A stretch of DNA of 64,000 nt from Flavobacterium filum DSM 17961. Its GTDB lineage: Bacteria; Bacteroidota; Bacteroidia; Flavobacteriales; Flavobacteriaceae. The stretch spans positions 1-64,000 of the forward strand of contig NZ_AUDM01000016.1 in NCBI RefSeq assembly GCF_000425465.1, written 5' to 3'. Shown here piece after piece: positions 1-64,000 of the stretch (its first letter is position 1; each line of letters begins with the position of its first letter). Below the pieces are notes generated by a model. The model was given only the letters and a program-made list of their open reading frames with translations. It made no database searches and was not told where the DNA came from. The position numbers were made by a program, and so were the translations under genes.

Positions 1-250
1 GGTCTCTGGGTGTTTCTAATTCAAAACTTCCTAAACCACTGGTAATTGTTTTCTTTGCTTTACCGTTACGCCTATTTTTTTCTGATTTAGTCTCTTGGAC
101 GTGATCTGTTATTTCACTCTCAAGTGAAGCTTCTAAAATCATTTTTAAAAGCGGTGTAAAAACACCATCTGCACCTGTCAAGGGTTTACCTTGCTTTAAT
201 TTCTCTATAGCTGACTTAGAGAAAGACTCAAAATCGAATTGTTCGCTCAT
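1..250 (-). CDS. IS256-family (mutator-type) transposase, N-terminal part, cut by window edge
   Basis: The minus strand from an ATG at 248-250 stays open to the window edge, giving 83 residues that begin MSEQFDFESFSKSAIEKL. Motifs such as TGADGVFTPLLKMILEASLE, EITDHV and RRNGKAKKT followed by SGLGSFELETPRD are characteristic of the N-terminus of IS256/mutator DDE transposases, which cut and paste the element. The catalytic DDE residues would lie beyond base 1 and cannot be checked. The gene reads away from the signal-peptidase-like gene at 325-1005, with a short AT-rich stretch between them that should contain the insertion sequence end. Confidence 0.88.
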   Translation of the reverse strand, partial: MSEQFDFESFSKSAIEKLKQGKPLTGADGVFTPLLKMILEASLESEITDHVQETKSEKNRRNGKAKKTITSGLGSFELETPRD

Positions 251-304
251 AATAAATCAAATTTAAAAAATTCATCCTTCTATTTTTTATATTTGACACA
301 GTTT
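1..304 (-). mobile_element. Right-hand end of an IS256-family insertion sequence (partial)
   Basis: The transposase gene is followed outward by a 54-bp AT-rich end. It terminates around 291-304 in a TTGACACAGTTT-like sequence, a plausible terminal inverted repeat. The exact boundary is inferred, because the other end and the target duplication lie outside the window. The element sits about 20 bp beyond the stop codon of the gene at 325. Confidence 0.6.
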
Positions 305-323
305 ATTGAGCATACTCAATAAA
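302..323. terminator. Short palindrome between the insertion sequence and signal-peptidase-like gene
   Basis: TTTATTGAG and CTCAATAAA form a perfect 9-bp inverted repeat around a 4-nt loop, immediately after the stop codon at 325. It could terminate the signal-peptidase-like transcript, although no clean U-tract follows. It could also have been the target palindrome for the insertion sequence. Confidence 0.35.
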
Positions 324-324
324 G

Positions 325-1005
325 TTAATTATTAAACAAAACTGTTCCTATAATATCCGAAAAATTTATGAATCCCAAATATCTTGAATCTTCAGAATTA
401 TCTCTGTTATCACCTAACAGAAAAACTTTACCCTCAGGTACTTTAATCGGACCAAAATTATCTTTATTCCAATCATGTTTGAAAATACTTTTTATATTCT
501 TATCAGTATCTTTTTCAGTAACTCTTTTATGACCAAAACCCTTTTTATTGGCAAAATTATCATCAATCGATACTATTAGGCTGTCATTATTAATGAATTG
601 AGAAATAGATATGTAATGTTGCTTTTCATTTAAAGCTAAATTTTGATAATTATTAGAAGTTAAAAAATAGTTGTGAATGAAGTTTACATCTTTATCTCTA
701 TTTTCGTTATTTATAAATACAACTCCATTTTTAATTTCAATTATATCGTTTTCTTTTCCACACAATCTGAAAATTCTAACCGCTTTTCCAAACTTAGCAT
801 CTTCAAACTTGAATGATACAAAATCACCATTTATAGGGTTTATCAAATTTGAAATCAGAATTTTAGAATTCATTTTCAAATTAGGCTCATTAGCAACAGT
901 AGAATTGTTATAAATACTTAAAACGCCCGTTATGTTTAGGATAAAATAAATTGAATAAAGAACTACTGCAGTAATAAGTGAAAATTTAAATATTTTTTTC
1001 ATCAC
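325..1005 (-). CDS. Signal peptidase I (S26)-like protein, apparently missing catalytic residues
   Basis: The 226-aa product has an N-terminal membrane segment (about residues 8-28) and a C-terminal GDNRDNSEDSRYLGF motif at 198-212, the hallmark box E of type I signal peptidases. The family catalytic box reads S-M-x-P-T-L. Here the aligned stretch is A38-N-E-P-N-L43, so the nucleophilic Ser is Ala. In the general-base box (K-R-x-x-x-L-P-G-D) the aligned residues are V76-R-I-F-R-L-C-G-K, so the Lys also appears lost. The likely role is a membrane-anchored, non-cleaving paralogue, or a decaying gene beside the insertion sequence. The start could be either of two consecutive ATGs (1005 or 1002). 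pyrD lies directly upstream. Confidence 0.75.
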   Translation of the reverse strand: MMKKIFKFSLITAVVLYSIYFILNITGVLSIYNNSTVANEPNLKMNSKILISNLINPINGDFVSFKFEDAKFGKAVRIFRLCGKENDIIEIKNGVVFINNENRDKDVNFIHNYFLTSNNYQNLALNEKQHYISISQFINNDSLIVSIDDNFANKKGFGHKRVTEKDTDKNIKSIFKHDWNKDNFGPIKVPEGKVFLLGDNRDNSEDSRYLGFINFSDIIGTVLFNN

Positions 1006-1012
1006 TAATTAT

Positions 1013-2038
1013 TTAAAATTTACCATTCTTCAAAATCCTTTGGTTAATCTCCTTTATTAATCTCGGACCTTCATAAATGAATCCGGTGTAAAGTTGGACT
1101 AAACTGGCACCGGCTTCTAATTTTTCTATCGCATCATCTGCTGAATGAATCCCTCCTACTCCAATGATAGGAAAGGCACGATTGCTTTTCTCACTCAAGA
1201 AGCGAATGACTTCAGTAGAACGTTTGGTTAGCGGTTTACCGCTTAATCCGCCCATTTCGGTTTTGTTTTGTGATTTTAGGCCTTCTCGAGAAAGTGTGGT
1301 ATTTGTGGCAATGACCCCTGCTATTTTAGTGGATTTGACAATGTCTATGATGTCTAACAATTGCTCATCCGTCAAATCAGGGGCAATTTTTAAAAGAATA
1401 GGTTTAGATTTAGCTTTGGTTTCATTTCGGTTTTGAAGGGTTTGCAGCAATTGCGTAAGGGGTTCTTTGTCTTGCAAGGCTCGTAAATTGGGCGTGTTTG
1501 GTGAACTCACATTCACCACAAAATAATCCACGTAAGGGAATAAGGCTTCAAAACAGATTTCGTAATCAGAAGTAGCTTCCTCGTTGGGTGTATTTTTATT
1601 CTTCCCGATGTTTCCGCCAATTAATACGCCTTTGTTTTTTTTCAAACGCTCAACTGCTTGTGTTACTCCTCCATTATTAAATCCCATACGGTTGATGATG
1701 GCCGCATCTTCTTTGAGCCGAAATAGTCTTTTTTTGGGATTACCTTCTTGCGGTTTTGGGGTTAAGGTTCCTATTTCGATGAATCCAAAACCAAAATTGG
1801 ACAACTCTTGATATAACTTTGCATCTTTATCAAATCCTGCTGCCAATCCTACCGGATTTTTGAATTTCAATCCGAAAACTTCCCGTTCTAATTTCGGATG
1901 TTTCACTTCATACAGTGATTGAAATAATTTTCCCATGCCGGGTATTTGATGTAAAAAACGAATCAATGAAAAGGTAAAATAATGTACTCGTTCCGGATCG
2001 AAACAGAATAATAGAGGTCGAATCAGTAGTTTATACAT
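1013..2038 (-). CDS. pyrD: Quinone-dependent dihydroorotate dehydrogenase (class 2)
   Basis: This enzyme oxidises dihydroorotate to orotate with FMN, passing electrons to membrane quinone, in the fourth step of de novo pyrimidine synthesis. The N-terminal [17 protein letters not shown] matches the membrane-associating helix of class 2 enzymes. [23 protein letters not shown] (catalytic Ser region), [16 protein letters not shown] and GVGGI complete the FMN barrel. Class 2 homologues begin with a short MY..-type segment, so the ATG at 2036-2038 is preferred over one seven codons earlier. A TATTTTTG box lies 19 nt upstream of this start, which also favours it. Length is normal (about 341 aa). Confidence 0.95.
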
Positions 2039-2039
2039 G

Positions 2040-2064
2040 GTTGTGTTGTTGTGGTACAAAAATA
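2040..2064 (-). promoter_or_regulatory. pyrD promoter -7 box and A/C-rich leader
   Basis: On the minus strand TATTTTTG (2057-2064) matches the Bacteroidota -7 consensus TAnnTTTG. It is followed by the leader CACAACAACACAAC (2040-2053), one base from the preferred ATG. A TTG lies about 23 bp further up, slightly long for a -33 element. The same 14-nt leader sits before purM. Confidence 0.6.
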
Positions 2065-2075
2065 AGGAATCCCGC

Positions 2076-3200
2076 TTACATCGCTACCAAACACGACACA
2101 AAATAATCGATTTCTTCTTTTGTATTTTCGTGACTGAAGGACAGTCGAATACTGGGGCATTCTAATTCTTCCACCGTTAAAAATTCGGCCAATACGTGAG
2201 AAGGTTTACTGCTTCCCGATTGGCAAGCACTTCCTCTGGAAACTGCAATTCCTTTCATGTCTAATTCAAACAAAATCAACGCTGATTTTTCTTTGGGTAA
2301 AGGCAATTGCACATTCAGAATAGAGTAAAACGTTTCCAAACCCCCATTGAATTTAATTGTTGGAAATTGAGCAGTCAATTTTTCAATGGCGTATTTTTTC
2401 AATTCAAAAATCGCATTTCGTTCGGTATCTAAATTTTGATAAGCGATTTCGAGTGCTTTAGCCATTCCGGCAATTTGATGGACTGATTCGGTTCCGGCAC
2501 GTAAACCTTTTTCTTGTTCACCACCTAAAAGCAGCGATTGCATGGGCGTATTTTTTCGCACAAAAGCAAAGCCAACCCCTTTTGGTCCGTGGAATTTATG
2601 AGCACTAGCCGTTAAAAAATCGATGGGTAATTGTTGTACATCTATTTCTGTTTTCCCAATGGATTGTACCGTATCAGAATGAAAATAGGCTTTGTGGTCT
2701 TTACAATGTGACGCCACTCGCTCCATATCCAATACCACACCGGTTTCATTGTTCACCTGCATTAAGGATACCAGGGTTGGGATATTTGTCTCTAATAATT
2801 GTTCAAGTTGGCGATAATCGATATGCCCGTTTTCTAAAATGGAAAGAAATTCAACTGTAATTCCGTATTCTTTTTGTAAAGCCAACACCGGATACAATAC
2901 AGCATGGTGTTCGATTTTGGTAGTAATAATGCGTTTTACTCCTAATTTTTGTACTGCATTTTGGAGTATCCAATTATCGGCTTCTGTACCGGAAGAAGTG
3001 AAAATAATTTCCTGAGCGGAACAATTCAGTTGCTTGGCTATGCTTTTGCGTGCCGATTCCAAAATCACTTTGGCTCCCCGACCATAGCTGTGCGTTGAAG
3101 ACGGGTTGCCGAATTCAGTTTGCATCACCTTTACCATTTCCTGAATGACTTCAGGACGGATGGAGGTGGTGGAGGCGTTATCGAGGTATATTTTGTTCAT
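2076..3200 (-). CDS. Cysteine desulfurase, NifS/IscS-type class V aminotransferase
   Basis: This PLP enzyme takes sulfur from cysteine as a protein persulfide, for Fe-S clusters, tRNA thiolation or other cofactors. The sequence has the N-terminal YLDNASTT motif and HH at 98-99. The PLP lysine is Lys202 in [10 protein letters not shown], and Cys326 lies in [10 protein letters not shown], the mobile sulfur-carrying loop. At 374 residues it is a normal length. No isc or suf scaffold gene is adjacent, so the exact sulfur acceptor is unknown. Its upstream region is filled by the repeats at 3211-3538. Confidence 0.93.
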
Positions 3201-3210
3201 TTATTACGTA

Positions 3211-3434
3211 GCTTTTTGACCTGCTTCGCAGGAGATTCCTATTTCGACTTCGTCATCTTGCGGAATGACAAAAAGATGGATTATCTTGCTTTTTGTCCTG
3301 CTTCGCAGGAGGTTCCTATTTCGACTTTGTCATCTTGCGGAATGACAAAAAGATGGATTATCTTGCTTTTTGTCCTGCTAAGCAGGAGGTTCCTATTTCG
3401 ACTTCGTCATCTTGCGGAATGACAAAAAGATAGA
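3211..3434. repeat. Three tandem copies of a 77-bp intergenic repeat
   Basis: Copies start at 3211, 3288 and 3365, so the period is exactly 77 bp, and they differ at only a few positions (for example CTTCGCAGG against CTAAGCAGG in the third). Each unit contains a small hairpin (CCTGC-TTC-GCAGG). The second and third units also have 9-bp inverted ends (CTTTTTGTC and GACAAAAAG). The region has no gene and lies between the cysteine desulfurase start and the GH97 stop. Confidence 0.92.
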
Positions 3435-3447
3435 ATTTCACTTTCGT

Positions 3448-3538
3448 ATTACCTATTACCCATTACCTATTACCTATTACCCATTACCTATTACCTATTA
3501 CCCATTGCCTATTGCCTATCTCCTAATACCTATTTCCC
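3448..3538. repeat. Heptamer array (ATTACCT / ATTACCC units)
   Basis: About 13 degenerate 7-bp units alternate between ATTACCT and ATTACCC, drifting to ATTGCCT and TAATACCT at the right end. The array stops exactly where the stop codon of the GH97 gene begins (3539). No coding potential is evident. The reverse complement of the same heptamer forms the gap at 61797-61829. Confidence 0.9.
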
Positions 3539-5635
3539 TTAAAGAGGAAAGAAACTAATCGCTGTTCCTCCACCTGCTGCTAGGTTCAATTTTATTTTAG
3601 ACTTTGCGGTTACTTCGATGGTTTTGATGGTATATGCTTTAGGATTTTTTTCCCAATGAGCGTCTTTTCCGTCTTGGTAAATGGTGGCTTTGTATTTTTT
3701 ACCCGGTGTTAGGAAGTCTACTGTTATTTCAGTACTTCTTGGATTTTCATCGGTGATGGCTCCTAAAAACCAGGTTTCTTTTCCTTTAGTTTTTCGGGCG
3801 ATAGTAACGAAATCTCCGGGTTCGGCTTCCAAAATTCGGGTATCGTCCCAATCTACTTCTACATCCTTGATGAATTGAAAGGCATCCGGATAACGTTCGT
3901 AATTTTCAGGTAAATCAGCTGCCATTTGTAACGGACTGTAAATCGTAACATACAAGGCCAATTGCTTGGCTAAAGTGGTATGGACTTGTTCTTTTTTAGC
4001 TGCATCATAATGACTCATTTTGATTTCAAAAATCCCCGGTGTATAATCCATTGGTCCTCCCAAAAAGCGAGTAAACGGTAAAATCGTTTCATGAGCAGGT
4101 GGATTTCCTATACTCCAGGCATTGAACTCGTTTCCACGAGCGGCTTCGGCTGCAATGTAATTGGGGTAGGTACGATGTACACCGGTTGGTCGTGATGATT
4201 CGTGAGAATTGACCATGATTTTATATTCAGCTGCACGTTCTACTACCCAATTAAAATGATTCACCATCGTTTGACCGTCATGCCATTCGCCACGCGGAAT
4301 TATTTTGCCAACATAACCGGTTTTCACGGCATCATAATTGTGTTTTTTCATGAACGAAAACGCACGGTCCAATCGGCGTTCGTAATTGGCTACCGAACCC
4401 GAAGTTTCATGGTGCATGATCATTTTGACTCCTTTGGATTGTGCATATTTTTTAACTTCTTCTACATTGAAATCAGGATATGGCGTTACAAAATCGAAAA
4501 CATTTTCTTTCCAATTGCCAAACCAATCTTCCCAGCCTACATTCCAACCTTCTACCAAAACGCCATCAAAACCGTGTTTGGCGGCAAAATCAATGTATTT
4601 TTTGGTGTTTTCAGTGGTAGCACCATGTTTTCCGGTAGGTTTTAATTCAGCATCCTGAGCCATCTGAGCATTTTGTGAGCCGGCATAATCCCAAGTAGCT
4701 TTTCCCACGTGCATTTCCCACCAAATGCCGACATATTTCATAGGTTTTATCCACGAAGTATCTTCAATTTTTGAAGGTTCATTCAAATTGAGTGTCATTT
4801 TTGAAGCTAGTATTTTTCGTGCATCATCACTCACCATGATAGTTCTCCATGGCGTATTGGCCGGTGCTTGAAGATACGCTTTGTCACCAATAGCATTGGG
4901 TACCAAATGCGATTGCATTAAAAAAGTTGACGTATCTACATCCAAATGCATAATCGGGTAATTGACTACGGCGGCTTCAAAAATATTCACATACATTCCG
5001 CTGGGTGACTTTAGCATTACCGGTGATTGAATTCTAGATTTCGCCATTGGTCCTTTCATGCCGATACCGTTATTCATATCCAATTTAGTAACATCAATTT
5101 CGGATAATTTGGTTTCGTTATAAACATATTCCTGACTATCATAATCGCCCGGAATCCAGAAAACTTTGTAATCTTCCGTTAAGGCAAATTGGGTCGTTTC
5201 ATCACTAATAACAAAGTAATTCAGTTTTTCTTGTGCCGGAATTTCATATCGAAAAGCCAACCCTTCATCAAACAATCGAAAAACGATATTCATTTTACGT
5301 TGGGTAGTTTTTTGAAATAATTCAACCGTTAACTCATTAAAATGATTGGTAATTTCTTTTTGTTCACCCAACACAGGATTCCATTTTTCATTCACTGTTT
5401 TTATAGCATGATTTTTAATTTCAAAATCAGCCGCTAACGTATTGGTTTGTTTCAACACTAATCCTAAAAAAGAGGTCTCGACAACAGCTTTGTTTTTGTA
5501 CAACAATGAATAGTAAGGTCTTCCAATTTTGTTCACCCCTACTTTAAGTTCCAATTGGTTGTTGGGCGAATTCAGTTTTTGAGCCATTGCAAAAGGGGTT
5601 ATAATCACAAAAAATAACAATACTACTTTGTTCAT
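3539..5635 (-). CDS. GH97 glycoside hydrolase (SusB-like alpha-glucosidase type)
   Basis: This is predicted to be an exported or periplasmic alpha-glycosidase acting on maltooligosaccharide-like substrates. The signal peptide is MNKVVLLFFVIITPFAMA, so the ATG at 5633-5635 is chosen over one eight codons upstream. GH97 features follow in order: an N-terminal beta-sandwich, then the barrel with HHETSGSV, NSHESSRPTG and EAARGNE, then a C-terminal all-beta domain. The three Glu match the acid and two base Glu of inverting SusB-type enzymes, which argues against the retaining GH97 branch. This assignment is from memory of the family. No SusC/SusD pair is adjacent. A TATCTTTG -7 box lies at 5657-5664. 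Confidence 0.92.
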   Translation of the reverse strand: MNKVVLLFFVIITPFAMAQKLNSPNNQLELKVGVNKIGRPYYSLLYKNKAVVETSFLGLVLKQTNTLAADFEIKNHAIKTVNEKWNPVLGEQKEITNHFNELTVELFQKTTQRKMNIVFRLFDEGLAFRYEIPAQEKLNYFVISDETTQFALTEDYKVFWIPGDYDSQEYVYNETKLSEIDVTKLDMNNGIGMKGPMAKSRIQSPVMLKSPSGMYVNIFEAAVVNYPIMHLDVDTSTFLMQSHLVPNAIGDKAYLQAPANTPWRTIMVSDDARKILASKMTLNLNEPSKIEDTSWIKPMKYVGIWWEMHVGKATWDYAGSQNAQMAQDAELKPTGKHGATTENTKKYIDFAAKHGFDGVLVEGWNVGWEDWFGNWKENVFDFVTPYPDFNVEEVKKYAQSKGVKMIMHHETSGSVANYERRLDRAFSFMKKHNYDAVKTGYVGKIIPRGEWHDGQTMVNHFNWVVERAAEYKIMVNSHESSRPTGVHRTYPNYIAAEAARGNEFNAWSIGNPPAHETILPFTRFLGGPMDYTPGIFEIKMSHYDAAKKEQVHTTLAKQLALYVTIYSPLQMAADLPENYERYPDAFQFIKDVEVDWDDTRILEAEPGDFVTIARKTKGKETWFLGAITDENPRSTEITVDFLTPGKKYKATIYQDGKDAHWEKNPKAYTIKTIEVTAKSKIKLNLAAGGGTAISFFPL

Positions 5636-5751
5636 TTTAAATTTTTTTTTGAATTTCAAAGATACGGAATAAGGTTAAAAACATCCTAATTAAAAATAAA
5701 TGCTTTTCAGAGAAGTTAAAAGTTCTATTTTTGCTTATTATTTTTGGAATT

Positions 5752-6750
5752 ATGAAACACTTTTTTTGGATTTTACTTTTAACCATAAGTCTTTTTGGAT
5801 GTGACGATGGTGATTTCAATATCGATACTTTTGATTTTTCAACTGTTTCTTCCGCCTCCTGTAATAGTGGAGCTTCCGGATTTTTTGTATATAAAATAAA
5901 TGGTTCTGAAGTGCTTTTACTTCAAATTCCTGAAAATAATTTTATCAATGAAATAACGCCAGATGGTCAACCTCGTACAGTTAGCATTACCGGTGCCAAT
6001 AAATTAATATATAGAATATATAATGGTACCGTTACAAGTGGAGCAATATGTACGACCATTCCACCTGCCAATCCAACCGTTACGGAAGAATGGAATGCTG
6101 TTTCCGGAACAATTGAAATTACGACTACAGCCAATAAAACTACAAATGACACAGATAATTCCTCTTTTGTATCCGGTTATACTCATACAGTAGTCATTCG
6201 AAATGTAAATTTTGAAAAAAGCAATGGAACACAACAATTATATAGTGTTTTAGATTTTGGAAATTATATTACAACAGCCACTCCACCGGCTAATTTTGTG
6301 GATTTTACCTTGAAAGCATGTGATACTTCTTTTAATTTTGTTTATAAAGTGGTGGGTAGTCAATCTCTACGGTTAACTACAGATGGTAGTCTTTTTCTTA
6401 ATGAAGTAACTACGGCAGATAATCCCAGAAAAGATTTAATCGGTTCTACCTATCAATTGCAATTGGATTATTATGCTGACAACATTAACGATGCCTTTAT
6501 GTGTGCAAGTCCAACACCAACAACTCCCACATTATTACAACGATGGACAGCTCAAAATGGAGTAACCGACGTAAGTGGAATCATTGAAGTAGTAACAACC
6601 GAAGAATACGAAATTCCAACCGACAATCAGAGTCCGTTAGTTGGTTATCGCCAAACCATTACGTTGAAAAAAGTGACCATGGAACGCAACGGAGTAACTT
6701 TTAAATTAGGTGATTCGTATGCATTAGGAGCAATAGTTACTCCGCTTTAG
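5752..6750 (+). CDS. Lipoprotein with two tandem homologous domains, function unknown
   Basis: The N-terminus MKHFFWILLLTISLFGC is a lipoprotein signal with the lipidated Cys at 17. The upstream in-frame TTG is rejected because it would place the signal mid-protein. The mature protein contains two related units of about 150 residues: SCNSGASGFFVYKINGSE.. and KACDTSFNFVYKVVGSQS... Each continues through an N-E-[IV]-T block, a Cys-containing P/T-rich loop, a TxxxTG-like GTIEI/GIIEV strand, and a final GYxxTxxxxxVxxE. I do not recognise the family. A TATTTTTG -7 box is at 5726-5733. The stop codon overlaps the converging Smr gene by 4 bp. Confidence 0.8.
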   Translation: MKHFFWILLLTISLFGCDDGDFNIDTFDFSTVSSASCNSGASGFFVYKINGSEVLLLQIPENNFINEITPDGQPRTVSITGANKLIYRIYNGTVTSGAICTTIPPANPTVTEEWNAVSGTIEITTTANKTTNDTDNSSFVSGYTHTVVIRNVNFEKSNGTQQLYSVLDFGNYITTATPPANFVDFTLKACDTSFNFVYKVVGSQSLRLTTDGSLFLNEVTTADNPRKDLIGSTYQLQLDYYADNINDAFMCASPTPTTPTLLQRWTAQNGVTDVSGIIEVVTTEEYEIPTDNQSPLVGYRQTITLKKVTMERNGVTFKLGDSYALGAIVTPL

Positions 6751-7307
6751 AAACTATTTTTCTGAATAAAATAAACTTCGGTAGCACCAAATCCATATTT
6801 TTGGAAATTGGCTTCTTGAAAGGTTATGTTATCATACCGTTTTAGCAAGCTTTCCAGTTCATACTTTAGGACCCCTTCTCCTACTCCATGAATAAAAACT
6901 ATTCTTGGAATTCTATTTCGTTGAGCAAACTCCAATTGGCGTTTAGCCGTTTCGAGTTGTATATTTAAGATCTCATAATTGTTCATTCCTTTTTTGTTTG
7001 GAACGAGTTTTTCGATGTGAAGGTCGATTTCAATAGCATAATCCTCTTTTCTGGATTTTTTAGCTTTTTGAGTAATCGCTTTTTTTGAATCAGCTTTTTC
7101 TTTTAAAGCAGCGTTCACCTTTTCTCGTGAAAAAAATGAATGAAATTCAGCCTTTTGCTGGTCGAGAATTAATTCCTTTTGATGAAAAGTCAATAAAAAT
7201 CCATCTTCGGTTTCAATATCAATAGTATCATTTTTGATGGCCACAATTGATCCTTTAACATCATCATCGATAGCCATAACCGAGTCGCCAATTTTAAACA
7301 TCCTCAT
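6747..7307 (-). CDS. Smr (MutS2 C-terminal) domain protein
   Basis: The 186-aa protein has an N-terminal SH3-like stretch (FKIGDSVMAIDDDVKGSIV, about 4-50), a basic linker rich in Lys (about 65-100), and a C-terminal Smr domain. The Smr signatures are IDLH near 107-110 and HGVGEGVLK near 143-151, ending in GATEVYF. Smr domains nick DNA or RNA, but this protein has no MutS ATPase part and its substrate is unknown. It overlaps the small membrane-protein gene upstream by 14 bp, implying co-transcription. Confidence 0.85.
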   Translation of the reverse strand: MRMFKIGDSVMAIDDDVKGSIVAIKNDTIDIETEDGFLLTFHQKELILDQQKAEFHSFFSREKVNAALKEKADSKKAITQKAKKSRKEDYAIEIDLHIEKLVPNKKGMNNYEILNIQLETAKRQLEFAQRNRIPRIVFIHGVGEGVLKYELESLLKRYDNITFQEANFQKYGFGATEVYFIQKNSF

Positions 7308-7473
7308 CTTCGTTTTGGTTTTTACTGGGAATTTTTTGCATGAGTTTCATGACACCAATCATTACAAAAACAATAGCTGCTGTTTTTCCCAAAAGATGAT
7401 AAGGTGAATCTTTGGGTAAATAAAACGCAAAGAAAAGTGCAATGCACATTGGAATCAAAAACCAATTTTTCAT
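7294..7473 (-). CDS. Small two-helix membrane protein, unknown function
   Basis: A 59-codon frame begins ATGAAAAATTGG at 7473. It encodes MKNWFLIPMCIALFFAFYL, a short polar turn (PKDSPYHLLGK), a second hydrophobic helix (TAAIVFVMIGVMKLM) and an acidic tail NEDEDV. Both helices are clean, and the frame overlaps the Smr gene start by 14 bp. That suggests a genuine coupled gene rather than noise. I do not recognise the family. Confidence 0.65.
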   Translation of the reverse strand: MKNWFLIPMCIALFFAFYLPKDSPYHLLGKTAAIVFVMIGVMKLMQKIPSKNQNEDEDV

Positions 7474-7572
7474 GAAATATGGCTATATTTTACTTCGTAA
7501 AAGTAAAAATAATTATAGTAAAGAAATCAAAGAAAAACATTTTTTTGTAAAATTGTATTTTAAAAATTTCCA

Positions 7573-7854
7573 ATGATGGAGGAATACATGTTACCTTGTT
7601 TGTCGAAAAAGCTTTTTGGCATTGATTGTTTCGGATGCGGTATTCAGCGTTCGTTGGTTTTATTGATGAATGGTGATTTTGAAGGAGCTTTATACATGTA
7701 TCCGGCTATTTACTCGATGCTCCTTTTTTTTCTTTTTATTGGAATCAATTTATTGGACAAATCAAGAGACTACCATAAAATTATTGTATTATTGGGTATC
7801 ATTACTGCTTTTATCATGGTCTTTTCCTATTTTTATAAATTAATCTATTACTAA
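7573..7854 (+). CDS. DUF2752 family small membrane protein
   Basis: The 93-aa product carries the DUF2752 signature: MLPCLSKKLFGIDCFGCGIQRS, a Pro-Cys and a Cys-x2-Cys-Gly-x-[QT]-R cluster. Two membrane helices follow (about 38-57 and 68-90). DUF2752 proteins are inner-membrane proteins of unknown function. The gene precedes the CCC-motif membrane protein by 24 bp in the same direction, a pairing expected in Flavobacterium. Start choice is uncertain between the Met residues at 7573, 7576 and 7588. Confidence 0.85.
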   Translation: MMEEYMLPCLSKKLFGIDCFGCGIQRSLVLLMNGDFEGALYMYPAIYSMLLFFLFIGINLLDKSRDYHKIIVLLGIITAFIMVFSYFYKLIYY

Positions 7855-7878
7855 TCAATACTAAAAATCAACTTATTT

Positions 7879-8211
7879 ATGGAAAAACAAAAATTACCCA
7901 ATGCCACAGCGGTTTTAATTTTAGGAATCCTTTCGATTCTCACCTGCTGCTGTTATGGAATTTTAGGAATTATTATGGCGGTTATAGCTCTTGTCTTGGC
8001 TAAAAAAGACACTCAATTATATTTAGCAAGTCCGGAACTGTATTCCAATTATTCGAACATCAAAACCGGAAAAGTTTTGGCCTATATTGGATTGGTTTTA
8101 AGTATTTTGTACTTGCTTTTGGTTATTTGGATGTTCCTAACTTTTGGATTTGAAGGAATGCAAGACCAAGAATTAATGGAAGAAAAAATCAGAGAAATGT
8201 TCGGACAATAA
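7879..8211 (+). CDS. CCC-motif membrane protein
   Basis: This 110-aa protein has two hydrophobic hairpin segments (about 12-42 and 70-92). The first contains the Cys-Cys-Cys run in SILTCCCYGILGI that names the family. The C-terminus is acidic and charged. It follows the DUF2752 gene and ends at a strong terminator. Function is unknown; it resembles DUF4190-like two-helix membrane proteins. Confidence 0.82.
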   Translation: MEKQKLPNATAVLILGILSILTCCCYGILGIIMAVIALVLAKKDTQLYLASPELYSNYSNIKTGKVLAYIGLVLSILYLLLVIWMFLTFGFEGMQDQELMEEKIREMFGQ

Positions 8212-8238
8212 AAAAAGGGGAGTTTTCCCCTTTTTTTT
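8212..8238. terminator. Bidirectional rho-independent terminator
   Basis: GGGGA (8217-8221), a GTTT loop and TCCCC (8226-8230) are flanked by an A-run on the left and a T-run on the right. It can therefore terminate the CCC-motif gene on the plus strand and rocD on the minus strand. Confidence 0.85.
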
Positions 8239-9517
8239 ATCTTTCAAATTCTTTTACCGATTTGATAATGATTTCGACACATTCGTTCAATTGTTCTTCA
8301 TTCATTACTAAGGGTGGAGCAAAACGTATGATGTTTCCGTGAGTAGGTTTGGCTAGCAGTCCATTTTCAGCCATTTTCATACAAATGTCCCAAGCGGTTG
8401 AGCTGTCTTCGGTATCGTTGATTACGATTGCATTCAGAAGACCTTTGCCTCTCACTAATTTTACAATTGAACTGGTTTGAATGTACTGATTCAATTTTTC
8501 TCTGAAAATTTTACCCAATCGTTTTGCATTTTGAGCTAAGTTTTCGTCATATACTACTTCTAAAGCAGCTGTTGCCACTGCTGCAGCCAAAGGATTTCCA
8601 CCGAAAGTAGAACCATGTTGACCGGGTTTAATTACGTGCATAATTTCATCATCGGCTAAAACAGCAGAAACCGGATAAACACCACCGGAGACCGCTTTAC
8701 CTAATATCAAAATGTCCGGTTTGGAATAGGTTTCTTGTTGTTCACAATGGTTTTCGCAAGAACAATTTCCACACACAGCTAATAGAGAACCCGTTCTGGC
8801 AATTCCGGTTTGCACTTCATCCGCAATGAATAAAACTTCATGTTTTTCACATAAAGCTTTAACTTGTTTTAAGTAACTTTCATTGGGCACATAAACGCCT
8901 GCTTCCCCTTGGATGGGCTCTACCAGAAAACCGGCAACATTTGAATTATTTTCTAACACATTTTGAAGAGCCTTTACATCATCATACGGAATACGAATAA
9001 ATCCTTCTGTGTAGGGACCGAAATTTTTTCTTGCATTTTCGTCATTTGAAAAAGAGATAATTGTAGTAGTTCGACCATGAAAATTGTTATCACAAACAAT
9101 GATTTGGGCTTGGTGTTCGTCTAAACCTTTCTTTTCATACGCCCATTTACGACAAATTTTGAGAGCGGTTTCAACAGCTTCTGCACCAGTATTCATGGGC
9201 AATATTTTTTCAAAACCAAACATTTTTGTGATAAACTTCTCATAAGAACCTAGTTTATCATTGTAAAAAGCTCGAGAAGTTAAGGTCAACGTTTGTGCTT
9301 GTGTTACCAAAGCATTCACAATTTTAGGATGACAATGACCTTGGTTCACAGCAGAATAGGCTGATAAAAAATCATAATATCTTTTTCCTTCTACATCCCA
9401 AACATAAACTCCCTCTCCACGGGATAATACAACAGGAAGCGGATGATAATTATGAGCTCCATATTGGTCTTCTAAAGCGATTAATGCTGATGAATTGGTT
9501 TTTTCTAAAACTGACAT
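8237..9517 (-). CDS. rocD: Ornithine--oxo-acid transaminase
   Basis: This class III aminotransferase converts ornithine and 2-oxoglutarate to glutamate semialdehyde and glutamate. The sequence shows [48 protein letters not shown] and the PLP lysine K274 in [11 protein letters not shown]. Length (426) is slightly above eukaryotic and Bacillus enzymes. The extra residues include a cysteine cluster at 249-258 (C-x2-C-x-C-x3-C) just after the [12 protein letters not shown] block, where typical enzymes run straight on. A TATTTTTG -7 box lies at 9590-9597. Confidence 0.95.
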
Positions 9518-9701
9518 TTTTATACAATTTAAAAAATAAGTAACTTACCATTCCTACTTTTACAGGGAGAGAAATCATCCTTTTGACTACAAAAATAAGA
9601 AATATTAGAGAAAACGATTGCGTAGATAGTTAAAATAAAAATGATTATTATCAATTTCAAACCTAAAAAAAGTGCTTAATTTTACTGAAAATTAGAATAA
9701 A

Positions 9702-11135
9702 ATGGCAGATTCAAGAAATTATTCGCTCAAACAGTTGACTAAGTTTGAATTAAAAGTTGCCCGTCAAAATCGGACGATTTTATTTTTATTTTCGGCTGTA
9801 CTTTCCATCTTGTTGGTTATGATACTTAGGGACCAATCATTCACGCCCACTCAAGATTATGTTTTATTTTTATTGTTTTTTTCTATCGGATTATGGGTTA
9901 CTGAGGCTATTCCGCCATTTGCTGTAGGTATTTTAATTGTAGGTTTTTTAGTTTTTACGATGGGACAAGAAAATACGATGGATGCCAAACGATATGTTCA
10001 AACGTGGTCGGACGGCGTAATTTGGTTATTTTTAGGTGGATTCTTTTTAGCTGAAGGAATGAAAAAAACAAAATTAGATTTTCAATTGTTAAAAATTGCT
10101 GCTCCTCGATTTGGAAATAAAGCCCAAAATATCGTTTTAGGCATTATGATGACAACCGGAGTTATTTCGATGTTGATGAGTAATACCGCTACCACAGCGA
10201 TGATGATTGCCACTGTAGCCCCATTGTTTGTGCAATTAGGAAAAAATTCACCTATAACAAAAATGTTGGTTATTGGTATTCCCGCAGCAGCTTCAATTGG
10301 TGGAATGGGAACAATAATTGGTTCTGCACCCAACGCAATTGCGGTTGGAGCATTGGAAGGAATTGGTGTAAAAATTTCATTTATAGAATGGATGACAATT
10401 GGTGTACCGGTATCTGTAATATTGATTTTTCTTTTTTGGAAAGTATTGGTAGTAAAATATGCTATCAAAAACGAAATAGTATCGCTTGATTTTCTTCAAG
10501 ACAATATTGAAACCGAAGAAGAATTCAGAGAAGAGGAAAAAATTAGAAAGCGAATAGTGTTAACAGTATTGCTTAGTACTCTTATTTTATGGTTAACTTC
10601 ACAGTGGACAGGTATTCCGGTTTCTGCAGTTTCGGGCATTCCGATTGTTGCTTTAACCATGTTAGGCATTATTGATGCTGATGATGTAAGAGCATTGCCT
10701 TGGGATACCTTAATGTTGGTTGCGGGTGGTTTAGCACTTGGGTTAGCCATTCAGGAACAAGGAATTGCCAATTATTTTATTTCAAAAATCAGCAATGTAG
10801 AATTAAATGTATATCTGTTACTTTTTCTATTTTCAATTACAACAGTTACATTATCCAATTTTATGAGTAATACAGCGGCGACAACCATTTTGATTCCGGT
10901 TGCTATCTCTCTTTCCAGCATTTCAAGTGGATTAAACCCAATTGTTTTACCGCTTGTAATAGGACTGAGTGCCTCATGTGCTTTGCTTTTACCTGTTTCT
11001 ACTCCCCCAAACGCAATTGCATACAGCACAGGTTATATTGATCAATCAGAATTTAGAATAGGAGGATTTTTTGTAGGTTTAGTAGGGCCTGCTTTGATAA
11101 TACTGACAACTTTACTTTTTACTATCTTGCATTAA
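9702..11135 (+). CDS. DASS (SLC13) family sodium:anion symporter
   Basis: The 477-aa inner-membrane protein has about 11-12 hydrophobic helices. It carries the two family-defining Ser-Asn-Thr motifs, MSNTATTAMM (near 159-168) and MSNTAATTIL (near 388-397). Each is followed by a proline-containing hairpin (PAAASIGGMGTIIGSAPN and PVSTPPNAIAYSTGY). These proteins import dicarboxylates, citrate or sulfate with Na+. The substrate cannot be deduced from sequence alone. It stands alone, divergent from rocD, with no clear -33/-7 pair that I could identify. Confidence 0.9.
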   Translation: MADSRNYSLKQLTKFELKVARQNRTILFLFSAVLSILLVMILRDQSFTPTQDYVLFLLFFSIGLWVTEAIPPFAVGILIVGFLVFTMGQENTMDAKRYVQTWSDGVIWLFLGGFFLAEGMKKTKLDFQLLKIAAPRFGNKAQNIVLGIMMTTGVISMLMSNTATTAMMIATVAPLFVQLGKNSPITKMLVIGIPAAASIGGMGTIIGSAPNAIAVGALEGIGVKISFIEWMTIGVPVSVILIFLFWKVLVVKYAIKNEIVSLDFLQDNIETEEEFREEEKIRKRIVLTVLLSTLILWLTSQWTGIPVSAVSGIPIVALTMLGIIDADDVRALPWDTLMLVAGGLALGLAIQEQGIANYFISKISNVELNVYLLLFLFSITTVTLSNFMSNTAATTILIPVAISLSSISSGLNPIVLPLVIGLSASCALLLPVSTPPNAIAYSTGYIDQSEFRIGGFFVGLVGPALIILTTLLFTILH

Positions 11136-11274
11136 TTATTAACCAAAAAAAGTATTGATTATTTTAAATTGTAAAAAACTAATTTTACGATATATCACTT
11201 CGATACAATAGTTTTTTAACTTTTAATTCTGTTCTTAATTTTGTAATTTTGTAAAAACACAAAAAATGTACATT

Positions 11275-11715
11275 ATGAAAAATTATTTTTTTTACTTTTT
11301 TATTGCAAGTCTATCCATATTAACGTCTTGTTCATCCGATAGTGATAAATCAGATGTAAATTATATTAAGGCAAAAATTAATGGTGTTGACTTGAAATTT
11401 AATATTATTTCGGTTGATATAGAAGATTATACGGAATATAAAGATATCATTATTTCAGCTACAATGGAAAGTGATCCAACTAAATCAATAATAATCGCTT
11501 CTCAGTATGATGTTACCGGTGAAGGTGAAATATGGAGATGTTCACATTATTCCGGTAGTGATTATTATGAAATACAAAATGCAGATACATTTATTTCAAA
11601 TATTACTAAAAATTCTAGTGGAAACTATGAAGCAACATTTTCAGGAAATTTAATTAATATGAATGATGACAGTGTGATTACATTAACAAATGGTTCCATG
11701 AAGATTAAATATTAA
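11275..11715 (+). CDS. Small secreted lipoprotein, unknown function
   Basis: The product starts MKNYFFYFFIASLSILTSC, a lipoprotein signal with Cys19 lipidated. The in-frame ATG three codons upstream is less likely. The mature part (about 128 aa) opens with YIKAKINGVDLKFN, an arrangement seen in small Bacteroidota lipoproteins such as DUF6252-like ones, but I would not assign a family firmly. It ends in beta-strand-like repeats (NGSMKIKY). Two TAATTTTG boxes at 11236-11251 lie upstream without a good -33 TTG. A terminator follows. Confidence 0.75.
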   Translation: MKNYFFYFFIASLSILTSCSSDSDKSDVNYIKAKINGVDLKFNIISVDIEDYTEYKDIIISATMESDPTKSIIIASQYDVTGEGEIWRCSHYSGSDYYEIQNADTFISNITKNSSGNYEATFSGNLINMNDDSVITLTNGSMKIKY

Positions 11716-11734
11716 GATACTACATAATCAAGTC

Positions 11735-11764
11735 AAAGCCTTCTCAATTGGAAGGCTTTTTTTA
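11735..11764 (+). terminator. Rho-independent terminator
   Basis: AAAGCCTTC (11735-11743) and GAAGGCTTT (11751-11759) form a 9-bp stem with a 7-nt loop, followed by T residues. Confidence 0.88.
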
Positions 11765-11820
11765 TGAAAATAAATTCTTGTAATCGTTTATAATTAGTGT
11801 TGAAAGAGTATTTTTGCGTT

Positions 11821-13233
11821 ATGGGAAGAAAACAATCAGATAAAATAATATTTAGAGAAGTAACCGTTTTAGATGCCGGTGCAAAAGGAGTATCAGTTGC
11901 CAAAGCAGAAGATGGTAGAGTCATTTTTATACCAAATGTAGTGCCGGGAGATGTAGTTGATGTTCAAACCTTTAAGAAGAGAAAAGCCTACTTTGAAGGG
12001 AAAGCCATTCATTTTCACCAATATTCCAAAGACAGAGTAGAACCAAAATGCTCTCATTTTGGCGTTTGTGGAGGTTGTAAATGGCAAAATATGCAATATG
12101 AGAAACAATTACATTATAAAAACAATGAGGTTTACAATCATTTAAAACGAATTGGTAAAATCGATTTACCTGATTTTGAGCCTATTTTAGGTTCTGAAAA
12201 GCAATTTTATTACCGCAATAAAATGGAGTTTTCTTTTTCGGATAGTCGTTGGTTGACCGAAAATGAAATTCAACAAGAGGCTACTTTTACTAACCGAAAT
12301 GCTTTAGGTTTTCATATACCTAAAATGTGGGATAAAATTCTCGATATTGAACATTGTTATTTACAAGAAGATCCTTCAAACGCCATACGAAATTCGATTA
12401 AGGCTTTTGCAAATCAGCATGAAATCCCTTTTTTTAATGCCCGAAATCAAACCGGTATTCTGAGAACGTTGATGATTCGAACTTCTTCAACTGGAGAAAT
12501 TATGGTTTTGTTGCAGTTTTTTAAAGAAGAAAAAAACATGCGTGAGGCATTGCTCAATCATATCAAAACTACTTTCCCATCCATCACTTCTTTGTTGTAT
12601 GTTATCAACGAAAAAGGAAATGATACGTTGTACGACCAAGAAATTAAATTATTTCACGGAAGAGATTACATCTTAGAAGAAATGGAAGGCTTGCATTTTT
12701 CAGTCAATGCCAAATCTTTTTATCAAACTAATTCTGAGCAAGCGTTTGAATTATATAAAATTACTCGCGACTTTGCCGGATTAACCGGAAATGAAATCGT
12801 TTATGATTTATATACCGGAACGGGAACCATTGCTCAATTTGTATCTAAAAAAGCAAAAAAAGTAGTAGGTGTAGAAGCGGTACCGGAAGCAATTAGCGAA
12901 GCCAAGGAAAATGCCAAAAGAAATAATATTGATAATTGTTCGTTCTTTGTTGGCGATATGAAAGTAATTTTTACTGATTCTTTTATTCAACAAAACGGTA
13001 AACCTGATGTTATTATTACTGACCCACCAAGAGATGGAATGCATGCAGATGTTGTTCAGCAATTATTGAAAGTTGCACCTGAAAAAATTGTATATGTTAG
13101 TTGTAATAGTGCCACTCAAGCCAGAGATTTGGCTATTCTTGATGCACTTTACAAAGTAACAAGAGTTAGACCTGTGGATATGTTTCCACAAACGCATCAT
13201 GTTGAAAATGTTGTACTTTTAGAAAAAAAATAA
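11821..13233 (+). CDS. rlmD: 23S rRNA (uracil-C5)-methyltransferase RlmD
   Basis: This SAM-dependent enzyme makes 5-methyluridine in 23S rRNA. It has an N-terminal TRAM domain (about 8-65) and an Fe-S cluster segment with Cys77, Cys83 and Cys86 in CSHFGVCGGCKW. The Rossmann motif is DLYTGTGTIAQF, followed by TDPPRDGMH and the catalytic Cys in YVSCNSATQARDL. RlmD, RlmC and TrmA share this fold; RlmD is the usual Bacteroidota assignment. The preferred start is ATG 11821 rather than the TTG eight codons upstream. A TATTTTTG box ends only 4 nt before this ATG, so the mRNA may be nearly leaderless. The DUF6452 gene follows directly. Confidence 0.93.
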   Translation: MGRKQSDKIIFREVTVLDAGAKGVSVAKAEDGRVIFIPNVVPGDVVDVQTFKKRKAYFEGKAIHFHQYSKDRVEPKCSHFGVCGGCKWQNMQYEKQLHYKNNEVYNHLKRIGKIDLPDFEPILGSEKQFYYRNKMEFSFSDSRWLTENEIQQEATFTNRNALGFHIPKMWDKILDIEHCYLQEDPSNAIRNSIKAFANQHEIPFFNARNQTGILRTLMIRTSSTGEIMVLLQFFKEEKNMREALLNHIKTTFPSITSLLYVINEKGNDTLYDQEIKLFHGRDYILEEMEGLHFSVNAKSFYQTNSEQAFELYKITRDFAGLTGNEIVYDLYTGTGTIAQFVSKKAKKVVGVEAVPEAISEAKENAKRNNIDNCSFFVGDMKVIFTDSFIQQNGKPDVIITDPPRDGMHADVVQQLLKVAPEKIVYVSCNSATQARDLAILDALYKVTRVRPVDMFPQTHHVENVVLLEKK

Positions 13234-13725
13234 ATGAAAAAAATCTGGCTATTCAGTTGGCTTATTGTCTTAGTTTTAGGATGTGAAAAAGATGATATTT
13301 GCACAGAACCAAATACTACTCCACGACTAATTATTGATTTTTATGATAGTCAAAATACTTCTGTTTTAAAGCAAGTAGCCAATTTAGAAGTAATTGGTGA
13401 AGGTGCAAATTCAACCTTGAGTTTTAATTTGGTTACCCGAATTGAGCTGCCCTTAAAAACTAATGAAAATTTCACACAATATTCGTTAAATATCAATTCA
13501 ACCTCGTCCACTTTATCGAATATTGATATACTGCGTTTTAACTACACTCGAAATGACATTTATGTTTCAAGAGGCTGCGGGTTTAAAACTAATTTTGAAC
13601 TAAACCTTTTTGAAGGTATTGTAAAATCCAATCCGGCTGATGATGAATATTGGATTGAAAACATTGAACTGATAAAAAATAAAATTGATTCTGAAGATGA
13701 TGTCCATATCAAAATGTATTTTTAG
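13234..13725 (+). CDS. DUF6452 family lipoprotein
   Basis: This begins on the base after the rlmD stop codon. MKKIWLFSWLIVLVLGC is a lipoprotein signal (Cys17), followed by EKDDICTEPNTTPRLIIDFYD, a Cys and Pro-rich opening of the DUF6452 family. The remainder is beta-rich and has a late Cys (RGCGFKTNF). Function is unknown. Tight linkage to rlmD upstream and the DUF6048 gene downstream (26-bp overlap) indicates one transcript. Confidence 0.8.
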   Translation: MKKIWLFSWLIVLVLGCEKDDICTEPNTTPRLIIDFYDSQNTSVLKQVANLEVIGEGANSTLSFNLVTRIELPLKTNENFTQYSLNINSTSSTLSNIDILRFNYTRNDIYVSRGCGFKTNFELNLFEGIVKSNPADDEYWIENIELIKNKIDSEDDVHIKMYF

Positions 13726-14416
13726 TGTTATATTGATTTGCACTTTTTCTTTCGGAAAAGCACAAAATAGTAAATCAGATAGTATACCAACTCCAAAAAC
13801 AGAGCGTTATGGCCTTCGTGTGGGCGTTGATGCCTATCGATTGGTATTGAGTGTAATAAACGACAATTACAAAGGACTGGAGTTTGCTGGAGATTATCGC
13901 ATTTCTAAAAATTATTATTTAGCTGCTGAAATCGGAAATGAAAATAAAACAACCAATGAAGACCGATTAAATTATACCACTAAAGGAAGTTATCTGAAAG
14001 TTGGGTTTGACTATAACCTATATGAGAATTGGTTAGATATGGAAAATCTAATTTATTTGGGATTGAGAGTTGGTTCATCAACCTTTAGTCAGGAACTTAA
14101 CAGTTATAAAATCTATAATCAAAATCCTTATTTTGGAGAAGCTCCTTCAACTATTTCGGATAAAAAATATAATGGATTGAATGCTGTTTGGGTTGAATTT
14201 TTACTTGGTGTAAAAGCGGAAGTCATTTCTAACTTTTATGCCGGTTTTAGTTTCAGAATGAATTACTTAATGAGCAACAAAGAACCTAATGGTTTTGAAA
14301 ATCTCTACATTCCTGGTTTTAACAGAACTTATAGTGGAAAATTTGGTGTAGGAATGAATTATACTATCACTTATTTTATTCCTATATACAAAAAGAAACT
14401 TACACCTAAAAAATAG
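13700..14416 (+). CDS. DUF6048 family outer-membrane-like protein
   Basis: The start is placed at the ATG of MSISKCIFSVILICTFSFG, giving a signal peptide ending near residue 20. The frame overlaps the DUF6452 gene by 26 bp. The mature protein is rich in aromatic beta-strand pairs (ERYGLRVGVDAYRLVLS, YYLAAEIGNE, FGVGMNYTITYFIPIY). It ends in a Tyr-rich strand and a Lys-rich tail, consistent with a small outer-membrane beta-barrel. Family name is by recall of the rlmD neighbourhood; function is unknown. Confidence 0.75.
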   Translation: MSISKCIFSVILICTFSFGKAQNSKSDSIPTPKTERYGLRVGVDAYRLVLSVINDNYKGLEFAGDYRISKNYYLAAEIGNENKTTNEDRLNYTTKGSYLKVGFDYNLYENWLDMENLIYLGLRVGSSTFSQELNSYKIYNQNPYFGEAPSTISDKKYNGLNAVWVEFLLGVKAEVISNFYAGFSFRMNYLMSNKEPNGFENLYIPGFNRTYSGKFGVGMNYTITYFIPIYKKKLTPKK

Positions 14417-14419
14417 TTT

Positions 14420-14650
14420 TTATAATTCTTGCACTCCTTTTTTAAAAATCCATTTCATAAATAATTTTTCTCCTTCGTTGGTTTTTACCACTTGAAACTT
14501 TGGTGCTAAAATCAAAGTTATTACAAACGAAATAATAGAAGGAAAAATTTCTTCCAACGTAGTAAATTTGTCCAACACTATTCTAAAAGGAAGAAAAATT
14601 ACTACAAATGAAAGTAACTGAAATAAAAAAGATTTGGTTTTGAGTTGCAT
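14420..14650 (-). CDS. Small membrane protein, unknown
   Basis: This is a 76-codon frame from ATG 14650 (an upstream in-frame GTG at 14665 would add five residues). It has two hydrophobic segments, FLFQLLSFVVIFLPFRIVL and IFPSIISFVITLILAP, and a Lys-rich end. It converges on the DUF6048 gene with a 3-bp gap. Nothing else identifies it. A chance frame is possible, but the helix pattern favours a real gene. Confidence 0.5.
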   Translation of the reverse strand: MQLKTKSFLFQLLSFVVIFLPFRIVLDKFTTLEEIFPSIISFVITLILAPKFQVVKTNEGEKLFMKWIFKKGVQEL

Positions 14651-14770
14651 CAGACTATTTTTCACAAAAATAGTAATAAATGCGATAAAAAAACATCATT
14701 CATACTTCGATAATTGAATAAGTTTTTACATATTTACAACCTAGAAATGGCGAATTGTAAAACGAACTAA

Positions 14771-16063
14771 ATGCTATATAAAAGTTTAAATCTTCAATCA
14801 CCGGATGTTCATTTTAAAAAAGCGTTAACCGACGGACTTGCTTCTGACAAAGGACTTTATTTTCCAAAAAATATTGAACGTCTTCCAACTTCATTTTTTG
14901 AACAAATAGAGGATTTGGATGATGACTACATCTGTTTCAAAGCTATTGAGCAATTTATCGGTGATGAAATTCCGGAAGAAATTTTGAAGCAAATTGTGAA
15001 GGAAACCATTAATTTTGAGTTTCCCATAATTCCGATAAGTTCATCAATTTACAGTTTAGAGTTGTTTCACGGACCAACATTGGCATTTAAAGATGTTGGT
15101 GCTCGATTTATGTCGAGATGTTTAGCCTATTTTAATCGTGAACAACCATCTCAAAAAAACACCATTTTGGTAGCAACCTCAGGTGATACGGGTGGTGCTG
15201 TTGCAAATGGTTTTCTAGGTGTTTCAGGGGTTAATGTAGTTATTCTTTATCCACAAAATAAAGTCAGTGATATTCAGGAACGACAACTTACCACTTTAGG
15301 ACAAAATATAAAAGCGGTTGAAGTTATTGGTACTTTTGATGATTGTCAAGCTATGGTAAAAAAAGCATTTTTGGACGAAGAATTGCAAAATTTGAATTTA
15401 ACTTCAGCTAATTCCATCAATGTTGCGAGATGGTTACCACAAATGTTCTATTACTTTTTGACCTATAAAAAACTTAAAAAAGAAAATAAACCACTTATTT
15501 TTTCTGTTCCCAGCGGAAATTTTGGTAACAGTTGTGCCGGTATTGTCGCCAAAAAATTAGGTTTACCCATCCGTCATATAATTGCTGCCACAAACAGTAA
15601 TGATACTATTCCAAATTATCTTGAAAAAGGAAATTTTGATGTGAAACCCACAATTCCAACATTATCCAATGCTATGGATGTTAGCAATCCAAGTAATTTT
15701 GTTCGTATAAAAGCACTTTATAATGATGATTTACAGCATTTGAAAGCTGAATTTTCTTCGTGTTCATACAATGATGAAGAAACAGTTAAAGGAATGAAAG
15801 AATTATTTGAACAATTCAAATATGTTTCTGAACCACATGGAGCAATTGGTTATTTAGGTTTAAAAAACTATCTTTCGAATGATTCAACTTCGATTGGTGT
15901 TTTTTTAGCAACTGCTCATCCTGTAAAATTTTTAGATACAGTTGAAAAAAATTTAAATATAGAATTGGAGATTCCATCGAGTATTCAATCGATTTTAACA
16001 CTAAAAAAAGAAAAGTACACTGTTAAAACGTATGAGGAATTAAAAAAATTTTTAAATTCGTAA
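14771..16063 (+). CDS. thrC: Threonine synthase
   Basis: This PLP enzyme converts O-phosphohomoserine to threonine. The sequence has LASDKGLYFP near the N-terminus and the PLP lysine in GPTLAFKDVGARFM (Lys about 105). The SGDTGGAVANGF phosphate-binding loop and SANSINVARWLPQ follow. Its 430 aa fit the short bacterial form. thrA and thrB are not next to it here, so it is probably transcribed alone or with the following kinase. No attenuator-like leader was seen. Confidence 0.95.
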   Translation: MLYKSLNLQSPDVHFKKALTDGLASDKGLYFPKNIERLPTSFFEQIEDLDDDYICFKAIEQFIGDEIPEEILKQIVKETINFEFPIIPISSSIYSLELFHGPTLAFKDVGARFMSRCLAYFNREQPSQKNTILVATSGDTGGAVANGFLGVSGVNVVILYPQNKVSDIQERQLTTLGQNIKAVEVIGTFDDCQAMVKKAFLDEELQNLNLTSANSINVARWLPQMFYYFLTYKKLKKENKPLIFSVPSGNFGNSCAGIVAKKLGLPIRHIIAATNSNDTIPNYLEKGNFDVKPTIPTLSNAMDVSNPSNFVRIKALYNDDLQHLKAEFSSCSYNDEETVKGMKELFEQFKYVSEPHGAIGYLGLKNYLSNDSTSIGVFLATAHPVKFLDTVEKNLNIELEIPSSIQSILTLKKEKYTVKTYEELKKFLNS

Positions 16064-16159
16064 AAATTATTCCCAAATTCACCTTAAATATGATTACTAT
16101 ATTGCTCAACAAAAAAAAGTTTCTAATAACCAATCAAAGTTTATCCACACTTTTGAGCA

Positions 16160-17875
16160 ATGAAGAGTAAATCGAATATCATTAGTTTTGTTTTTATAAT
16201 TTCCTCCCTCTTTTTGGCAATTATAACCCATTTATTACTCAAGGATTATTTTCAACAAAACACAAAAGCTCTTATCACTTTTCACTTTTTGAAAGATGTT
16301 TTATTTATCATTATTGCGGGTTTGATTATACGATTTGTAATCGCTAAAAATGACAAAAGAAACATCAACATTTTAGAACAACTACAAAGTAGTACTACTG
16401 AAATTAAAGATTCCAATGAACGATATGATATTGTAGCTAAAGCAACCAGTGATACGATTTGGGACTGGAAAATTCAAGAAGATATGTTTGTTTGGAACAA
16501 AGGTATTCAAGGTGTTTTTGGTTATAAAAAAGAAGATGTAGGAACTACTTCTACATGGTGGTTTGACCGTATTCACCCGGAAGACAGTTTAAAAATGTCT
16601 GTAAAGCTTTATTCCTTTTTGGAACAAAAAACCGAACGTTGGCAAGATGAATACCGTTTTAAATGTGCGGATGGAAGTTATAAATATGTTTTTGATAGGG
16701 GATTTCTGTTATTTGACAATGAAGGAAAAGCCGTCAGAATGATAGGAGCCATTCAAGATATCACCAAACAAAAAGAAGAAGAACAGCGACTTAAATTATT
16801 AGAAACGGTAATTACGCAAACAAAAGATGCCGTTGTCATAACAGATACTGATACTTCAGAAAATCCAATACCGAACATTATATTTGTGAATGAAGCATTT
16901 ACAAAAATGACCGGTTACAAACCAAAAGAAGTCATTGGAAAATCTCCAATAATGTTTGCCGGTCCAAAAGCGGATAGGAAAGAATTAGAAAAACTTTCCA
17001 ATGCTATTCAAAAATATAAAGAGTGTTTTATTGAAACGATTAGTTATAAAAAGAATGGTACTGAATATTGGGTTAATTTCTCTATGATCCCCGTCACCAA
17101 TAAAGATGGTGAACATACGCACTGGATTTCCATTCAAAGAGATGTGACCAAAGAAAAAGAGCAACAAAGTGAGCGAGAGCAATTGATTAGAGAGTTAACA
17201 CAAAACAACAAAGATTTAAAACAATTTTCATATATCACCTCTCACAACTTCAGAGCACCGTTGTCAAACTTGACCGGTTTATTGAATTTGTTAGATGATG
17301 TTCCGGTTGAAAATGAAGAATTGCAAGAGATTTTAAATGGATTTAGACGTTCCACTCAATTATTAAATGAAACTATTGATGATTTGGTAAAAGTTGTGAT
17401 TATTAAAGATAATCCTTCTATTTTAAAAGAATCGGTTTCTATCATTGAGATATTTGAAAATGTATTTTTTCAATTAAGCAATCAAATTAATTTACACAAA
17501 CCAAATCTAAAGATTGAAATTGACCCAGAGTTATGCATCACCATTAATAAAGCCTATATGGAAAGCATCATTCTTAATTTAGTATCAAATGCCTTAAAAT
17601 ACAGATCACCCGAAAAAACTCCAAAAATCACAATTAAAGCATTTGATAAAGATAATTTTGTAAATTTGGTTATTAAAGACAATGGAATTGGTATAGATTT
17701 AGAAAAAAATCACGACAAAATTTTTGGATTATATCAACGATTCCATGACCATCCGGATAGTAAAGGACTTGGTTTATATTTGGTTAAATCACAAATTGAA
17801 GCAATGGGTGGTTCAATAGAAGTTGAGAGTCAAGTGAACAAAGGAACTCAATTTACACTAACCTTTAAAAAGTAA
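16160..17875 (+). CDS. Membrane-bound PAS-domain sensor histidine kinase
   Basis: The 571-aa protein has two N-terminal membrane helices (about 8-27 and 44-60) with no large periplasmic sensor. Two PAS domains follow, about 75-205 (WDWKIQEDMFVWNKG, ending in a GAIQDITKQKEEE PAC motif) and 215-335 (FVNEAFTKMTGYKP, QRDVTKEKEQ). Next come the dimerisation helix with the phospho-accepting His in ITSHNFRAPLSNL and an ATPase domain. The ATPase shows LNLVSNALKYRSP (N box), KDNGIGID (G1), FGLYQRFH (F) and SKGLGLYLVK (G2). The cytosolic response-regulator gene begins 2 nt after the stop, so they form a two-component pair. The signal is unknown. Confidence 0.93.
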   Translation: MKSKSNIISFVFIISSLFLAIITHLLLKDYFQQNTKALITFHFLKDVLFIIIAGLIIRFVIAKNDKRNINILEQLQSSTTEIKDSNERYDIVAKATSDTIWDWKIQEDMFVWNKGIQGVFGYKKEDVGTTSTWWFDRIHPEDSLKMSVKLYSFLEQKTERWQDEYRFKCADGSYKYVFDRGFLLFDNEGKAVRMIGAIQDITKQKEEEQRLKLLETVITQTKDAVVITDTDTSENPIPNIIFVNEAFTKMTGYKPKEVIGKSPIMFAGPKADRKELEKLSNAIQKYKECFIETISYKKNGTEYWVNFSMIPVTNKDGEHTHWISIQRDVTKEKEQQSEREQLIRELTQNNKDLKQFSYITSHNFRAPLSNLTGLLNLLDDVPVENEELQEILNGFRRSTQLLNETIDDLVKVVIIKDNPSILKESVSIIEIFENVFFQLSNQINLHKPNLKIEIDPELCITINKAYMESIILNLVSNALKYRSPEKTPKITIKAFDKDNFVNLVIKDNGIGIDLEKNHDKIFGLYQRFHDHPDSKGLGLYLVKSQIEAMGGSIEVESQVNKGTQFTLTFKK

Positions 17876-17877
17876 GA

Positions 17878-18288
17878 ATGTTGAAAAAAGTATTGTGCGT
17901 AGATGATGATCCAATAACATTAATGTTGTGCAAAAAAGTTATCATTAAAGCGGCTTTTAGCGAAGAAATAATTTTTGCTAACAATGGAAAAGACGCAATA
18001 GATTTGATTGACAATTTTTCATCTCATAAAAATGATAATCAGGTTGAGATGCCTCAACTCATCTTTTTAGACTTAAATATGCCAATTATGAATGGTTGGG
18101 ATTTTTTAAAGCAATTTCAAGAAAATTATGCCAAAGATTTTTCTAAAACGAAAGTGATTATTTTATCTTCTACCATTGATCCTTCTGATCATAATAAAGC
18201 AAAACAATACGAAAACATCGTTTCTCACTTTTTATCAAAACCAATTACGGTTGAAATGTTAGAAGAATTAAAACCATTATATTCATAA
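17878..18288 (+). CDS. Single-domain (CheY-like) response regulator
   Basis: The 136-aa receiver domain has no output domain. It shows the acidic triad DDD (about 9-11), the phospho-accepting Asp in FLDLNMPIMNGW (Asp about 64), the conserved Thr/Ser in ILSST, and Lys in LSKPIT. It lies 2 nt behind the PAS kinase and is its presumed partner. Lacking a DNA-binding domain, it must act by protein contact or as a phosphorelay intermediate. Confidence 0.92.
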   Translation: MLKKVLCVDDDPITLMLCKKVIIKAAFSEEIIFANNGKDAIDLIDNFSSHKNDNQVEMPQLIFLDLNMPIMNGWDFLKQFQENYAKDFSKTKVIILSSTIDPSDHNKAKQYENIVSHFLSKPITVEMLEELKPLYS

Positions 18289-18291
18289 AAA

Positions 18292-18320
18292 AAATGCTCA
18301 CTTTTCAGTGAGCATTTCTA
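18292..18320 (+). terminator. Rho-independent terminator
   Basis: AATGCTCAC (18293-18301) pairs with GTGAGCATT (18308-18316) around a 6-nt loop. It follows the response regulator immediately and could also act on the opposite strand for rpsT. Confidence 0.8.
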
Positions 18321-18341
18321 TTATATAACCGTAACTAAAAA

Positions 18342-18593
18342 TTATAATTTTGCTACGTGTTTCGTCAATTTAGATTTTAAATTAGAAGCTTTATTATCAT
18401 GGATAATATTTTTCTTTGCTAATTTATCAATCATAGAGATTACAGAAGCTAATTTTCCAGCAGCATCAGATTTATCAGTTGACATACGTAAAGCTTTGAT
18501 AGCGTTTCTAGTCGTTTTGTGCTGATATCTGTTTAATACTCTTTTCTTTTCGTTGCTTCTGATTCTTTTTAAAGCAGACTTATGATTTGCCAT
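18342..18593 (-). CDS. rpsT: 30S ribosomal protein S20
   Basis: The 83-aa helical, basic protein binds 16S rRNA. MANHKSALKRIRSNEKKR is the S20 signature start. The frame is open a further 20 codons upstream, but that extension has no family match, so ATG 18591-18593 is chosen. The C-terminus (NIIHDNKASNLKSKLTKHV) matches the family. Confidence 0.96.
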   Translation of the reverse strand: MANHKSALKRIRSNEKKRVLNRYQHKTTRNAIKALRMSTDKSDAAGKLASVISMIDKLAKKNIIHDNKASNLKSKLTKHVAKL

Positions 18594-18743
18594 TTTCTTT
18601 AATTTTAGATGTAATAATTTATAAATACTAGTTAAAAAAGAAAAACCTCCCACAATTGAAAAACAATCACTTTGGTTTTAACTAATAAAACAAAAACCGA
18701 GACACTGATTTTTGTTTTATAAAACTAATTTACAACTAATTTG

Positions 18744-18815
18744 TAGTCCGTAGGGGAATCGAACCCCTGTTACCAGGATGAAAACCTGGCGTCCTAACCC
18801 CTAGACGAACGGACC
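18744..18815 (-). tRNA. tRNA-Glu (anticodon UUC), copy 1
   Basis: The minus strand folds as a complete cloverleaf. The acceptor is GGTCCGT/ACGGACT (ending in a G-U pair), with discriminator A, anticodon stem CCAGG/CCTGG with loop TTTTCAT carrying TTC, and T-loop GGTTCGATTCC. CCA is not encoded. It is the second gene of a tandem pair sharing one promoter. Confidence 0.96.
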
Positions 18816-18851
18816 ATTGAACTTTTCAGTTTCGTTTGAGAACTTAATTTG

Positions 18852-18923
18852 TAGCCCGTGGGGGAATCGAACCCCCCTTACCAGGATGAAAACCTGGCGT
18901 CCTAACCGATAGACGAACGGGCC
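18852..18923 (-). tRNA. tRNA-Glu (anticodon UUC), copy 2
   Basis: This has the same anticodon arm as the neighbouring copy, with a different acceptor (GGCCCGT/ACGGGCT) and different D- and T-stem bases (ATCGG in the D loop, GGGGG T stem). The discriminator is A and CCA is not encoded. It is the promoter-proximal gene of the pair. Confidence 0.96.
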
Positions 18924-18931
18924 ATTTATCA

Positions 18932-18972
18932 ATTGCGAGTGCAAAAATACAACTATTTTTTACACTCGCAAT
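18932..18972 (-). promoter_or_regulatory. tRNA-Glu promoter nested in a 10-bp inverted repeat
   Basis: On the minus strand a -33 TTG (18969-18971), a 19-bp spacer and the -7 box TATTTTTG (18942-18949) give a consensus Bacteroidota promoter about 20 bp before the first tRNA. ATTGCGAGTG and CACTCGCAAT (18932-18941 and 18963-18972) form a perfect 10-bp inverted repeat whose arms cover the -33 element and the expected start site. The repeat could be an operator or a weak proS terminator. Confidence 0.75.
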
Positions 18973-18999
18973 AGTTCAAATTACTTTTTTTGATTTTTT

Positions 19000-20478
19000 T
19001 TAGTAAGCTTTCGCAAAAAGTACTCTACCTACAGATGGTTTACCGCTAAACATGCAAGTTCCCTCCTCTTCTACTCTATTCAATGGTATGCAACGGATGG
19101 TGGCTTTGGTTAACTCTTTAATCTTTTCTTCGGTTTCCGCTGTTCCATCCCAATGAGCGGCAAAAAAACCTGCTTTTGTATCTAATAATGATTTGAATTC
19201 TTCAAAGTTGTTTACTTCCGTAATATGTGAATTTCTGTAATCCAATGCTTTTGCAAATAAATCATTCTGAATTGTTTCTAAAAGATTTTGAATATATTTT
19301 TCTATTCCATCTTTTGAAACAACTTCTTTGGTAAGCGTATCTCTTCTTGCAATCTCATACGTTCCATTTTCTAAATCATTTGGTCCGATTGCAATTCGAA
19401 CAGGTACACCTTTTAATTCATATTCGTTGAATTTGAATCCCGGTTTGTGAGTTGTTCTGTTATCATACTTTACTGAAATTTTTAATTTGCGTAAAGCAGA
19501 AACTAATCTTTCAACTTCAGTTGAAATAGCTTCCAATTGTTCATCTGATTTATAAATAGGAACAATTACCACTTGAATTGGAGCTAAATTTGGAGGCAAA
19601 ACCAATCCATTATCATCGGAATGTGTCATCACTAATGCTCCCATTAATCGAGTAGAAACACCCCAAGATGTTCCCCAAACATGTTCTTGTTTACCTTCAG
19701 CAGTAGCAAACTTCACATCAAAAGCTTTAGCAAAATTTTGACCTAGAAAGTGTGATGTTCCCGCTTGAAGAGCTTTACCATCTTGCATTAAAGCTTCAAT
19801 ACAGTACGTTTCAATGGCTCCGGCAAAACGTTCAGATTCTGTTTTTACACCTTTTACCACCGGAATAGCCATAAAGTTCTCCACAAATTCAGCATATACA
19901 TTCATCATTTTTACTGATTCTTCGATTGCTTCTTTTTCAGTGGCATGTGCCGTATGTCCTTCTTGCCATAAAAACTCAGCTGTTCTCAAAAACAATCTTG
20001 TTCTCATTTCCCATCGTACAACATTTGCCCATTGATTTATTAACAATGGTAAGTCGCGATAGGATTGAATCCAATTTTTATAGGTACTCCAAATAATGGC
20101 TTCACTAGTTGGGCGAACGATTAGCTCTTCTTCCAATTTTGCATTCGGATCAACCATTAATTTTCCTTTGTTATCAGGATCATTTTTTAATCTGTAATGT
20201 GTCACAATGGCACATTCTTTGGCAAAACCCTCAGCATTCTTTTCTTCAGCTTCAAACATACTTTTAGGTACAAAAAGCGGAAAATAAGCATTTGAATGTC
20301 CGGTTTCTTTAAACATTCTATCTAATTCTGCTTGCATTTTTTCCCAGATAGCATACCCATAAGGTTTGATTACCATACAGCCTCTCACACCTGAGTTTTC
20401 TGCTAAATCAGCTTTTACAACTAATTCATTGTACCATTTTGAATAATCTTCCGATCGTTTGGTTAGGTTTTTGCTCAT
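19000..20478 (-). CDS. proS: Prolyl-tRNA synthetase (short, archaeal/eukaryotic-type)
   Basis: This class II synthetase charges tRNA-Pro. It is 492 aa and lacks the editing insertion of the long bacterial form. [14 protein letters not shown], the motif 2 loop in [23 protein letters not shown], and the motif 3 Gly-Arg region are in order. The C-terminal anticodon-binding and extra C-terminal domain ([21 protein letters not shown]) are typical of this type. Start at ATG 20476-20478 fits the family [18 protein letters not shown] opening. Confidence 0.96.
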
Positions 20479-20578
20479 TTTAAATAATTTGGCATAAAAA
20501 TTGTTTAACTAATTTTAACTAAAAAGTTCAGCAAAACTAACTATTTTTGTATAAAGAACAACAAAAAAAGCTTTGATT

Positions 20579-21553
20579 ATGAAAACAAATAATTTCTTTT
20601 CCGTCAAAAAAACGCCCCTTATGCTTTTCAGCTTAATTGGGTTGTTTTTTTCGTCTTGTGGCTCTTATAATAATTCTTCTTATTACGATAGAGATGGTAT
20701 TTATGATGATAACTCAGATACCAAAAGACAAAATAATTCCGTAGTTTCAACTACTGATAACAGTCAAACCTATCAAAACTATTTTAAAGCTAAACAATTA
20801 ACGACTGATTCAGATGAAGTGTTTACAGATGTTGAAAATTATTCTTCAGCAGACCGATATGATACTATCGCAAAAAACAATAATGCTTCATGGGGTTCAA
20901 ATCCTACCTCAGTTACTGTAAATGTCTATGACAATAGTTGGGGTTGGAATTACTGGAATTCTTGGTATGGACCAAACTGGGGTTGGGGATGGAATACCGG
21001 TTGGGGATGGAATGCCGGATGGGGCTGGAATTCATGGTATGGACCTGGTTGGGGTTGGGGATGGAATAACGGTTGGGGCTGGAACGCCGGCTGGGGTTGG
21101 AATTCATGGTATGGCCCAGGTTGGGGATGGGGTTGGAATAACTATCCTCATTATGCTTATAATGGCGGAAGAAGAGGTTATTATACCACCGGTTACAGAG
21201 GAAATACTGCACGTAATGGATACTACACAGGAAGAAATAGTTCTCAATTTTCGTCCAGAAACAGTAATAGAAGTACACAATTTTCTACTAGAAATAGTAC
21301 ACGAACAAGAGATTACAATAGTGGAAATGTAAATTCAAATACACGAGACAATAGAAGTCAATCAAACTATTCTTCAACACGCTCAAATACTAGATCTTAT
21401 CAACCCTCTTCAAGTTCAACTCGTTCTTCTAACTATTCTTCAGGAAGAAGTAGTAGTTCAAGTTCTAGTAGTTATTCTAGTGGAAGATCCAGTGGTGGAT
21501 CATACAGTGGAGGTGGTCGTTCTGGCGGTGGTGGAAGAGGTGGAAGAGGTTAA
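20579..21553 (+). CDS. Repeat-rich lipoprotein with Trp/Gly and Ser/Arg low-complexity regions
   Basis: The N-terminus is a lipoprotein signal (LMLFSLIGLFFSSC). The next 80 residues are Asn/Asp/Ser-rich. A block of near-identical 24-residue units then follows, of the form SWYGPxWGWGWNxGWGWN-AGWGWN, encoded by a 72-bp DNA repeat (about 20935-21150). The C-terminal 130 residues are Ser/Arg/Asn/Gly-rich and end in a Gly/Arg stretch. It is probably cell-surface or envelope associated, but no function can be inferred. A TATTTTTG -7 box is at 20542-20549. The TTG two codons upstream is not the preferred start. The outer-membrane protein gene follows after 18 bp. Confidence 0.8.
   Translation: MKTNNFFSVKKTPLMLFSLIGLFFSSCGSYNNSSYYDRDGIYDDNSDTKRQNNSVVSTTDNSQTYQNYFKAKQLTTDSDEVFTDVENYSSADRYDTIAKNNNASWGSNPTSVTVNVYDNSWGWNYWNSWYGPNWGWGWNTGWGWNAGWGWNSWYGPGWGWGWNNGWGWNAGWGWNSWYGPGWGWGWNNYPHYAYNGGRRGYYTTGYRGNTARNGYYTGRNSSQFSSRNSNRSTQFSTRNSTRTRDYNSGNVNSNTRDNRSQSNYSSTRSNTRSYQPSSSSTRSSNYSSGRSSSSSSSSYSSGRSSGGSYSGGGRSGGGGRGGRG
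20935..21150 (+). repeat. Tandem 72-bp coding repeat
   Basis: Equivalent points (TTC-TTGGTAT, TTCATGGTAT, TTCATGGTAT) recur at 20959, 21031 and 21103, a period of 72 bp. Copies differ at scattered third positions. The unit encodes 24 residues made almost entirely of Trp, Gly and Asn. Confidence 0.88.
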
Positions 21554-21571
21554 AATCACAAAAATAAGAGT

Positions 21572-23056
21572 ATGAAAAAGATAACATTTACAACTATTTT
21601 ATTGTTGTCAAGCATTATGTATGCTCAAGATATACAAGATGCAATTCGATATAGCCAAGAAAATTTAAATGGAACAGCACGATTCAATGCTATGGGAGGT
21701 GCGTTTGGAGCTTTAGGTGGTGATTTATCCTCAATTGCAATTAACCCTGCAGGTTCTGCAATTTTTATGAACAGTCAAGTTGGATTGTCGTTAAACAACA
21801 ATAATTTTAATAATAGAACCAACTATTTTGGCTCCAAAAACAGAGAAAGTGAAAATGCATTCGATTTTAATCAAATAAGTGGTGTTTGGGTTTTAAAAGA
21901 TGAATCCGGTAATCCAACTTGGAAAAAAATTGCGTTTGCGTTGACGTATGAAAATAAAAACAATTTTAACAATGCAATTTTTTCATCTGGAACAAATCCG
22001 AATACTTCAATTGATCGTTACTTTTTAAATTATGCAAATGGAATACCGCTTGGCACAATTACTAGCAATTCATTTGGCTCATTAAATTATGCAGAACAAC
22101 AAGCTTTTCTCGGGTATGAAGGGTATGTGATTAGTCCATTAACCTCATCTTCTTCCAATACATCCTACCTTTCAGAAGTGCCTGAAGGGGGAAATTATTA
22201 TCAGGAAAACTATGTAATAACTGAAGGTTTTAATGGAAAGGTAGGGTTTAATGCTGCGGCTCAGTATGATGACAAATTATACATCGGAATTAATTTAAAT
22301 GCTCATTTTGTAGATTTCACAAGAAGTAGCAGTTTCTTTGAGTCTAATTCAAATGATACTCAAAACGGTGTGCAACAGTTGCGTTTTGACAATTATTTAT
22401 ATACGTATGGTACAGGTTTTTCATTTCAATTAGGAGCAATTTACAAAGTAACTCAATCTTTACGTCTAGGTGCCGCTTATGAATCACCAACATGGTTGTC
22501 TTTAAATGATGAGTTTTCTCAACGACTTCAAGTGGTAAATAGATTTGACGGAGAAACTTTTAATGATAATATTGATCCAAATATTATATCTATATATCCT
22601 ACTTATAGATTACAAACTCCCGGAAAAGTATCAGCAAGTATCGCTTATGTTTTTCAAAAAAGAGGTTTGATTAGTTTTGATTATTCATTTAAAGACTATA
22701 GTTCTATAAAATTCAGACCGGAAAATGAATTTAGAATTGTAAATGATCAGATGAGTAATTTACTCACAACTGCCAATGAATTTCGATTGGGGGCTGAATA
22801 TAAAATAAAAGAATGGAGTCTGAGAGGTGGCTATCGTTTTGAAGAAAGTCCGTATAAAGATTCCAAAACTATTGGTGATTTAACAGCATATTCAGCCGGA
22901 ATTGGGTATAATTTTGGGAGTACCAAATTAGATTTATCATATAGCTTATCCCAACGAAAAAGTAGAGAAGGTTTTTTTACAACCGGATTAACATCACCTT
23001 CACTTATCACAACAAGACAGAATGCTGTTACTGCTACCCTTCTATTTGAATTATAG
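21572..23056 (+). CDS. Outer-membrane beta-barrel protein (OmpP1/FadL-like)
   Basis: The signal peptide is MKKITFTTILLLSSIMYAQ. NGTARFNAMGGAFGALGGDLSSIAINPAGSAIF is the N-terminal plug and hatch motif (N-P-A-G) of the FadL/OmpP1/TodX transport family. Alternating aromatic beta-strands follow, with a C-terminal strand ending in Leu-Phe-Glu-Leu. Length 494 is typical. The cargo, hydrophobic compounds in characterised homologues, is unknown. It is co-directional with and only 18 bp after the repeat-rich lipoprotein, which may be its partner. Confidence 0.85.
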   Translation: MKKITFTTILLLSSIMYAQDIQDAIRYSQENLNGTARFNAMGGAFGALGGDLSSIAINPAGSAIFMNSQVGLSLNNNNFNNRTNYFGSKNRESENAFDFNQISGVWVLKDESGNPTWKKIAFALTYENKNNFNNAIFSSGTNPNTSIDRYFLNYANGIPLGTITSNSFGSLNYAEQQAFLGYEGYVISPLTSSSSNTSYLSEVPEGGNYYQENYVITEGFNGKVGFNAAAQYDDKLYIGINLNAHFVDFTRSSSFFESNSNDTQNGVQQLRFDNYLYTYGTGFSFQLGAIYKVTQSLRLGAAYESPTWLSLNDEFSQRLQVVNRFDGETFNDNIDPNIISIYPTYRLQTPGKVSASIAYVFQKRGLISFDYSFKDYSSIKFRPENEFRIVNDQMSNLLTTANEFRLGAEYKIKEWSLRGGYRFEESPYKDSKTIGDLTAYSAGIGYNFGSTKLDLSYSLSQRKSREGFFTTGLTSPSLITTRQNAVTATLLFEL

Positions 23057-23075
23057 AAAAAAATAACATAAATGT

Positions 23076-23106
23076 AAACCATTCGCAAAAACGAATGGTT
23101 TTTTTA
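23076..23106 (+). terminator. Rho-independent terminator
   Basis: AAACCATTCG (23076-23085) and CGAATGGTTT (23092-23101) form a 10-bp stem with loop CAAAAA and a T-tract. Confidence 0.9.
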
Positions 23107-23159
23107 TGTATTTGAATATTAATACCTAATTTTGCACTCCTAAAATTCGGAATAAAGCT

Positions 23160-24479
23160 ATGAGAACCAAATCAATTAAAAAAAATAAAATCAATGTTAT
23201 CACTCTTGGATGTTCCAAAAATGTGTATGATAGTGAAGTGTTAATGGGACAACTAAAAGCCAGTGGTAAAGATGTTGTGCATGAACAAGAGGGTAATATT
23301 GTAGTGATTAATACGTGTGGTTTTATTGATAATGCAAAGGAAGAATCGGTTAATACCATTTTAGAGTATGTAAATCGAAAAGAAAACGGACTTGTAGATA
23401 AAGTATTTGTAACAGGATGTTTGTCTGAACGTTACAAACCCGATTTGCAGAAAGAAATTCCAAATGTTGATCAATACTTCGGAACAACGGAACTTCCACA
23501 ATTATTAAAGGTTTTAGGAGCAGATTATAAACATGAATTATTAGGTGAACGCCTTACTACTACTCCAAAAAATTACGCCTATTTAAAAATTGCAGAAGGA
23601 TGTGACCGACCATGTAGTTTTTGTGCTATTCCATTGATGAGAGGAAAACACGTTTCGCAACCCATCGAAAAATTAGTAAAAGAAGCTCAAGGTTTAGCTG
23701 CTAAAGGTGTAAAAGAATTAATATTAATTGCTCAAGATTTAACCTATTACGGTTTAGATTTATACAAAAAAAGAAATTTAGCAGAGCTTTTAGAAAACTT
23801 AGTTAAAATTGAAGGAATTGAATGGATTCGTCTGCACTACGCCTTCCCTACCGGATTTCCGATGGATGTGTTGGAATTGATGAAAAATGAACCAAAAATT
23901 TGTAATTATATTGATATTCCTTTACAGCATATCTCAGATAACATTCTGAAATCGATGCGAAGAGGTACTACTCAAGAAAAAACAACTAACCTTTTAAAAG
24001 AATTTAGAAAAGCAGTTCCGGGTATAGCAATTCGAACTACTTTAATTGTTGGATATCCCGGTGAAACCGAGGAAGATTTTCAAATTTTAAAAAATTGGGT
24101 AGAAGAAATGCGTTTTGAACGTTTAGGATGTTTTGCCTATTCGCATGAAGAAAATACGCACGCCTATCTTTTAGAAGACAACGTACCGGATGAAGTAAAG
24201 CAACAACGAGTAGCCGATATCATGGATATTCAAGCACAAATTTCTTGGGATTTGAATCAAGAAAAAATTGGTAAAACTTTTAAATGTATTATTGATAGAA
24301 AAGAAGGGCCTTATTTTATTGGTAGAACCGAATTTGATAGTCCGGATGTAGATAATGAAGTCTTGATTGATGCTGCTCAATATTATTTAAAAACAGGTGA
24401 TTTTGTTGAGATTACAATTTCTGATGCTACAGAATTTGATTTGTATGGAGTTCCATTGGATGTAAAAGCTATAAAATAA
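23160..24479 (+). CDS. rimO: Ribosomal protein S12 methylthiotransferase RimO
   Basis: This radical-SAM enzyme adds a methylthio group to an aspartate of ribosomal protein S12. It has the N-terminal UPF0004 domain with three Cys (TLGCSKNVYDSE, NTCGFIDNA, TGCLSERY), the radical-SAM cluster CDRPCSFCAIP, and a C-terminal TRAM domain. RimO is distinguished from MiaB by the LIAQDLTYYG and HIEENTHAY-type (here YSHEENTHAY) segments. A TAATTTTG -7 box is at 23127-23134. Confidence 0.95.
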   Translation: MRTKSIKKNKINVITLGCSKNVYDSEVLMGQLKASGKDVVHEQEGNIVVINTCGFIDNAKEESVNTILEYVNRKENGLVDKVFVTGCLSERYKPDLQKEIPNVDQYFGTTELPQLLKVLGADYKHELLGERLTTTPKNYAYLKIAEGCDRPCSFCAIPLMRGKHVSQPIEKLVKEAQGLAAKGVKELILIAQDLTYYGLDLYKKRNLAELLENLVKIEGIEWIRLHYAFPTGFPMDVLELMKNEPKICNYIDIPLQHISDNILKSMRRGTTQEKTTNLLKEFRKAVPGIAIRTTLIVGYPGETEEDFQILKNWVEEMRFERLGCFAYSHEENTHAYLLEDNVPDEVKQQRVADIMDIQAQISWDLNQEKIGKTFKCIIDRKEGPYFIGRTEFDSPDVDNEVLIDAAQYYLKTGDFVEITISDATEFDLYGVPLDVKAIK

Positions 24480-24555
24480 TATAGATGTGACATTTGTCAT
24501 ATTTTATTTTTATAAGATGTTTTACCTTAGTTACATAAAATAAAACATCTCAATC

Positions 24556-24792
24556 ATGATTACTAAACATCCATTACTTACTGAATTTCCGGAATTTGCC
24601 GAAAAAATCAAAGATTTATATCATCACAATGAAGAATTTCAAGTTTTAATGAGTTCTTATAATTCGCTAGATAATGAAATTTTTGAAATTGAAAAAGGAG
24701 AAATCCCACTCAATGATGATGAATTAACCCATAAACGAAAAGATCGCGTTTTTTTGAAAGATGAGATTTATAGTTTTCTTCAAAAAAACTAA
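24556..24792 (+). CDS. YdcH family (DUF465) small helical protein
   Basis: The 78-aa coiled-coil-like protein begins MITKHPLLTEFPEFAEKIKDLY and contains the HNEEFQVLMSSYNSLDNEIFEIE pattern typical of YdcH/DUF465. Its role is unknown. It is flanked by a strong terminator and stands alone. Confidence 0.85.
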   Translation: MITKHPLLTEFPEFAEKIKDLYHHNEEFQVLMSSYNSLDNEIFEIEKGEIPLNDDELTHKRKDRVFLKDEIYSFLQKN

Positions 24793-24831
24793 AAAAAGTC
24801 AGGAAGATTAGATTTCTTCCTGACTTTTTTT
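24791..24831. terminator. Bidirectional terminator between ydcH-like gene and carboxylase operon
   Basis: AAGTCAGGAAGA and TCTTCCTGACTT make a 12-bp stem around TTAGATT, with A-rich and T-rich flanks on the two sides. Confidence 0.9.
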
Positions 24832-24848
24832 AAAATAAAATATACTGG

Positions 24849-26390
24849 TTACAATGGAATATTTCCGTGCTTTCTTTTCGGCAATTCCACTTCTTTGTGT
24901 TCCAACATACTAAAGGCTTTTAGCAGTTTTTTACGGGTTTCGTTGGGCACAATTACCTCATCGATAAATCCACGCTGTGCAGCTCGATAAGGAGTTGCGA
25001 ATTTTTCGGCATATTCAGTTTCTTTTTCAATCAATTTTGCCGCTGGGTCTTCAGCTTCTGCAATTTCTTTTTTGAAAATGATTTCACTCGCTCCTTTCGC
25101 TCCCATTACAGCAATTTCAGCTGTTGGCCAAGCAAAATTCATATCGGCACCAATGTGTTTGGAATTCATTACATCATACGCACCTCCGTATGCTTTTCGT
25201 GTGATTACGGTTACTCTTGGCACGGTGGCTTCGCTTAAAGCATATAATAATTTAGCTCCGTGACGAATGATTCCCGTCCATTCCTGATCTGTTCCCGGTA
25301 AAAATCCTGGTACATCTACTAAAACTAAAAGAGGAATATTAAAACAATCGCAAAAACGTGTAAATCTAGCAGCTTTTACTGAACTATTTACATCCAAAAC
25401 ACCTGCTAAATATAACGGTTGATTCGCCACAATCCCGATACTTCGTCCTCCTAAGCGTGCAAAACCTACAATAATATTTTCGGCATAGTCTTTATGAATT
25501 TCAAAAAAAGATTCTTCATCAATAATTCCCTGAATCACCTCATGCATATCATACGGCTTGTTAGGATTATCAGGAATTATCGTCATTAATTGTTCACGTA
25601 TTTCATCTTTCAATTCAAAAGGTACTTTTGGCGTTTTTTCTTTATTGCTTTGCGGAAGATAACTCAACAACTTTTTCACATCTTCTAAACATTCTACATC
25701 ATTCGATGAAGTTGTATGTGCCACTCCCGATTTGGTAGAATGCGTACTCGCTCCACCTAATTCTTCCGAAGTAACCGTTTCATTTGTAACCGTTTTTACC
25801 ACATTTGGACCGGTAACAAACATATAACTGGTATTTTCCACCATCATCGTAAAATCGGTCATGGCAGGAGAATACACTGCCCCACCCGCACAAGGACCCA
25901 TAATTGCCGAAATTTGAGGAATAATTCCGCTTGATTTTACATTTCTATAAAAAATATCAGCATAACCACCAAGTGAACGAACTCCTTCTTGAATTCTGGC
26001 TCCACCGGAATCATTCAATCCAATCATCGGTGCACCGGTTTTGAGTGCCATGTCCATCACCTTACAAATTTTTTCTGCATGTGTTTCAGACAAAGCTCCT
26101 CCAAAAACAGTAAAATCCTGTGCAAAAACAAAAACTAATCTACCGTTAACAGTTCCATATCCGGTGATTACTCCATCTCCGTAAATTAATTCTTCTTGCA
26201 TTCCGAAATCGGTGGTTCGGTGTGTGACCAAAGCATCAATTTCTTCAAACGAACCTTCATCCATTAAATAATTTACTCTTTCACGAGCCGTTAATTTTTT
26301 CTTGGCATGTTGGGTTTCAATTCTTTTTTTCCCTCCTCCAAGCTTTGCTTCAGCTAATTTATCTTGTAATACTTTTATCTTGTTTTCCAT
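24849..26390 (-). CDS. pccB: Acyl-CoA carboxylase carboxyltransferase (beta) subunit, propionyl-CoA type
   Basis: This subunit transfers the carboxyl group from carboxybiotin to acyl-CoA. The 513-aa single polypeptide fuses the N- and C-terminal crotonase halves, as in propionyl/methylcrotonyl-CoA carboxylases rather than AccA+Acc[24 protein letters not shown] (N-half) and [20 protein letters not shown] (C-half) are clear. It is last in a three-gene operon, 2 bp after the biotin carboxylase. Propionyl-CoA is the most likely substrate given the cobalamin adenosyltransferase and MeaB in the same window, but acetyl-CoA cannot be excluded. Confidence 0.92.
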
Positions 26391-26392
26391 GC

Positions 26393-27847
26393 TTATTGAA
26401 TTGGTAATCGAACAATTTTTTGATCTTCCAGATATTGCTTTAACGCAACCATAGCGGCAATTTCTGCTTCTTCATTGTGTTTTGATTTTAGCTTTTCGGC
26501 ATCATAATACTTTTTGACAAAATGTGTATCAAAATTTCCCGAACGAAAAGCCTCGTGTTCACACACAAATTTTCCAAATGGCAACGTAGTTTGAACACCT
26601 TTTACTTTATAAGCATCAATCGCTTTGTTCATTAATTGAATTGCTTCCGAACGCGTTTTTCCATACGTAATTAACTTAGCCAACATTGGATCATAGTAAA
26701 TCGGCACATCCATTCCTTGTTCAAAACCATTATCTACTCGAATTCCTTCGCCTTCAGGCAAAGTATATTCTTCTAAAAATCCAACACTCGGAAGAAAATC
26801 ATTCAACGGATCTTCGGCATACACACGTAATTCTAATGCATGACCATTGATTTGCAAATCTTCCTGTTTAACCGATAAAACTTCTCCCTGAGCCACACGA
26901 ATTTGCATTTCAACCAAATCCACACCGGTAATCATTTCCGTTACCGGATGTTCCACTTGCAAACGAGTATTCATTTCTAAAAAGTAGAAATTCAGGTTTT
27001 CATCCAACAGAAATTCAACTGTTCCGGCTCCAAGATAATCACATGATTTGGCTACTAGAACAGCTGCTTCGCCCATTTTTTTTCTTAATTCAGTAGATAA
27101 AACGGCAGATGGTGCTTCTTCCACCACTTTTTGATGACGACGTTGAATACTACATTCTCTTTCAAATAAATATAAAATATTGCCATGTTCATCTGCCATC
27201 ACTTGAATTTCGATATGACGTGGAGAGGCTACGTATTTTTCGATAAAAACAGAACCATCGCCAAATGCAGATGTAGCTTCACTGATGGCACGATTCATTT
27301 GAGCTTCAAAATCAGCTTCTTTTTCCACCACTCGCATTCCTTTTCCACCTCCACCGGCAGATGCTTTGATTAAGATGGGAAATCCGATTTGTGTAGCTAC
27401 TTGTTTTGCTTTTTCAACATCAGTTATCGCTTGGTCATACCCGGGAACCATTGGAATATTATAGGCTTTCACAGCATCTTTTGCTGCTAATTTACTTCCC
27501 ATGATATGAATGGCTTTTGATTTTGGACCGATGAAAATGATGTTATTTTTCTCCGCTTCTTCAGCAAAAGCAGCATTTTCACTTAAAAATCCGTAACCGG
27601 GATGGATGGCATCCGCACCCAACGACTTGGCTACTTCAATGATTTTATTTCCCAATAAATAAGATTGATTAGAAGGTGATTCGCCTATCCAAACGGCTTC
27701 ATCGGCAAATTTTACATGAGGAGCATTTCGGTCAATTGTGGAATAAACAGCTACAGTTTTAATTCCCATTTTCTGAGCGGTTTTCATCACTCGAATGGCA
27801 ATTTCTCCTCGATTGGCAACTACTATTTTTGTTATTTTTTTTATCAT
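26393..27847 (-). CDS. Biotin carboxylase subunit of acyl-CoA carboxylase
   Basis: This ATP-grasp enzyme carboxylates biotin on the carrier protein. [17 protein letters not shown] opens the family. The ATP loop [12 protein letters not shown], the [19 protein letters not shown] segment and [15 protein letters not shown] are all present. At 484 aa it carries no fused carrier domain. The biotin carrier is instead the adjacent separate gene, and the carboxyltransferase follows after 2 bp. Confidence 0.93.
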
Positions 27848-27863
27848 TATTTTACTAATTTTT

Positions 27864-27882
27864 CATCTAGCTGAAGCTAGAT
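27864..27882. other. Intercistronic hairpin between carrier and carboxylase genes
   Basis: CATCTAGCT and AGCTAGATG are perfect 9-bp arms separated by two bases, in the 52-bp gap inside the carboxylase operon. There is no U-tract, so mRNA processing or stability is more likely than termination. Confidence 0.6.
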
Positions 27883-27899
27883 GCTATTGATTTTTGACT

Positions 27900-28385
27900 C
27901 TATTCAAACTCAATCAACAATTGGCCTTTATCAACCGCATTTCCTTTAGAAACAGCAATCGACTTAATCACTCCATCACGAGGCGAAGCAAAACTGTTTT
28001 CCATTTTCATGGCTTCCAAAATGAGTAAGTTGTCGCCTTCTTTCACCTCTTGACCAACAGAAACATTGATTTCTAAAATCAATCCCGGCATCGGAGCTTT
28101 GATGGCATTGATTTGTTTGGTTTTACCCACTTCAAATCCCATTTCTTTGATTAAAATATCCAATTGATTGGCAATTTCAACGGTATAGGAATTGTGATTT
28201 ACTTCAACTGTGTACGTTTTTTTGAGAAAATCAGCCGCTGTAATTTTTGCCAAAAAAGGTTTGTTCTGATGAAGTATGTGAAAGGAATCGGTAGATGTGT
28301 AAATGGCATCTAATTGGGCAATATCTTGTTCTGTTTTTTCAAAGTTTTCACTTTGGTTGACGGACAGTCTGTATTTTTGATTCAT
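27900..28385 (-). CDS. Biotin carboxyl carrier protein of acyl-CoA carboxylase
   Basis: The 161-aa protein has a variable N-terminal half and a C-terminal biotinyl domain (about 92-160). The biotin-accepting lysine is Lys127 in LEAMKMENS, with the AP-MPG loop at 97-101 before it. It is the first gene of the three-gene carboxylase operon. Upstream DNA (28386-28561) is AT-rich with only a weak TATTTTTA-like box. Confidence 0.92.
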   Translation of the reverse strand: MNQKYRLSVNQSENFEKTEQDIAQLDAIYTSTDSFHILHQNKPFLAKITAADFLKKTYTVEVNHNSYTVEIANQLDILIKEMGFEVGKTKQINAIKAPMPGLILEINVSVGQEVKEGDNLLILEAMKMENSFASPRDGVIKSIAVSKGNAVDKGQLLIEFE

Positions 28386-28561
28386 ACATGTATTTTTGAA
28401 TGTGGTAAAAATACATATTTATAACGTTTTCGTAAAGGTAAAAATGGAGAATTTCGCTAAATTGATATAGCAACATAGTAAATTTTAATCTACACAAAAA
28501 AAAACCATATAAGTCATATAAGTTTTTGAATTTAAAAACTTATAAGACTTACATGTTAAAA

Positions 28562-30757
28562 TTACAAAACAAGTAATCCTTGACCTTTAAGAGATTTAAG
28601 TTGTTTGGAGTACCAAAACAATTCGAAATCATCAAATTGTTTTTCAAAATCTTGCTTAACTTGAGAAAAAGTCAATGTTTTGGTATTGGTTACCGAAATT
28701 TTATCCAATAATTCAATCCACCAAATTGCTTTTTCTTTTTCTAGAGAAATTTCAACTGTTTCAATTTTGGAATGAAAAGTCAATTTCATCATTTCCCACG
28801 ATTGGCCTTTTTTAGATTTTGTAAATGATTCAGAGGAAGGCTTCCCTCCTATCCAAACTATTTTTGCAGATGGTTTTATGTGAAAATTATTTTCTTTTTC
28901 TAAACAAGAAAGAATATAATCCGGGGCAATTTTGGTTTTAGGAATTTTAAAATCGAACCACTCTTGCAACTCATAATCAAAGCAAATGCCATGCATATAA
29001 TTAAAAAGTGATTTTTTCAATCCGTAGCTGAATTTATCATGATTGATGCCGGTTTTGTCGGTAAACTGAATATCGTTATTGGCAAAAGTAATTTCGTTTT
29101 GCTGCGGAATGACACCAAATTCTTCGGGAAACATACCCACCGGACTGTGAGCTGTCATGGCAAATTGATGCCAAAAACCCGATTGTAGAATTCCTAATTC
29201 AAATAATTGACGAACCATTTCTAAACTATCTACCGTTTCCTGAATGGTTTGCGTAGGATAGCCATACATCAAATAAGCGTGTACCATAATGCCGGATTCT
29301 GTCAAGTTACGGGTGACTTGTGCCACTTGTTCAATTGTTACTCCTTTTTTAATGAGTTCTAAAAGTCGGTCGGATGCCACTTCTAATCCACCGGAAACGG
29401 CAATGCAACCGGAAGCATTAAGTAGCTGACACAAATCAGCGGTAAAACTTTTTTCAAAGCGAATGTTTGTCCACCAACTGACAGTCAGTTTTCGTCGTAG
29501 AATTTCCAACGCAACTTCTTTCATCAAAGCCGGAGGAGCCGCTTCATCCACAAAATGGAATCCGTTTTCTCCTGTTTGATTAATAAGTTCCTCCATTCGA
29601 TCGACCAATAATTTGGCGGCTATTGGTTCATACAATTTAATATAATCGAGTGAAATATCACAAAAAGTACATTTTCCCCAATAACAACCGTGGGCCATAG
29701 TGAGTTTATTCCAACGACCATCGCTCCATAGACTGTGCATTGGATTGGCAATTTCAATAACGGAAATGTACTTATCCAATTGCAAATCAGAATAATTGGG
29801 TGTGCCGACTTCGGATTGTTTGTAGTCCGGTTGGGTGGAATTGTTTTTGTAAACGACTTGATTGTTTTCGAGGAGGAAAGTACGTTTACATTGGTTGGAA
29901 GATATTCTTCCTTCGTCAAAATGACAAACTGCACGATGTAAAAGTTCAATGGGCAATTCTCCATCATCCAACGTGATAAAATCGAAAAATTCAAAGACGC
30001 GTTTATCCTTTAAATCACGTAATTCTGTGTTGGGAAAACCGCCTCCCATTGCTACTTTGATGTTGGAAAAATTGGTTTTGATTAATTGTGCACATCGAAA
30101 AGCACTGTACAAATTACCGGGAAACGGAACCGAGAAACAAACCAATTTAGGTTGAATTTCAGTAAGTTTTTGATTTAAAATGGAAAGCGTAATTTCATCA
30201 ATATAGGTTGGTTTTTGATTCAATTGATGATATAATTCGTCAAAGGAATTGGCACTTCGCCCTAATCGTTCGGCATAACGACTGAATCCAAAATTTTCAT
30301 CGACACACGCCACAATATAATCGGATAAATCTTCGAGGTATAGCGTAGCTAAATGTTTAGCTTTGTCTTGCATTCCCATAGTTCCAAACGCATAGTCCAT
30401 ATCATCCAACTGCTCAAAACGAGAAGCTTCAGGAAGAAAATTGCCGGAACAAATTTGACGAGCTAAGGTTGGATTCTTTCCTTGGAGAAAAGCAATTACA
30501 GTATCGATGGTTTGGATGTAATCGTTTTGTAAAGCAAATATTCTTTCTAGGTTGGGAGTTAGGAGTTGGGAGTTGGGAGTTTGGAAAATTCGCTCCAATC
30601 CTTTTTTTGAAAAAATTTCCAGAATCACTTCGATACCTAAATCCATCTGAAAAGAGGAAATATTTTTGGTGTTGAGAAAACCTTTCAAATAAGCTGTTGC
30701 CGGATACGGCGTATTCAGTTGGGTGAAAGGTGGTGTGATGAGCAATAAATCTTTCAA
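28562..30757 (-). CDS. B12-binding-type radical SAM protein
   Basis: The 731-aa protein has an N-terminal Rossmann-like part (LLLITPPFTQLNTPYPATAYL) that extends to a KLVCFSVPFPGN segment, as in B12-binding radical-SAM enzymes. The Fe-S motif C-x3-C-x2-C follows in CYWGKCTFCDIS. Its substrate is unknown. The start is TTG (30755-30757): no in-frame ATG gives this N-terminus, and a consensus promoter lies 16 bp upstream. A run of 7-bp repeats inside the gene (30551-30584) encodes an odd TPNSQLLTPN insertion between two LERIF segments. Confidence 0.87.
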   Translation of the reverse strand: MKDLLLITPPFTQLNTPYPATAYLKGFLNTKNISSFQMDLGIEVILEIFSKKGLERIFQTPNSQLLTPNLERIFALQNDYIQTIDTVIAFLQGKNPTLARQICSGNFLPEASRFEQLDDMDYAFGTMGMQDKAKHLATLYLEDLSDYIVACVDENFGFSRYAERLGRSANSFDELYHQLNQKPTYIDEITLSILNQKLTEIQPKLVCFSVPFPGNLYSAFRCAQLIKTNFSNIKVAMGGGFPNTELRDLKDKRVFEFFDFITLDDGELPIELLHRAVCHFDEGRISSNQCKRTFLLENNQVVYKNNSTQPDYKQSEVGTPNYSDLQLDKYISVIEIANPMHSLWSDGRWNKLTMAHGCYWGKCTFCDISLDYIKLYEPIAAKLLVDRMEELINQTGENGFHFVDEAAPPALMKEVALEILRRKLTVSWWTNIRFEKSFTADLCQLLNASGCIAVSGGLEVASDRLLELIKKGVTIEQVAQVTRNLTESGIMVHAYLMYGYPTQTIQETVDSLEMVRQLFELGILQSGFWHQFAMTAHSPVGMFPEEFGVIPQQNEITFANNDIQFTDKTGINHDKFSYGLKKSLFNYMHGICFDYELQEWFDFKIPKTKIAPDYILSCLEKENNFHIKPSAKIVWIGGKPSSESFTKSKKGQSWEMMKLTFHSKIETVEISLEKEKAIWWIELLDKISVTNTKTLTFSQVKQDFEKQFDDFELFWYSKQLKSLKGQGLLVL

Positions 30758-30773
30758 AGGAAAAAGCTTTTGG

Positions 30774-30803
30774 CAAAAGTAAGCTGAATTTTTTAATTTT
30801 CAA
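30774..30803 (-). promoter_or_regulatory. Consensus promoter of the radical SAM gene
   Basis: On the minus strand a -33 TTG (30801-30803), a 19-bp spacer and the -7 box TACTTTTG (30774-30781) match the Bacteroidota consensus. The TTG start codon lies 16 nt downstream. Confidence 0.75.
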
Positions 30804-30873
30804 TTTCCTAACCATTTGTTAAACACCTTTTCATTACTTTTATATTCTTTAATTTTACGAAAACTTTCAAACT

Positions 30874-32466
30874 ATGCCAACCGACTGTATCAGCTATCAA
30901 GAATCCGGATATTTTACTTCGTTAATCAACGATTATCTGAATGAAAAACCGGAGTTGAAAGCATTGTATCATCGTTTTCCGAACTTGGAAAGTTTTAAAT
31001 TACAGTTGGAGGAAAAAGGGAAAAATTTCAATGGCAATTTCAAAAGAGAAATTTTGGTTTCTGTTTTAGAAAAACAATACGAATCGATTGGAATTTCTAA
31101 AGAAACCAAGCAAAATATTCAAAATTTAATCAATCCAAAAACATTTACGATTACAACCGGACATCAATTGAATTTGTTTACCGGTCCGTTGTATTTTTTG
31201 TATAAAATTATTTCGACAATAAATTTGTGTAAGGAATTAAAAAATGAATTTCCTGAACACAATTTTGTACCCATTTATTGGATGGCAACTGAAGATCACG
31301 ATTTTGAAGAAATCAATTATTTTACTTTTAAACATAAAAAAATCAGTTGGAATCGAGAAAGTTTTGGACCGGTTGGACGACTATCAACTGAAGGTTTAGA
31401 GGATGTTTTGGCTGTTTTTGAATCGGAAATTGGTTTGGGCAAGAATGCTGAAATGCTTAAAAATTTATTCAAAAAAGCGTACGTAGAACATTCTAATTTA
31501 GCTGATGCTACACGTTTTTTAGCGAATGAATTGTTTGCCAAAGAAGGTTTGGTGATTATTGATGGTGATGCTACTGATTTGAAAAAAATATTCGTTCCGT
31601 ATATCAAAAATGAATTGCTACATCAAACGGCTTTTGCAAAAGTGAATGAAACCATTCCATTGTTGGAAAAGTATTCGGCACAAGTGAATCCGAGGGAAAT
31701 TAATTTGTTTTACATTGAAGACAATTTACGTGAACGAATTGTTTTTAAAAACGGAAAATATGCCGTACTCAACACAAAACTGACTTTTTCGGAAGATGAA
31801 ATAGTGAAAGAAGTAGAAAACCATCCGGAAAAATTTAGTCCAAACGTGTTATTGCGACCGTTATACCAAGAAGTTATTTTGCCAAATTTATGCTACATTG
31901 GCGGAGGCGGAGAATTGGCGTATTGGTTGGAATTGAAATCGTTTTTTGAATCTCAAAATGTGACTTTTCCGATTTTGTTACTTCGTAATTCGGTTTTGTT
32001 GGCTACTGAAAAACAAGCGGCAAAAGCAGATAAATTGCAATTAACTTGGCGAGATTTATTTATGAATCAGCAAGAATTATTTACTCAGAAAACGAAAATT
32101 CTTTCTGATTTTACAATTGATTTTACGGCTCAAAAAGAAGCATTGAAAAAACAATTTGAAGATTTGCATAAAATAGCTGTGGCAACAGACAAATCTTTTT
32201 TAGGAGCTGTAAAAGCTCAAGAAGCAAAACAAATCAAAGGGTTAGAAAATTTAGAAAAACGGTTGTTAAAAGCCGAAAAACGTGTTCACCAAGAACAATT
32301 AAACCGCATTATCGCATTGCAAAATGAATTATTTCCTAACCAAAGTTTACAGGAACGAAAAGTAAATTTTGCTGAATTTTATGTGGAATTTGGAGAAGTA
32401 TTAATTGAAAAATTATTGACGGAATTGAAACCGTTGGAACAGGAATTTAAAGTGGTGGTTTTGTAG
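30874..32466 (+). CDS. bshC: Bacillithiol biosynthesis cysteine-adding enzyme BshC
   Basis: This enzyme ligates cysteine to glucosaminyl-malate, the last step of bacillithiol synthesis. The family motifs TTGHQLNLFTGPLYFLYKI, PIYWMATEDHDFEEINYF and YIGGGGELAYWL are all present, with a C-terminal coiled coil (about 405-480). The 530-aa length is normal. bshA and bshB are not in the window. The gene is divergent from the radical SAM gene. Confidence 0.94.
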   Translation: MPTDCISYQESGYFTSLINDYLNEKPELKALYHRFPNLESFKLQLEEKGKNFNGNFKREILVSVLEKQYESIGISKETKQNIQNLINPKTFTITTGHQLNLFTGPLYFLYKIISTINLCKELKNEFPEHNFVPIYWMATEDHDFEEINYFTFKHKKISWNRESFGPVGRLSTEGLEDVLAVFESEIGLGKNAEMLKNLFKKAYVEHSNLADATRFLANELFAKEGLVIIDGDATDLKKIFVPYIKNELLHQTAFAKVNETIPLLEKYSAQVNPREINLFYIEDNLRERIVFKNGKYAVLNTKLTFSEDEIVKEVENHPEKFSPNVLLRPLYQEVILPNLCYIGGGGELAYWLELKSFFESQNVTFPILLLRNSVLLATEKQAAKADKLQLTWRDLFMNQQELFTQKTKILSDFTIDFTAQKEALKKQFEDLHKIAVATDKSFLGAVKAQEAKQIKGLENLEKRLLKAEKRVHQEQLNRIIALQNELFPNQSLQERKVNFAEFYVEFGEVLIEKLLTELKPLEQEFKVVVL

Positions 32467-32479
32467 AAGATTTTAAATT

Positions 32480-32714
32480 TTATAACCACTTTTCATAAAG
32501 TTCTCTAGCCTTATTATGAGAATTCAACTTACCTTCTTCAGTATCTTTGAGTCCAAAATCAATGGATTTTTTTCTACGTCTGAAATTGAATTCCACCAAT
32601 CGGAAGTTTCTTTCTTAATTCTATGATTTTTTTGATAAGAGAAGAATCTTCGATAGTAGATAACCATTGAATTAATTCAAGTTTTTGATTTAAAAGAGTT
32701 GTATCTGATTTCAT
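32480..32714 (-). pseudogene. Decayed antitoxin-like gene with two frameshifts
   Basis: The ATG at 32712-32714 overlaps the stop of the nuclease gene (ATGA). Translation gives MKSDTTLLNQKLELIQWLS and continues to ELRK. It then matches the next family segment (KETSDWWNSISDVEK) only in another frame. It matches the last segment (KSIDFGLKDTEEGKL, ARELYEKWL) only after a second shift at a run of seven A residues. Joined, the pieces look like a Bacteroidota addiction-module antitoxin of about 78 aa. Unrepaired, the frame stops early. No toxin gene adjoins it. Confidence 0.7.
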
Positions 32715-33922
32715 GTCGAATAATTCTTTACTAATTCTAAAGTTTTATTGTAATTATGATTATTTGTAAGTATATAGTTTTTCATTTTTTCAGAAATCAT
32801 TTGTTCAAAGACACCTTCACTATTTCTAATTTCTATTAAATAATCTATTACATTTAAATTAAGATTATCCTCTAGTTCCCAAATTACTGATAATTCTCCT
32901 GCTATAGATTTAGTATCCAACTGAACGTTTATTTGATTTGTTTTAATATTTTTAATCTCCTTATTTAAAGTAATTCCATAAGCAATTCCTCCATCCTTTA
33001 TATTATACCTACAATAAAAGAAAGCATTTTTATCTCCGTATTTATGAATTAAAATATAGTTGTGTAGATTATGATAGTTTAAGTGTAACTCAACAACCCA
33101 TTCAGTCAATTGCTCTTTAATTTTCTCATTACAGTTTTTCCAAAAATTTAAAACTATATGATTTTTAGCATATTCAAAATTTTCAACTATTAACTTTGAC
33201 TCATTAAGGTTTTCAATTATAAGTTTAGTAATTTCCATTTTAATTTCTTTTGAAAATGATTGGTTTGTTAGGGTTTTAATTAGGTACAAATACTGATGTA
33301 GAGTTTCTCTTACGACTGGCTTGGTAGCCATTGCTTTTATGCACTTTTCTATCCAATTTTTTATTTCTATTTCGTAAGAAATACAGATAAAATCTTCACC
33401 ATCGATTAATTCACTTCTTGAAGATTTATATGATGGTTTTTCACCTTTTAAGGTCAAATATAATAAAACTCCATTTTCATAATGATTTCTATATCTAACT
33501 AATTGTTTTTCTTGATCTAAGGCATAAATTTTATTTTCTATTACAATAAAGTTCTTGCCATCGTTTAATAAAATATCTACTCTTCCACCTTTGCTTTTAT
33601 CTTCATTAATTTGACCAATACTTTTTTCGACATACAAGGTAGTTTTATGAATCAAGAATTCATTTAGAATCTTTTTCTTTTCATTATCATTTTTAACTTT
33701 ATCTTTCAAAACATCAATAAATAATTTTAGAAAAATATCTTTCTGTCCATGTTTTGCCTTTTGATTTAATAGATTTCCAATAAACTTAGAATGAATTAGC
33801 TCCTTTGTTCTTAAACCTAAAACATCAAAAATATTAAAATGAGTTCCTGTTTGTTCAGCCATTTTTTCATGCTTACTTAGTATATTTTCGATTTGTTTTA
33901 ATAAAACTAAAGATGTTGTCAT
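32711..33922 (-). CDS. PD-(D/E)XK nuclease superfamily protein
   Basis: The 403-aa protein carries the nuclease core: GRVDILLNDG (Asp) followed by FIVIENKIYALDQEKQLVRY (Glu-x-Lys), matching the PD-(D/E)XK arrangement, with an upstream helix FIGNLLNQKAKHGQ. The N-terminal 130 residues and a C-terminal 200-residue region have no motif I recognise. Such standalone proteins often occur among defence genes, which is family knowledge and not proof here. It is transcribed separately from the zinc-finger gene, because a strong hairpin separates them. The decayed antitoxin gene overlaps its stop. Confidence 0.78.
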   Translation of the reverse strand: MTTSLVLLKQIENILSKHEKMAEQTGTHFNIFDVLGLRTKELIHSKFIGNLLNQKAKHGQKDIFLKLFIDVLKDKVKNDNEKKKILNEFLIHKTTLYVEKSIGQINEDKSKGGRVDILLNDGKNFIVIENKIYALDQEKQLVRYRNHYENGVLLYLTLKGEKPSYKSSRSELIDGEDFICISYEIEIKNWIEKCIKAMATKPVVRETLHQYLYLIKTLTNQSFSKEIKMEITKLIIENLNESKLIVENFEYAKNHIVLNFWKNCNEKIKEQLTEWVVELHLNYHNLHNYILIHKYGDKNAFFYCRYNIKDGGIAYGITLNKEIKNIKTNQINVQLDTKSIAGELSVIWELEDNLNLNVIDYLIEIRNSEGVFEQMISEKMKNYILTNNHNYNKTLELVKNYST

Positions 33923-33944
33923 ATCTATTTGTAAATTATAATTA

Positions 33945-33985
33945 TTTAAAAATCAAGATAGAAGAAATCCACCTTGATTTTTAAA
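33945..33985. terminator. Terminator hairpin between zinc-finger and nuclease genes
   Basis: TTTAAAAATCAAG (33945-33957) and CTTGATTTTTAAA (33973-33985) form a perfect 13-bp stem with a 15-nt loop, usable on both strands. Confidence 0.8.
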
Positions 33986-33993
33986 TAGTAAAC

Positions 33994-34224
33994 TTATAAT
34001 GCTGGTTGATGTCTATTTGTTGGACTTTTAGAACAAGAACTTGAAACCATATTAGAAATACTTGAATGCTTACTACCACAAAATTTACAAAAGTATTGTG
34101 ATTTTTCACTTCCTTCATAAAGTGCATGTCTATTACCTTCAGGGTTTTTTGAACATGAACTAGAAGTTAAACCTGAAATACTAGATTTTTTTGTTCCACA
34201 CCATTTACAATAAAAAATTGACAT
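33994..34224 (-). CDS. Small protein with two tandem zinc-finger-like repeats
   Basis: The 76-aa protein is an internal duplication. Each half reads Y-C-K-x-C-G-x-K-x-S-S-I-S-x(4)-S-S-S-C-S-K-x-P, followed by N-R-H. The Cys-x2-Cys, later Cys and His would bind one Zn per repeat (about residues 6-32 and 46-72). Short proteins of this type are common in Flavobacteriia and have no assigned function. It lies in the accessory patch next to the nuclease gene. Confidence 0.75.
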   Translation of the reverse strand: MSIFYCKWCGTKKSSISGLTSSSCSKNPEGNRHALYEGSEKSQYFCKFCGSKHSSISNMVSSSCSKSPTNRHQPAL

Positions 34225-34490
34225 AAAATTTTTGTTTTTGTTACTGCTTACTCTGTTCGGTTTTCAGCTTTTCCCGTAATTAGATAATTTACATTTTATA
34301 AATATATCAAAAAATATAAATACTTTAAAATAATTTTATAATGATTTTTTTAATCCATAACTCCTTATATAGCTTCTTTCCAGGCTCAGATTGAAGTAGA
34401 AATCATCTTTGGTAAAGATTCTAACTTTAAAATGGAAAGAGGGAAAAAGTAAACTTTACGTAAACTAAAATCATGAAACCAAACAAAAAA
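34225..34490. other. AT-rich intergenic stretch without a gene
   Basis: Between the zinc-finger gene and ndk I see no frame with a convincing start, no repeat beyond the array at 34491 and no terminator. Stop codons are frequent in all frames. Confidence 0.6.
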
Positions 34491-34520
34491 ACTTCAAACC
34501 TGAAACTTGAAACTTGAAAC
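34491..34520. repeat. Heptamer array (TTGAAAC) in the ndk upstream region
   Basis: Four units (CTTCAAAC, CTGAAAC, TTGAAAC, TTGAAAC) with a 7-bp period lie directly before and within the ndk promoter. One unit supplies its -33 TTG. Confidence 0.75.
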
Positions 34521-34536
34521 AAAAACATTACATTTG
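34507..34536 (+). promoter_or_regulatory. ndk promoter
   Basis: A TTG at 34507-34509, a 19-bp spacer and TACATTTG at 34529-34536 match the -33/-7 consensus. The ATG is 24 nt downstream. Confidence 0.8.
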
Positions 34537-34560
34537 CACCCGAATAAAAAAATATAAAAA

Positions 34561-34980
34561 ATGGCTACAAATAGAACATTTACCATGATTAAACCTGATG
34601 CGGTTGAAAAAGGACACATTGGAGGAATTTTAAATATGATTACAGAAGGTGGTTTCAAAATTGTTTCTTTGAAATTAACCCAATTAACGGTTGCGGATGC
34701 ACAAAAATTTTATGCAGTACATTCAGCAAGACCATTCTTTGGTGAATTAGTTGAATTTATGACAAGAGGTCCAATTGTTGCAGCTATCTTAGAAAAAGAT
34801 AATGCAGTAGAAGATTTCAGAAAATTAATTGGAGCTACTAATCCAGCGGAAGCTGCTGAAGGAACTATTCGTAAAAAATATGCCACTTCTATTGGTGAAA
34901 ACGCAGTTCACGGTTCAGATTCAGATGAAAATGCTGCTATTGAAGGAGCGTTTCATTTCGCCGGAAGAGATATGTTTTAG
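34561..34980 (+). CDS. ndk: Nucleoside diphosphate kinase
   Basis: This enzyme transfers gamma-phosphate between nucleoside di- and triphosphates through a phospho-His. [18 protein letters not shown] is the N-terminal signature. The active-site His sits in [12 protein letters not shown] (His about 118), and the 139-aa length is normal. It has its own consensus promoter and a terminator after the stop. Confidence 0.97.
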
Positions 34981-35014
34981 TTAACTGTTGTCGGTTATCG
35001 GTTATCGGTTATCC
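34981..35014. repeat. Heptamer array (TCGGTTA), left arm of an inverted pair
   Basis: Starting on the base after the ndk stop codon, the sequence reads TTAACTG TTGTCGG TTATCGG TTATCGG TTATCC with a 7-bp period. The reverse complement of the array at 35087-35138 has the same GTTGTCGGTT/TCGGTTATC units. Confidence 0.85.
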
Positions 35015-35023
35015 GAAAAATAG

Positions 35024-35058
35024 AAAAAATCCCATTTCAAAACGAAGTGGGATTTTTT
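35024..35058. terminator. ndk terminator inside the array pair
   Basis: AATCCCA-TTTC and GAAG-TGGGATT pair around AAAAC with A-rich and T-rich flanks. It lies between the two arms of the heptamer array. Confidence 0.85.
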
Positions 35059-35086
35059 ATTTTGATAACAAATGTTAGACAGATTT

Positions 35087-35138
35087 CAGACAACTGACAA
35101 CACTCAACCGACAACAGATAACCGAGACAAGACAACTA
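35087..35138. repeat. Heptamer array, right arm, running into a stop codon
   Basis: Units such as ACAACTG, ACAACAC, CCGACAAC and GATAACCG repeat with a 7-bp period. They end over the stop codon of the DciA-like gene (35136-35138). Confidence 0.8.
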
Positions 35139-35432
35139 CCTCAACACCAACTCCCTCACCACTTCCTTCCGCAATTCATCATTCAACATGGTTATGATTT
35201 TTTGCTTTCCATAACTTAATTCTTCTCGCAAAACGGCTGAAGATAAAGTAACGTACAAAGTAGAACCTTTTAAGATTACTTCTTTTGTGTAGGTATTCAC
35301 ACCATTGCCCATCAACTCTTTCCATGCTTTTTCAACGTCAATTTTATCCATACCGGATTGTAGTTTATTGTTTTCAATAAACGCTTTCAACACTTCTGAA
35401 ATCGGACTATCGTTGTGCAATCTTTTACTCAT
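35136..35432 (-). CDS. DUF721 (DciA-like) protein
   Basis: The 98-aa protein matches the DUF721 family, whose characterised member DciA loads the replicative helicase. SPISEVLKAFIENNKLQSGMDKIDVEKAWKELMG and the strand pair LYVTLSSAVLREELSYGKQKI are typical. It lacks the long C-terminus of proteobacterial DciA. The start codon overlaps the stop of the upstream lipoprotein gene (TAATG), implying translational coupling. Confidence 0.85.
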   Translation of the reverse strand: MSKRLHNDSPISEVLKAFIENNKLQSGMDKIDVEKAWKELMGNGVNTYTKEVILKGSTLYVTLSSAVLREELSYGKQKIITMLNDELRKEVVRELVLR

Positions 35433-35851
35433 TATTGAATAGAAATTGGTTTGAAACGTTTGTAATGATATTCTATTTCTTGATCATTTTTAAGTACTAA
35501 AACACAATCTTTAATTTGTAGAATTTCTTCTTTCCACTTTGCATAATTTGTTTGATAGCTAATGTAAAAATGACCTAAACTATCCGCAACGACAATACTT
35601 TCAGTTTCATCATTCACTAAATATTTTCCGTCAAATTGAGGAGTAACTTTCTTTCTGAAACCGGTTTTTCCATTCCATTCAATATAATCTATCATTTCAT
35701 TTATGGAATATTCTTTTTTTTGACCATCAGGCATTTGTACTTTAACAATTTCCCAATATCCATTTATTTTTGAAATGGATTCAGGAGAAACTTTTTCCTG
35801 ACAAGAAATAAAAACCATTATCAAAAGAATGTAATAATAAAAATGTTTCAT
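35432..35851 (-). CDS. Small lipoprotein, lipocalin-like
   Basis: ATG 35849-35851 gives MKHFYYYILLIMVFISC, a lipoprotein signal. The frame runs open further upstream, but that part has no signal and is discarded. The mature protein (about 123 aa) starts with a helix and then INGYWEIVKVQMPDGQKKEY, resembling the opening strand of small lipocalin-like lipoproteins. The rest alternates short strands (GFRKKVTPQFDGKYLVND, YHYKRF). Function is unknown. It is coupled to the DciA-like gene. Confidence 0.75.
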   Translation of the reverse strand: MKHFYYYILLIMVFISCQEKVSPESISKINGYWEIVKVQMPDGQKKEYSINEMIDYIEWNGKTGFRKKVTPQFDGKYLVNDETESIVVADSLGHFYISYQTNYAKWKEEILQIKDCVLVLKNDQEIEYHYKRFKPISIQ

Positions 35852-35960
35852 CGTTGTGAAAATAAAGTCTAAAATTACAATTAATTTAAAGGAATAAAAA
35901 GTAATTTTGATTAAACCTTTAGAAAATAATAAAGTCTTATTGTACATAAATTAAGTTGTC

Positions 35961-37028
35961 ATGAAAAAATATTTCCCCCTTTTTTTGTTTGTAATTGTAT
36001 TCTTTAATTGTTCATCTGATGAAAATACAACCGACGATTTACCAACTGAAACCATGTATTTTCCGCCGATTTCAGGAACAGCTTGGGAAACTAAAACTGT
36101 AAGTGAAATGGGTTGGAACGAAAGTCAAGTGCAACCTTTATTGGACTATTTAGAAGAAAAACACACAAAAGGATTTATTGTACTGGTAAATGGTAGAATT
36201 GTGATGGAAAACTATTTCAATGGTCACAATGCCAATTTACCTTGGTATTGGGCGAGTTCTGGCAAAACATTAACCACTGCTACAATCGGAATTGCACAAC
36301 AAGAAGGTTTATTAAACATCAATAATAAAGTATCTGATTACTTAGGAACCGGTTGGACTTCTGCTCCTTTAGCAAAAGAAAATTTAATCACTAACAAGCA
36401 TTTACTTTCAATGACATCCGGTTTAGATGATTCGTTTGGTGATGGAAACGAACCAAGCGATTTAGTTTATAAAGCGGATGCCGGTACGAGATGGGCCTAT
36501 CACAATGTTTTTGAAAAATTACAAGATGTGATTGCCAATGCATCAAATCAAACGTTTGTTTCTTATTTCAATTCAAAATTAAAAACAAAAATTGGCATGA
36601 CCGGTAATTGGATTGAAAGTGGTGAATTCAATGTTTATTGGAGTACCACTCGAAGTACAGCTCGTTTTGGTTTATTAGCATTAAACAAAGGAAAATGGCA
36701 AAATGAAGTGATTATTCCTGAAGCGTTTATGATGGAATCGATTTCACCATCTCAAACCATTAATAATTCCTACGGTTATTTATGGTGGTTAAATGGTAAA
36801 GCAAATTATCGTTTACCGCAAACACAATTACAGTTTTCCGGTAGCTTGATACCAAATGCTCCTGCCGATATGGTATGCGGATTAGGAAAGAATGACCAAA
36901 AAATTTATGTCATCCCAAGTAAAAAAATGGTAATTATTCGATTAGGTGAAGTGGCAGACGGTGAAAATTTTGCGTTGTCTGATTTTGATAATCAGTTATG
37001 GGCAAAAATTAATGCTGTGATTAATTAG
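35961..37028 (+). CDS. Serine hydrolase (class C beta-lactamase / esterase fold) lipoprotein
   Basis: The signal peptide ends in FVIVFFNC, so the enzyme is lipid-anchored. The catalytic S-x-x-K is in YWASSGKTLTTA (Ser about 93-94), and the Tyr-x-Asn-like element is WAYHNVF. The domain ends in a GENFALSDFDNQLW helix. Such proteins hydrolyse esters or peptidoglycan-like amides, and the substrate is unknown. The family is often annotated as beta-lactamase without resistance activity. It converges on the small membrane gene with an 8-bp overlap. Confidence 0.87.
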   Translation: MKKYFPLFLFVIVFFNCSSDENTTDDLPTETMYFPPISGTAWETKTVSEMGWNESQVQPLLDYLEEKHTKGFIVLVNGRIVMENYFNGHNANLPWYWASSGKTLTTATIGIAQQEGLLNINNKVSDYLGTGWTSAPLAKENLITNKHLLSMTSGLDDSFGDGNEPSDLVYKADAGTRWAYHNVFEKLQDVIANASNQTFVSYFNSKLKTKIGMTGNWIESGEFNVYWSTTRSTARFGLLALNKGKWQNEVIIPEAFMMESISPSQTINNSYGYLWWLNGKANYRLPQTQLQFSGSLIPNAPADMVCGLGKNDQKIYVIPSKKMVIIRLGEVADGENFALSDFDNQLWAKINAVIN

Positions 37029-37317
37029 TACCGTATTTTTCTTGAAGATAATACACTAAATCAACTTCGTAGTAGCGAATGATAATGATAAACAATGCTC
37101 CAAATAGAGCTAAAGCCCAATTGTATTTTTTAAAGAAAATAACATAAGCTGAAGAAATTCCCAATAATACAAATGGAACAGTTAGAATTGTGTTCGGAAC
37201 AATCCACGCACCTCTAACGATTGCCAAAGATTTAAGTAACACAAAAAAAATGCAATAGAAAGAAACTATTTTGGTCAATGAAACCAAATATTTATTGAAA
37301 ACTTTTGGTTGCTCCAT
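37021..37317 (-). CDS. Small three-helix membrane protein
   Basis: The 98-aa protein has three hydrophobic segments (about 16-34, 40-61 and 66-80). Its N-terminus is basic and charged and its tail is Tyr-rich. Its start codon abuts the ftsY stop, so it is co-transcribed downstream of ftsY. I recognise no family. Confidence 0.65.
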   Translation of the reverse strand: MEQPKVFNKYLVSLTKIVSFYCIFFVLLKSLAIVRGAWIVPNTILTVPFVLLGISSAYVIFFKKYNWALALFGALFIIIIRYYEVDLVYYLQEKYGTN

Positions 37318-38270
37318 TATTTAAAAAAAGAATCTACAAATTCATATTTATTGAATACTTGAAGGTCTTCAATTCCTTCGCCAACGCCAATATATTTTAC
37401 CGGAATTTGAAATTGGTCAGAAATTCCAATTACCACACCACCTTTTGCAGTTCCGTCTAATTTGGTTACGGCTAAACAGGAAACTTCTGTGGCTGCAGTA
37501 AATTCCTTAGCTTGCTCAAAAGCATTTTGTCCGGTTGAACCGTCTAAAACCAACAATACATCGTGAGGTGCATCTCCAACTACTTTTTGCATGACGCGTT
37601 TCACTTTAGTAAGCTCGTTCATTAAGTTCACTTTATTGTGTAAACGACCAGCTGTATCAATAATTACGACATCCGCACCTTGCGTAACAGCACTTTGCAA
37701 CGTATCAAAAGCTACAGATGCCGGATCGCTACCCATTTGTTGTTTTACAATAGAAACGCCTACTCTATCCGCCCAAATTTGTAATTGATCAATTGCGGCA
37801 GCTCTAAACGTATCAGCTGCTCCAAGCACCACTTTGTGACCCGCTTTTTTAAATTGATACGCTAATTTACCAATGGTTGTAGTTTTACCCACTCCATTTA
37901 CCCCAACTACCATAATTACATATGGCTTTTTATTGGTTGGAACTTCAAATTCTGTTGCTTCACCTGTGTTGGTTTCCGATAAAAGTCCTGCAATTTCCTC
38001 ACGAAGAATTTTATTTAATTCTTCTGTTCCTAAATATTTGTCTTTAGCTACACGGTCTTCTATTCGATCAATAATTTTTAAAGTGGTTTTTACGCCAACA
38101 TCAGACGAAACTAATACTTCTTCTAAATTATCTAATACCTCTTCATCAACCGTTGATTTTCCGGCAACAGCTTTTGTTAATTTAGAGAAAAATGAAGTTT
38201 TAGTTTGCTCTAAGCCTTTGTCTAACGTTTCTTTTTTTTCTGAGGAAAATATGCGTTTAAAAAAGTTCAT
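37317..38270 (-). CDS. ftsY: Signal recognition particle receptor FtsY
   Basis: This GTPase docks SRP-ribosome complexes at the membrane. It shows the NG-domain helices, the P-loop GVNGVGKTTTIGKLAY (from about residue 123), DTFRAAAIDQLQ, DTAGR and TKLDGTAKGG. The acidic A-domain is very short, as expected in Bacteroidota. A TATATTTG -7 box (38301-38308) sits right after the terminator of the ribosomal-protein operon. Confidence 0.96.
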   Translation of the reverse strand: MNFFKRIFSSEKKETLDKGLEQTKTSFFSKLTKAVAGKSTVDEEVLDNLEEVLVSSDVGVKTTLKIIDRIEDRVAKDKYLGTEELNKILREEIAGLLSETNTGEATEFEVPTNKKPYVIMVVGVNGVGKTTTIGKLAYQFKKAGHKVVLGAADTFRAAAIDQLQIWADRVGVSIVKQQMGSDPASVAFDTLQSAVTQGADVVIIDTAGRLHNKVNLMNELTKVKRVMQKVVGDAPHDVLLVLDGSTGQNAFEQAKEFTAATEVSCLAVTKLDGTAKGGVVIGISDQFQIPVKYIGVGEGIEDLQVFNKYEFVDSFFK

Positions 38271-38313
38271 TCTTTTTGAATTAAATCGTCAATTGTGGCA
38301 CAAATATAAAAAT

Positions 38314-38342
38314 AAAAAAGCTACTCTCAGAGAAAGTAGCTT
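38314..38342 (-). terminator. Terminator of the L28-L33-DUF4295 operon
   Basis: The minus strand reads AAGCTACTTTCTC..GAGTAGCTTTTTT, a hairpin with one internal mismatch and a U-tract. Confidence 0.8.
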
Positions 38343-38364
38343 AAGTATAATACGATTAAAGTAA

Positions 38365-38517
38365 TTATTTCTTATTTAAGAAAGAATCAACTTCTTCTGG
38401 ATTCATAACAGATTCAACAAAAGTATAAGCTCCGGTTTTTGGAGATTTTACCATTTTAATGGCTTTAGTTAATCTTTTTGAAGCTGTCTGTAACGTTGCT
38501 ACGGTTTTCTTTGCCAT
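38365..38517 (-). CDS. DUF4295 protein
   Basis: A 50-codon frame encodes MAKKTVATLQTASKRLTKAI, a KMVKSPKTGAYTFVESVMNP middle and the end EVDSFLNKK. This basic small protein is conserved in Bacteroidota directly after L33 and is probably ribosome-associated; that role is inferred from context. It lies 8 bp after rpmG, and its transcript ends at the terminator at 38314. Confidence 0.9.
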   Translation of the reverse strand: MAKKTVATLQTASKRLTKAIKMVKSPKTGAYTFVESVMNPEEVDSFLNKK

Positions 38518-38525
38518 TTCTTATC

Positions 38526-38708
38526 TTATTTAATTTCTTTATGAACAGTTACTCTCTTCAAAATTGGATTAAATTTTTTAATCTCTAATCTATCTGGAGT
38601 ATTTTTTTTGTTTTTTGTTGTAATATAACGAGAAGTTCCAGGAACACCAGATGTTTTGTGCTCTGTACATTCTAAAATTACTTGAATTCTATTACCTTTC
38701 TTTGCCAT
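38526..38708 (-). CDS. rpmG: 50S ribosomal protein L33
   Basis: The 60-aa protein begins [18 protein letters not shown] and has the [21 protein letters not shown] core of L33. It lacks the Cys-x2-Cys zinc motif of the zinc form (one Cys remains), so it is of the zinc-independent type. It is second in the operon after rpmB. Confidence 0.96.
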
Positions 38709-38733
38709 TGTAATGTATATTTAGAAGGTTAAA

Positions 38734-38970
38734 TTACGAAATAAATCCGTTAGCTTTTGCATCTTTCAATACAGCCGCCAAACCTTTTTTGTTAATTGTT
38801 TTAATTGTAGAAGCAGCTACTCTCAACGTAATCCATCTATCTTCTTCAGCTAAATAGAAACGTTTTTTCACTAAGTTCACAGAAAACTTTCTTTTCGTTT
38901 TGTTCATCGCGTGAGAAACATTGTTTCCAACCATCGCTCTTTTACCTGTAAGGTCACAAACTCTTGACAT
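38734..38970 (-). CDS. rpmB: 50S ribosomal protein L28
   Basis: [27 protein letters not shown] is the L28 signature. The 78-aa length and the [15 protein letters not shown] segment agree. It is the first gene of the rpmB-rpmG-DUF4295 operon and has its own upstream promoter. Confidence 0.97.
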
Positions 38971-39006
38971 TATGCTTATCTTTTATCGTTATTCAAAATC
39001 AGGGTG

Positions 39007-39037
39007 CAAAGAAACAAAAAAGGAATCTATTACACAA
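39007..39037 (-). promoter_or_regulatory. rpmB operon promoter
   Basis: On the minus strand TTG (39035-39037), a 20-bp spacer and TTTCTTTG (39007-39014) fit the -33/-7 pattern with one mismatch in the -7 box. It lies in the gap after cinA. Confidence 0.6.
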
Positions 39038-39044
39038 ACAAATT

Positions 39045-40292
39045 TTAGTAGTTTTTTAAAATTTCTTTTAAAAGTAGCTCAAGCCCTTTGTTTACTGCTC
39101 TATCAATCACTTTTTGTCGGGGTTGACCAAAATTAAAAGCTTCTGAAAAAACTCCATTTGGTGTTGCAATTGCGATACAAACCACTCCTAAATCGGCCTC
39201 GGCATCACCTTTTGATGGGCCGGCGTTACCAGTTGTAGCAATGGTAAAATCAGCTTTTATTAATTTTTGAACACCAATGGCCATTTCTTCCGCAACTGAT
39301 TGACTCACTACTGAAAAAGCTTCAATAGTTTCGGGTTTTACTCCAAGTATTTCAATTTTGGTGTCGGTTGCATAGGAAACCACGCTCCCTCTAAAATATG
39401 CTGAAGATCCTGCTACCGATGTAAGAATTTCGGCAATTTTTCCTCCGGTACAACTTTCTGCAGTGGCTAATGTGAAATCTTTTTCTTTTAATAATTTTCC
39501 TAAAACCACTTCAATTGGTTCATCTTCTTCAAATCCAACAATGATATCACTGATAATTTCGGTTAAACTGCTTACTAATTGTTGAATTGTGTTGTGCAAA
39601 ACCTGCTCTTCTTTTCCTCTGGCAGTTAACCGCAAACGTACTCGACCCGGACTAGGCAAATAAGCTAATTTTACAAACTCAGGAAGATTATTTTCCCATT
39701 CTTCAATGCGTTGAGCTACGATACTTTCTCCTTGACCATACGTTAGAATGGTTTTGTGAAGAATATACGGTCGCTCATATTCTTTGACAATTTTAGGAAT
39801 AAGTTGATTGGCAACAATTGCTTTCATTTCATAAGGCACACCCGGTAGGGAAACATAAACAGTATTTTCTTTTTGCATCCACATTCCCGGTGCAGTTCCA
39901 AACTGATTGTGAAGCACTATGGCTTTAGAAGGCACTAAAGCTTGGTCTTTATTAACTTGAGATACCGTAAAATTGAGTTTTGTAAACAACGCTTCAATGT
40001 GTTTTTCTACCGCTTCATTTCGAACTAAAACATCATTAAAATAGTCGCAAAAAGTAATTTTTGTTATATCGTCTTTTGTAGGTCCGAGTCCACCGGTGAT
40101 AAGCACAAAATCAACTTTGTTTTGTACTTTGGCAAAGGTGTCTAAAATATGCTTTTTGTCATCACTAATGGAAATCATTTCATGGACTTGAATTCCGATT
40201 TTTTCCAATTCTTTGGCTATAAAACCGGAATTAGTATCGGTAATTTGTCCGATAAGAATTTCGTCGCCAATAGTGATGATGGTTGCTTTCAT
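39045..40292 (-). CDS. cinA: CinA (competence/damage-inducible protein A, NMN deamidase type)
   Basis: The 415-aa protein has an N-terminal MoaB/MoeA-like domain ([31 protein letters not shown]). Its C-terminal nicotinamide-nucleotide amidohydrolase domain contains [21 protein letters not shown] and [13 protein letters not shown]. Both CinA domains are intact. The function in salvage of NMN is known for homologues, while a competence role is doubtful in this phylum. The start codon is followed upstream by the inverted octamer array. Confidence 0.93.
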
Positions 40293-40297
40293 TCTTT

Positions 40298-40380
40298 TGA
40301 GTTGTTGAGTGACTGAGTTGCTGAGATTTTTATTTTGCTAAATCACTCAGCTACTTAGTAACTCAGTGTCTCAGCTACTC
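40298..40380. repeat. Inverted pair of CTGAG-octamer arrays around an AT-rich core
   Basis: The left arm (40298-40327) repeats TTGAG/CTGAG every 8 bp (offsets 0, 8, 16, 24). The right arm (40342-40380) is the reverse complement type (CTCAG at 8-bp steps). The core between them is AT-rich (TTTTATTTTGCTAA). The left arm begins 5 bp from the cinA start codon. The same pattern is at 50896-50994. Confidence 0.88.
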
Positions 40381-40383
40381 CTT

Positions 40384-40521
40384 TAGCCCGGATAGAAGCG
40401 GAAAGCCCGCAGGAATTAAAACTTTTTTTTCTTCACTTTTTGGGGCGACCAAAGGAAGCCACGAAAAAGGGTTAGAAAAATAGGTTTTAAGGCCGAGGAC
40501 TTATAGCGGATAGCCGGAAAA
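40384..40521. repeat. Possible dispersed structured intergenic element
   Basis: This stretch starts TAGCCCGGATAGAAGCGG and ends AGCGGATAGCCGGAAAAGC, with GC-rich patches inside AT-rich DNA. I recall similar GGATAG.AGCGG-bounded elements between genes in other Flavobacterium genomes, but cannot check that here. No frame is convincing. Confidence 0.5.
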
Positions 40522-40526
40522 GCTTC

Positions 40527-40871
40527 TTATAAATCGAAATCTTTATTGATTTCTTTTACAGCTTTTTCAACTTGGTCTTCAATACTTTTGAAAATCTCTT
40601 TGATTTCTTTGCGTTTCCCTTCGCGTTTGGTCCACGCTTCTACTTGAAGGATTTCTTCATACGCTACATTCATTCCCAACAAATCGAGTGTTGGTTTGAT
40701 TTTGTGTGCGTAACTGTAAGCTAATTTGTGATTTTTTTCTTCTATACCTTGCTTGATGAACTTCATATCTTCAGGAACTTCGGTCACAAACAGCGATATG
40801 ATTTGCAACACGAACTCTGGATCGTTATCAGAAAGTGCATAGACTTTGGCTAAGTTGTAATTTAATGCCAT
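40527..40871 (-). CDS. Histidine phosphotransfer (HPt) domain protein
   Basis: The 114-aa all-helical protein has the HPt phospho-His in AYSYAHKIKPTLDLLGM (His about 56), with the helix partners SDNDPEFVLQIISLFVTEVPED and KEIFKSIEDQVEKAVKEI. Such proteins shuttle phosphate between hybrid kinases and regulators. No kinase is adjacent, so its partners are elsewhere, possibly including the response regulator at 17878. It shares direction with the hydrolase gene (4-bp gap). Confidence 0.87.
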   Translation of the reverse strand: MALNYNLAKVYALSDNDPEFVLQIISLFVTEVPEDMKFIKQGIEEKNHKLAYSYAHKIKPTLDLLGMNVAYEEILQVEAWTKREGKRKEIKEIFKSIEDQVEKAVKEINKDFDL

Positions 40872-40875
40872 TTTA

Positions 40876-41487
40876 TTATTTTACTTGAATTCGGAAATTT
40901 TTTTTGTCTTCAATAAATCCTTCGAGAATATCATTTGGTTTTACACGAGCCACGCCTTCAGGTGTTCCGGTAAATATAATATCGCCAATTTTAAGTGTAA
41001 AAAACTGAGAAACATAGGCAATAAGTTCGTCAATTTTCCACAACATGTGGCTAGTATTCCCTTTTTGAACGGTAATTCCGTTGGATTTTAGTTCAAAATT
41101 AATATTTTCTATGGAACTAAAATCTTTTTTCGATAAAAAGTTGCCAATAACCGCTGAACCGTCAAAAGCTTTAGCTTTTTCCCAAGGCAATTCTTTCTCC
41201 TTTAATTTAGCTTGTAAATCACGTGCGGTAAAATCAATGCCAAGACCAATTTCGTCATAATAATTAGGAGCGAATTTGGCATCGATATATTTACCCACTT
41301 TGTTGATACGCACAATAATTTCTACTTCATGGTGAATGTCATCACTAAACTCAGGAATTACAAATGGATGTTGCTTAAGCAAAATAGCACTGTCCGGTTT
41401 TAGAAAAACCACAGGCTCATCAGGTCGCTCGTTTTGGAGTTCTTCGATGTGCTTGGTGTAATTTCGTCCGATGCAGATGATTTTCAT
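40876..41487 (-). CDS. Fumarylacetoacetate hydrolase family protein
   Basis: The 203-aa protein has the FAH-fold signatures FLKPDSAILL, HHEVEIIVRINKVGK, GLGIDFTARDLQ and IDELIAYVSQFFTLKIGDIIFTGTP. The Glu/Asp metal ligands are in HEVE and the following Asp. Small FAH proteins act as acylpyruvate hydrolases or oxaloacetate decarboxylases, and the substrate here is not known. It is 4 bp before the HPt gene. A CTGAG-type array fills its upstream gap. Confidence 0.9.
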   Translation of the reverse strand: MKIICIGRNYTKHIEELQNERPDEPVVFLKPDSAILLKQHPFVIPEFSDDIHHEVEIIVRINKVGKYIDAKFAPNYYDEIGLGIDFTARDLQAKLKEKELPWEKAKAFDGSAVIGNFLSKKDFSSIENINFELKSNGITVQKGNTSHMLWKIDELIAYVSQFFTLKIGDIIFTGTPEGVARVKPNDILEGFIEDKKNFRIQVK

Positions 41488-41489
41488 TT

Positions 41490-41528
41490 TTTGAGGTGCT
41501 GAGGTTCTGAGGTACTAGGGTGCTAAGT
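41490..41528. repeat. CTGAG-type octamer array filling an intergenic gap
   Basis: GCTGAGG, TTCTGAGG, TACTAGGG and TGCTAAGT units follow an 8-bp period. They run from 3 bp after the hydrolase start codon into the stop codon of the exonuclease gene (41523-41525), encoding its last residues. Confidence 0.85.
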
Positions 41529-42299
41529 TAGCTTATTGTTTAATTTTCTGAGTTTAATGGCGGTGAGCACTTTTTTAGTATAAAGTGGAAAATCGGCATT
41601 TTGAATCCAGCCGAAATAACCTGGCTCGTCTTCCAACACTTTATCAACTAAAGCTCCTTTGTGTTTGCCAAAGGTGAATATTTCTTGACCTTTATCATTT
41701 AAGGCAATAAATCCAGCAAAATCAACCGATTTTTTTCGAGTAGTAAATTCAGAAAGCGATTTCATATCGTTTTCCAACTCAGAATAGCGATCGAGTTGAG
41801 CTTTCAAAATTTCGTATGTTGCCATAGTATCAGCCTCTGCGGAATGAGCATTTTCGAGTGTTTGACCACAATAAAACTTATAAGCCGCACTCAAGGTCCG
41901 TTCTTCCATTTTGTGGAAAATGGTTTGAATGTCAACCGAAACACGGTTTTTCATATCAAAATCGACTCCTGCACGTAATAGTTCTTCAGCTAATAATGGA
42001 ATATCAAAACGGTCAGAATTAAATCCGGCCAAATCGGCATCTTTAATCATGTTGTAAATCTGACTCGAAAGTTCTTTGAAAGTGGGTTCGTTGGCCACTT
42101 TTTCATCAGTAATTCCATGAATTTGAGAAACTTGAAAAGGAATTTTCATTTCCGGATTCACCAACCAGGTTTTACTTTCTTTGTTTCCGTTGGGATAAAC
42201 TTTGAATATTGCAATTTCGACAATTCGGTCTTTTGCGACATCAACTCCGGTGGTTTCGAGATCAAAAAAACAAATGGGTCGGTTTAATTTGAGTTCCAT
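41523..42299 (-). CDS. DnaQ-like 3'-5' exonuclease
   Basis: The 258-aa protein carries the DEDDh motifs: FFDLETTGVDVAKDRIVEIA (Exo I), AGFNSDRFDIPLLAEEL (Exo II) and NAHSAEADTMATYE (Exo III, with His). The C-terminal 80 residues include FTFGKHKGALVDKVL and GYFGWIQNADFP, an extension also found in Bacteroidota exonucleases. It acts on single strands or mismatched 3' ends; its cellular role is not defined. A TATATTTG -7 box is at 42317-42324. Confidence 0.92.
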   Translation of the reverse strand: MELKLNRPICFFDLETTGVDVAKDRIVEIAIFKVYPNGNKESKTWLVNPEMKIPFQVSQIHGITDEKVANEPTFKELSSQIYNMIKDADLAGFNSDRFDIPLLAEELLRAGVDFDMKNRVSVDIQTIFHKMEERTLSAAYKFYCGQTLENAHSAEADTMATYEILKAQLDRYSELENDMKSLSEFTTRKKSVDFAGFIALNDKGQEIFTFGKHKGALVDKVLEDEPGYFGWIQNADFPLYTKKVLTAIKLRKLNNKLT

Positions 42300-42386
42300 T
42301 TTGAAAATTTAGAGGGCAAATATACTAGATTAAATGAACCTTTGAACGATGGTTAACTTTTTTTAAAAGTATTTTAAGTATTCCGT

Positions 42387-42421
42387 AAAAAAACCCTTTC
42401 AGTTATTCACAAGAAAGGGTT
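42387..42421 (-). terminator. Terminator of the E2 gene
   Basis: AACCCTTTC and GAAAGGGTT pair across a 12-nt loop. On the minus strand a U-tract follows. Confidence 0.85.
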
Positions 42422-42441
42422 AAAATTTTATCTTTTTATTT

Positions 42442-43821
42442 TTAGAATTCTCTATTCTCGCTAAATCCTTCTAAATAATCGGCTACTCGTTTTACGAATT
42501 GTCCGCCCAACGAACCATCTACCACACGGTGATCATAACTGTGTGACAGGAACATTTTGTGGCGAATTCCGATGTAATCTCCGGTTGGAGCTTCGATAAC
42601 TGCCGGAACTTTTCGAATGGCTCCTAATGCTAAAATGGCTACTTGTGGTTGGTTGATAATCGGTGTTCCGAAAACGCTGCCGAAAGTTCCCACATTGGTA
42701 ACGGTGTATGTTCCACCTTGAATTTCATCCGGTTTCAATTGGTTGTTTCGAGCACGGTTGGCTAAATCATTAACGGTTTTAGTTAATCCAACCAAATTCA
42801 ACATATCAGCATTTTTTATAACCGGAACAATTAAGTTTCCGTTTGGTAATGCAGCGGCCATTCCTAAATTGATGTTTTTCTTTTTGATGATATAATCGCC
42901 TTCTACAGAAATGTTAATCATCGGGAAGTCTTTAATGGCTTTTGCCACAGCTTCCATGAATATAGGTGTGAACGTTAACTTTTCACCTTCTCTCTTTTCA
43001 AAAGCATCTTTTACTTTGTTTCTCCAATTCACTATGCTCGTTACATCCACTTCAATGAACGACTGTACGTGAGCCGATGTTTGTTTAGATGCCACCATAT
43101 AACCTGAAATCAGTTTTCGCATACGGTCCATTTCGATGATTTCGTCTTGACCATTTACGGAAACCGGGATTTTTTTCTCCGGAGTTGGTTCTGATTTTGG
43201 TCCCGAAGTTTCGGGATCTACTTTTGGTGTTTCAACTTTCACTTCCGCTTTTGGAGTTTCAACTGTAACGGGTTCTGCTTTTGGAGCTGGAGCAACAGCA
43301 GGTTTATTGGTTCGTTCTTTTACATAAGCAATGATATCGTCTTTGGTTACACGACCTTCTTTACCTGAACCTTTTATATTTTCTAATTCTGAGATAGAAA
43401 CACCTTCTTCTTTGGCTATATTTTTTACTAATGGCGAAAAGAATTTTTCAGATGCGGAGAAATCAACTTCTGCCGGAGCAGCAGCTTGAACCGTTTCTTT
43501 CACCACTTCAATGGCTTTTTCAATTTGAGCAACCGCTTCAACTACTTCTTCTTTTGGAGAATCTACAGGAGTACTTCCGCCTTCGGTATCAATAATGGCA
43601 ATGGTTTGACCCACTTTAACTACATCATCCACTTGAAATAAGATTTCAACTAATGTCCCGGAAACTTCAGATGGCACTTCGCTATCTACTTTATCGGTAG
43701 CGATTTCCAAGACTGCTTCATCAGCTTCAATTTTGTCACCTACTTTTTTGAGCCAGTTGGTAATCGTTGCCTCTGCAACGCTTTCTCCCATTTTGGGCAA
43801 TTTCAATTCAAATTTTGCCAT
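42442..43821 (-). CDS. 2-oxoacid dehydrogenase E2 (lipoamide acyltransferase)
   Basis: The 459-aa protein has one N-terminal lipoyl domain with the lipoylated Lys in ATDKVDSEVPSEVSG (about 44). A Val/Glu/Pro linker, a peripheral-subunit binding domain (FSPLVKNIAKEEGVSISEL..GKEGRVTKDDI, about 126-170) and a second Pro/Lys-rich linker follow. The C-terminal acetyltransferase core has SHSYDHRVVDGSLGGQF. It is probably part of the branched-chain or generic 2-oxoacid complex. E1 and E3 are not adjacent. Codons of the second linker include a TCCCGA..TCGGGA hairpin. Confidence 0.92.
   Translation of the reverse strand: MAKFELKLPKMGESVAEATITNWLKKVGDKIEADEAVLEIATDKVDSEVPSEVSGTLVEILFQVDDVVKVGQTIAIIDTEGGSTPVDSPKEEVVEAVAQIEKAIEVVKETVQAAAPAEVDFSASEKFFSPLVKNIAKEEGVSISELENIKGSGKEGRVTKDDIIAYVKERTNKPAVAPAPKAEPVTVETPKAEVKVETPKVDPETSGPKSEPTPEKKIPVSVNGQDEIIEMDRMRKLISGYMVASKQTSAHVQSFIEVDVTSIVNWRNKVKDAFEKREGEKLTFTPIFMEAVAKAIKDFPMINISVEGDYIIKKKNINLGMAAALPNGNLIVPVIKNADMLNLVGLTKTVNDLANRARNNQLKPDEIQGGTYTVTNVGTFGSVFGTPIINQPQVAILALGAIRKVPAVIEAPTGDYIGIRHKMFLSHSYDHRVVDGSLGGQFVKRVADYLEGFSENREF
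43201..43216. repeat. TCCCGA hairpin inside the E2 linker
   Basis: TCCCGAAGTTTCGGGA is a 6-bp perfect stem in frame, encoding part of the linker ETSGP. A near-identical hairpin lies at 52038-52053, before secA. Confidence 0.75.
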
Positions 43822-43966
43822 ATCGTTAACCTAAAGGTTTATTTTTTATTTCAGTTTGCGAATTTACTAAAAAAAAGATTGATTTTTGAAATTATCAATA
43901 AATTTTCAATACCATTGTCAAAAATCAATGTCAATATCAATTTCAAAAATCAACAATCAAAATTCT

Positions 43967-45136
43967 TTAATCGTTAATCAAAATTACTTCTCCTCTGTCA
44001 TTGCTACTGTTGCTTCCAATCATAAAATTGCTTTGATTGGGAATAATTTTAAATGTTACTCTTTCACTTTTACAGCATTCCATAATGGAAATGATTGTTG
44101 AAAAAGGTAAATCATTTTGATCAAAAATAACTTCCACATTAGAATTAATTCCTTTTAAAAGCGAAGGTAATTCATTTTTAAAATTGATGTAAAGTCGACT
44201 TACATTTTTTCCTAACAATTTTTCTAGTTTTTCTTTTAATAACTCATTTTGAGAAATCAAAATATACTTGTCAATTTTTCTATTATTTTCAGTGGTTTTA
44301 TTTTTCTTTAAAAAAGCAAAAAAGAGACTTCCAACTTTCATAAAAACATTAAAAAAAGCTGACTTTTTGAAATGTTTGGCATAAAAATATTCCATTGCCT
44401 CTTGAAATCGCTTCATATACGTTCCGTCTTTTACGGTACTTTCGCCTTTGTAATGAATAACGGTGGCCTTTGCGAAATAGTAATTAACTTTATCTTTTTT
44501 CAACACCCTATAGCTCAAGTCGATGTCATCGGAATACATAAAACAGTTTTCGTCAAATCCACCCAATTCAGTATACAAATCACGCTTCATCAACATAAAA
44601 GCTCCAACTAAAATCTCAACGTTTCCGGATTGATTTTCGGTTAAATACTGAGCGTAATATTGATTGAAAAGTCGAACTTTTGGAAAAATTTTATACAACC
44701 CAAAAATCTTGGTAAACGCCACCCACGGTGTTGGAATACCTCTTTTGCTTTCTGGGAGGAATTTTCCGGTGCCGTCAACTAACTTGCAACCGATTATTCC
44801 GAATTGGGAGTTGGAAGTTGGGAGTTGAGAGGTAAAAATTTTAGTGAAAGTATCTTCTGCAACAACCGTATCGGGATTGAGAATGCAAATGTAATCACCT
44901 TTGGCCTGAGCCACTCCTATATTATTTCCCTTTGGAAATCCCGTATTTTCTCTATTCTCTATGAGTTTGATGTGCGGAAAACGCGTTTTCATCATTTGGC
45001 AACTATCGTCTGAAGAATTATTATCTACCACAATTATCTCACCATCAATGTGTTGCAAAGCAGCTTGAACGCTAAGCACAGATTGTTCTAAAAAATAACG
45101 AACGTTGTAATTGAGGATGATGACAGATAGTTGCAT
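43967..45136 (-). CDS. GT2 family glycosyltransferase with odd C-terminal extension
   Basis: MQLSVIILNYNVRYFLEQSV begins a GT-A domain. VVDNNSSDDSCQMM, ILNPDTVV and GAFMLMKRDLYTELGGFDENCFMYSDDIDLSYR follow. The product probably adds a sugar to surface glycan. After residue 265 the C-terminal 120 residues are Lys/Asn-rich and look unlike the catalytic part (KLLGKNVSRLYINFK, NSSNDRGEVILIND). A TAAATTTG box ends 4 bp before the ATG. Heptamer repeats at 44803-44830 encode a TSQLPTSNSQ run. The ParE-type toxin gene lies 10 bp upstream. Confidence 0.85.
   Translation of the reverse strand: MQLSVIILNYNVRYFLEQSVLSVQAALQHIDGEIIVVDNNSSDDSCQMMKTRFPHIKLIENRENTGFPKGNNIGVAQAKGDYICILNPDTVVAEDTFTKIFTSQLPTSNSQFGIIGCKLVDGTGKFLPESKRGIPTPWVAFTKIFGLYKIFPKVRLFNQYYAQYLTENQSGNVEILVGAFMLMKRDLYTELGGFDENCFMYSDDIDLSYRVLKKDKVNYYFAKATVIHYKGESTVKDGTYMKRFQEAMEYFYAKHFKKSAFFNVFMKVGSLFFAFLKKNKTTENNRKIDKYILISQNELLKEKLEKLLGKNVSRLYINFKNELPSLLKGINSNVEVIFDQNDLPFSTIISIMECCKSERVTFKIIPNQSNFMIGSNSSNDRGEVILIND
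44803..44830. repeat. TTGGGAG heptamer array inside the glycosyltransferase gene
   Basis: Units TTGGGAG, TTGGAAG, TTGGGAG and TTGAGAG follow each other with a 7-bp period and are in frame, encoding TSQLPTSNSQ-like residues on the minus strand. The same heptamer occurs in the radical SAM gene. Confidence 0.8.
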
Positions 45137-45145
45137 TGGACAAAT

Positions 45146-45451
45146 TTACAGCAACTTATTTAATTCTTCCGGATTTTTTGAATTGTTCCAAAATAAATGC
45201 AAATCAACTACTTTACACTTTGTATCAATTGTATAAAAAAGTTTCGTTTGTTTAGAAATAACTATTGAGTATATTTTTCTCGTATTATCATAATTTCCAA
45301 TTAATGGATTTTCTGCAAGTCTTTTCAAATTTTCAAATACTAAATCCTGAAATTTTTGAACCTCTTTATGATTCCATTTTCGGTAAATAAAATCGATTTC
45401 ATCATAATAAGACATTTCAGAATTTGGTTGCCAAATTATCTGATATATCAT
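45146..45451 (-). CDS. RelE/ParE-type toxin
   Basis: The 101-aa protein matches the ParE/RelE fold. It has two helices (MSYYDEIDFIYRKWNHKEVQKFQDLVFENLKRLAENP), then a GNYDNTRKIYSIVISKQTKLFYTID strand pair and a C-terminal VVDLHLFWNNSKNP strand. It is co-encoded with the upstream antitoxin through an ATGA overlap. Whether it is a gyrase poison or an RNase is not clear from sequence. Confidence 0.85.
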   Translation of the reverse strand: MIYQIIWQPNSEMSYYDEIDFIYRKWNHKEVQKFQDLVFENLKRLAENPLIGNYDNTRKIYSIVISKQTKLFYTIDTKCKVVDLHLFWNNSKNPEELNKLL

Positions 45452-45669
45452 TTCAAAAAAGGGTATTTTTTCTTAATTCTTTTTTGCATTTCTTCATGCG
45501 AAATGCCTTTACCTTCTCTGGAGTCTTGTATCGATTTTTCTAAAACTTTTATCATTATCGGATGCAACTCTTCTTCTTGAAAAGTATTTTTTTCTACATT
45601 ATATTCCGATATTGGCTCTTCAACTTTGTTGATGTTTTTGTTTTCGTGGTTTAGATTCTTTTTACTCAT
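45448..45669 (-). CDS. Antitoxin of the ParE/RelE-type pair
   Basis: ATG 45667-45669 yields a 73-aa protein (MSKKNLNHENKNINKVEE..). Its C-terminus LEKSIQDSREGKGISHEEMQKRIKKKYPFLK is the standard short Bacteroidota antitoxin tail (helix with HEE-x-x-K-R-I-K). An open frame upstream to 45777 has no family support and is dropped. Its stop overlaps the toxin start codon. Confidence 0.8.
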   Translation of the reverse strand: MSKKNLNHENKNINKVEEPISEYNVEKNTFQEEELHPIMIKVLEKSIQDSREGKGISHEEMQKRIKKKYPFLK

Positions 45670-45785
45670 GGCTTTATGTTTAAAAAGTAAAAATAGTGAT
45701 TTATTATTTGGATTCATATAAAAATCAGAAGTTTTACTAATTCGTTTCAGAAAAAATAAAGCATTACTTTTGCACATTTAAAACC

Positions 45786-45821
45786 ATTGACTAATTGGCA
45801 AATTGCCACATTGACACATTA
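45786..45821. repeat. ATTG-type array abutting the ABC-F start codon
   Basis: Units CATTGACT, AATTGGCA, AATTGCCA, CATTGACA and CATT repeat with 7-8-bp spacing. The array ends 1 bp before the ATG at 45823. It lies after a TACTTTTG -7 box (45765-45772), so it would form the 5' UTR. Confidence 0.65.
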
Positions 45822-45822
45822 A

Positions 45823-47682
45823 ATGAATTATCTTTCCGTAGAAAATATATCCAAATCCTTCGGCGAACGCGTTTTGTTTGAGAACATTTCGTTTGGCATA
45901 AACAAAGACCAAAAAATTGCTTTTATAGCCAAAAATGGTTCAGGAAAAACAACCATTATGAACATTATTAATGGTTTTGATGAACCGGATACGGGTCAAG
46001 TGGTGGTTCGTAAAAATATTCGAATGGCTTTTTTGTCGCAAAAACCGAATTTGCAGGATGAATTGACCATTGAGGAAAGCGTTTTTGCCAGCGATAATGA
46101 AACGCTGAAAGTGATTGAGCAATACGAAAAAGCATTGGAAAACCCTGAAGATGAAGAAGCGTACCAAAAAGCGTTTGATTTAATGGATCAACACAATGCA
46201 TGGGATTTTGAAACGCAATTCAAGCAAATCTTGTTCAAATTGAAGTTGGAAGATTTTAAATTGAAAGTCAAAAGTCTTTCGGGTGGTCAGAAAAAGCGAC
46301 TTTCATTGGCCATCATTTTAATTAACCGTCCGGATTTATTGATTTTGGATGAGCCAACCAACCACTTGGATTTGGAGATGATTGAATGGTTGGAAGATTA
46401 TTTTGCCAAAGAAAACATCACGTTGTTTATGGTCACGCATGACCGTTTCTTTTTGGAACGTGTTTGTAACGAAATACTCGAATTAGACAACGGGAAATTA
46501 TATCAATACAAGGGAAATTACTCCTATTATTTGCAAAAAAAGGAAGAACGAATTGCTTCTGAAAATGCTAGTATCGACAAAGCTCAAAATCTTTTTGTGA
46601 AAGAATTGGCTTGGATGCGAAGACAACCGAAAGCGAGAACTACAAAATCGAAATCACGTCAGGATGATTTTTATGTAATTAAGGAAAAAGCCGAAAGCCG
46701 CCGAAAAGAAAATGTGGTGGAGTTGGAAATCAACATGGAACGCATGGGAAGCAAGATTATTGAGCTTCATAAATTGTATAAAAAGTTTAAAGACCGTGTG
46801 ATTTTAGACAATTTTTCATACGATTTTCAGCGTGGCGAACGCATTGGAATTATTGGAAAAAACGGCACCGGAAAATCGACTTTCTTAAATATTTTAACCA
46901 AAACGATGTTGCCTGATGCCGGAAAAGTGGTGATTGGTGATACGATTAAGGTGGGTTATTATACGCAAAGCGGCATTAATCCAAAACCGGGTCAGAAAGT
47001 GATTGATATTATTAAAGAGTATGGCGAATATATTCCGCTCACAAAAGGAAAAATCATTTCGGCTTCGCAATTGCTGGAACGATTTCTTTTTGATGCTAAA
47101 AAGCAATATGATTTTGTAGAAAAATTGAGCGGTGGTGAATTGAAACGATTGTATTTATGTACGGTTTTGATTCAGAATCCGAATTTCTTGATTTTGGATG
47201 AACCAACGAATGATTTAGATATTGTAACGTTGAATGTTTTGGAAAGTTTTTTATTGGATTTTCCCGGCTGTTTATTGGTGGTTTCGCACGATCGTTATTT
47301 TATGGATAAAATCGTCGATCACTTGTTCGTATTTAGAGGCGAAGGAGTCATTGAAGATTTTCCCGGAAATTATTCTGATTTTAGAGCGTATGAAGATAGT
47401 GCCGAACCCAAAAATTTATCGAACGTAAGTACCGAAAAAACAAACTGGAAAGAAAAGCAAGTTAAAGAAGGTCTAACATTTAACGAACAAAAAGAATTTC
47501 AAAAAATCGAACGCGAAATCAAAGATTTAGAATTTGAGAAAAAGCAAATTGAACAACTATTTGCCGATGGAAAAGTAGCTGATGATGCTATTGAGAAAAA
47601 AGCAAATGAGCTTAAAGCAATTATCAAGAAATTAGAAGATAAAGAAGAGCGTTGGTTTGAACTTTCTTCAAAAATGGAATAA
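45823..47682 (+). CDS. ABC-F family ATPase (translation factor type)
   Basis: The 619-aa soluble protein has two ABC cassettes (Walker A AKNGSGKTT and GKNGTGKST, with signatures LSGGQKKR and LSGGELKR). They are joined by a helical ARM linker with a basic RTTKSKSRQDDF segment, and a C-terminal coiled coil (about 540-619) follows. It lacks membrane parts, as ABC-F proteins do. Homologues (Uup-like) act on ribosomes or branched DNA; which applies is not decidable here. Confidence 0.93.
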   Translation: MNYLSVENISKSFGERVLFENISFGINKDQKIAFIAKNGSGKTTIMNIINGFDEPDTGQVVVRKNIRMAFLSQKPNLQDELTIEESVFASDNETLKVIEQYEKALENPEDEEAYQKAFDLMDQHNAWDFETQFKQILFKLKLEDFKLKVKSLSGGQKKRLSLAIILINRPDLLILDEPTNHLDLEMIEWLEDYFAKENITLFMVTHDRFFLERVCNEILELDNGKLYQYKGNYSYYLQKKEERIASENASIDKAQNLFVKELAWMRRQPKARTTKSKSRQDDFYVIKEKAESRRKENVVELEINMERMGSKIIELHKLYKKFKDRVILDNFSYDFQRGERIGIIGKNGTGKSTFLNILTKTMLPDAGKVVIGDTIKVGYYTQSGINPKPGQKVIDIIKEYGEYIPLTKGKIISASQLLERFLFDAKKQYDFVEKLSGGELKRLYLCTVLIQNPNFLILDEPTNDLDIVTLNVLESFLLDFPGCLLVVSHDRYFMDKIVDHLFVFRGEGVIEDFPGNYSDFRAYEDSAEPKNLSNVSTEKTNWKEKQVKEGLTFNEQKEFQKIEREIKDLEFEKKQIEQLFADGKVADDAIEKKANELKAIIKKLEDKEERWFELSSKME

Positions 47683-47684
47683 TT

Positions 47685-47784
47685 AGTTTTCAGTCGCAGT
47701 CGCAGTTTTCAGTCGCAGTCGCAGTCGCAGTTTTCAGTCGCAGTCGCAGTCGCAGTTTTCAATTGTAGTTTTCAGTCGCAATTT
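47685..47784. repeat. CAGTCG array, left arm flanking the four-helix-bundle gene
   Basis: Starting 2 bp after the ABC-F stop, CAGTCG/CAGTC units of 6 bp alternate with CAGTTTTCAGTC junctions. The arm contains two copies of a 34-bp block that reads CAGTTTTCAG, three TCGCAG units and TTTTCA. The opposite arm (48183-48264), reverse complemented, carries the same block with A instead of G at three points. Confidence 0.93.
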
Positions 47785-47814
47785 GATTATGATATAGTAT
47801 AAAAAGAATAAAAA

Positions 47815-48186
47815 ATGGATTTCAAAGAATTATTAGCCTATCAAAAAGCATTTTTATTAGCCATGGAAATTTATAAAATCAGTAATCTATTTCCAAAAGA
47901 AGAAAAATATTCATTAACTGATCAAGTACGACGATCATCAAGAAGTGTTTGTGCTAATATGGCGGAAGCCTATCGAAAAAGGAGATATGTTAATCATTTT
48001 ATAAGTAAGCTTACGGATTGCGATGGAGAAAATTCTGAAACTACTGTTTGGCTAGATTTTTCATTGGAATGTGGTTATATTTCAAATGAAATTCATTTAG
48101 ATTTAACATCAAAATCAAAAGAAATTGGAAAATTAATTAATTTCATGATTAATAATCCAGATAAATTTGGCTGTAATCCAAACTGA
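47815..48186 (+). CDS. Four-helix-bundle protein (TIGR02436 / 23S rRNA IVS-type)
   Basis: The 123-aa protein has four predicted helices and the family signature DQVRRSSRSVCANMAEAYRK, then FISKLTDCDGENSETTVWLDFSLECGYI. Related proteins are encoded in 23S rRNA intervening sequences and as the Avd accessory of diversity-generating retroelements; none is a known nuclease. This gene is enclosed by inverted CAGTC arrays, the right one overlapping its stop codon. The start is at ATG 47815. I saw no consensus promoter. Confidence 0.92.
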   Translation: MDFKELLAYQKAFLLAMEIYKISNLFPKEEKYSLTDQVRRSSRSVCANMAEAYRKRRYVNHFISKLTDCDGENSETTVWLDFSLECGYISNEIHLDLTSKSKEIGKLINFMINNPDKFGCNPN

Positions 48187-48264
48187 GACTAAGAAACTAT
48201 AACTGAAAACTGTGACTGTGACTGTGACTGAAAACTGTGACTGAGACTGAGACTGAGACTAAAA
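48183..48264. repeat. CAGTC array, right arm flanking the four-helix-bundle gene
   Basis: This arm is made of GACTGTGACTG and GACTGAGACTG units with AACTGAAAACTG junctions. It begins over the stop codon of the four-helix-bundle gene and ends directly before the ATG of the methyltransferase (48265). It pairs as an imperfect inverted repeat with 47685-47784. Confidence 0.93.
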
Positions 48265-49107
48265 ATGATACAAATTATTAAATCATATTTTAAATTTCTA
48301 CTAAATTCCAAAAACGAACATGGAATACATTCTCCATTTGTGTTTGATTTGGTGACGAAATGTTTTTATGATAAAACGAATTACTATGAATATGAAAATA
48401 TTATTGATTATAAAAAATCTTTAATAGCAGACAAAACTAAAATTAACGTAACTGATTTTGGAGCAGGTTCACGAGTTTTCAAAACCAATCAACGAGAAGT
48501 ATCAAAAATTGCTAAAGTTGCCGGTATTTCAACTTACAGAGCAAAACTACTATTTAGATTAATTAATTATTTTCAACCATCAACATTTTTAGAACTTGGA
48601 ACATCTTTAGGTATTGCCACATATTCTGCATCAATTGCTTTAAAAAACACAAAAATTATTTCAGTTGAAGGATGTAAGGAAACTTCACTATTCACAAGCA
48701 ATAAATTTTTAAAATGTTTTAATTTAGAACAGTTAAAAAATATAAATTTTATTAATTCAGAATTTGAAATATTTCTCCATAATTTTGATAAATCGTCATT
48801 TTCGGATACCGATTGGAATATGGTTTATTTTGATGGAAATCACTCTAAAGTAGCAACTTTAAAATACTTTGATATTCTAATTGAAACAACTACAAATAAA
48901 ACCATTTGGATTTTCGATGACATTCACTGGTCCAAAGACATGGAAGAAGCTTGGGAAATCATTAAAAATCATCCAAAAGTCACCGTTACTATTGATACTT
49001 TTCAATGGGGAATCGTCTTTTTCAGAACAGAACAAACCAAAGAACATTTCATTATTAATCCAAATAAAACCATCAGTTCACATCTTTTTGAACGAATTCG
49101 AATTTGA
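48265..49107 (+). CDS. Class I SAM-dependent methyltransferase, O-methyltransferase-like
   Basis: The 280-aa product starts MIQIIKSYFKFLLNSKNEHGIHSPFVFDLVTKCFYD. FLELGTSLGIATYSASIAL is the SAM loop, followed by SVEGCKETS and MVYFDGNHSKVATLKYFDIL and IWIFDDIHWSKDMEEAW. The substrate is unknown. These begin-with-HSPF proteins are common in Bacteroidota. The start codon touches the end of the right array. Confidence 0.85.
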   Translation: MIQIIKSYFKFLLNSKNEHGIHSPFVFDLVTKCFYDKTNYYEYENIIDYKKSLIADKTKINVTDFGAGSRVFKTNQREVSKIAKVAGISTYRAKLLFRLINYFQPSTFLELGTSLGIATYSASIALKNTKIISVEGCKETSLFTSNKFLKCFNLEQLKNINFINSEFEIFLHNFDKSSFSDTDWNMVYFDGNHSKVATLKYFDILIETTTNKTIWIFDDIHWSKDMEEAWEIIKNHPKVTVTIDTFQWGIVFFRTEQTKEHFIINPNKTISSHLFERIRI

Positions 49108-49177
49108 TTTGTAACAAAAACCAACTTTTTTCTACTAATCCAATATTGAATGTAAAAATGCTAAAATCTGCAATCCA

Positions 49178-49867
49178 ATGGCCAATCCATTAATAAAAAT
49201 CTCTGCTTTAAAACGAAACTTTGTATTGGGAAGTGAAACGATTTATGTTTTAAAAGGAATTGATTTGGAAATTAACAAAGGAGAATATGTAGCGTTGATG
49301 GGACCTTCCGGTTCCGGAAAATCTACTTTGATGAACCTTTTGGGCTGTTTGGATACACCCACATCGGGAACCTATATTTTGAATGGAAAAGATGTGAGCA
49401 AAATGCACGATGATGAGTTGGCTGAAATCCGTAACAAAGAAATCGGATTTGTATTTCAAACCTTCAATTTGATGCCAAGAACTACGGCTTTAGACAACGT
49501 TGCATTACCTATGGTTTATGCCGGTTATTCCAAATCTGAACGTTACGAGCGTGCCACAGAAGTTTTAACACAAGTGGGATTAGCCGATAGAATGGATCAC
49601 AAACCCAACGAACTTTCGGGTGGTCAACGGCAACGTGTGGCAGTTGGAAGAGCTTTAGTAAACAAGCCTTCTATCATTTTGGCCGATGAACCCACCGGAA
49701 ATTTAGATTCCAAAACATCGGAAGAAATCATGGCTTTGTTTGGCGAAATTCACAAAAATGGAAATACGGTTATTTTGGTTACGCACGAAGAAGAAATTGC
49801 CGCTTATGCTCACCGAATTATTCGTTTGCGAGACGGAATTATTGAAAAAGACGAACGGATAAAATAA
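49178..49867 (+). CDS. ABC transporter ATP-binding protein (MacB/LolD family)
   Basis: The 229-aa ATPase has Walker [14 protein letters not shown]-loop [11 protein letters not shown], signature [15 protein letters not shown], Walker [14 protein letters not shown] and H-loop VTHE. MacB/LolD-type proteins act in periplasmic lipoprotein release or export. No permease gene adjoins in the window, so the complex is incomplete here. It is followed by a small gene at 49904. Confidence 0.92.
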
Positions 49868-49903
49868 ACAATTTGTAACTTTGTTACATAAAGTTTATCC
49901 CTT

Positions 49904-50047
49904 ATGAAAACCCTAATTATTGTCATGGTCGTTCTTTTTGTGGCGGTTATCATTGTCACTCGAATGGCCAACAAACAAAGAGGAACTCGCCGTAATCGCA
50001 ACTTCAAAACGAATTATTATTCCAAAAAGAAACAAGATTCAAAATGA
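49904..50047 (+). CDS. Small single-helix membrane protein
   Basis: A 47-codon frame from ATG 49904 encodes MKTLIIVMVVLFVAVIIVTR, then a short basic tail with NKQRGTRRNRNFKTNYYSKK. It ends with the ATGA overlap of the next gene, so it is likely translated. Function is unknown. Confidence 0.7.
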   Translation: MKTLIIVMVVLFVAVIIVTRMANKQRGTRRNRNFKTNYYSKKKQDSK

Positions 50048-50901
50048 AAATTGGAATACTTACTTGTGCCCGATTACCTGAACTTTTAGAATCGGATCAA
50101 CAATTAATTCCGCTTTTTGCGAAGGAAAATATTACTGCAAAAGCCGCTATTTGGGATGATGAAACGGTTGATTGGACCGAATTTGACTACCTTATTTTCA
50201 GAAATACATGGGATTATTATCAAAAAGAAGAAGTATTTAATTCATGGTTACATAAAATTGAATTATTGGGAATTAAAACGTTCAACCCGATTTCAGTTAT
50301 CCAAAAAAACAAACATAAATTTTATTTAAAAGAATTAGAAAAAGAAGGAATTTCAATACTTCCTTCGATTTTTTTAGAAAAAAATTCAACTTCAAATTTA
50401 CACAATGTAATTCCGAAAAGTTGGGAGAAAATGGTTATCAAACCAGCATTTTCTGCCGGAAGTTATTTAACAAAATTAATTGACCGAACTGAAATTGAAT
50501 CCATCCAAACAGAATTCAAAGAACATTTTGCAACCAAAGATTTTCTCATTCAGGAATTTCGTCCGGAAATAAAAGAATTGGGCGAAACCTCTTTTATCTT
50601 TTTTGATGGGAAATTTTCGCACGCTGTTAACAAAAAACCGGTAGAAAATGATTTTCGAGTTCAAATTCAATACGGTGGAAAATATACATTAATTGAACCC
50701 AATGCTGATTTACTACTTCAAGCTGAATTAATTCTATCAAAAATTCCTGAAAAATTGCTTTATGCTCGTGTGGATGGCATTGTCATTGAAAACAAACTTC
50801 ATTTAATGGAAATCGAACTCATTGAACCCGATTTGTATTTTGATTTAGCGGATGGAGCAAGAGAACGATTTGTGGAAGCTTTTTTAAAAGTTATTGAGTA
50901 G
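50044..50901 (+). CDS. ATP-grasp (RimK/GshB-like) protein
   Basis: The 285-aa protein opens MKIGILTCARLPELLESDQQL and continues through FDYLIFRNTWDYY. PKSWEKMVIKPAFSAGSYLTK follows, then the metal segment LYARVDGIVIENKLHLMEIELIEPDLYFDLADGARERF, where RVDG and E-x-E are ATP-grasp Mg ligands. It probably ligates an amino acid or peptide, and the substrate is unknown. Overlap with the small gene upstream and an array at its stop codon mark the neighbourhood. Confidence 0.85.
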   Translation: MKIGILTCARLPELLESDQQLIPLFAKENITAKAAIWDDETVDWTEFDYLIFRNTWDYYQKEEVFNSWLHKIELLGIKTFNPISVIQKNKHKFYLKELEKEGISILPSIFLEKNSTSNLHNVIPKSWEKMVIKPAFSAGSYLTKLIDRTEIESIQTEFKEHFATKDFLIQEFRPEIKELGETSFIFFDGKFSHAVNKKPVENDFRVQIQYGGKYTLIEPNADLLLQAELILSKIPEKLLYARVDGIVIENKLHLMEIELIEPDLYFDLADGARERFVEAFLKVIE

Positions 50902-50994
50902 CTGAGATACTGAGTGGCTGAGTAAAAAAAACTTCGTAAATTAGCCAAATAAAAACTCAGCAACTTAGCTACTCAGAACCTCAGCAACTAACTT
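50896..50994. repeat. Inverted pair of CTGAG-octamer arrays
   Basis: The left arm (50896-50926) holds CTGAG at 8-bp spacing and includes the ATP-grasp stop codon. The AT-rich core follows. The right arm (50955-50994) holds CTCAGC, CTTAGC, CTCAG and CTCAGC and ends exactly at the ATG of the adenosyltransferase (50995). The same octamer and design occur at 40298-40380. Confidence 0.9.
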
Positions 50995-51564
50995 ATGAAA
51001 ATATACACCAAAACCGGCGATAGCGGAACCACAGCACTTTTTGGCGGAACACGTGTTCCTAAACACCACATTCGAATTGAAAGTTACGGAACAGTGGACG
51101 AGTTGAATTCGCACATTGGATTAATTCGCGACCAAGACATCAATCCATTATATAAAAATGTATTAATTGAAGTGCAAGACCGCCTTTTTACCGTTGGAGC
51201 TATTTTGGCTACACCACCTGAAAAAGAAGTTTTAAAAAACGGTCAACCTCGTTTAAACATTAATCGAATTTCGGAAGAAGATATTCAATTATTGGAAAAT
51301 GAAATTGATACCATGAATGATAGTTTGCCTCCAATGACGCATTTCGTTCTTCCTGGCGGACATACAACCGTGTCATATTGTCATATTGCTCGTTGTGTTT
51401 GCCGAAGAGCCGAACGCCTATCAGTGCACCTTCACGAATTAGAACCGACAGATGAGCAGGTTTTAAAATACTTAAACCGACTTTCTGACTACCTTTTTGT
51501 CTTGGCACGAAAGTTGTCATTTGACCTTCATGCGGATGAAGTAAAATGGATTCCGAGGAAGTAG
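50995..51564 (+). CDS. Cob(I)alamin adenosyltransferase, PduO type
   Basis: This enzyme attaches adenosyl to cobalamin, giving coenzyme B12. The 189-aa protein has the N-terminal KIYTKTGDSGTTALFGG loop and SYGTVDELNSHIGL. The ATP-binding Arg/Cys region RCVCRRAERLSVHL is followed by YLNRLSDYLFVLARKLS. The product is needed by methylmalonyl-CoA mutase. MeaB is at 58729 and an acyl-CoA carboxylase at 24849-28385, so the window supports a B12-dependent propionate route. The start codon directly adjoins the octamer array. Confidence 0.93.
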   Translation: MKIYTKTGDSGTTALFGGTRVPKHHIRIESYGTVDELNSHIGLIRDQDINPLYKNVLIEVQDRLFTVGAILATPPEKEVLKNGQPRLNINRISEEDIQLLENEIDTMNDSLPPMTHFVLPGGHTTVSYCHIARCVCRRAERLSVHLHELEPTDEQVLKYLNRLSDYLFVLARKLSFDLHADEVKWIPRK

Positions 51565-51567
51565 TAG

Positions 51568-51596
51568 ACTGTTGTCGGTTGTCAGTTTTCAGTTAG
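51568..51596. repeat. GTTGTC heptamer array after the adenosyltransferase
   Basis: Units TGTTGTC, GGTTGTC, AGTTTTC and AGTTAGA follow the stop codon with a 7-bp period. They resemble the units after ndk (34981-35014). Confidence 0.75.
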
Positions 51597-51700
51597 ATAT
51601 TGACCGCTCAAAAACTAAACACAGAACACTGTTTCAAATACGTTCTTACCTTTAAAAAAGTATGAAAAATTACTTTTTGGTAAAATAAATTACTTTTTAC

Positions 51701-51730
51701 TTGACTATTTCAGTAGAAAATTTATTTTTG
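51701..51730 (+). promoter_or_regulatory. Promoter of the DUF2795 gene
   Basis: TTG (51701-51703), a 19-bp spacer and TATTTTTG (51723-51730) match the consensus exactly. The ATG is 22 nt beyond. Confidence 0.85.
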
Positions 51731-51752
51731 CATAAAATTAAATCGATAGAAG

Positions 51753-51974
51753 ATGTATTGGACATTAGAATTAGCATCCTATTTAAGTGATGCACCGTGG
51801 CCAGCCACCAAAGATGAGCTAATTGATTACGCCATCAGAACGGGTGCTCCCCTTGAAGTAGTGGAAAACCTTCAATCTATTGAAGATGAAGGAGAAATCT
51901 ACGAATCGATGGAAGAAATTTGGCCGGATTATCCAACCGACGAAGATTATCTTTGGAACGAGGATGAATATTAG
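51753..51974 (+). CDS. DUF2795 family protein
   Basis: The 73-aa acidic protein is MYWTLELASYLSDAPWPATKDELIDYAIRTGAP.. followed by VENLQSIEDEGEIYESMEEIWPDYPTDEDYLWNEDEY. The DUF2795 helix-turn pattern (L-x-x-L-x-D-x-x-x-P-A-T-K-D-E-L-I-D-Y-A) is clear, with an unusually acidic tail. Function is unknown. It has a consensus promoter and a following terminator. Confidence 0.87.
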   Translation: MYWTLELASYLSDAPWPATKDELIDYAIRTGAPLEVVENLQSIEDEGEIYESMEEIWPDYPTDEDYLWNEDEY

Positions 51975-51994
51975 ACAAAAATAAACAATCAACT

Positions 51995-52029
51995 AAAAAG
52001 AGTCTCATTTGAGGCTTTTTTTTTGTATA
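51995..52029 (+). terminator. Terminator of the DUF2795 gene
   Basis: AAAAAGAGTCTC pairs with GAGGCTTTTT (one G-T wobble) around ATTT, followed by T residues. Confidence 0.8.
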
Positions 52030-52053
52030 AATTTGCCTCCCGAAGTGTCGGGA
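52009..52053 (+). promoter_or_regulatory. secA upstream region: promoter and leader hairpin
   Basis: TTG (52009-52011), a 16-bp spacer and TAAATTTG (52028-52035) form a slightly short -33/-7 pair. Just after it is the hairpin TCCCGA-AGTG-TCGGGA (52038-52053), which would lie at the mRNA 5' end. The ATG is 27 bp further. Confidence 0.6.
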
Positions 52054-52080
52054 ATTTATAATTAAATAAATCAACATAAA

Positions 52081-55000
52081 ATGAGTTTCATCAATAGCAT
52101 TCTCAAAGCATTAGTAGGAGATAAATCGGAGAAAGATGTAAAAGCGATTCAACCGCTAATCACCAAAATAAAATCATTTGAAAGCAGTCTTTCTTCGCTT
52201 TCACATGACGAATTGAGAGCCAAAACTACTTCATTCAAAGAAAAAATTAAACAAGCTCGTGCGGAAAAAGATGCGAAAATTGCTTCTTTAAAAGCAGAAG
52301 TTGAAAAAATAGCCGACATTGATAAACGCGAAGAGGTATATACAGCTATTGATGCATTAGAAAAAGAAGCTTACGAGATTTCAGAAAAAGTTTTGAACGA
52401 AATCCTACCGGAAGCTTTTGCGGTGGTAAAAGAAACAGCCAAACGCTTCAAAGAGAATACCTCTATCACAGTAAAAGCTACTCCAAAAGATATTGAACTT
52501 TCGGCTTCAAAATCATACATTACCCTTGAAGGTGATAACGCTGTTTGGGCTAATTCTTGGAACGCTGCCGGAAAAGAAATTACGTGGGACATGATTCACT
52601 ACGATGTGCAGTTGATTGGTGGTGTGGTGTTGCATCAAGGAAAAATTGCCGAAATGCAAACGGGTGAAGGAAAAACGTTGGTAGCTACACTCCCACTCTA
52701 TTTGAATGCATTAACCGGAAACGGGGTGCATTTGGTTACCGTGAATGATTACTTAGCCAAACGTGACAGCACTTGGAAAGCTCCTTTATTTGAATTTCAT
52801 GGGTTAACTGTTGACTGTATTGACAATCATCAACCCAACACTGATGCAAGAAGAAAAGCCTATGAGGCCGATATCACGTATGGAACCAACAATGAATTTG
52901 GCTTTGATTATTTGAGAGACAACATGGCTCATTCGCCAAACGATTTAGTACAACGCAAACACAACTATGCGATTGTGGATGAGGTGGATTCAGTTTTGAT
53001 TGACGATGCCAGAACCCCATTGATTATTTCCGGTCCGGTTCCACAAGGAGACCGACATGAATTTAATGAGTTGAAACCGAAAGTGGATCATTTGGTTAAT
53101 TTACAACGCAATTTAGCGACTCAATTTTTAACCGAAGCGAAACGATTAATCAAAGAAGGCAATACAAAAGACGGTGGTTTTAGCTTGTTAAGAGCCTACA
53201 GAGCCATGCCTAAAAGTAAGCCTTTGATTAAATTTTTGAGTGAAGAAGGAATCAAACAATTACTTCAAAAAACCGAAAATCAATACATGCAAGACAACAA
53301 TCGCGAAATGCCAAAAGTTGATGAAGCTTTGTATTTTGTGATTGAAGAAAAGAATAATCAGGTTGAATTAACCGATAACGGAATAAAATTTTTATCTACA
53401 GATACAGATGAAAACTTCTTCGTTTTACCGGATATTGGAACTGAAATAGCTCGAATTGAAAAACAAAATTTAAGTAAAGACCAAGAAGCCGAAGAAAAAG
53501 AAAAATTATTCCAAGATTTCTCTATCAAATCGGAACGTATTCACACGCTTACTCAATTATTAAAAGCCTACACGCTTTTTGAAAAAGACGTAGAATACGT
53601 AATCATGGACGATAAAATTTTAATCGTTGATGAACAAACCGGTCGTATTATGGATGGCCGTCGTTATTCTGACGGATTACATCAAGCGATTGAAGCCAAA
53701 GAAAATGTAAAAATTGAGGCGGCTACCCAAACATTTGCTACGATAACGTTGCAAAACTATTTCCGTATGTACAGCAAATTAGCCGGTATGACGGGAACAG
53801 CGGTAACAGAAGCCGGCGAGTTATGGCAAATTTACAAATTGGATGTTGTGGAAATCCCAACTAACCGTCCGATTTCTAGAAAAGACCAAGAAGATTTGAT
53901 TTATAAAACCACACGCGAGAAATTTAACGCCGTAATTGAAGATGTAACCAAACTTTCGCAAGCCGGAAGACCGGTGTTGATTGGTACTACTTCGGTTGAA
54001 ATTTCAGAGTTATTGAGTAGAATGTTGAAAATGAGAAACGTTCCGCACAATGTTTTGAATGCGAAAATGCACAAAAAAGAAGCTGAAATTGTAGCCGAAG
54101 CCGGAAAACCCGGAGTGGTAACAATTGCAACCAATATGGCTGGTCGTGGAACGGATATTAAATTGACTCCGGAAGTAAAAGCAGCCGGTGGTTTAGCCAT
54201 CGTTGGTACAGAACGTCATGATTCACGTCGAGTGGACAGACAGTTACGTGGTCGTGCGGGACGTCAAGGAGATCCGGGAAGTTCGCAGTTTTATGTATCG
54301 TTAGAGGATAATTTGATGCGTTTATTTGGTTCTGAACGCGTGGCCAAGGTAATGGACAGAATGGGCTTGAAAGAAGGTGAAGTAATTCAACATTCCATGA
54401 TGACCAAATCGATTGAACGGGCTCAGAAAAAAGTGGAAGAAAATAACTTTGGTGTGCGTAAACGTTTGTTGGAATATGATGATGTAATGAATTCGCAAAG
54501 GGAAGTAATTTACAAACGCAGAAGACACGCTTTGCATGGCGAACGTTTGAAAGTGGACATCGCAAACATGATGTATGACACATGTGAAAACATTACGAAT
54601 GAGAACAAAGCAACTTCTAATTTCAAGAATTTTGAATTTGAATTGATTCGTTATTTTTCTATCACTTCTCCGATTTCGGAAAGCGAATTCAATAAGTTGA
54701 GTGAGATGGAAATTACAGGAAAAGTATATAAAGCAGTTTTGGCACATTACGAAGAAAAAAATGCACGTGATGCCAGAGAAGCGTTTCCAATCATCAAAAA
54801 CGTGTATGAAAATCCAAATAATCATTACGAGCGAATCATTGTTCCTTTTAGTGACGGACAAAAAACGTTGAATGTGGTGACTGACTTGAAAAAAGCGTAT
54901 GATAGTGAAGGAAAACAATTGGTTGCTGATTTTGAGAAAAATATCACGTTGGCTATTGTGGATGAAGCTTGGAAGAAACACCTTCGCAAGATGGATGAAT

Positions 55001-55431
55001 TGAAACAATCGGTTCAATTGGCCGTTCACGAACAAAAAGATCCGTTGCTGATTTATAAATTTGAAGCGTTCAATTTGTTTAGAGCGATGTTGGATGGGGT
55101 TAATAAAGAAGTAATTTCTTTCTTGTTCAAAGGTGATTTACCTAATCGTAATGAAACCAATATTCAAGAAGCTCGAGAGGTTCGTAGAAAAGAAAATTAT
55201 ACAGAAACGAAAGCATCCACTGAAATAAATGACGGAGCTCAAGCCAACAGACAAGCCGGAGAAATGGCTAGTCAGCGACCAGCGGTAACCGAAACGATAG
55301 TTCGCGAAATGCCAAAAATCAATCGAAATGACACTGTTACGATAAAACATGTGATGAGCGGCAAAACAGAATCCATGAAATACAAAAAAGCGGAAAGCTT
55401 GATTGCAAGTGGTGAATGGGTTTTAGTATAA
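52081..55431 (+). CDS. secA: Preprotein translocase ATPase SecA
   Basis: This is the motor of the Sec export pathway. Walker A is MQTGEGKTLVATLP (about 193-206), Walker B region DEVDSVLIDDARTPLIISGP (about 300-319), then DEQTGRIMDGRRYSDGLHQA and DMAGRGTDIK-type (NMAGRGTDIKL). At 1116 aa it is longer than E. coli SecA because of inserted segments, as is usual in Bacteroidota. It lacks the C-terminal Cys/His zinc motif. The C-terminal tail is a low-complexity linker plus KYKKAESLIASGEWVLV. Confidence 0.97.
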   Translation: MSFINSILKALVGDKSEKDVKAIQPLITKIKSFESSLSSLSHDELRAKTTSFKEKIKQARAEKDAKIASLKAEVEKIADIDKREEVYTAIDALEKEAYEISEKVLNEILPEAFAVVKETAKRFKENTSITVKATPKDIELSASKSYITLEGDNAVWANSWNAAGKEITWDMIHYDVQLIGGVVLHQGKIAEMQTGEGKTLVATLPLYLNALTGNGVHLVTVNDYLAKRDSTWKAPLFEFHGLTVDCIDNHQPNTDARRKAYEADITYGTNNEFGFDYLRDNMAHSPNDLVQRKHNYAIVDEVDSVLIDDARTPLIISGPVPQGDRHEFNELKPKVDHLVNLQRNLATQFLTEAKRLIKEGNTKDGGFSLLRAYRAMPKSKPLIKFLSEEGIKQLLQKTENQYMQDNNREMPKVDEALYFVIEEKNNQVELTDNGIKFLSTDTDENFFVLPDIGTEIARIEKQNLSKDQEAEEKEKLFQDFSIKSERIHTLTQLLKAYTLFEKDVEYVIMDDKILIVDEQTGRIMDGRRYSDGLHQAIEAKENVKIEAATQTFATITLQNYFRMYSKLAGMTGTAVTEAGELWQIYKLDVVEIPTNRPISRKDQEDLIYKTTREKFNAVIEDVTKLSQAGRPVLIGTTSVEISELLSRMLKMRNVPHNVLNAKMHKKEAEIVAEAGKPGVVTIATNMAGRGTDIKLTPEVKAAGGLAIVGTERHDSRRVDRQLRGRAGRQGDPGSSQFYVSLEDNLMRLFGSERVAKVMDRMGLKEGEVIQHSMMTKSIERAQKKVEENNFGVRKRLLEYDDVMNSQREVIYKRRRHALHGERLKVDIANMMYDTCENITNENKATSNFKNFEFELIRYFSITSPISESEFNKLSEMEITGKVYKAVLAHYEEKNARDAREAFPIIKNVYENPNNHYERIIVPFSDGQKTLNVVTDLKKAYDSEGKQLVADFEKNITLAIVDEAWKKHLRKMDELKQSVQLAVHEQKDPLLIYKFEAFNLFRAMLDGVNKEVISFLFKGDLPNRNETNIQEAREVRRKENYTETKASTEINDGAQANRQAGEMASQRPAVTETIVREMPKINRNDTVTIKHVMSGKTESMKYKKAESLIASGEWVLV

Positions 55432-55453
55432 ACTTAAATTATAATCATTTTTT

Positions 55454-55488
55454 AAAATCCCTGGCACATTAATTGTCAGGGATTTTTA
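55454..55488 (+). terminator. secA terminator
   Basis: AAAATCCCTGGCA pairs with TGTCAGGGATTTTT (one mismatch) around CATTAAT. Confidence 0.87.
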
Positions 55489-55510
55489 TATTTGTTAAAA
55501 ATCTCATCAC

Positions 55511-56080
55511 ATGAAAAATATAGTTTACTTATTTCTTTTGGTTTTTTTGAACGGTTATTCCCAAACGATGGAGCAATTAAAATTAGAAACAAAAAAGTTC
55601 TATGATGCTCATTACAACATGGATTTTGAAGGGATTGCAGGATTATACCATCCCGGTTATTTTGAAAAAATAACGAAAGAGGAAATAACCGCTAAATTAG
55701 ATGAACAATTTCAAAATGATAAAACAGGAATACGATTCGTTTTTCCAACCATGAATTTTACATTTGGAACGATACAAGAAATTGAAGGTAAAAAATATTG
55801 CGTGATTTCTTTTAAAAATACGTATCGAGTGAATTTTATCGATAAATTATCGGATGCGGAAATCCAAAAAAACATAGCTTCCTTTCAAACCAATCCTAAA
55901 ATAAAGTCTGTGAAATATGAAGCCAAACGCAATAGTTTTTTCATTGAAGAGAATGTGATTTGGGTAGCTTTTTTCCATTCTTCATCCATGGACAAATGGA
56001 AATTTATAGAACAAAATTCAAAATTTCGTTCTATTGATGAAGTATTGGCTCCTGAAATTCAAAAACAATTGGGATTATAG
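55511..56080 (+). CDS. Secreted protein, unknown function
   Basis: The signal peptide is MKNIVYLFLLVFLNGYSQ. The mature 170 residues start with TMEQLKLETKKFYDAHYNMDFEGIAGLYHPGYF, resembling a small alpha/beta (SnoaL-like) sheet protein with helices and curved sheet. It ends QKQLGL. I would not assign a family. It stands alone between the secA terminator and a small basic gene. Confidence 0.7.
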   Translation: MKNIVYLFLLVFLNGYSQTMEQLKLETKKFYDAHYNMDFEGIAGLYHPGYFEKITKEEITAKLDEQFQNDKTGIRFVFPTMNFTFGTIQEIEGKKYCVISFKNTYRVNFIDKLSDAEIQKNIASFQTNPKIKSVKYEAKRNSFFIEENVIWVAFFHSSSMDKWKFIEQNSKFRSIDEVLAPEIQKQLGL

Positions 56081-56141
56081 TTTTCTCAAAAAATAAACAC
56101 TACCTTTACCTTGGTACTTCAAATAGTATTCCCAAAAAAAT

Positions 56142-56246
56142 ATGGCAAAAGGTCAAGATGCAAAGAAAAACGTAAAAAAAGAGCCTTTAAAAACAGCTAA
56201 GGAAAAAAAAGAGGCCAAACGCGAGAAGAAAAACAAAAGGGATTAA
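56142..56246 (+). CDS. Tiny Lys-rich basic protein
   Basis: A 34-codon frame from ATG 56142 reads MAKGQDAKKNVKKEPLKTAK, then EKKEAKREKKNKRD. Nearly half of the residues are Lys or Arg. Similar short basic proteins are often annotated in Flavobacterium genomes. Its stop codon lies inside the following terminator stem. Function is unknown. Confidence 0.65.
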   Translation: MAKGQDAKKNVKKEPLKTAKEKKEAKREKKNKRD

Positions 56247-56265
56247 AAAATCAATCCCTTTTTTA
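56235..56265 (+). terminator. Terminator overlapping the tiny gene's stop codon
   Basis: AAAAGGGATT (56235-56244) and AATCCCTTTT (56253-56262) form a 10-bp stem with an 8-nt loop and trailing T residues. Confidence 0.85.
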
Positions 56266-56271
56266 TTGATT

Positions 56272-57666
56272 TTAAGGCAAAATTTTACCGGGATTTAATA
56301 TTCCATTGGGGTCAAAAACATATTTTAACCGCTCCATCAATTCTAAATGAGGTTTCGAAAAAGCAATGTCCATAAAGTCTTTTTGAACAAAACCAATACC
56401 GTGTTCGCCGGACAACGTACCGTTTAAAGAGACGGTTAATTCAAAAATTTCCCGAATGCCTTTGGGCACTTCTGTTTTCCAATTTTCATCGCTTAGGTTT
56501 CCTTTGATGATGTTTACATGCAAATTCCCATCGCCTGCATGACCATAACAAACCGATTGAAAACCATATTTTTTTCCGATGGATTTTATACCTTCTAATA
56601 ATTTTGGCAATTCATATCTCGGCACAACGGTGTCTTCTTCTTTATAAACTGAATTGGCTTTCACTGCTTCCGCCACACTGCGACGCATTTTCCACAAGGC
56701 ATTTTTTTCGTCTACGGTATCGGCAAAAAGAATGTCATCTATATGAAATTGTTCTACCACTGTCATGATTTTTTCGGCTTCCACCATCAAAATATCGGGA
56801 TAATTTCCATCGACTTCGATTAACAAATGTGCTTGAATATCCGATTTGACTTGAACGTTCAACCCTTCTACAAATTGAAGTGTCCAATCAATGGCATCGC
56901 GTTCCATGAACTCTAACGCACTTGGAACAATTCCAGCTCTAAAAATAGCTGAAACTGCTTCACACGCTTCATTGGCTTTGTAAAACGGAACCAACATTAA
57001 AACGTTATGCGTATTTTTAGGAAGTAATTTTAATACAATTTTTGTAACGATTCCCAGCGTTCCTTCACTCCCCACCATCAATTGCGTGAGATTATATCCC
57101 GTTGAATTTTTTAGTGTATTCGCTCCGGTCCAAATGATTTCTCCGGTTGGTAAAACCACTTCTAAATTCAAAACATAATCTTTGGTAACGCCATATTTTA
57201 CAGCTCTAGCTCCGCCGGAATTTTCGGCTACATTTCCACCAATAAAACAACTTCCCATGCTACTGGGGTCAACCGGATAGAATAATCCTTTTTCGGCAAC
57301 GGCTTCGCGAAGCACTTGCGTAATCACTCCGGGTTCTGTGATAACTTGTAGATTTTGTTCGTCAATGTTTAGAATTTTATTGAATCGTTCCATCGAAAGT
57401 CCTATTCCTCCTTGAACGGATAAAGCACCGCCACTTAAACCGGTTCGAGCTCCAATTGGTACAACCGGAATTTTATATTGATTGGCTATTTTTAGAATTT
57501 CGGAAATTTCTAAAGCTGATGATGGTTTTATCACCACATGAGGTGGAAAAACATAATCTTCGGTTTCATCATGACCGTAGTGATTTCGGGTTTCTTCATC
57601 TGTAAACACAAACGATTGACCAACTATATTTTCTAATTTGGATAAAATTTCGGAATTGAGTTGCAT
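56272..57666 (-). CDS. FAD-linked oxidase (GlcD / D-lactate dehydrogenase-like)
   Basis: The 464-aa flavoprotein has an FAD-PCMH domain with PVVPIGARTGLSGGALSVQGGIGL and EPGVITQVLREAV, then DPSSMGSCFIGGNVAENSGGARAVKYGVTKDYVLN. The C-terminal CYGHAGDGNLHVNI segment (catalytic His) and GIGFVQKDF follow. Such enzymes oxidise glycolate, D-lactate or D-2-hydroxyglutarate. No GlcE/F partner is adjacent. The AEC transporter gene lies upstream in the same direction (32-bp gap), consistent with organic-acid uptake and oxidation. Confidence 0.92.
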   Translation of the reverse strand: MQLNSEILSKLENIVGQSFVFTDEETRNHYGHDETEDYVFPPHVVIKPSSALEISEILKIANQYKIPVVPIGARTGLSGGALSVQGGIGLSMERFNKILNIDEQNLQVITEPGVITQVLREAVAEKGLFYPVDPSSMGSCFIGGNVAENSGGARAVKYGVTKDYVLNLEVVLPTGEIIWTGANTLKNSTGYNLTQLMVGSEGTLGIVTKIVLKLLPKNTHNVLMLVPFYKANEACEAVSAIFRAGIVPSALEFMERDAIDWTLQFVEGLNVQVKSDIQAHLLIEVDGNYPDILMVEAEKIMTVVEQFHIDDILFADTVDEKNALWKMRRSVAEAVKANSVYKEEDTVVPRYELPKLLEGIKSIGKKYGFQSVCYGHAGDGNLHVNIIKGNLSDENWKTEVPKGIREIFELTVSLNGTLSGEHGIGFVQKDFMDIAFSKPHLELMERLKYVFDPNGILNPGKILP

Positions 57667-57698
57667 ACTTTATTTTTTAACCAATAAAGGTAAAAAAA

Positions 57699-58610
57699 TT
57701 ATAGCAATGAAAGTAGACAATACCAAAAAGCTAAGGTTAAAAATGAAAGCGGAATTCCGATACCTATCATCATGCTACTCAATTTTGGTTTTAACCCATA
57801 AGTAGAAGCCAAAATCGCTCCGGTTATCATAGGTGCCATCGCTGCTTCCATTATGGAAACATCTACAATTAATCCTTCTCCACTCAAAATAAATTTGTAT
57901 AAGACCAAGAAAAACAGGGGAGTAATCATCAATTTAAAGAACAATCCCAACGCTAAAAAATTCCAATGTTGACTTCTTTTATCAAATTTCAATTGCAAAC
58001 CAACTGAAACCAATGCTATTGTTGAAACTGTTCCGCCCACTTTATAAAAAACAGATTGCATCATTTCGGGAAAATCAAGATTCAACAAATTAAGTAGACA
58101 AGCAATAGTAAAAGCAATAAATGGTGGAAAGAAAACAATTTTTTTGATAATGAGTTTTGAATCGACTTCGCCTTTTGAAAAAATAGAAGCAACTGTCACG
58201 CCCAATGTAGCCAATACCACAAACGAACCTGGCTGATCGACAATGATTGCGGTCTGCAATCCTTCTTGACCATATAACGCTTCAATAACAGGAAATCCAA
58301 CAAAGGAAGTATTTCCCAATCCTCCGGTTAATATCAAACATCCGGTAAGCTTTTTGGACCATCCGAGCCATTTTCCTAAGCTGTAAAAAAACAAAAAAGA
58401 CAACCCAAATCCGAGCCATGCCACTCCGATTGGAAAAAGTAATTTTGAAGAAATTTCAATCTTTGGAATATAATACAACGCTAAAGCCGGAAGTGAAATA
58501 TAAATCACAAAATGGTTGAGAGCCACATATCCGTTTTTGGGAAAACTTTTCAAAAATTGAAGTCCAAAACCAATTGCTAAACAAAGAAAAATTAAAAAAA
58601 TGTTGTCCAT
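57699..58610 (-). CDS. AEC (auxin efflux carrier) family transporter
   Basis: The 303-aa membrane protein has about ten helices, opening IFLIFLCLAIGFGLQFL. LGNTSFVGFPVIEALYG and IMEAAMAPMITGAILASTYGLKP are family-like motifs around the transport cross-over. Substrate is not known, and malate or other organic acids are typical for bacterial members. It is co-directional with the FAD oxidase. Confidence 0.87.
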   Translation of the reverse strand: MDNIFLIFLCLAIGFGLQFLKSFPKNGYVALNHFVIYISLPALALYYIPKIEISSKLLFPIGVAWLGFGLSFLFFYSLGKWLGWSKKLTGCLILTGGLGNTSFVGFPVIEALYGQEGLQTAIIVDQPGSFVVLATLGVTVASIFSKGEVDSKLIIKKIVFFPPFIAFTIACLLNLLNLDFPEMMQSVFYKVGGTVSTIALVSVGLQLKFDKRSQHWNFLALGLFFKLMITPLFFLVLYKFILSGEGLIVDVSIMEAAMAPMITGAILASTYGLKPKLSSMMIGIGIPLSFLTLAFWYCLLSLL

Positions 58611-58728
58611 AATAGAAAATAGAATGCAAAAATACCATTATAAAATTATTCATTTATTTATAAAGCTCAATTTTATTGTTTTGAAACTTTTATCGATTTT
58701 ACTTACTTTTACTACTTAAATTAGTTTT

Positions 58729-59814
58729 GTGAAAAAATCAAATCCAAATAAATCTGCTTTAAGTGAAAAAGAAGGTGTGCCGCAACCGGAATTCATCAGT
58801 GAATTGGTTGTGAAAAACATCAAAGGATTTAGAAAAATTCAACCTTCCTCAGAAGATTTAATCAATGGAATTTTAAAAGGAAATATTTCTGATTTAAGTC
58901 GTGCCATTACTTTAGTAGAAAGTACCAATCCCGAACATTTAACCAAAGCAAATGAAATTATAAATGCTTGTTTACCTCATTCCAATCAATCCGTTCGCAT
59001 TGGAATAACCGGAGTTCCGGGAGTTGGAAAAAGTACGTTTATTGAAGCTTTTGGAAAACACTTAACTTCGTTAGGGAAAAAAGTTGCTGTTTTGGCCGTT
59101 GACCCAAGTAGCTCTATTTCGCACGGAAGTATTTTGGGTGATAAAACCCGAATGGAAGAATTGGTTAAAGATAAAAACGCCTACATTCGACCTTCTGCTT
59201 CAGGAGAAACGTTGGGTGGAGTAGCCCGAAAAACCAGAGAAACTATTATTCTTTGTGAAGCCGCCGGATTTGATACCATCATCATTGAAACCGTTGGTGT
59301 AGGTCAAAGTGAAACTGCTGTTCACAGTATGGTTGATTTCTTTTTGTTATTGAAAATTTCCGGTGCCGGCGACGAATTACAAGGCATCAAACGCGGCATT
59401 ATGGAAATGGCCGATGCTATTGTTATCAATAAAGCCGATGGCGATAACATAAAAAAAGCAAAACTAGCCAAAACCGAATTTAACCGAGCTTTACATCTAT
59501 TTCCGGCAAAAAAATCGGGTTGGATGCCAACGGTTTCTACTTGTAGTGCGATAACCAAAGAGGGAATTGATGACGTTTGGAAAACCATTTCCAATTATTT
59601 GGAATTAACACAATCCAATGCCTATTTTCAAGAAAAGAGACAAGAACAAAATCAATATTGGATGATGGAAACCATTAATGAACAATTGAAAAATCATTTT
59701 TATACTCATCCTGAAATTACTAAACTCTTGGACGAAAAGAAAAAAGCTGTGCAAAACAATGAAATCTCACCTTTTGCAGCTGCGATGGAATTACTTTCAA
59801 CTTACTTTAAATAA
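58729..59814 (+). CDS. meaB: MeaB/ArgK GTPase (methylmalonyl-CoA mutase chaperone)
   Basis: This GTPase protects and reloads methylmalonyl-CoA mutase with adenosylcobalamin. GITGVPGVGKSTFIEAFG (P-loop about 90-103), VDPSSSISHGSILGDKTRM, RPSASGETLGGVARKTRET and IIIETVGVGQSE are the MeaB motifs, followed by NKADGDN. The start is GTG (58729-58731), because no earlier ATG fits and the next ATG is far inside the protein. It links with the PduO-type adenosyltransferase and the acyl-CoA carboxylase. Confidence 0.94.
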   Translation: MKKSNPNKSALSEKEGVPQPEFISELVVKNIKGFRKIQPSSEDLINGILKGNISDLSRAITLVESTNPEHLTKANEIINACLPHSNQSVRIGITGVPGVGKSTFIEAFGKHLTSLGKKVAVLAVDPSSSISHGSILGDKTRMEELVKDKNAYIRPSASGETLGGVARKTRETIILCEAAGFDTIIIETVGVGQSETAVHSMVDFFLLLKISGAGDELQGIKRGIMEMADAIVINKADGDNIKKAKLAKTEFNRALHLFPAKKSGWMPTVSTCSAITKEGIDDVWKTISNYLELTQSNAYFQEKRQEQNQYWMMETINEQLKNHFYTHPEITKLLDEKKKAVQNNEISPFAAAMELLSTYFK

Positions 59815-59820
59815 ATTTTT

Positions 59821-59964
59821 TTTATACCTTATCTACTTCAAAATTGGCGGTATTTTAATTTTTATACTATAAAAGGTATAAAATATTGATAAAATTTAAA
59901 AATATACCTTTTATGGTGTGATTTTTCGATATTTTTGTATATTTGTAACTTTAAAGGTATAAAA
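59821..59964 (+). promoter_or_regulatory. hipBST promoter region with four AAGGTATAAA operator copies
   Basis: TTTATACCTTA (59821-59831, reversed), AAAAGGTATAAAA (59871-59883), AATATACCTTTTAT (59901-59914, reversed) and TTTAAAGGTATAAAA (59950-59964) are four copies of one motif. The middle two form an inverted repeat. TATTTTTG (59930-59937) and TATATTTG (59938-59945) are overlapping -7 candidates just before the last copy. The pattern suits autorepression by the HipB-like protein. Confidence 0.7.
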
Positions 59965-60198
59965 ATGCGAGAAAATTTAACCGATTTAAGCAAATACATT
60001 AAACTAAAACGCAAGCAAAATAAACTCACACAACCTGAACTTGCTTTGAAAGCAGGAGTAGGATTGCGATTTGTTCGGGATTTAGAACAAGGCAAAAACA
60101 CCTTGCGAATGGATAAAGTGAATGATGTGTTACGCTTATTTGGAGAAACCTTAGGGCCAATTCCAATGGATAGAGAAAAATTAATTTCAAATGAATAG
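59965..60198 (+). CDS. hipB: HipB-like antitoxin / XRE-type repressor
   Basis: From ATG 59965 the 77-aa protein reads MRENLTDLSKYIKLKRKQNK and carries a helix-turn-helix (LTQPELALKAGVGLRFVRDLEQGK). It then has a HipB-like DKVNDVLRLFGETLG helix. An upstream in-frame start at 59935 is less likely because it would overlap the operator. The stop overlaps the next gene by 8 bp. It is the DNA-binding member of the three-gene operon. Confidence 0.88.
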   Translation: MRENLTDLSKYIKLKRKQNKLTQPELALKAGVGLRFVRDLEQGKNTLRMDKVNDVLRLFGETLGPIPMDREKLISNE

Positions 60199-60517
60199 AA
60201 GCGGAAAAGTATATATGAAAAACAAATACTGCGGAACAGTTTTAGAAACTGATCACGGCTATGTATTTCAATATGATTCCGAATACTTAAAAAGCGAAAA
60301 TGCTGAAGCAGTTAGTTTAACTTTGCCTTTAACCGAAAAACCCTATCAAAGTAAAACCCTTTTTGCTTTTTTTGATGGATTGATTCCGGAAGGATGGCTA
60401 TTACACATTGCCGAAAAAAATTGGAAAATAAATTACAAAGACCGAATGGGATTACTCCTCACCTGCTGCAAAGATTGCATTGGAGCTGTAAGTGTTATAA
60501 ATAATGAAGAACTATAA
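60191..60517 (+). CDS. hipS: HipS-like protein (detached HipA N-subdomain 1)
   Basis: The 108-aa protein is equivalent to the N-terminal subdomain of HipA (family HipA_N): GTVLETDHGYVFQYDSEYL, AVSLTLPLTEKPYQSK and FFDGLIPEGW. In classical HipA this is fused to the kinase. Here it is its own gene between HipB and the kinase, as in the E. coli O127 hipBST system, where HipS acts as the antitoxin. It overlaps hipB by 8 bp and the kinase by 14 bp. Confidence 0.85.
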   Translation: MNRSGKVYMKNKYCGTVLETDHGYVFQYDSEYLKSENAEAVSLTLPLTEKPYQSKTLFAFFDGLIPEGWLLHIAEKNWKINYKDRMGLLLTCCKDCIGAVSVINNEEL

Positions 60518-61529
60518 AAAAAAATATTTAGCACGATTGGAAAATCCTACCATGGAAGTTCAAGAACCAAGAACTTTTTATGGTAGGAGATGTCTGTATT
60601 GCTATGAACCGCTTTTTGATCCTTCATCCGATTTTCATGAAGCGTGTAACAAACGTTTTTTTGGACAATTAAAAACGCCACAACTCAATTACAACTTGGA
60701 AAATCTGCAGGAATTAGCCTCAAAAGTTATCCAAAGTCAGATGGCGGTAACGGGAGTTCAAGCGAAAGTTTCACTGAGTTTATTTCGAAAAGAGGAAAAA
60801 AATTTAACTAAAAAGCTCACGATTGTCGGACTTTATGGCGATTATATACTCAAACCACCTTCGGAACATTATGTACAATTGCCGGAATTGGAAAGTGTTA
60901 CGATGCATATGGCGGATGTTTGCGGTATAAAAGTAGTTCCGCATAGTTTGGTGAAATTGCAAGACAAAACCCTTTGTTACATCACAAAAAGAGTGGATCG
61001 AACCCGAAAAACCAAACTTCACATGGAAGACATGTGTCAATTGAGCGAACGATTAACCGAAGATAAATACAAAGGAAGTCACGAGCAAGTGGCCAAAATG
61101 GTTCTAAAATATTCGAGCACTCCGCTTTTGGATGTGAGCAATTTTTATGAGCAAGTATTGTTTAGCTTTTTCACCGGAAATTCAGATATGCATTTGAAGA
61201 ATTTCTCGTTGTTGGAAAAAGAAGGACAAGGTTTAAGTTTATCTCCGGCTTATGATTTAGTGCCAACAGCCCTTGTCAATCCGGCTGATACTGAAGAATT
61301 AGCTTTGACTTTAAATGCCAAAAAAAGAAAATTGAAATACCAAGATTTTTTAGTTGCTTATGAAAACTGTGGTTTAAGTAAAAAAGTATTGGATAATACG
61401 TTAGAACTTTTTGTGTATGCCAAACCCGAAATGGAAGCCGTTTTGGCAAAAAGTTTTGTGAGTGATGAATATAAAATGAAGTATTTGAGTTTGATGGAGA
61501 GTAGGTATAAGCAATTGGAAGTACTTTAA
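60504..61529 (+). CDS. hipT: HipT-like kinase toxin with N-terminal zinc-finger
   Basis: The 341-aa protein carries the HipA kinase fold without subdomain 1. The catalytic loop is GNSDMHLKN (Asp228) and the metal Asp is in AYDLVP (Asp251), with the substrate lobe NAKKRKLKYQDF. The loop VTGVQAKVSLS (82-92) occupies the position of the autophosphorylated loop of HipA/HipT. An N-terminal segment (20-55) has Cys30-x2-Cys33 and His45-x2-Cys48, a putative zinc site not present in E. coli HipA. In HipT relatives the substrate is tRNA-Trp synthetase; here it is unknown. Confidence 0.88.
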   Translation: MKNYKKKYLARLENPTMEVQEPRTFYGRRCLYCYEPLFDPSSDFHEACNKRFFGQLKTPQLNYNLENLQELASKVIQSQMAVTGVQAKVSLSLFRKEEKNLTKKLTIVGLYGDYILKPPSEHYVQLPELESVTMHMADVCGIKVVPHSLVKLQDKTLCYITKRVDRTRKTKLHMEDMCQLSERLTEDKYKGSHEQVAKMVLKYSSTPLLDVSNFYEQVLFSFFTGNSDMHLKNFSLLEKEGQGLSLSPAYDLVPTALVNPADTEELALTLNAKKRKLKYQDFLVAYENCGLSKKVLDNTLELFVYAKPEMEAVLAKSFVSDEYKMKYLSLMESRYKQLEVL

Positions 61530-61565
61530 AAATGCCGTTTTAGAATTTAAAACGGCATTTTTTTA
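61529..61565. terminator. Bidirectional terminator after hipT
   Basis: AAATGCCGTTTT and AAAACGGCATTT form a 12-bp stem around AGAATT, with A-rich and T-rich flanks. Confidence 0.92.
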
Positions 61566-61790
61566 CTCCTCATACCGTTCCATTTCCCTATCATAAAAAG
61601 CTCCCGCCAATTCAATTAGCTTTTCCATTTCGGTTTCTAATTCTTTCTCATCTTCTTCGTCAATTTCTTCTAGAAATTCTACATCGTCGTCTTTTAAATT
61701 GATTAAAAAACGAGGATAATCTAAGTGAATCACAAAAATATCTTCAGGATAATCGGTGTTGTCTGCTAAAACGAATTTTGGTAAGTCCAT
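61563..61790 (-). CDS. Acidic small protein, conserved unknown
   Basis: The 75-aa protein begins MDLPKFVLADNTDYPEDIFVIHLDYPRFLINL and continues in a Glu/Asp-rich coil (DDDVEFLEEIDEEDEKELETEME) and a C-terminal helix AGAFYDREMERYEE. It resembles small Bacteroidota proteins annotated as hypothetical. It sits between purM and the terminator. Function is unknown. Confidence 0.75.
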   Translation of the reverse strand: MDLPKFVLADNTDYPEDIFVIHLDYPRFLINLKDDDVEFLEEIDEEDEKELETEMEKLIELAGAFYDREMERYEE

Positions 61791-61796
61791 GTTTTT

Positions 61797-61829
61797 TAGG
61801 TAATGGGTTAATGGTAATGGGTAAAAGGT
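61797..61829. repeat. GGTAATG heptamer array filling the gap before purM's stop
   Basis: AGGTAAT, GGGTTAAT, GGTAATG and GGTAAAA follow each other with a period near 7 bp. The array fills nearly all of the 39-bp gap and is the reverse complement of the heptamer at 3448-3538. Confidence 0.75.
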
Positions 61830-63008
61830 TTAATATTCAAAAGTACCAAATTCACTGGTAATCGTTAATTTTTTTTGTTCGGATGCTTCTACTTTGCCGA
61901 CAATTTGAGCATCAACATTGAATGATTTTGAAATTTCGATAATGTCGTTGGCAATTTCAGCAGAAACATACAATTCCATTCGGTGACCGCAATTAAAGAC
62001 TTGATACATTTCTTTCCAATCGGTTTTGGATTGTTCTTGAATCAGTTTAAACAAAGGTGGAATCGGGAATAAATTATCTTTGATAATGTGCAAATTATCA
62101 ATAAAATGTAAAATCTTCGTTTGTGCTCCACCACTGCAATGCACCATGCCGTGAATGTCTTTTGATGAATATTTTTCTAAAATAGCTTTGATAATTGGAG
62201 CATACGTTCGTGTTGGCGAAAGCACTAATTTTCCGGCATCAATAGGACTATTTTCCACTTCATCTGTCAATTTTACTTGACCGGAATAAACCAATTCAGA
62301 AGGGACGGCAGCATCAAAACTTTCCGGATATTTCTCGGCTAAATACTTAGCAAAAACATCATGACGAGCTGAGGTTAAACCATTACTTCCCATTCCGCCG
62401 TTGTATTCTTTTTCGTAAGAGGCTTGACCGAACGAGGCCAAACCAACAATCACATCTCCGGGCTGAATATTGGCATTATCAATCACATCGCTGCGTTTCA
62501 TTCGAGCGGTTACGGTAGAATCTACAATAACTGTTCGAACTAAATCACCCACATCAGCCGTTTCGCCACCGGTGGAATGAATCGTTACACCAAATGATTT
62601 TAATTCTTGAATCAATTCTTCCGTTCCGTTTATGATAGCGGAAATTACTTCTGCAGGAATCAAATTCTTGTTTCTTCCGATGGTCGAGGAAAGCATAATA
62701 TTGTCTGTTGCTCCCACACAAAGCAAATCATCAATATTCATAATCAGGGCATCTTGAGCAATACCTTTCCACACCGAAATATCGCCTGTTTCTTTCCAAT
62801 ATAAATACGCTAACGACGATTTTGTTCCGGCTCCATCAGCGTGCATTAAAAGACAATAATTCTCATCTCCAGTTAAATAATCGGGAACTATTTTGCAAAA
62901 AGCTTTGGGAAATAATCCTTTATCAATGTTTTTGATGGCGTTATGCACGTCTTCTTTGGCGGCAGAAACTCCGCGAAGAGCATAACGTTTGCTGGTATCT
63001 GAACTCAT
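61830..63008 (-). CDS. purM: Phosphoribosylformylglycinamidine cyclo-ligase (AIR synthetase)
   Basis: This enzyme makes 5-aminoimidazole ribonucleotide with ATP, the fifth step of purine synthesis. The 392-aa protein has the PurM fold: MHADGAGTKSSLAYLYWKETG, MNIDDLLCVGA, STGGETADVGD, ASFGQASYEKEYNGGMGSNG and PTRTYAPII. An HGMVHCSGGAQTKILHF substrate loop follows. Such long, divergent PurMs are usual in Bacteroidota. It has its own promoter and the CACAACAACACAAC leader. Confidence 0.93.
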   Translation of the reverse strand: MSSDTSKRYALRGVSAAKEDVHNAIKNIDKGLFPKAFCKIVPDYLTGDENYCLLMHADGAGTKSSLAYLYWKETGDISVWKGIAQDALIMNIDDLLCVGATDNIMLSSTIGRNKNLIPAEVISAIINGTEELIQELKSFGVTIHSTGGETADVGDLVRTVIVDSTVTARMKRSDVIDNANIQPGDVIVGLASFGQASYEKEYNGGMGSNGLTSARHDVFAKYLAEKYPESFDAAVPSELVYSGQVKLTDEVENSPIDAGKLVLSPTRTYAPIIKAILEKYSSKDIHGMVHCSGGAQTKILHFIDNLHIIKDNLFPIPPLFKLIQEQSKTDWKEMYQVFNCGHRMELYVSAEIANDIIEISKSFNVDAQIVGKVEASEQKKLTITSEFGTFEY

Positions 63009-63009
63009 A

Positions 63010-63059
63010 GTTGTGTTGTTGTGTTGGGCAAAGATAGGATTAATGTGAAAATGTCACAA
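63010..63059 (-). promoter_or_regulatory. purM promoter and shared leader
   Basis: On the minus strand TTG (63057-63059), a 20-bp spacer and TATCTTTG (63029-63036) match the -33/-7 consensus. The leader then reads CCCAA followed by CACAACAACACAAC (63010-63023) and one base before ATG. The 14-nt leader is identical to the one before pyrD. Confidence 0.8.
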
Positions 63060-63080
63060 TGTAAAACCCATGAGAAATTA

Positions 63081-63836
63081 TTATTTTTCAAGTATCAAAA
63101 TTTCTACTCTTCGATTGGCAACACGTTCTTCTTCATTTTTTTCCGGTAACGGATAAATGGGTCGTGTGGAAGCAAATCCTTTGTATGAAATTCTATTTTT
63201 AGAAATTCCGTTAGTCAAAAGATAATTGTAAACCGTTTTGGCTCTTTTGTTGGAAATATCCTCAATTTCAACTACTTTACAACAAATATGGCCTTGAATT
63301 TCAATTTTCAGTTTTGGATTTGCTTTCATGATTTGAAGTAACTCGTCTAAAACAGGTGTCGATTCAGGAAGAACCTCATCACTCATGTTGAAAAAATTCA
63401 ACCCTTTGAGCTTCAAATAATCACCCATTTTAGCTTTTTTCACATTCTCTGAAAACGAGCTTTCATTTGTCAATTGATAAAAAACAACCACTTTCCTATT
63501 TTCATCTTGATTGAATGAAACGTCAAAATCTTCACCAAAAGGAACTCGTTCTACAGCATCAAGAACTTTTATTTTATTGAGTTTTAAAATATTTTCGATG
63601 GAGTGAATTCGCTTTTCAGCTAACTTTAAATTGTACACTCTTGAGTCAACGGTGTCGCAGTATCCTTCCATTTTATAGACTTCTGCGTTAGGATTTCCTT
63701 TTATCCATGCATTAATAAGTTGAATCGATTTGGAATTTGGCATTGCTTTATTGAAATCAAAAAACACTTCCAACTTTTCTTGTGCCGAAAGTGAAATGAA
63801 AAAAAAGAGTGCTATGAATAAAATGTTGCTTTTCAA
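63081..63836 (-). CDS. OmpA-family outer-membrane/periplasmic protein
   Basis: The 251-aa product has a signal peptide (MKSNILFIALFFFISLSAQ). A first, degenerate OmpA-like half (LEVFFDFNKAMPNSKS..YCDTVDSRVYNLKLAEKRI, about 22-118) follows, then a second OmpA-C domain (about 140-250) with IQGHIC, NKRAKTVYNYLL, GFASTRP and EERVANRRVEILIL. The start is TTG (63834-63836): no ATG fits, and it overlaps the upstream gene's TGA. It is probably bound to peptidoglycan. It is a tandem paralogue of the partial gene to the right. Confidence 0.83.
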   Translation of the reverse strand: MKSNILFIALFFFISLSAQEKLEVFFDFNKAMPNSKSIQLINAWIKGNPNAEVYKMEGYCDTVDSRVYNLKLAEKRIHSIENILKLNKIKVLDAVERVPFGEDFDVSFNQDENRKVVVFYQLTNESSFSENVKKAKMGDYLKLKGLNFFNMSDEVLPESTPVLDELLQIMKANPKLKIEIQGHICCKVVEIEDISNKRAKTVYNYLLTNGISKNRISYKGFASTRPIYPLPEKNEEERVANRRVEILILEK

Positions 63837-64000
63837 TTTTTAATAATTTCAATTTCTACTCTACGATTGGCTGCTCGTTCTTCTTCATTTTTTTCCGGTA
63901 ACGGATAAATGGGTTTACTGCTACCAAAACCTTGGTACGTTACTCTTGAGTTTTCTATTCCGTTCATTCGCAAAAATTGACTGATTGCTTTAGCTCTTTG
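63833..64000 (-). CDS. OmpA-family protein, C-terminal part (5' end beyond window)
   Basis: The frame is open to the window edge and ends with TGA at 63833. The 55 visible residues include QRAKAISQFLRMNGIENSRV, GFGSSKPIYPLPEKNEEER and ANRRVEIEII, the OmpA-C signature end. It shares the run YPLPEKNEEER with the next gene, showing recent tandem duplication. Its TGA overlaps the start codon of that gene. Confidence 0.87.
   Translation of the reverse strand, partial: QRAKAISQFLRMNGIENSRVTYQGFGSSKPIYPLPEKNEEERAANRRVEIEIIKN

Follow-up and report, generated by a model that had tools for sequence, protein, structure and literature searches.

The window, i.e., the whole 64,000-nt stretch of Flavobacterium filum DSM 17961 analyzed here (contig NZ_AUDM01000016.1, positions 1 to 64,000), contains three genes on the plus strand that concern us: one encoding an ABC-F-like ATPase with two ABC_tran domains and an ABC_tran_CTD domain (45823-47682; Pfam), an S23/IVP gene (TIGR02436, PF05635) encoding a four-helix-bundle protein of 123 amino acids (47815-48186; profile searches), and one belonging to the Methyltransf_24 family (48265-49107; Pfam). 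The S23/IVP gene is enclosed by two arrays of short repeats on the same strand, a 5′ arm at approximately 47683-47784 and an inverted 3′ arm at approximately 48180-48260, both delimited from the sequence, a repeat search, and TRF. The ABC-F-like gene ends with a stop codon at 47680-47682, and the 5′ arm, a tandem array mixing CAGTCG (6 bp) with CAGTTTT (7 bp), begins at the next nucleotide. The 3′ arm (ACTGTG/ACTGAG/ACTGAAA) shows CAGTCA/CAGTCT 6-mers and a 7-mer when reverse complemented, both arms being mixtures of 6- and 7-bp units. It covers the stop codon of the S23/IVP gene and stops 4 nt short of the ATG of the Methyltransf_24 gene (48265). A preliminary description of this DNA had claimed two arms of about 100 and 80 bp built of CAGTC-type units, a 34-bp block with three G-to-A differences between them, and a right arm that overlaps the stop codon of the gene and reaches the next start codon; all of these were recovered, the last with the 4-nt distance just given.

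The match between the arms is far beyond chance, since its inverted-arm score is 93 (p < 0.001), compared with a median of 18 and a 99th percentile of 33 for mismatched pairings of the 5′ and 3′ flanks of other loci. The best ungapped pair detected by the repeat search spans 63 nt with 87% complementarity, and the RNA of the element is predicted to fold with a z score of -11.4 (20 shuffles). This copy lies outside rRNA, between two protein genes, and Rfam at the gathering threshold found no rRNA in the window.

The assignment of the enclosed gene to TIGR02436, likewise made in the preliminary description, holds with 98.6 bits against a cutoff of 24 bits, and the PF05635 match reaches 105.1 bits (cutoff, 33.8; E = 2.8e-30). 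By sequence, its relatives in the PDB are 2rld (E = 2.3e-8) and 2gsc (E = 3.3e-7). At E ≤ 0.001, the only Pfam matches of the gene are PF05635 and bAvd (41.7 bits; cutoff, 40), and no recognized catalytic or transposase domain, including Y1 (PF01797), was found at that level. With the Avd equivalog model DivGenRetAVD (NF033474), the protein scores 32.9 bits, below the 80-bit cutoff. The protein is under purifying selection, the median dN/dS in the window subfamily being 0.12 over 93 of 153 pairs, with the other pairs saturated. Several polar residues are nearly invariant in 203 aligned sequences (Q37, E51, and E75, 100% after rounding; S44, 99%). Of 198 genomes sampled from the phylum, 153 had S23/IVP genes, as did all 31 genomes of the genus. 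The available text of PMC4990558 cites the Xanthomonas S23 protein as pentameric and gives S23/IVP proteins no known function.

Inverted arrays at other S23 genes

The own genome (G000) carries nine TIGR02436 genes, and each of them is preceded by a short-unit array and followed by the reverse complement of that array. The units, of 6, 7, or 8 bp, differ among the nine genes: AGTTGCTG/AGTAGCTG, GATGGGT, AGTAATT, GATTGTTA, TTAGAAGT, TAGAAAA, CAGTCG, AATTTGTC, and AGTTGGG. When the 300-bp 5′ flank of each gene was compared with the reverse complement of its 3′ flank, with mismatched locus pairs as the null, all nine passed at p < 0.03.

The first run of this arm test gave p < 0.05 at 45 of 67 S23 loci. 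A larger set comprised 131 loci of the genus and the phylum, mostly best-scoring matches, with 60 picked down the match lists and four taken from the junction that we read as sdhA-sdhB; of 132 matches within the limits of score and length, one was removed because of a short flank or as a duplicate. In this set, 94 loci reached p < 0.05 and 61 reached p < 0.01, and the median arm score was 33, versus 18 for mismatched pairs. As controls, 43 of 325 ordinary genes on C1, a contig of the own genome, reached p < 0.05 and 3 reached p < 0.01; in direct orientation, the flanks of the 131 loci did so in 32 and 13 cases, respectively. Right-polarity chains (AG or CT) were present on both sides at 82 of the 131 S23 loci versus 14 of the 325 control genes, and both chains were of the wrong polarity at 14 of the 131. 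Among the 37 loci failing the test at p < 0.05, 34 had a right-polarity chain on at least one side and 12 had a wrong-polarity chain. Within the window-type subfamily, the arm-match score was at least 29 at 28 of 30 loci.

The arms extend over many phyla. The best 80 of 581 relatives in named genomes included 76 with a usable gene and flanks, and 58 of these reached p < 0.05. Grouped by record title, with many of the loci coming from metagenome-assembled genomes, the Bacteroidota loci of this best-80 set passed at p < 0.05 in 40 of 53 cases (p < 0.01 in 25) and the others in 18 of 23 (p < 0.01 in 14). The passing loci outside Bacteroidota include KSB1, Nitrospirae, Desulfobacteraceae, SAR324, Acidobacteria, Chloroflexi, Oscillospiraceae, Omnitrophota, and Kiritimatiellaeota. 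The inverted arrays around S23 genes are real and general, and the check set by the preliminary description, whether homologs have inverted arrays of their own motif, came out in favor in all three sets. The breadth of the pattern was not part of that description, nor were its general placement between stop and start codons and the tie to rRNA intervening sequences by type of arm. Two S23 elements presumably lie between groES and groEL (L274) and between guaB and guaA (L275), genes that we named by reading the sequences. At another locus (L283), from a record titled as a Limnohabitans MAG, the downstream gene resembles the thiolase that adjoins the own-genome gene L006, and for this reason the contig may be misplaced and belong to Flavobacterium.

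Copies also occur on plasmids. A relative of one S23 protein was found in 31 plasmid records; of 11 copies examined, 6 scored above the 95th percentile of their own mismatched pairs. Two cyanobacterial plasmid elements (L378 and L384) lie between genes annotated as cas6 and cas4, and another plasmid copy (L380) lies between two ribonucleotide reductase genes. At L384, a type I-D cas1 gene is annotated next after the cas6/cas4 element. Phage records gave no matches to the one S23 protein searched for, L017.

Each protein lineage carries its own arm unit. Over 97 armed loci at nonorthologous sites, protein identity was correlated with arm similarity (Mantel r = 0.29; the maximum of 2,000 permutations was 0.11), and under a strict site filter the unit was shared in 15 of 18 pairs with at least 70% identity at different sites, compared with 24 of 3,708 pairs below 45%. 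Near relatives of the window protein occupy other sites with their arm unit unchanged; the nearest (78 to 82% identity; L289 to L294) have the same unit as the window element, and neither an ABC-F nor a methyltransferase gene was found within 1.5 kb of them. The period over 141 scored S23 arms was 7 in 103, 8 in 33, 6 in 3, and 9 in 2, and the heptamer consensus is AGTnnTn. The arms also have a fixed polarity: read in the 5′ sense, AG exceeded CT at 77 of 94 loci and was exceeded at 8, with 9 tied (77 of 85 untied loci). At orthologous sites, the arms matched better within a locus than across loci in 81 of 93 pairs and worse in 10, so both arms change together.

Junction states and gene-less arrays

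The preliminary description had suggested comparing occupied and empty sites, and full, gene-less, and empty states were indeed found at the same junctions in relatives. The sdhA-sdhB junction, as we read it, yielded 30 loci from 61 genomes searched, the own genome included. Fifteen of them were empty (7 to 15 nt including the stop codon), five were full (428 to 450 nt), seven held a gene-less two-armed unit (76 to 97 nt), two held another gene, and one was unreadable. The full elements at L068, L077, and L083 encode similar proteins, yet both arms of L077 are composed of AGGCAAT rather than AGTAATT. At L072 and L088, this junction is occupied by a longer insert of another kind, which has an open frame and shows no obvious arrays. 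No target-site duplication was seen here, where the short empty gaps leave little to align.

The junction of the window element itself gave 30 loci from 61 genomes, 18 of which had the ABC-F gene upstream and the methyltransferase gene; these 18 included one 12-nt gap and, by reading, seven gene-less two-armed units of other families. The junction upstream of the gene that we take to be thyA was less informative, since the gene on its upstream side could not be found in most relatives among the matches listed. Orthologous junctions are empty, occupied, or gene-less in different species. Alternating states of this kind are what movement would predict, gain and loss being read from different species, although the junctions could look alike if old insertions had been precisely lost.

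Gene-less arrays of the resident units, both one-armed and two-armed, are present elsewhere in the genome. Contig C1 (91.5% coding) and the window, together 463 kb or about one-seventh of the genome, contained 74 short arrays by TRF, 70 of which remained after excluding four at S23 genes. At a score of at least 30, 22 of the 70 fit the nine own units, each of which was matched at least once, whereas nine-gene sets drawn from other genomes of the genus matched a mean of 4.0 arrays, and none of 5,000 such sets reached the sum of the own set. Lowering the score to at least 28 gave 24 own-unit solo arrays, 23 of them intergenic.

Several of these arrays lie in the window. A gene-less two-armed unit of the AGTAGCTG type, the unit of the own-genome gene L001, is located at 50894-50989 (predicted RNA fold, z = -5.1), where it fills the gap from the stop codon of one gene to the start codon of the next. 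Solo arrays detected by TRF are TATTACC at 3447-3534 (unit family of L002; score, 33), GTTGGGA at 30551-30585 (unit family of L009; score, 35), which is inside an open reading frame of a simple gene caller, and TTGGGAG at 44804-44831, a weaker match to the L009 family (score, 23). The array survey added CATTGACA at 45785-45820 (unit family of L008; score, 40), which fills a 45-nt gap between divergent genes. A gap near position 100770 of C1 holds nested arms of several families, and for several solo arrays no partner arm is visible.

Some features near these arrays stand apart. Solo families of the GTTTCAA/AACTTGA and CAGACAACCGACAA types match all nine own S23 units poorly (window, 34489-34520 and 34987-35162; C1, 198611, 258588, 330667, and 389954) and are possibly remnants of lost S23 genes. 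Almost three copies of a 77-bp tandem repeat adjoin the TATTACC array at 3211-3431. A Flavo-1 RNA (RF01705; 43.4 bits; gathering score, 42) at 40381-40524 follows a TGAGTTGC array (40298-40325) by 55 bp.

The link between array and gene was also seen across genomes. A 16-letter pattern of the window type, searched in 199 genomes, was present in all 20 genomes with a gene at least 70% identical, including one (G246) in which it is partial and broken, and in 65 of the 179 others (Fisher p ~ 1e-8, not corrected for kinship); its reversed control gave no matches in the 199 genomes. A reversed control pattern occurred 8 times in G133, a genome of the family, in effect as an AGTCAAT heptamer array, so even a control can meet an array family. 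The own genome has nine copies of the window-type pattern, three of them at the window element. Many copies were found in three genomes that have no close gene (29 in G249, 26 in G309, and 22 in G331), which either speak against a strict dependence on the gene or show gene loss.

A proposed mobile element and its alternatives

We propose, at a probability of roughly 0.7, that the segment at 47683-48260 is one copy of a class of small mobile elements that would have spread into the short gaps between co-transcribed genes. Such an element would consist of a 5′ array, an S23/IVP gene, and the 5′ array type in inverted form. An S23 pentamer would recognize its own arm unit, as DNA or RNA, and would promote the copying or insertion of array-ended pieces, i.e., its own element and, in trans, the gene-less ones. 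Because the protein has no recognized catalytic domain, the own genome has no reverse transcriptase match, and two genomes of the genus (G012 and G026) have neither a reverse transcriptase nor a Y1 match, we propose that the chemistry would be supplied by host enzymes of replication, repair, or RNA processing recruited by the pentamer. That the S23 protein itself binds or moves the arrays is an inference here, as in the preliminary description. The IVP would be expressed through read-through of the host operon, and pairing of the arms that abut the stop and start codons would keep the two host reading frames close, perhaps making insertions tolerable.

The positions of the S23 genes bear on this proposal. 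Both neighbors were called at 125 of the 131 loci, the other 6 being left aside; in the 125, the S23 gene was co-directional with both neighbors in 115, compared with a baseline of 54% on contig C1, and with the upstream gene in 123. At 83 armed co-directional loci, the median distance is 1 nt from the upstream stop codon to the beginning of the 5′ arm and 10 nt from the end of the 3′ arm to the next start codon. Arm pairing could return these two host codons to close proximity. Co-direction is not strict, since three of ten plasmid copies with annotated neighbors (L380, L381, and L382) run antisense to both of them.

Alternatively, the element may be an intervening sequence acting at the level of RNA, with the arms kept for a transcript stem that is cut by RNase III or joins the stop and start codons, and with mobility being incidental or proceeding via RNA. 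This is compatible with a mobile element and does not exclude it; as the explanation of the arms we consider it possible but doubtful. The family and size of the protein, the terminal stem, and RNase III excision are as in rRNA intervening sequences (available text of PMC4990558), an Azospirillum S23 gene with heptamer arms lies in 23S rRNA (see below), and both the predicted fold of the window RNA and the prevailing co-direction argue in the same direction. However, arm mismatches on the transcribed strand comprised 72 G-U versus 98 A-C, and with no excess of G-U pairs we do not claim selection for an RNA stem. The solo arrays that have no visible partner arm and the copies antisense to both neighbors also speak against it.

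Another explanation is that the S23 protein is a transcriptional or posttranscriptional regulator, with its own arms being autoregulatory, the solo arrays forming its regulon, and arrays that arose by slippage being kept by selection. Many arrays abut start or stop codons, translational regulation has been proposed for TAACTGA arrays (in the available text of PMC4679880), and the unit tracks a protein under purifying selection, all of which would fit a regulator. We nevertheless find it unlikely, for it leaves unexplained why the gene sits inside the arrays at many unrelated junctions, and why empty, gene-less, and full states alternate, and families replace one another, at a single junction.

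The S23 gene might also be a passive cargo of autonomous slippage arrays that spread by recombination, template switching, or ectopic gene conversion, with the gene hitchhiking and the arms being homogenized by template switching. The joint change of both arms at orthologous sites would be expected from this, and the array families without a matching gene in the own genome, together with the window-type arrays in 65 of the 179 genomes lacking a close gene, are consistent with it. Against it, the unit follows the protein lineage at different sites, the solo arrays fit the units of resident genes and not those of related genomes, and the AG-over-CT polarity of the 5′ arm is fixed, making a passive role of the gene quite improbable in our judgment.

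Finally, a dependence on a retroelement or insertion sequence, in which a reverse transcriptase (as for Avd in diversity-generating retroelements) or a Y1 transposase encoded elsewhere supplies the chemistry, is very improbable: the bAvd and DivGenRetAVD scores mark Avd as a distant relative and PF01797 has two weak matches in the own genome, one of them 0.1 bit above the cutoff, but PF00078 has no match in the own genome or in 12 of the 31 genus genomes, all 31 with S23 genes, and G012 (99% complete; 2 S23 genes) and G026 (90% complete; 7 S23 genes) have neither a PF00078 nor a PF01797 match. This presence/absence pattern leaves the dependence unsupported, although helpers may have been lost later or may sit in missing parts of the genomes.

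Relation to rRNA intervening sequences and known repeats

Under the proposed mobile element, the intervening sequence of 23S rRNA would be the same element located in rRNA. One case was found on plasmid AZO_p2 of Azospirillum lipoferum 4B, where an S23 gene (L388, 1440-1960) lies within 23S rRNA (Rfam LSU_rRNA_bacteria, 2520.7 bits). Its 5′ arm reads CAGAGGA CGGATGA CAGAGGA CGGAGGA and its 3′ arm is of the CTGTCTT type, with the polarity seen in the operon elements. The automatic arm score of this single rRNA example is low (20) because the assumed start codon is inside the 5′ array. In Coxiella, an S23 gene lies between 28-bp terminal inverted repeats in a 428-nt intervening sequence, which RNase III excises, and the available text of the same source calls the origin of such sequences unclear and cites mobility as a hypothesis (PMC4990558). 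The window element shares with them the PF05635/TIGR02436 reading frame, a unit of about 430 nt, and terminal inverted repeats capable of forming a stem, as its 63-nt arm pair and predicted fold indicate. Unlike rRNA intervening sequences, it lies between protein genes and not in 23S rRNA; it is one of nine in this genome, its arms are gene-specific tandem arrays, copies lacking the gene exist in trans, and relatives have empty sites. Among known systems, the rRNA intervening sequence is the one relative of the element class.

The analogy with REP/RAYT systems drawn in the preliminary description holds in organization. As the available texts on REP/RAYT systems and REPINs describe them, these too have a gene inside its own repeats, gene-less copies elsewhere that are mostly intergenic, and a repeat type that tracks the protein (PMC3116915, PMC8266576, and PMC3733652). 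However, RAYTs have a Y1 transposase (PF01797), while the window element has none and carries a four-helix-bundle gene, and REP repeats are palindromes of 20 to 40 bp, while the S23 repeats are tandem arrays of 6- to 8-bp units. Avd of diversity-generating retroelements is a distant sequence relative, the window protein falling below the Avd equivalog cutoff, and differs in having a reverse transcriptase partner, the own genome having no PF00078 match. Like MITEs and insertion sequences, the S23 elements have inverted ends and nested arms, occur with or without a gene, and show both empty and occupied sites; unlike them, they have no transposase, and their arms are tandem arrays of variable length.

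Heptamer arrays have been described before. MacGregor (2015) reported TAACTGA arrays in Beggiatoaceae, Cyanobacteria, and five Bacteroidetes with no transfer mechanism found, as far as the available text goes, and suggested, among other options, a mobile element in the form of a repeat-binding protein, none being identified there, besides the proposal of translational regulation (PMC4679880). The terms S23, four helix, and intervening sequence are absent from PMC4679880. The TAACTGA arrays and the S23 arrays are of the same kind, with units of about 7 bp, a mostly intergenic location, and often a position beside start codons. The cyanobacterial STRR repeats likewise belong to this kind of array. 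In G157, the array that forms the 5′ arm of an S23 gene is of the TAACTGA type. Among 15 distinct TAACTGA arrays fetched from Bacteroidota, this close neighborhood (an S23 gene within 1.5 kb) was found for 1 and not for the other 14, and G118 has a TAACTGA array and no TIGR02436 match.

In two F. columnare genomes, a cluster of guanylate kinase, four helix bundle, and nicotinate-nucleotide adenylyltransferase is listed among phage elements (PMC5524665, Table 5, in the part available); this cluster could instead represent an S23 element that sits within an operon. In a search of mostly open-access literature, with few preprints and subscription papers, no title or beginning of an abstract among the matches listed joins an S23 gene with arrays. 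No mobile element known to us has gene-specific tandem arrays as arms on either side of a four-helix-bundle gene that is not a transposase, and for that reason we regard the class as new; it is undescribed in the literature, as far as searched.

In its widest form, the proposal is that of a minimal element present in many phyla, in which a transposase-free S23 pentamer would read a unit code, copy array-ended pieces into the stop/start gaps of operons, and thereby seed many of the short tandem arrays of Bacteroidota and Cyanobacteria that still lack an explanation, with the rRNA intervening sequences being copies that landed in rRNA; we give this wide form about even odds. Joining the S23 proteins with the heptamer arrays would give both a testable role and would offer the heptamer arrays of Bacteroidota and Cyanobacteria a source that is missing in the available text of their earlier description (PMC4679880). 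The rRNA intervening sequences are suggested to be one niche of a wider element, and insertions of S23 elements are suggested to persist inside apparent core operons. Finally, with several such elements in each genome, proteins and their matching recognition units would form a natural series in which a recognition code might be deciphered.
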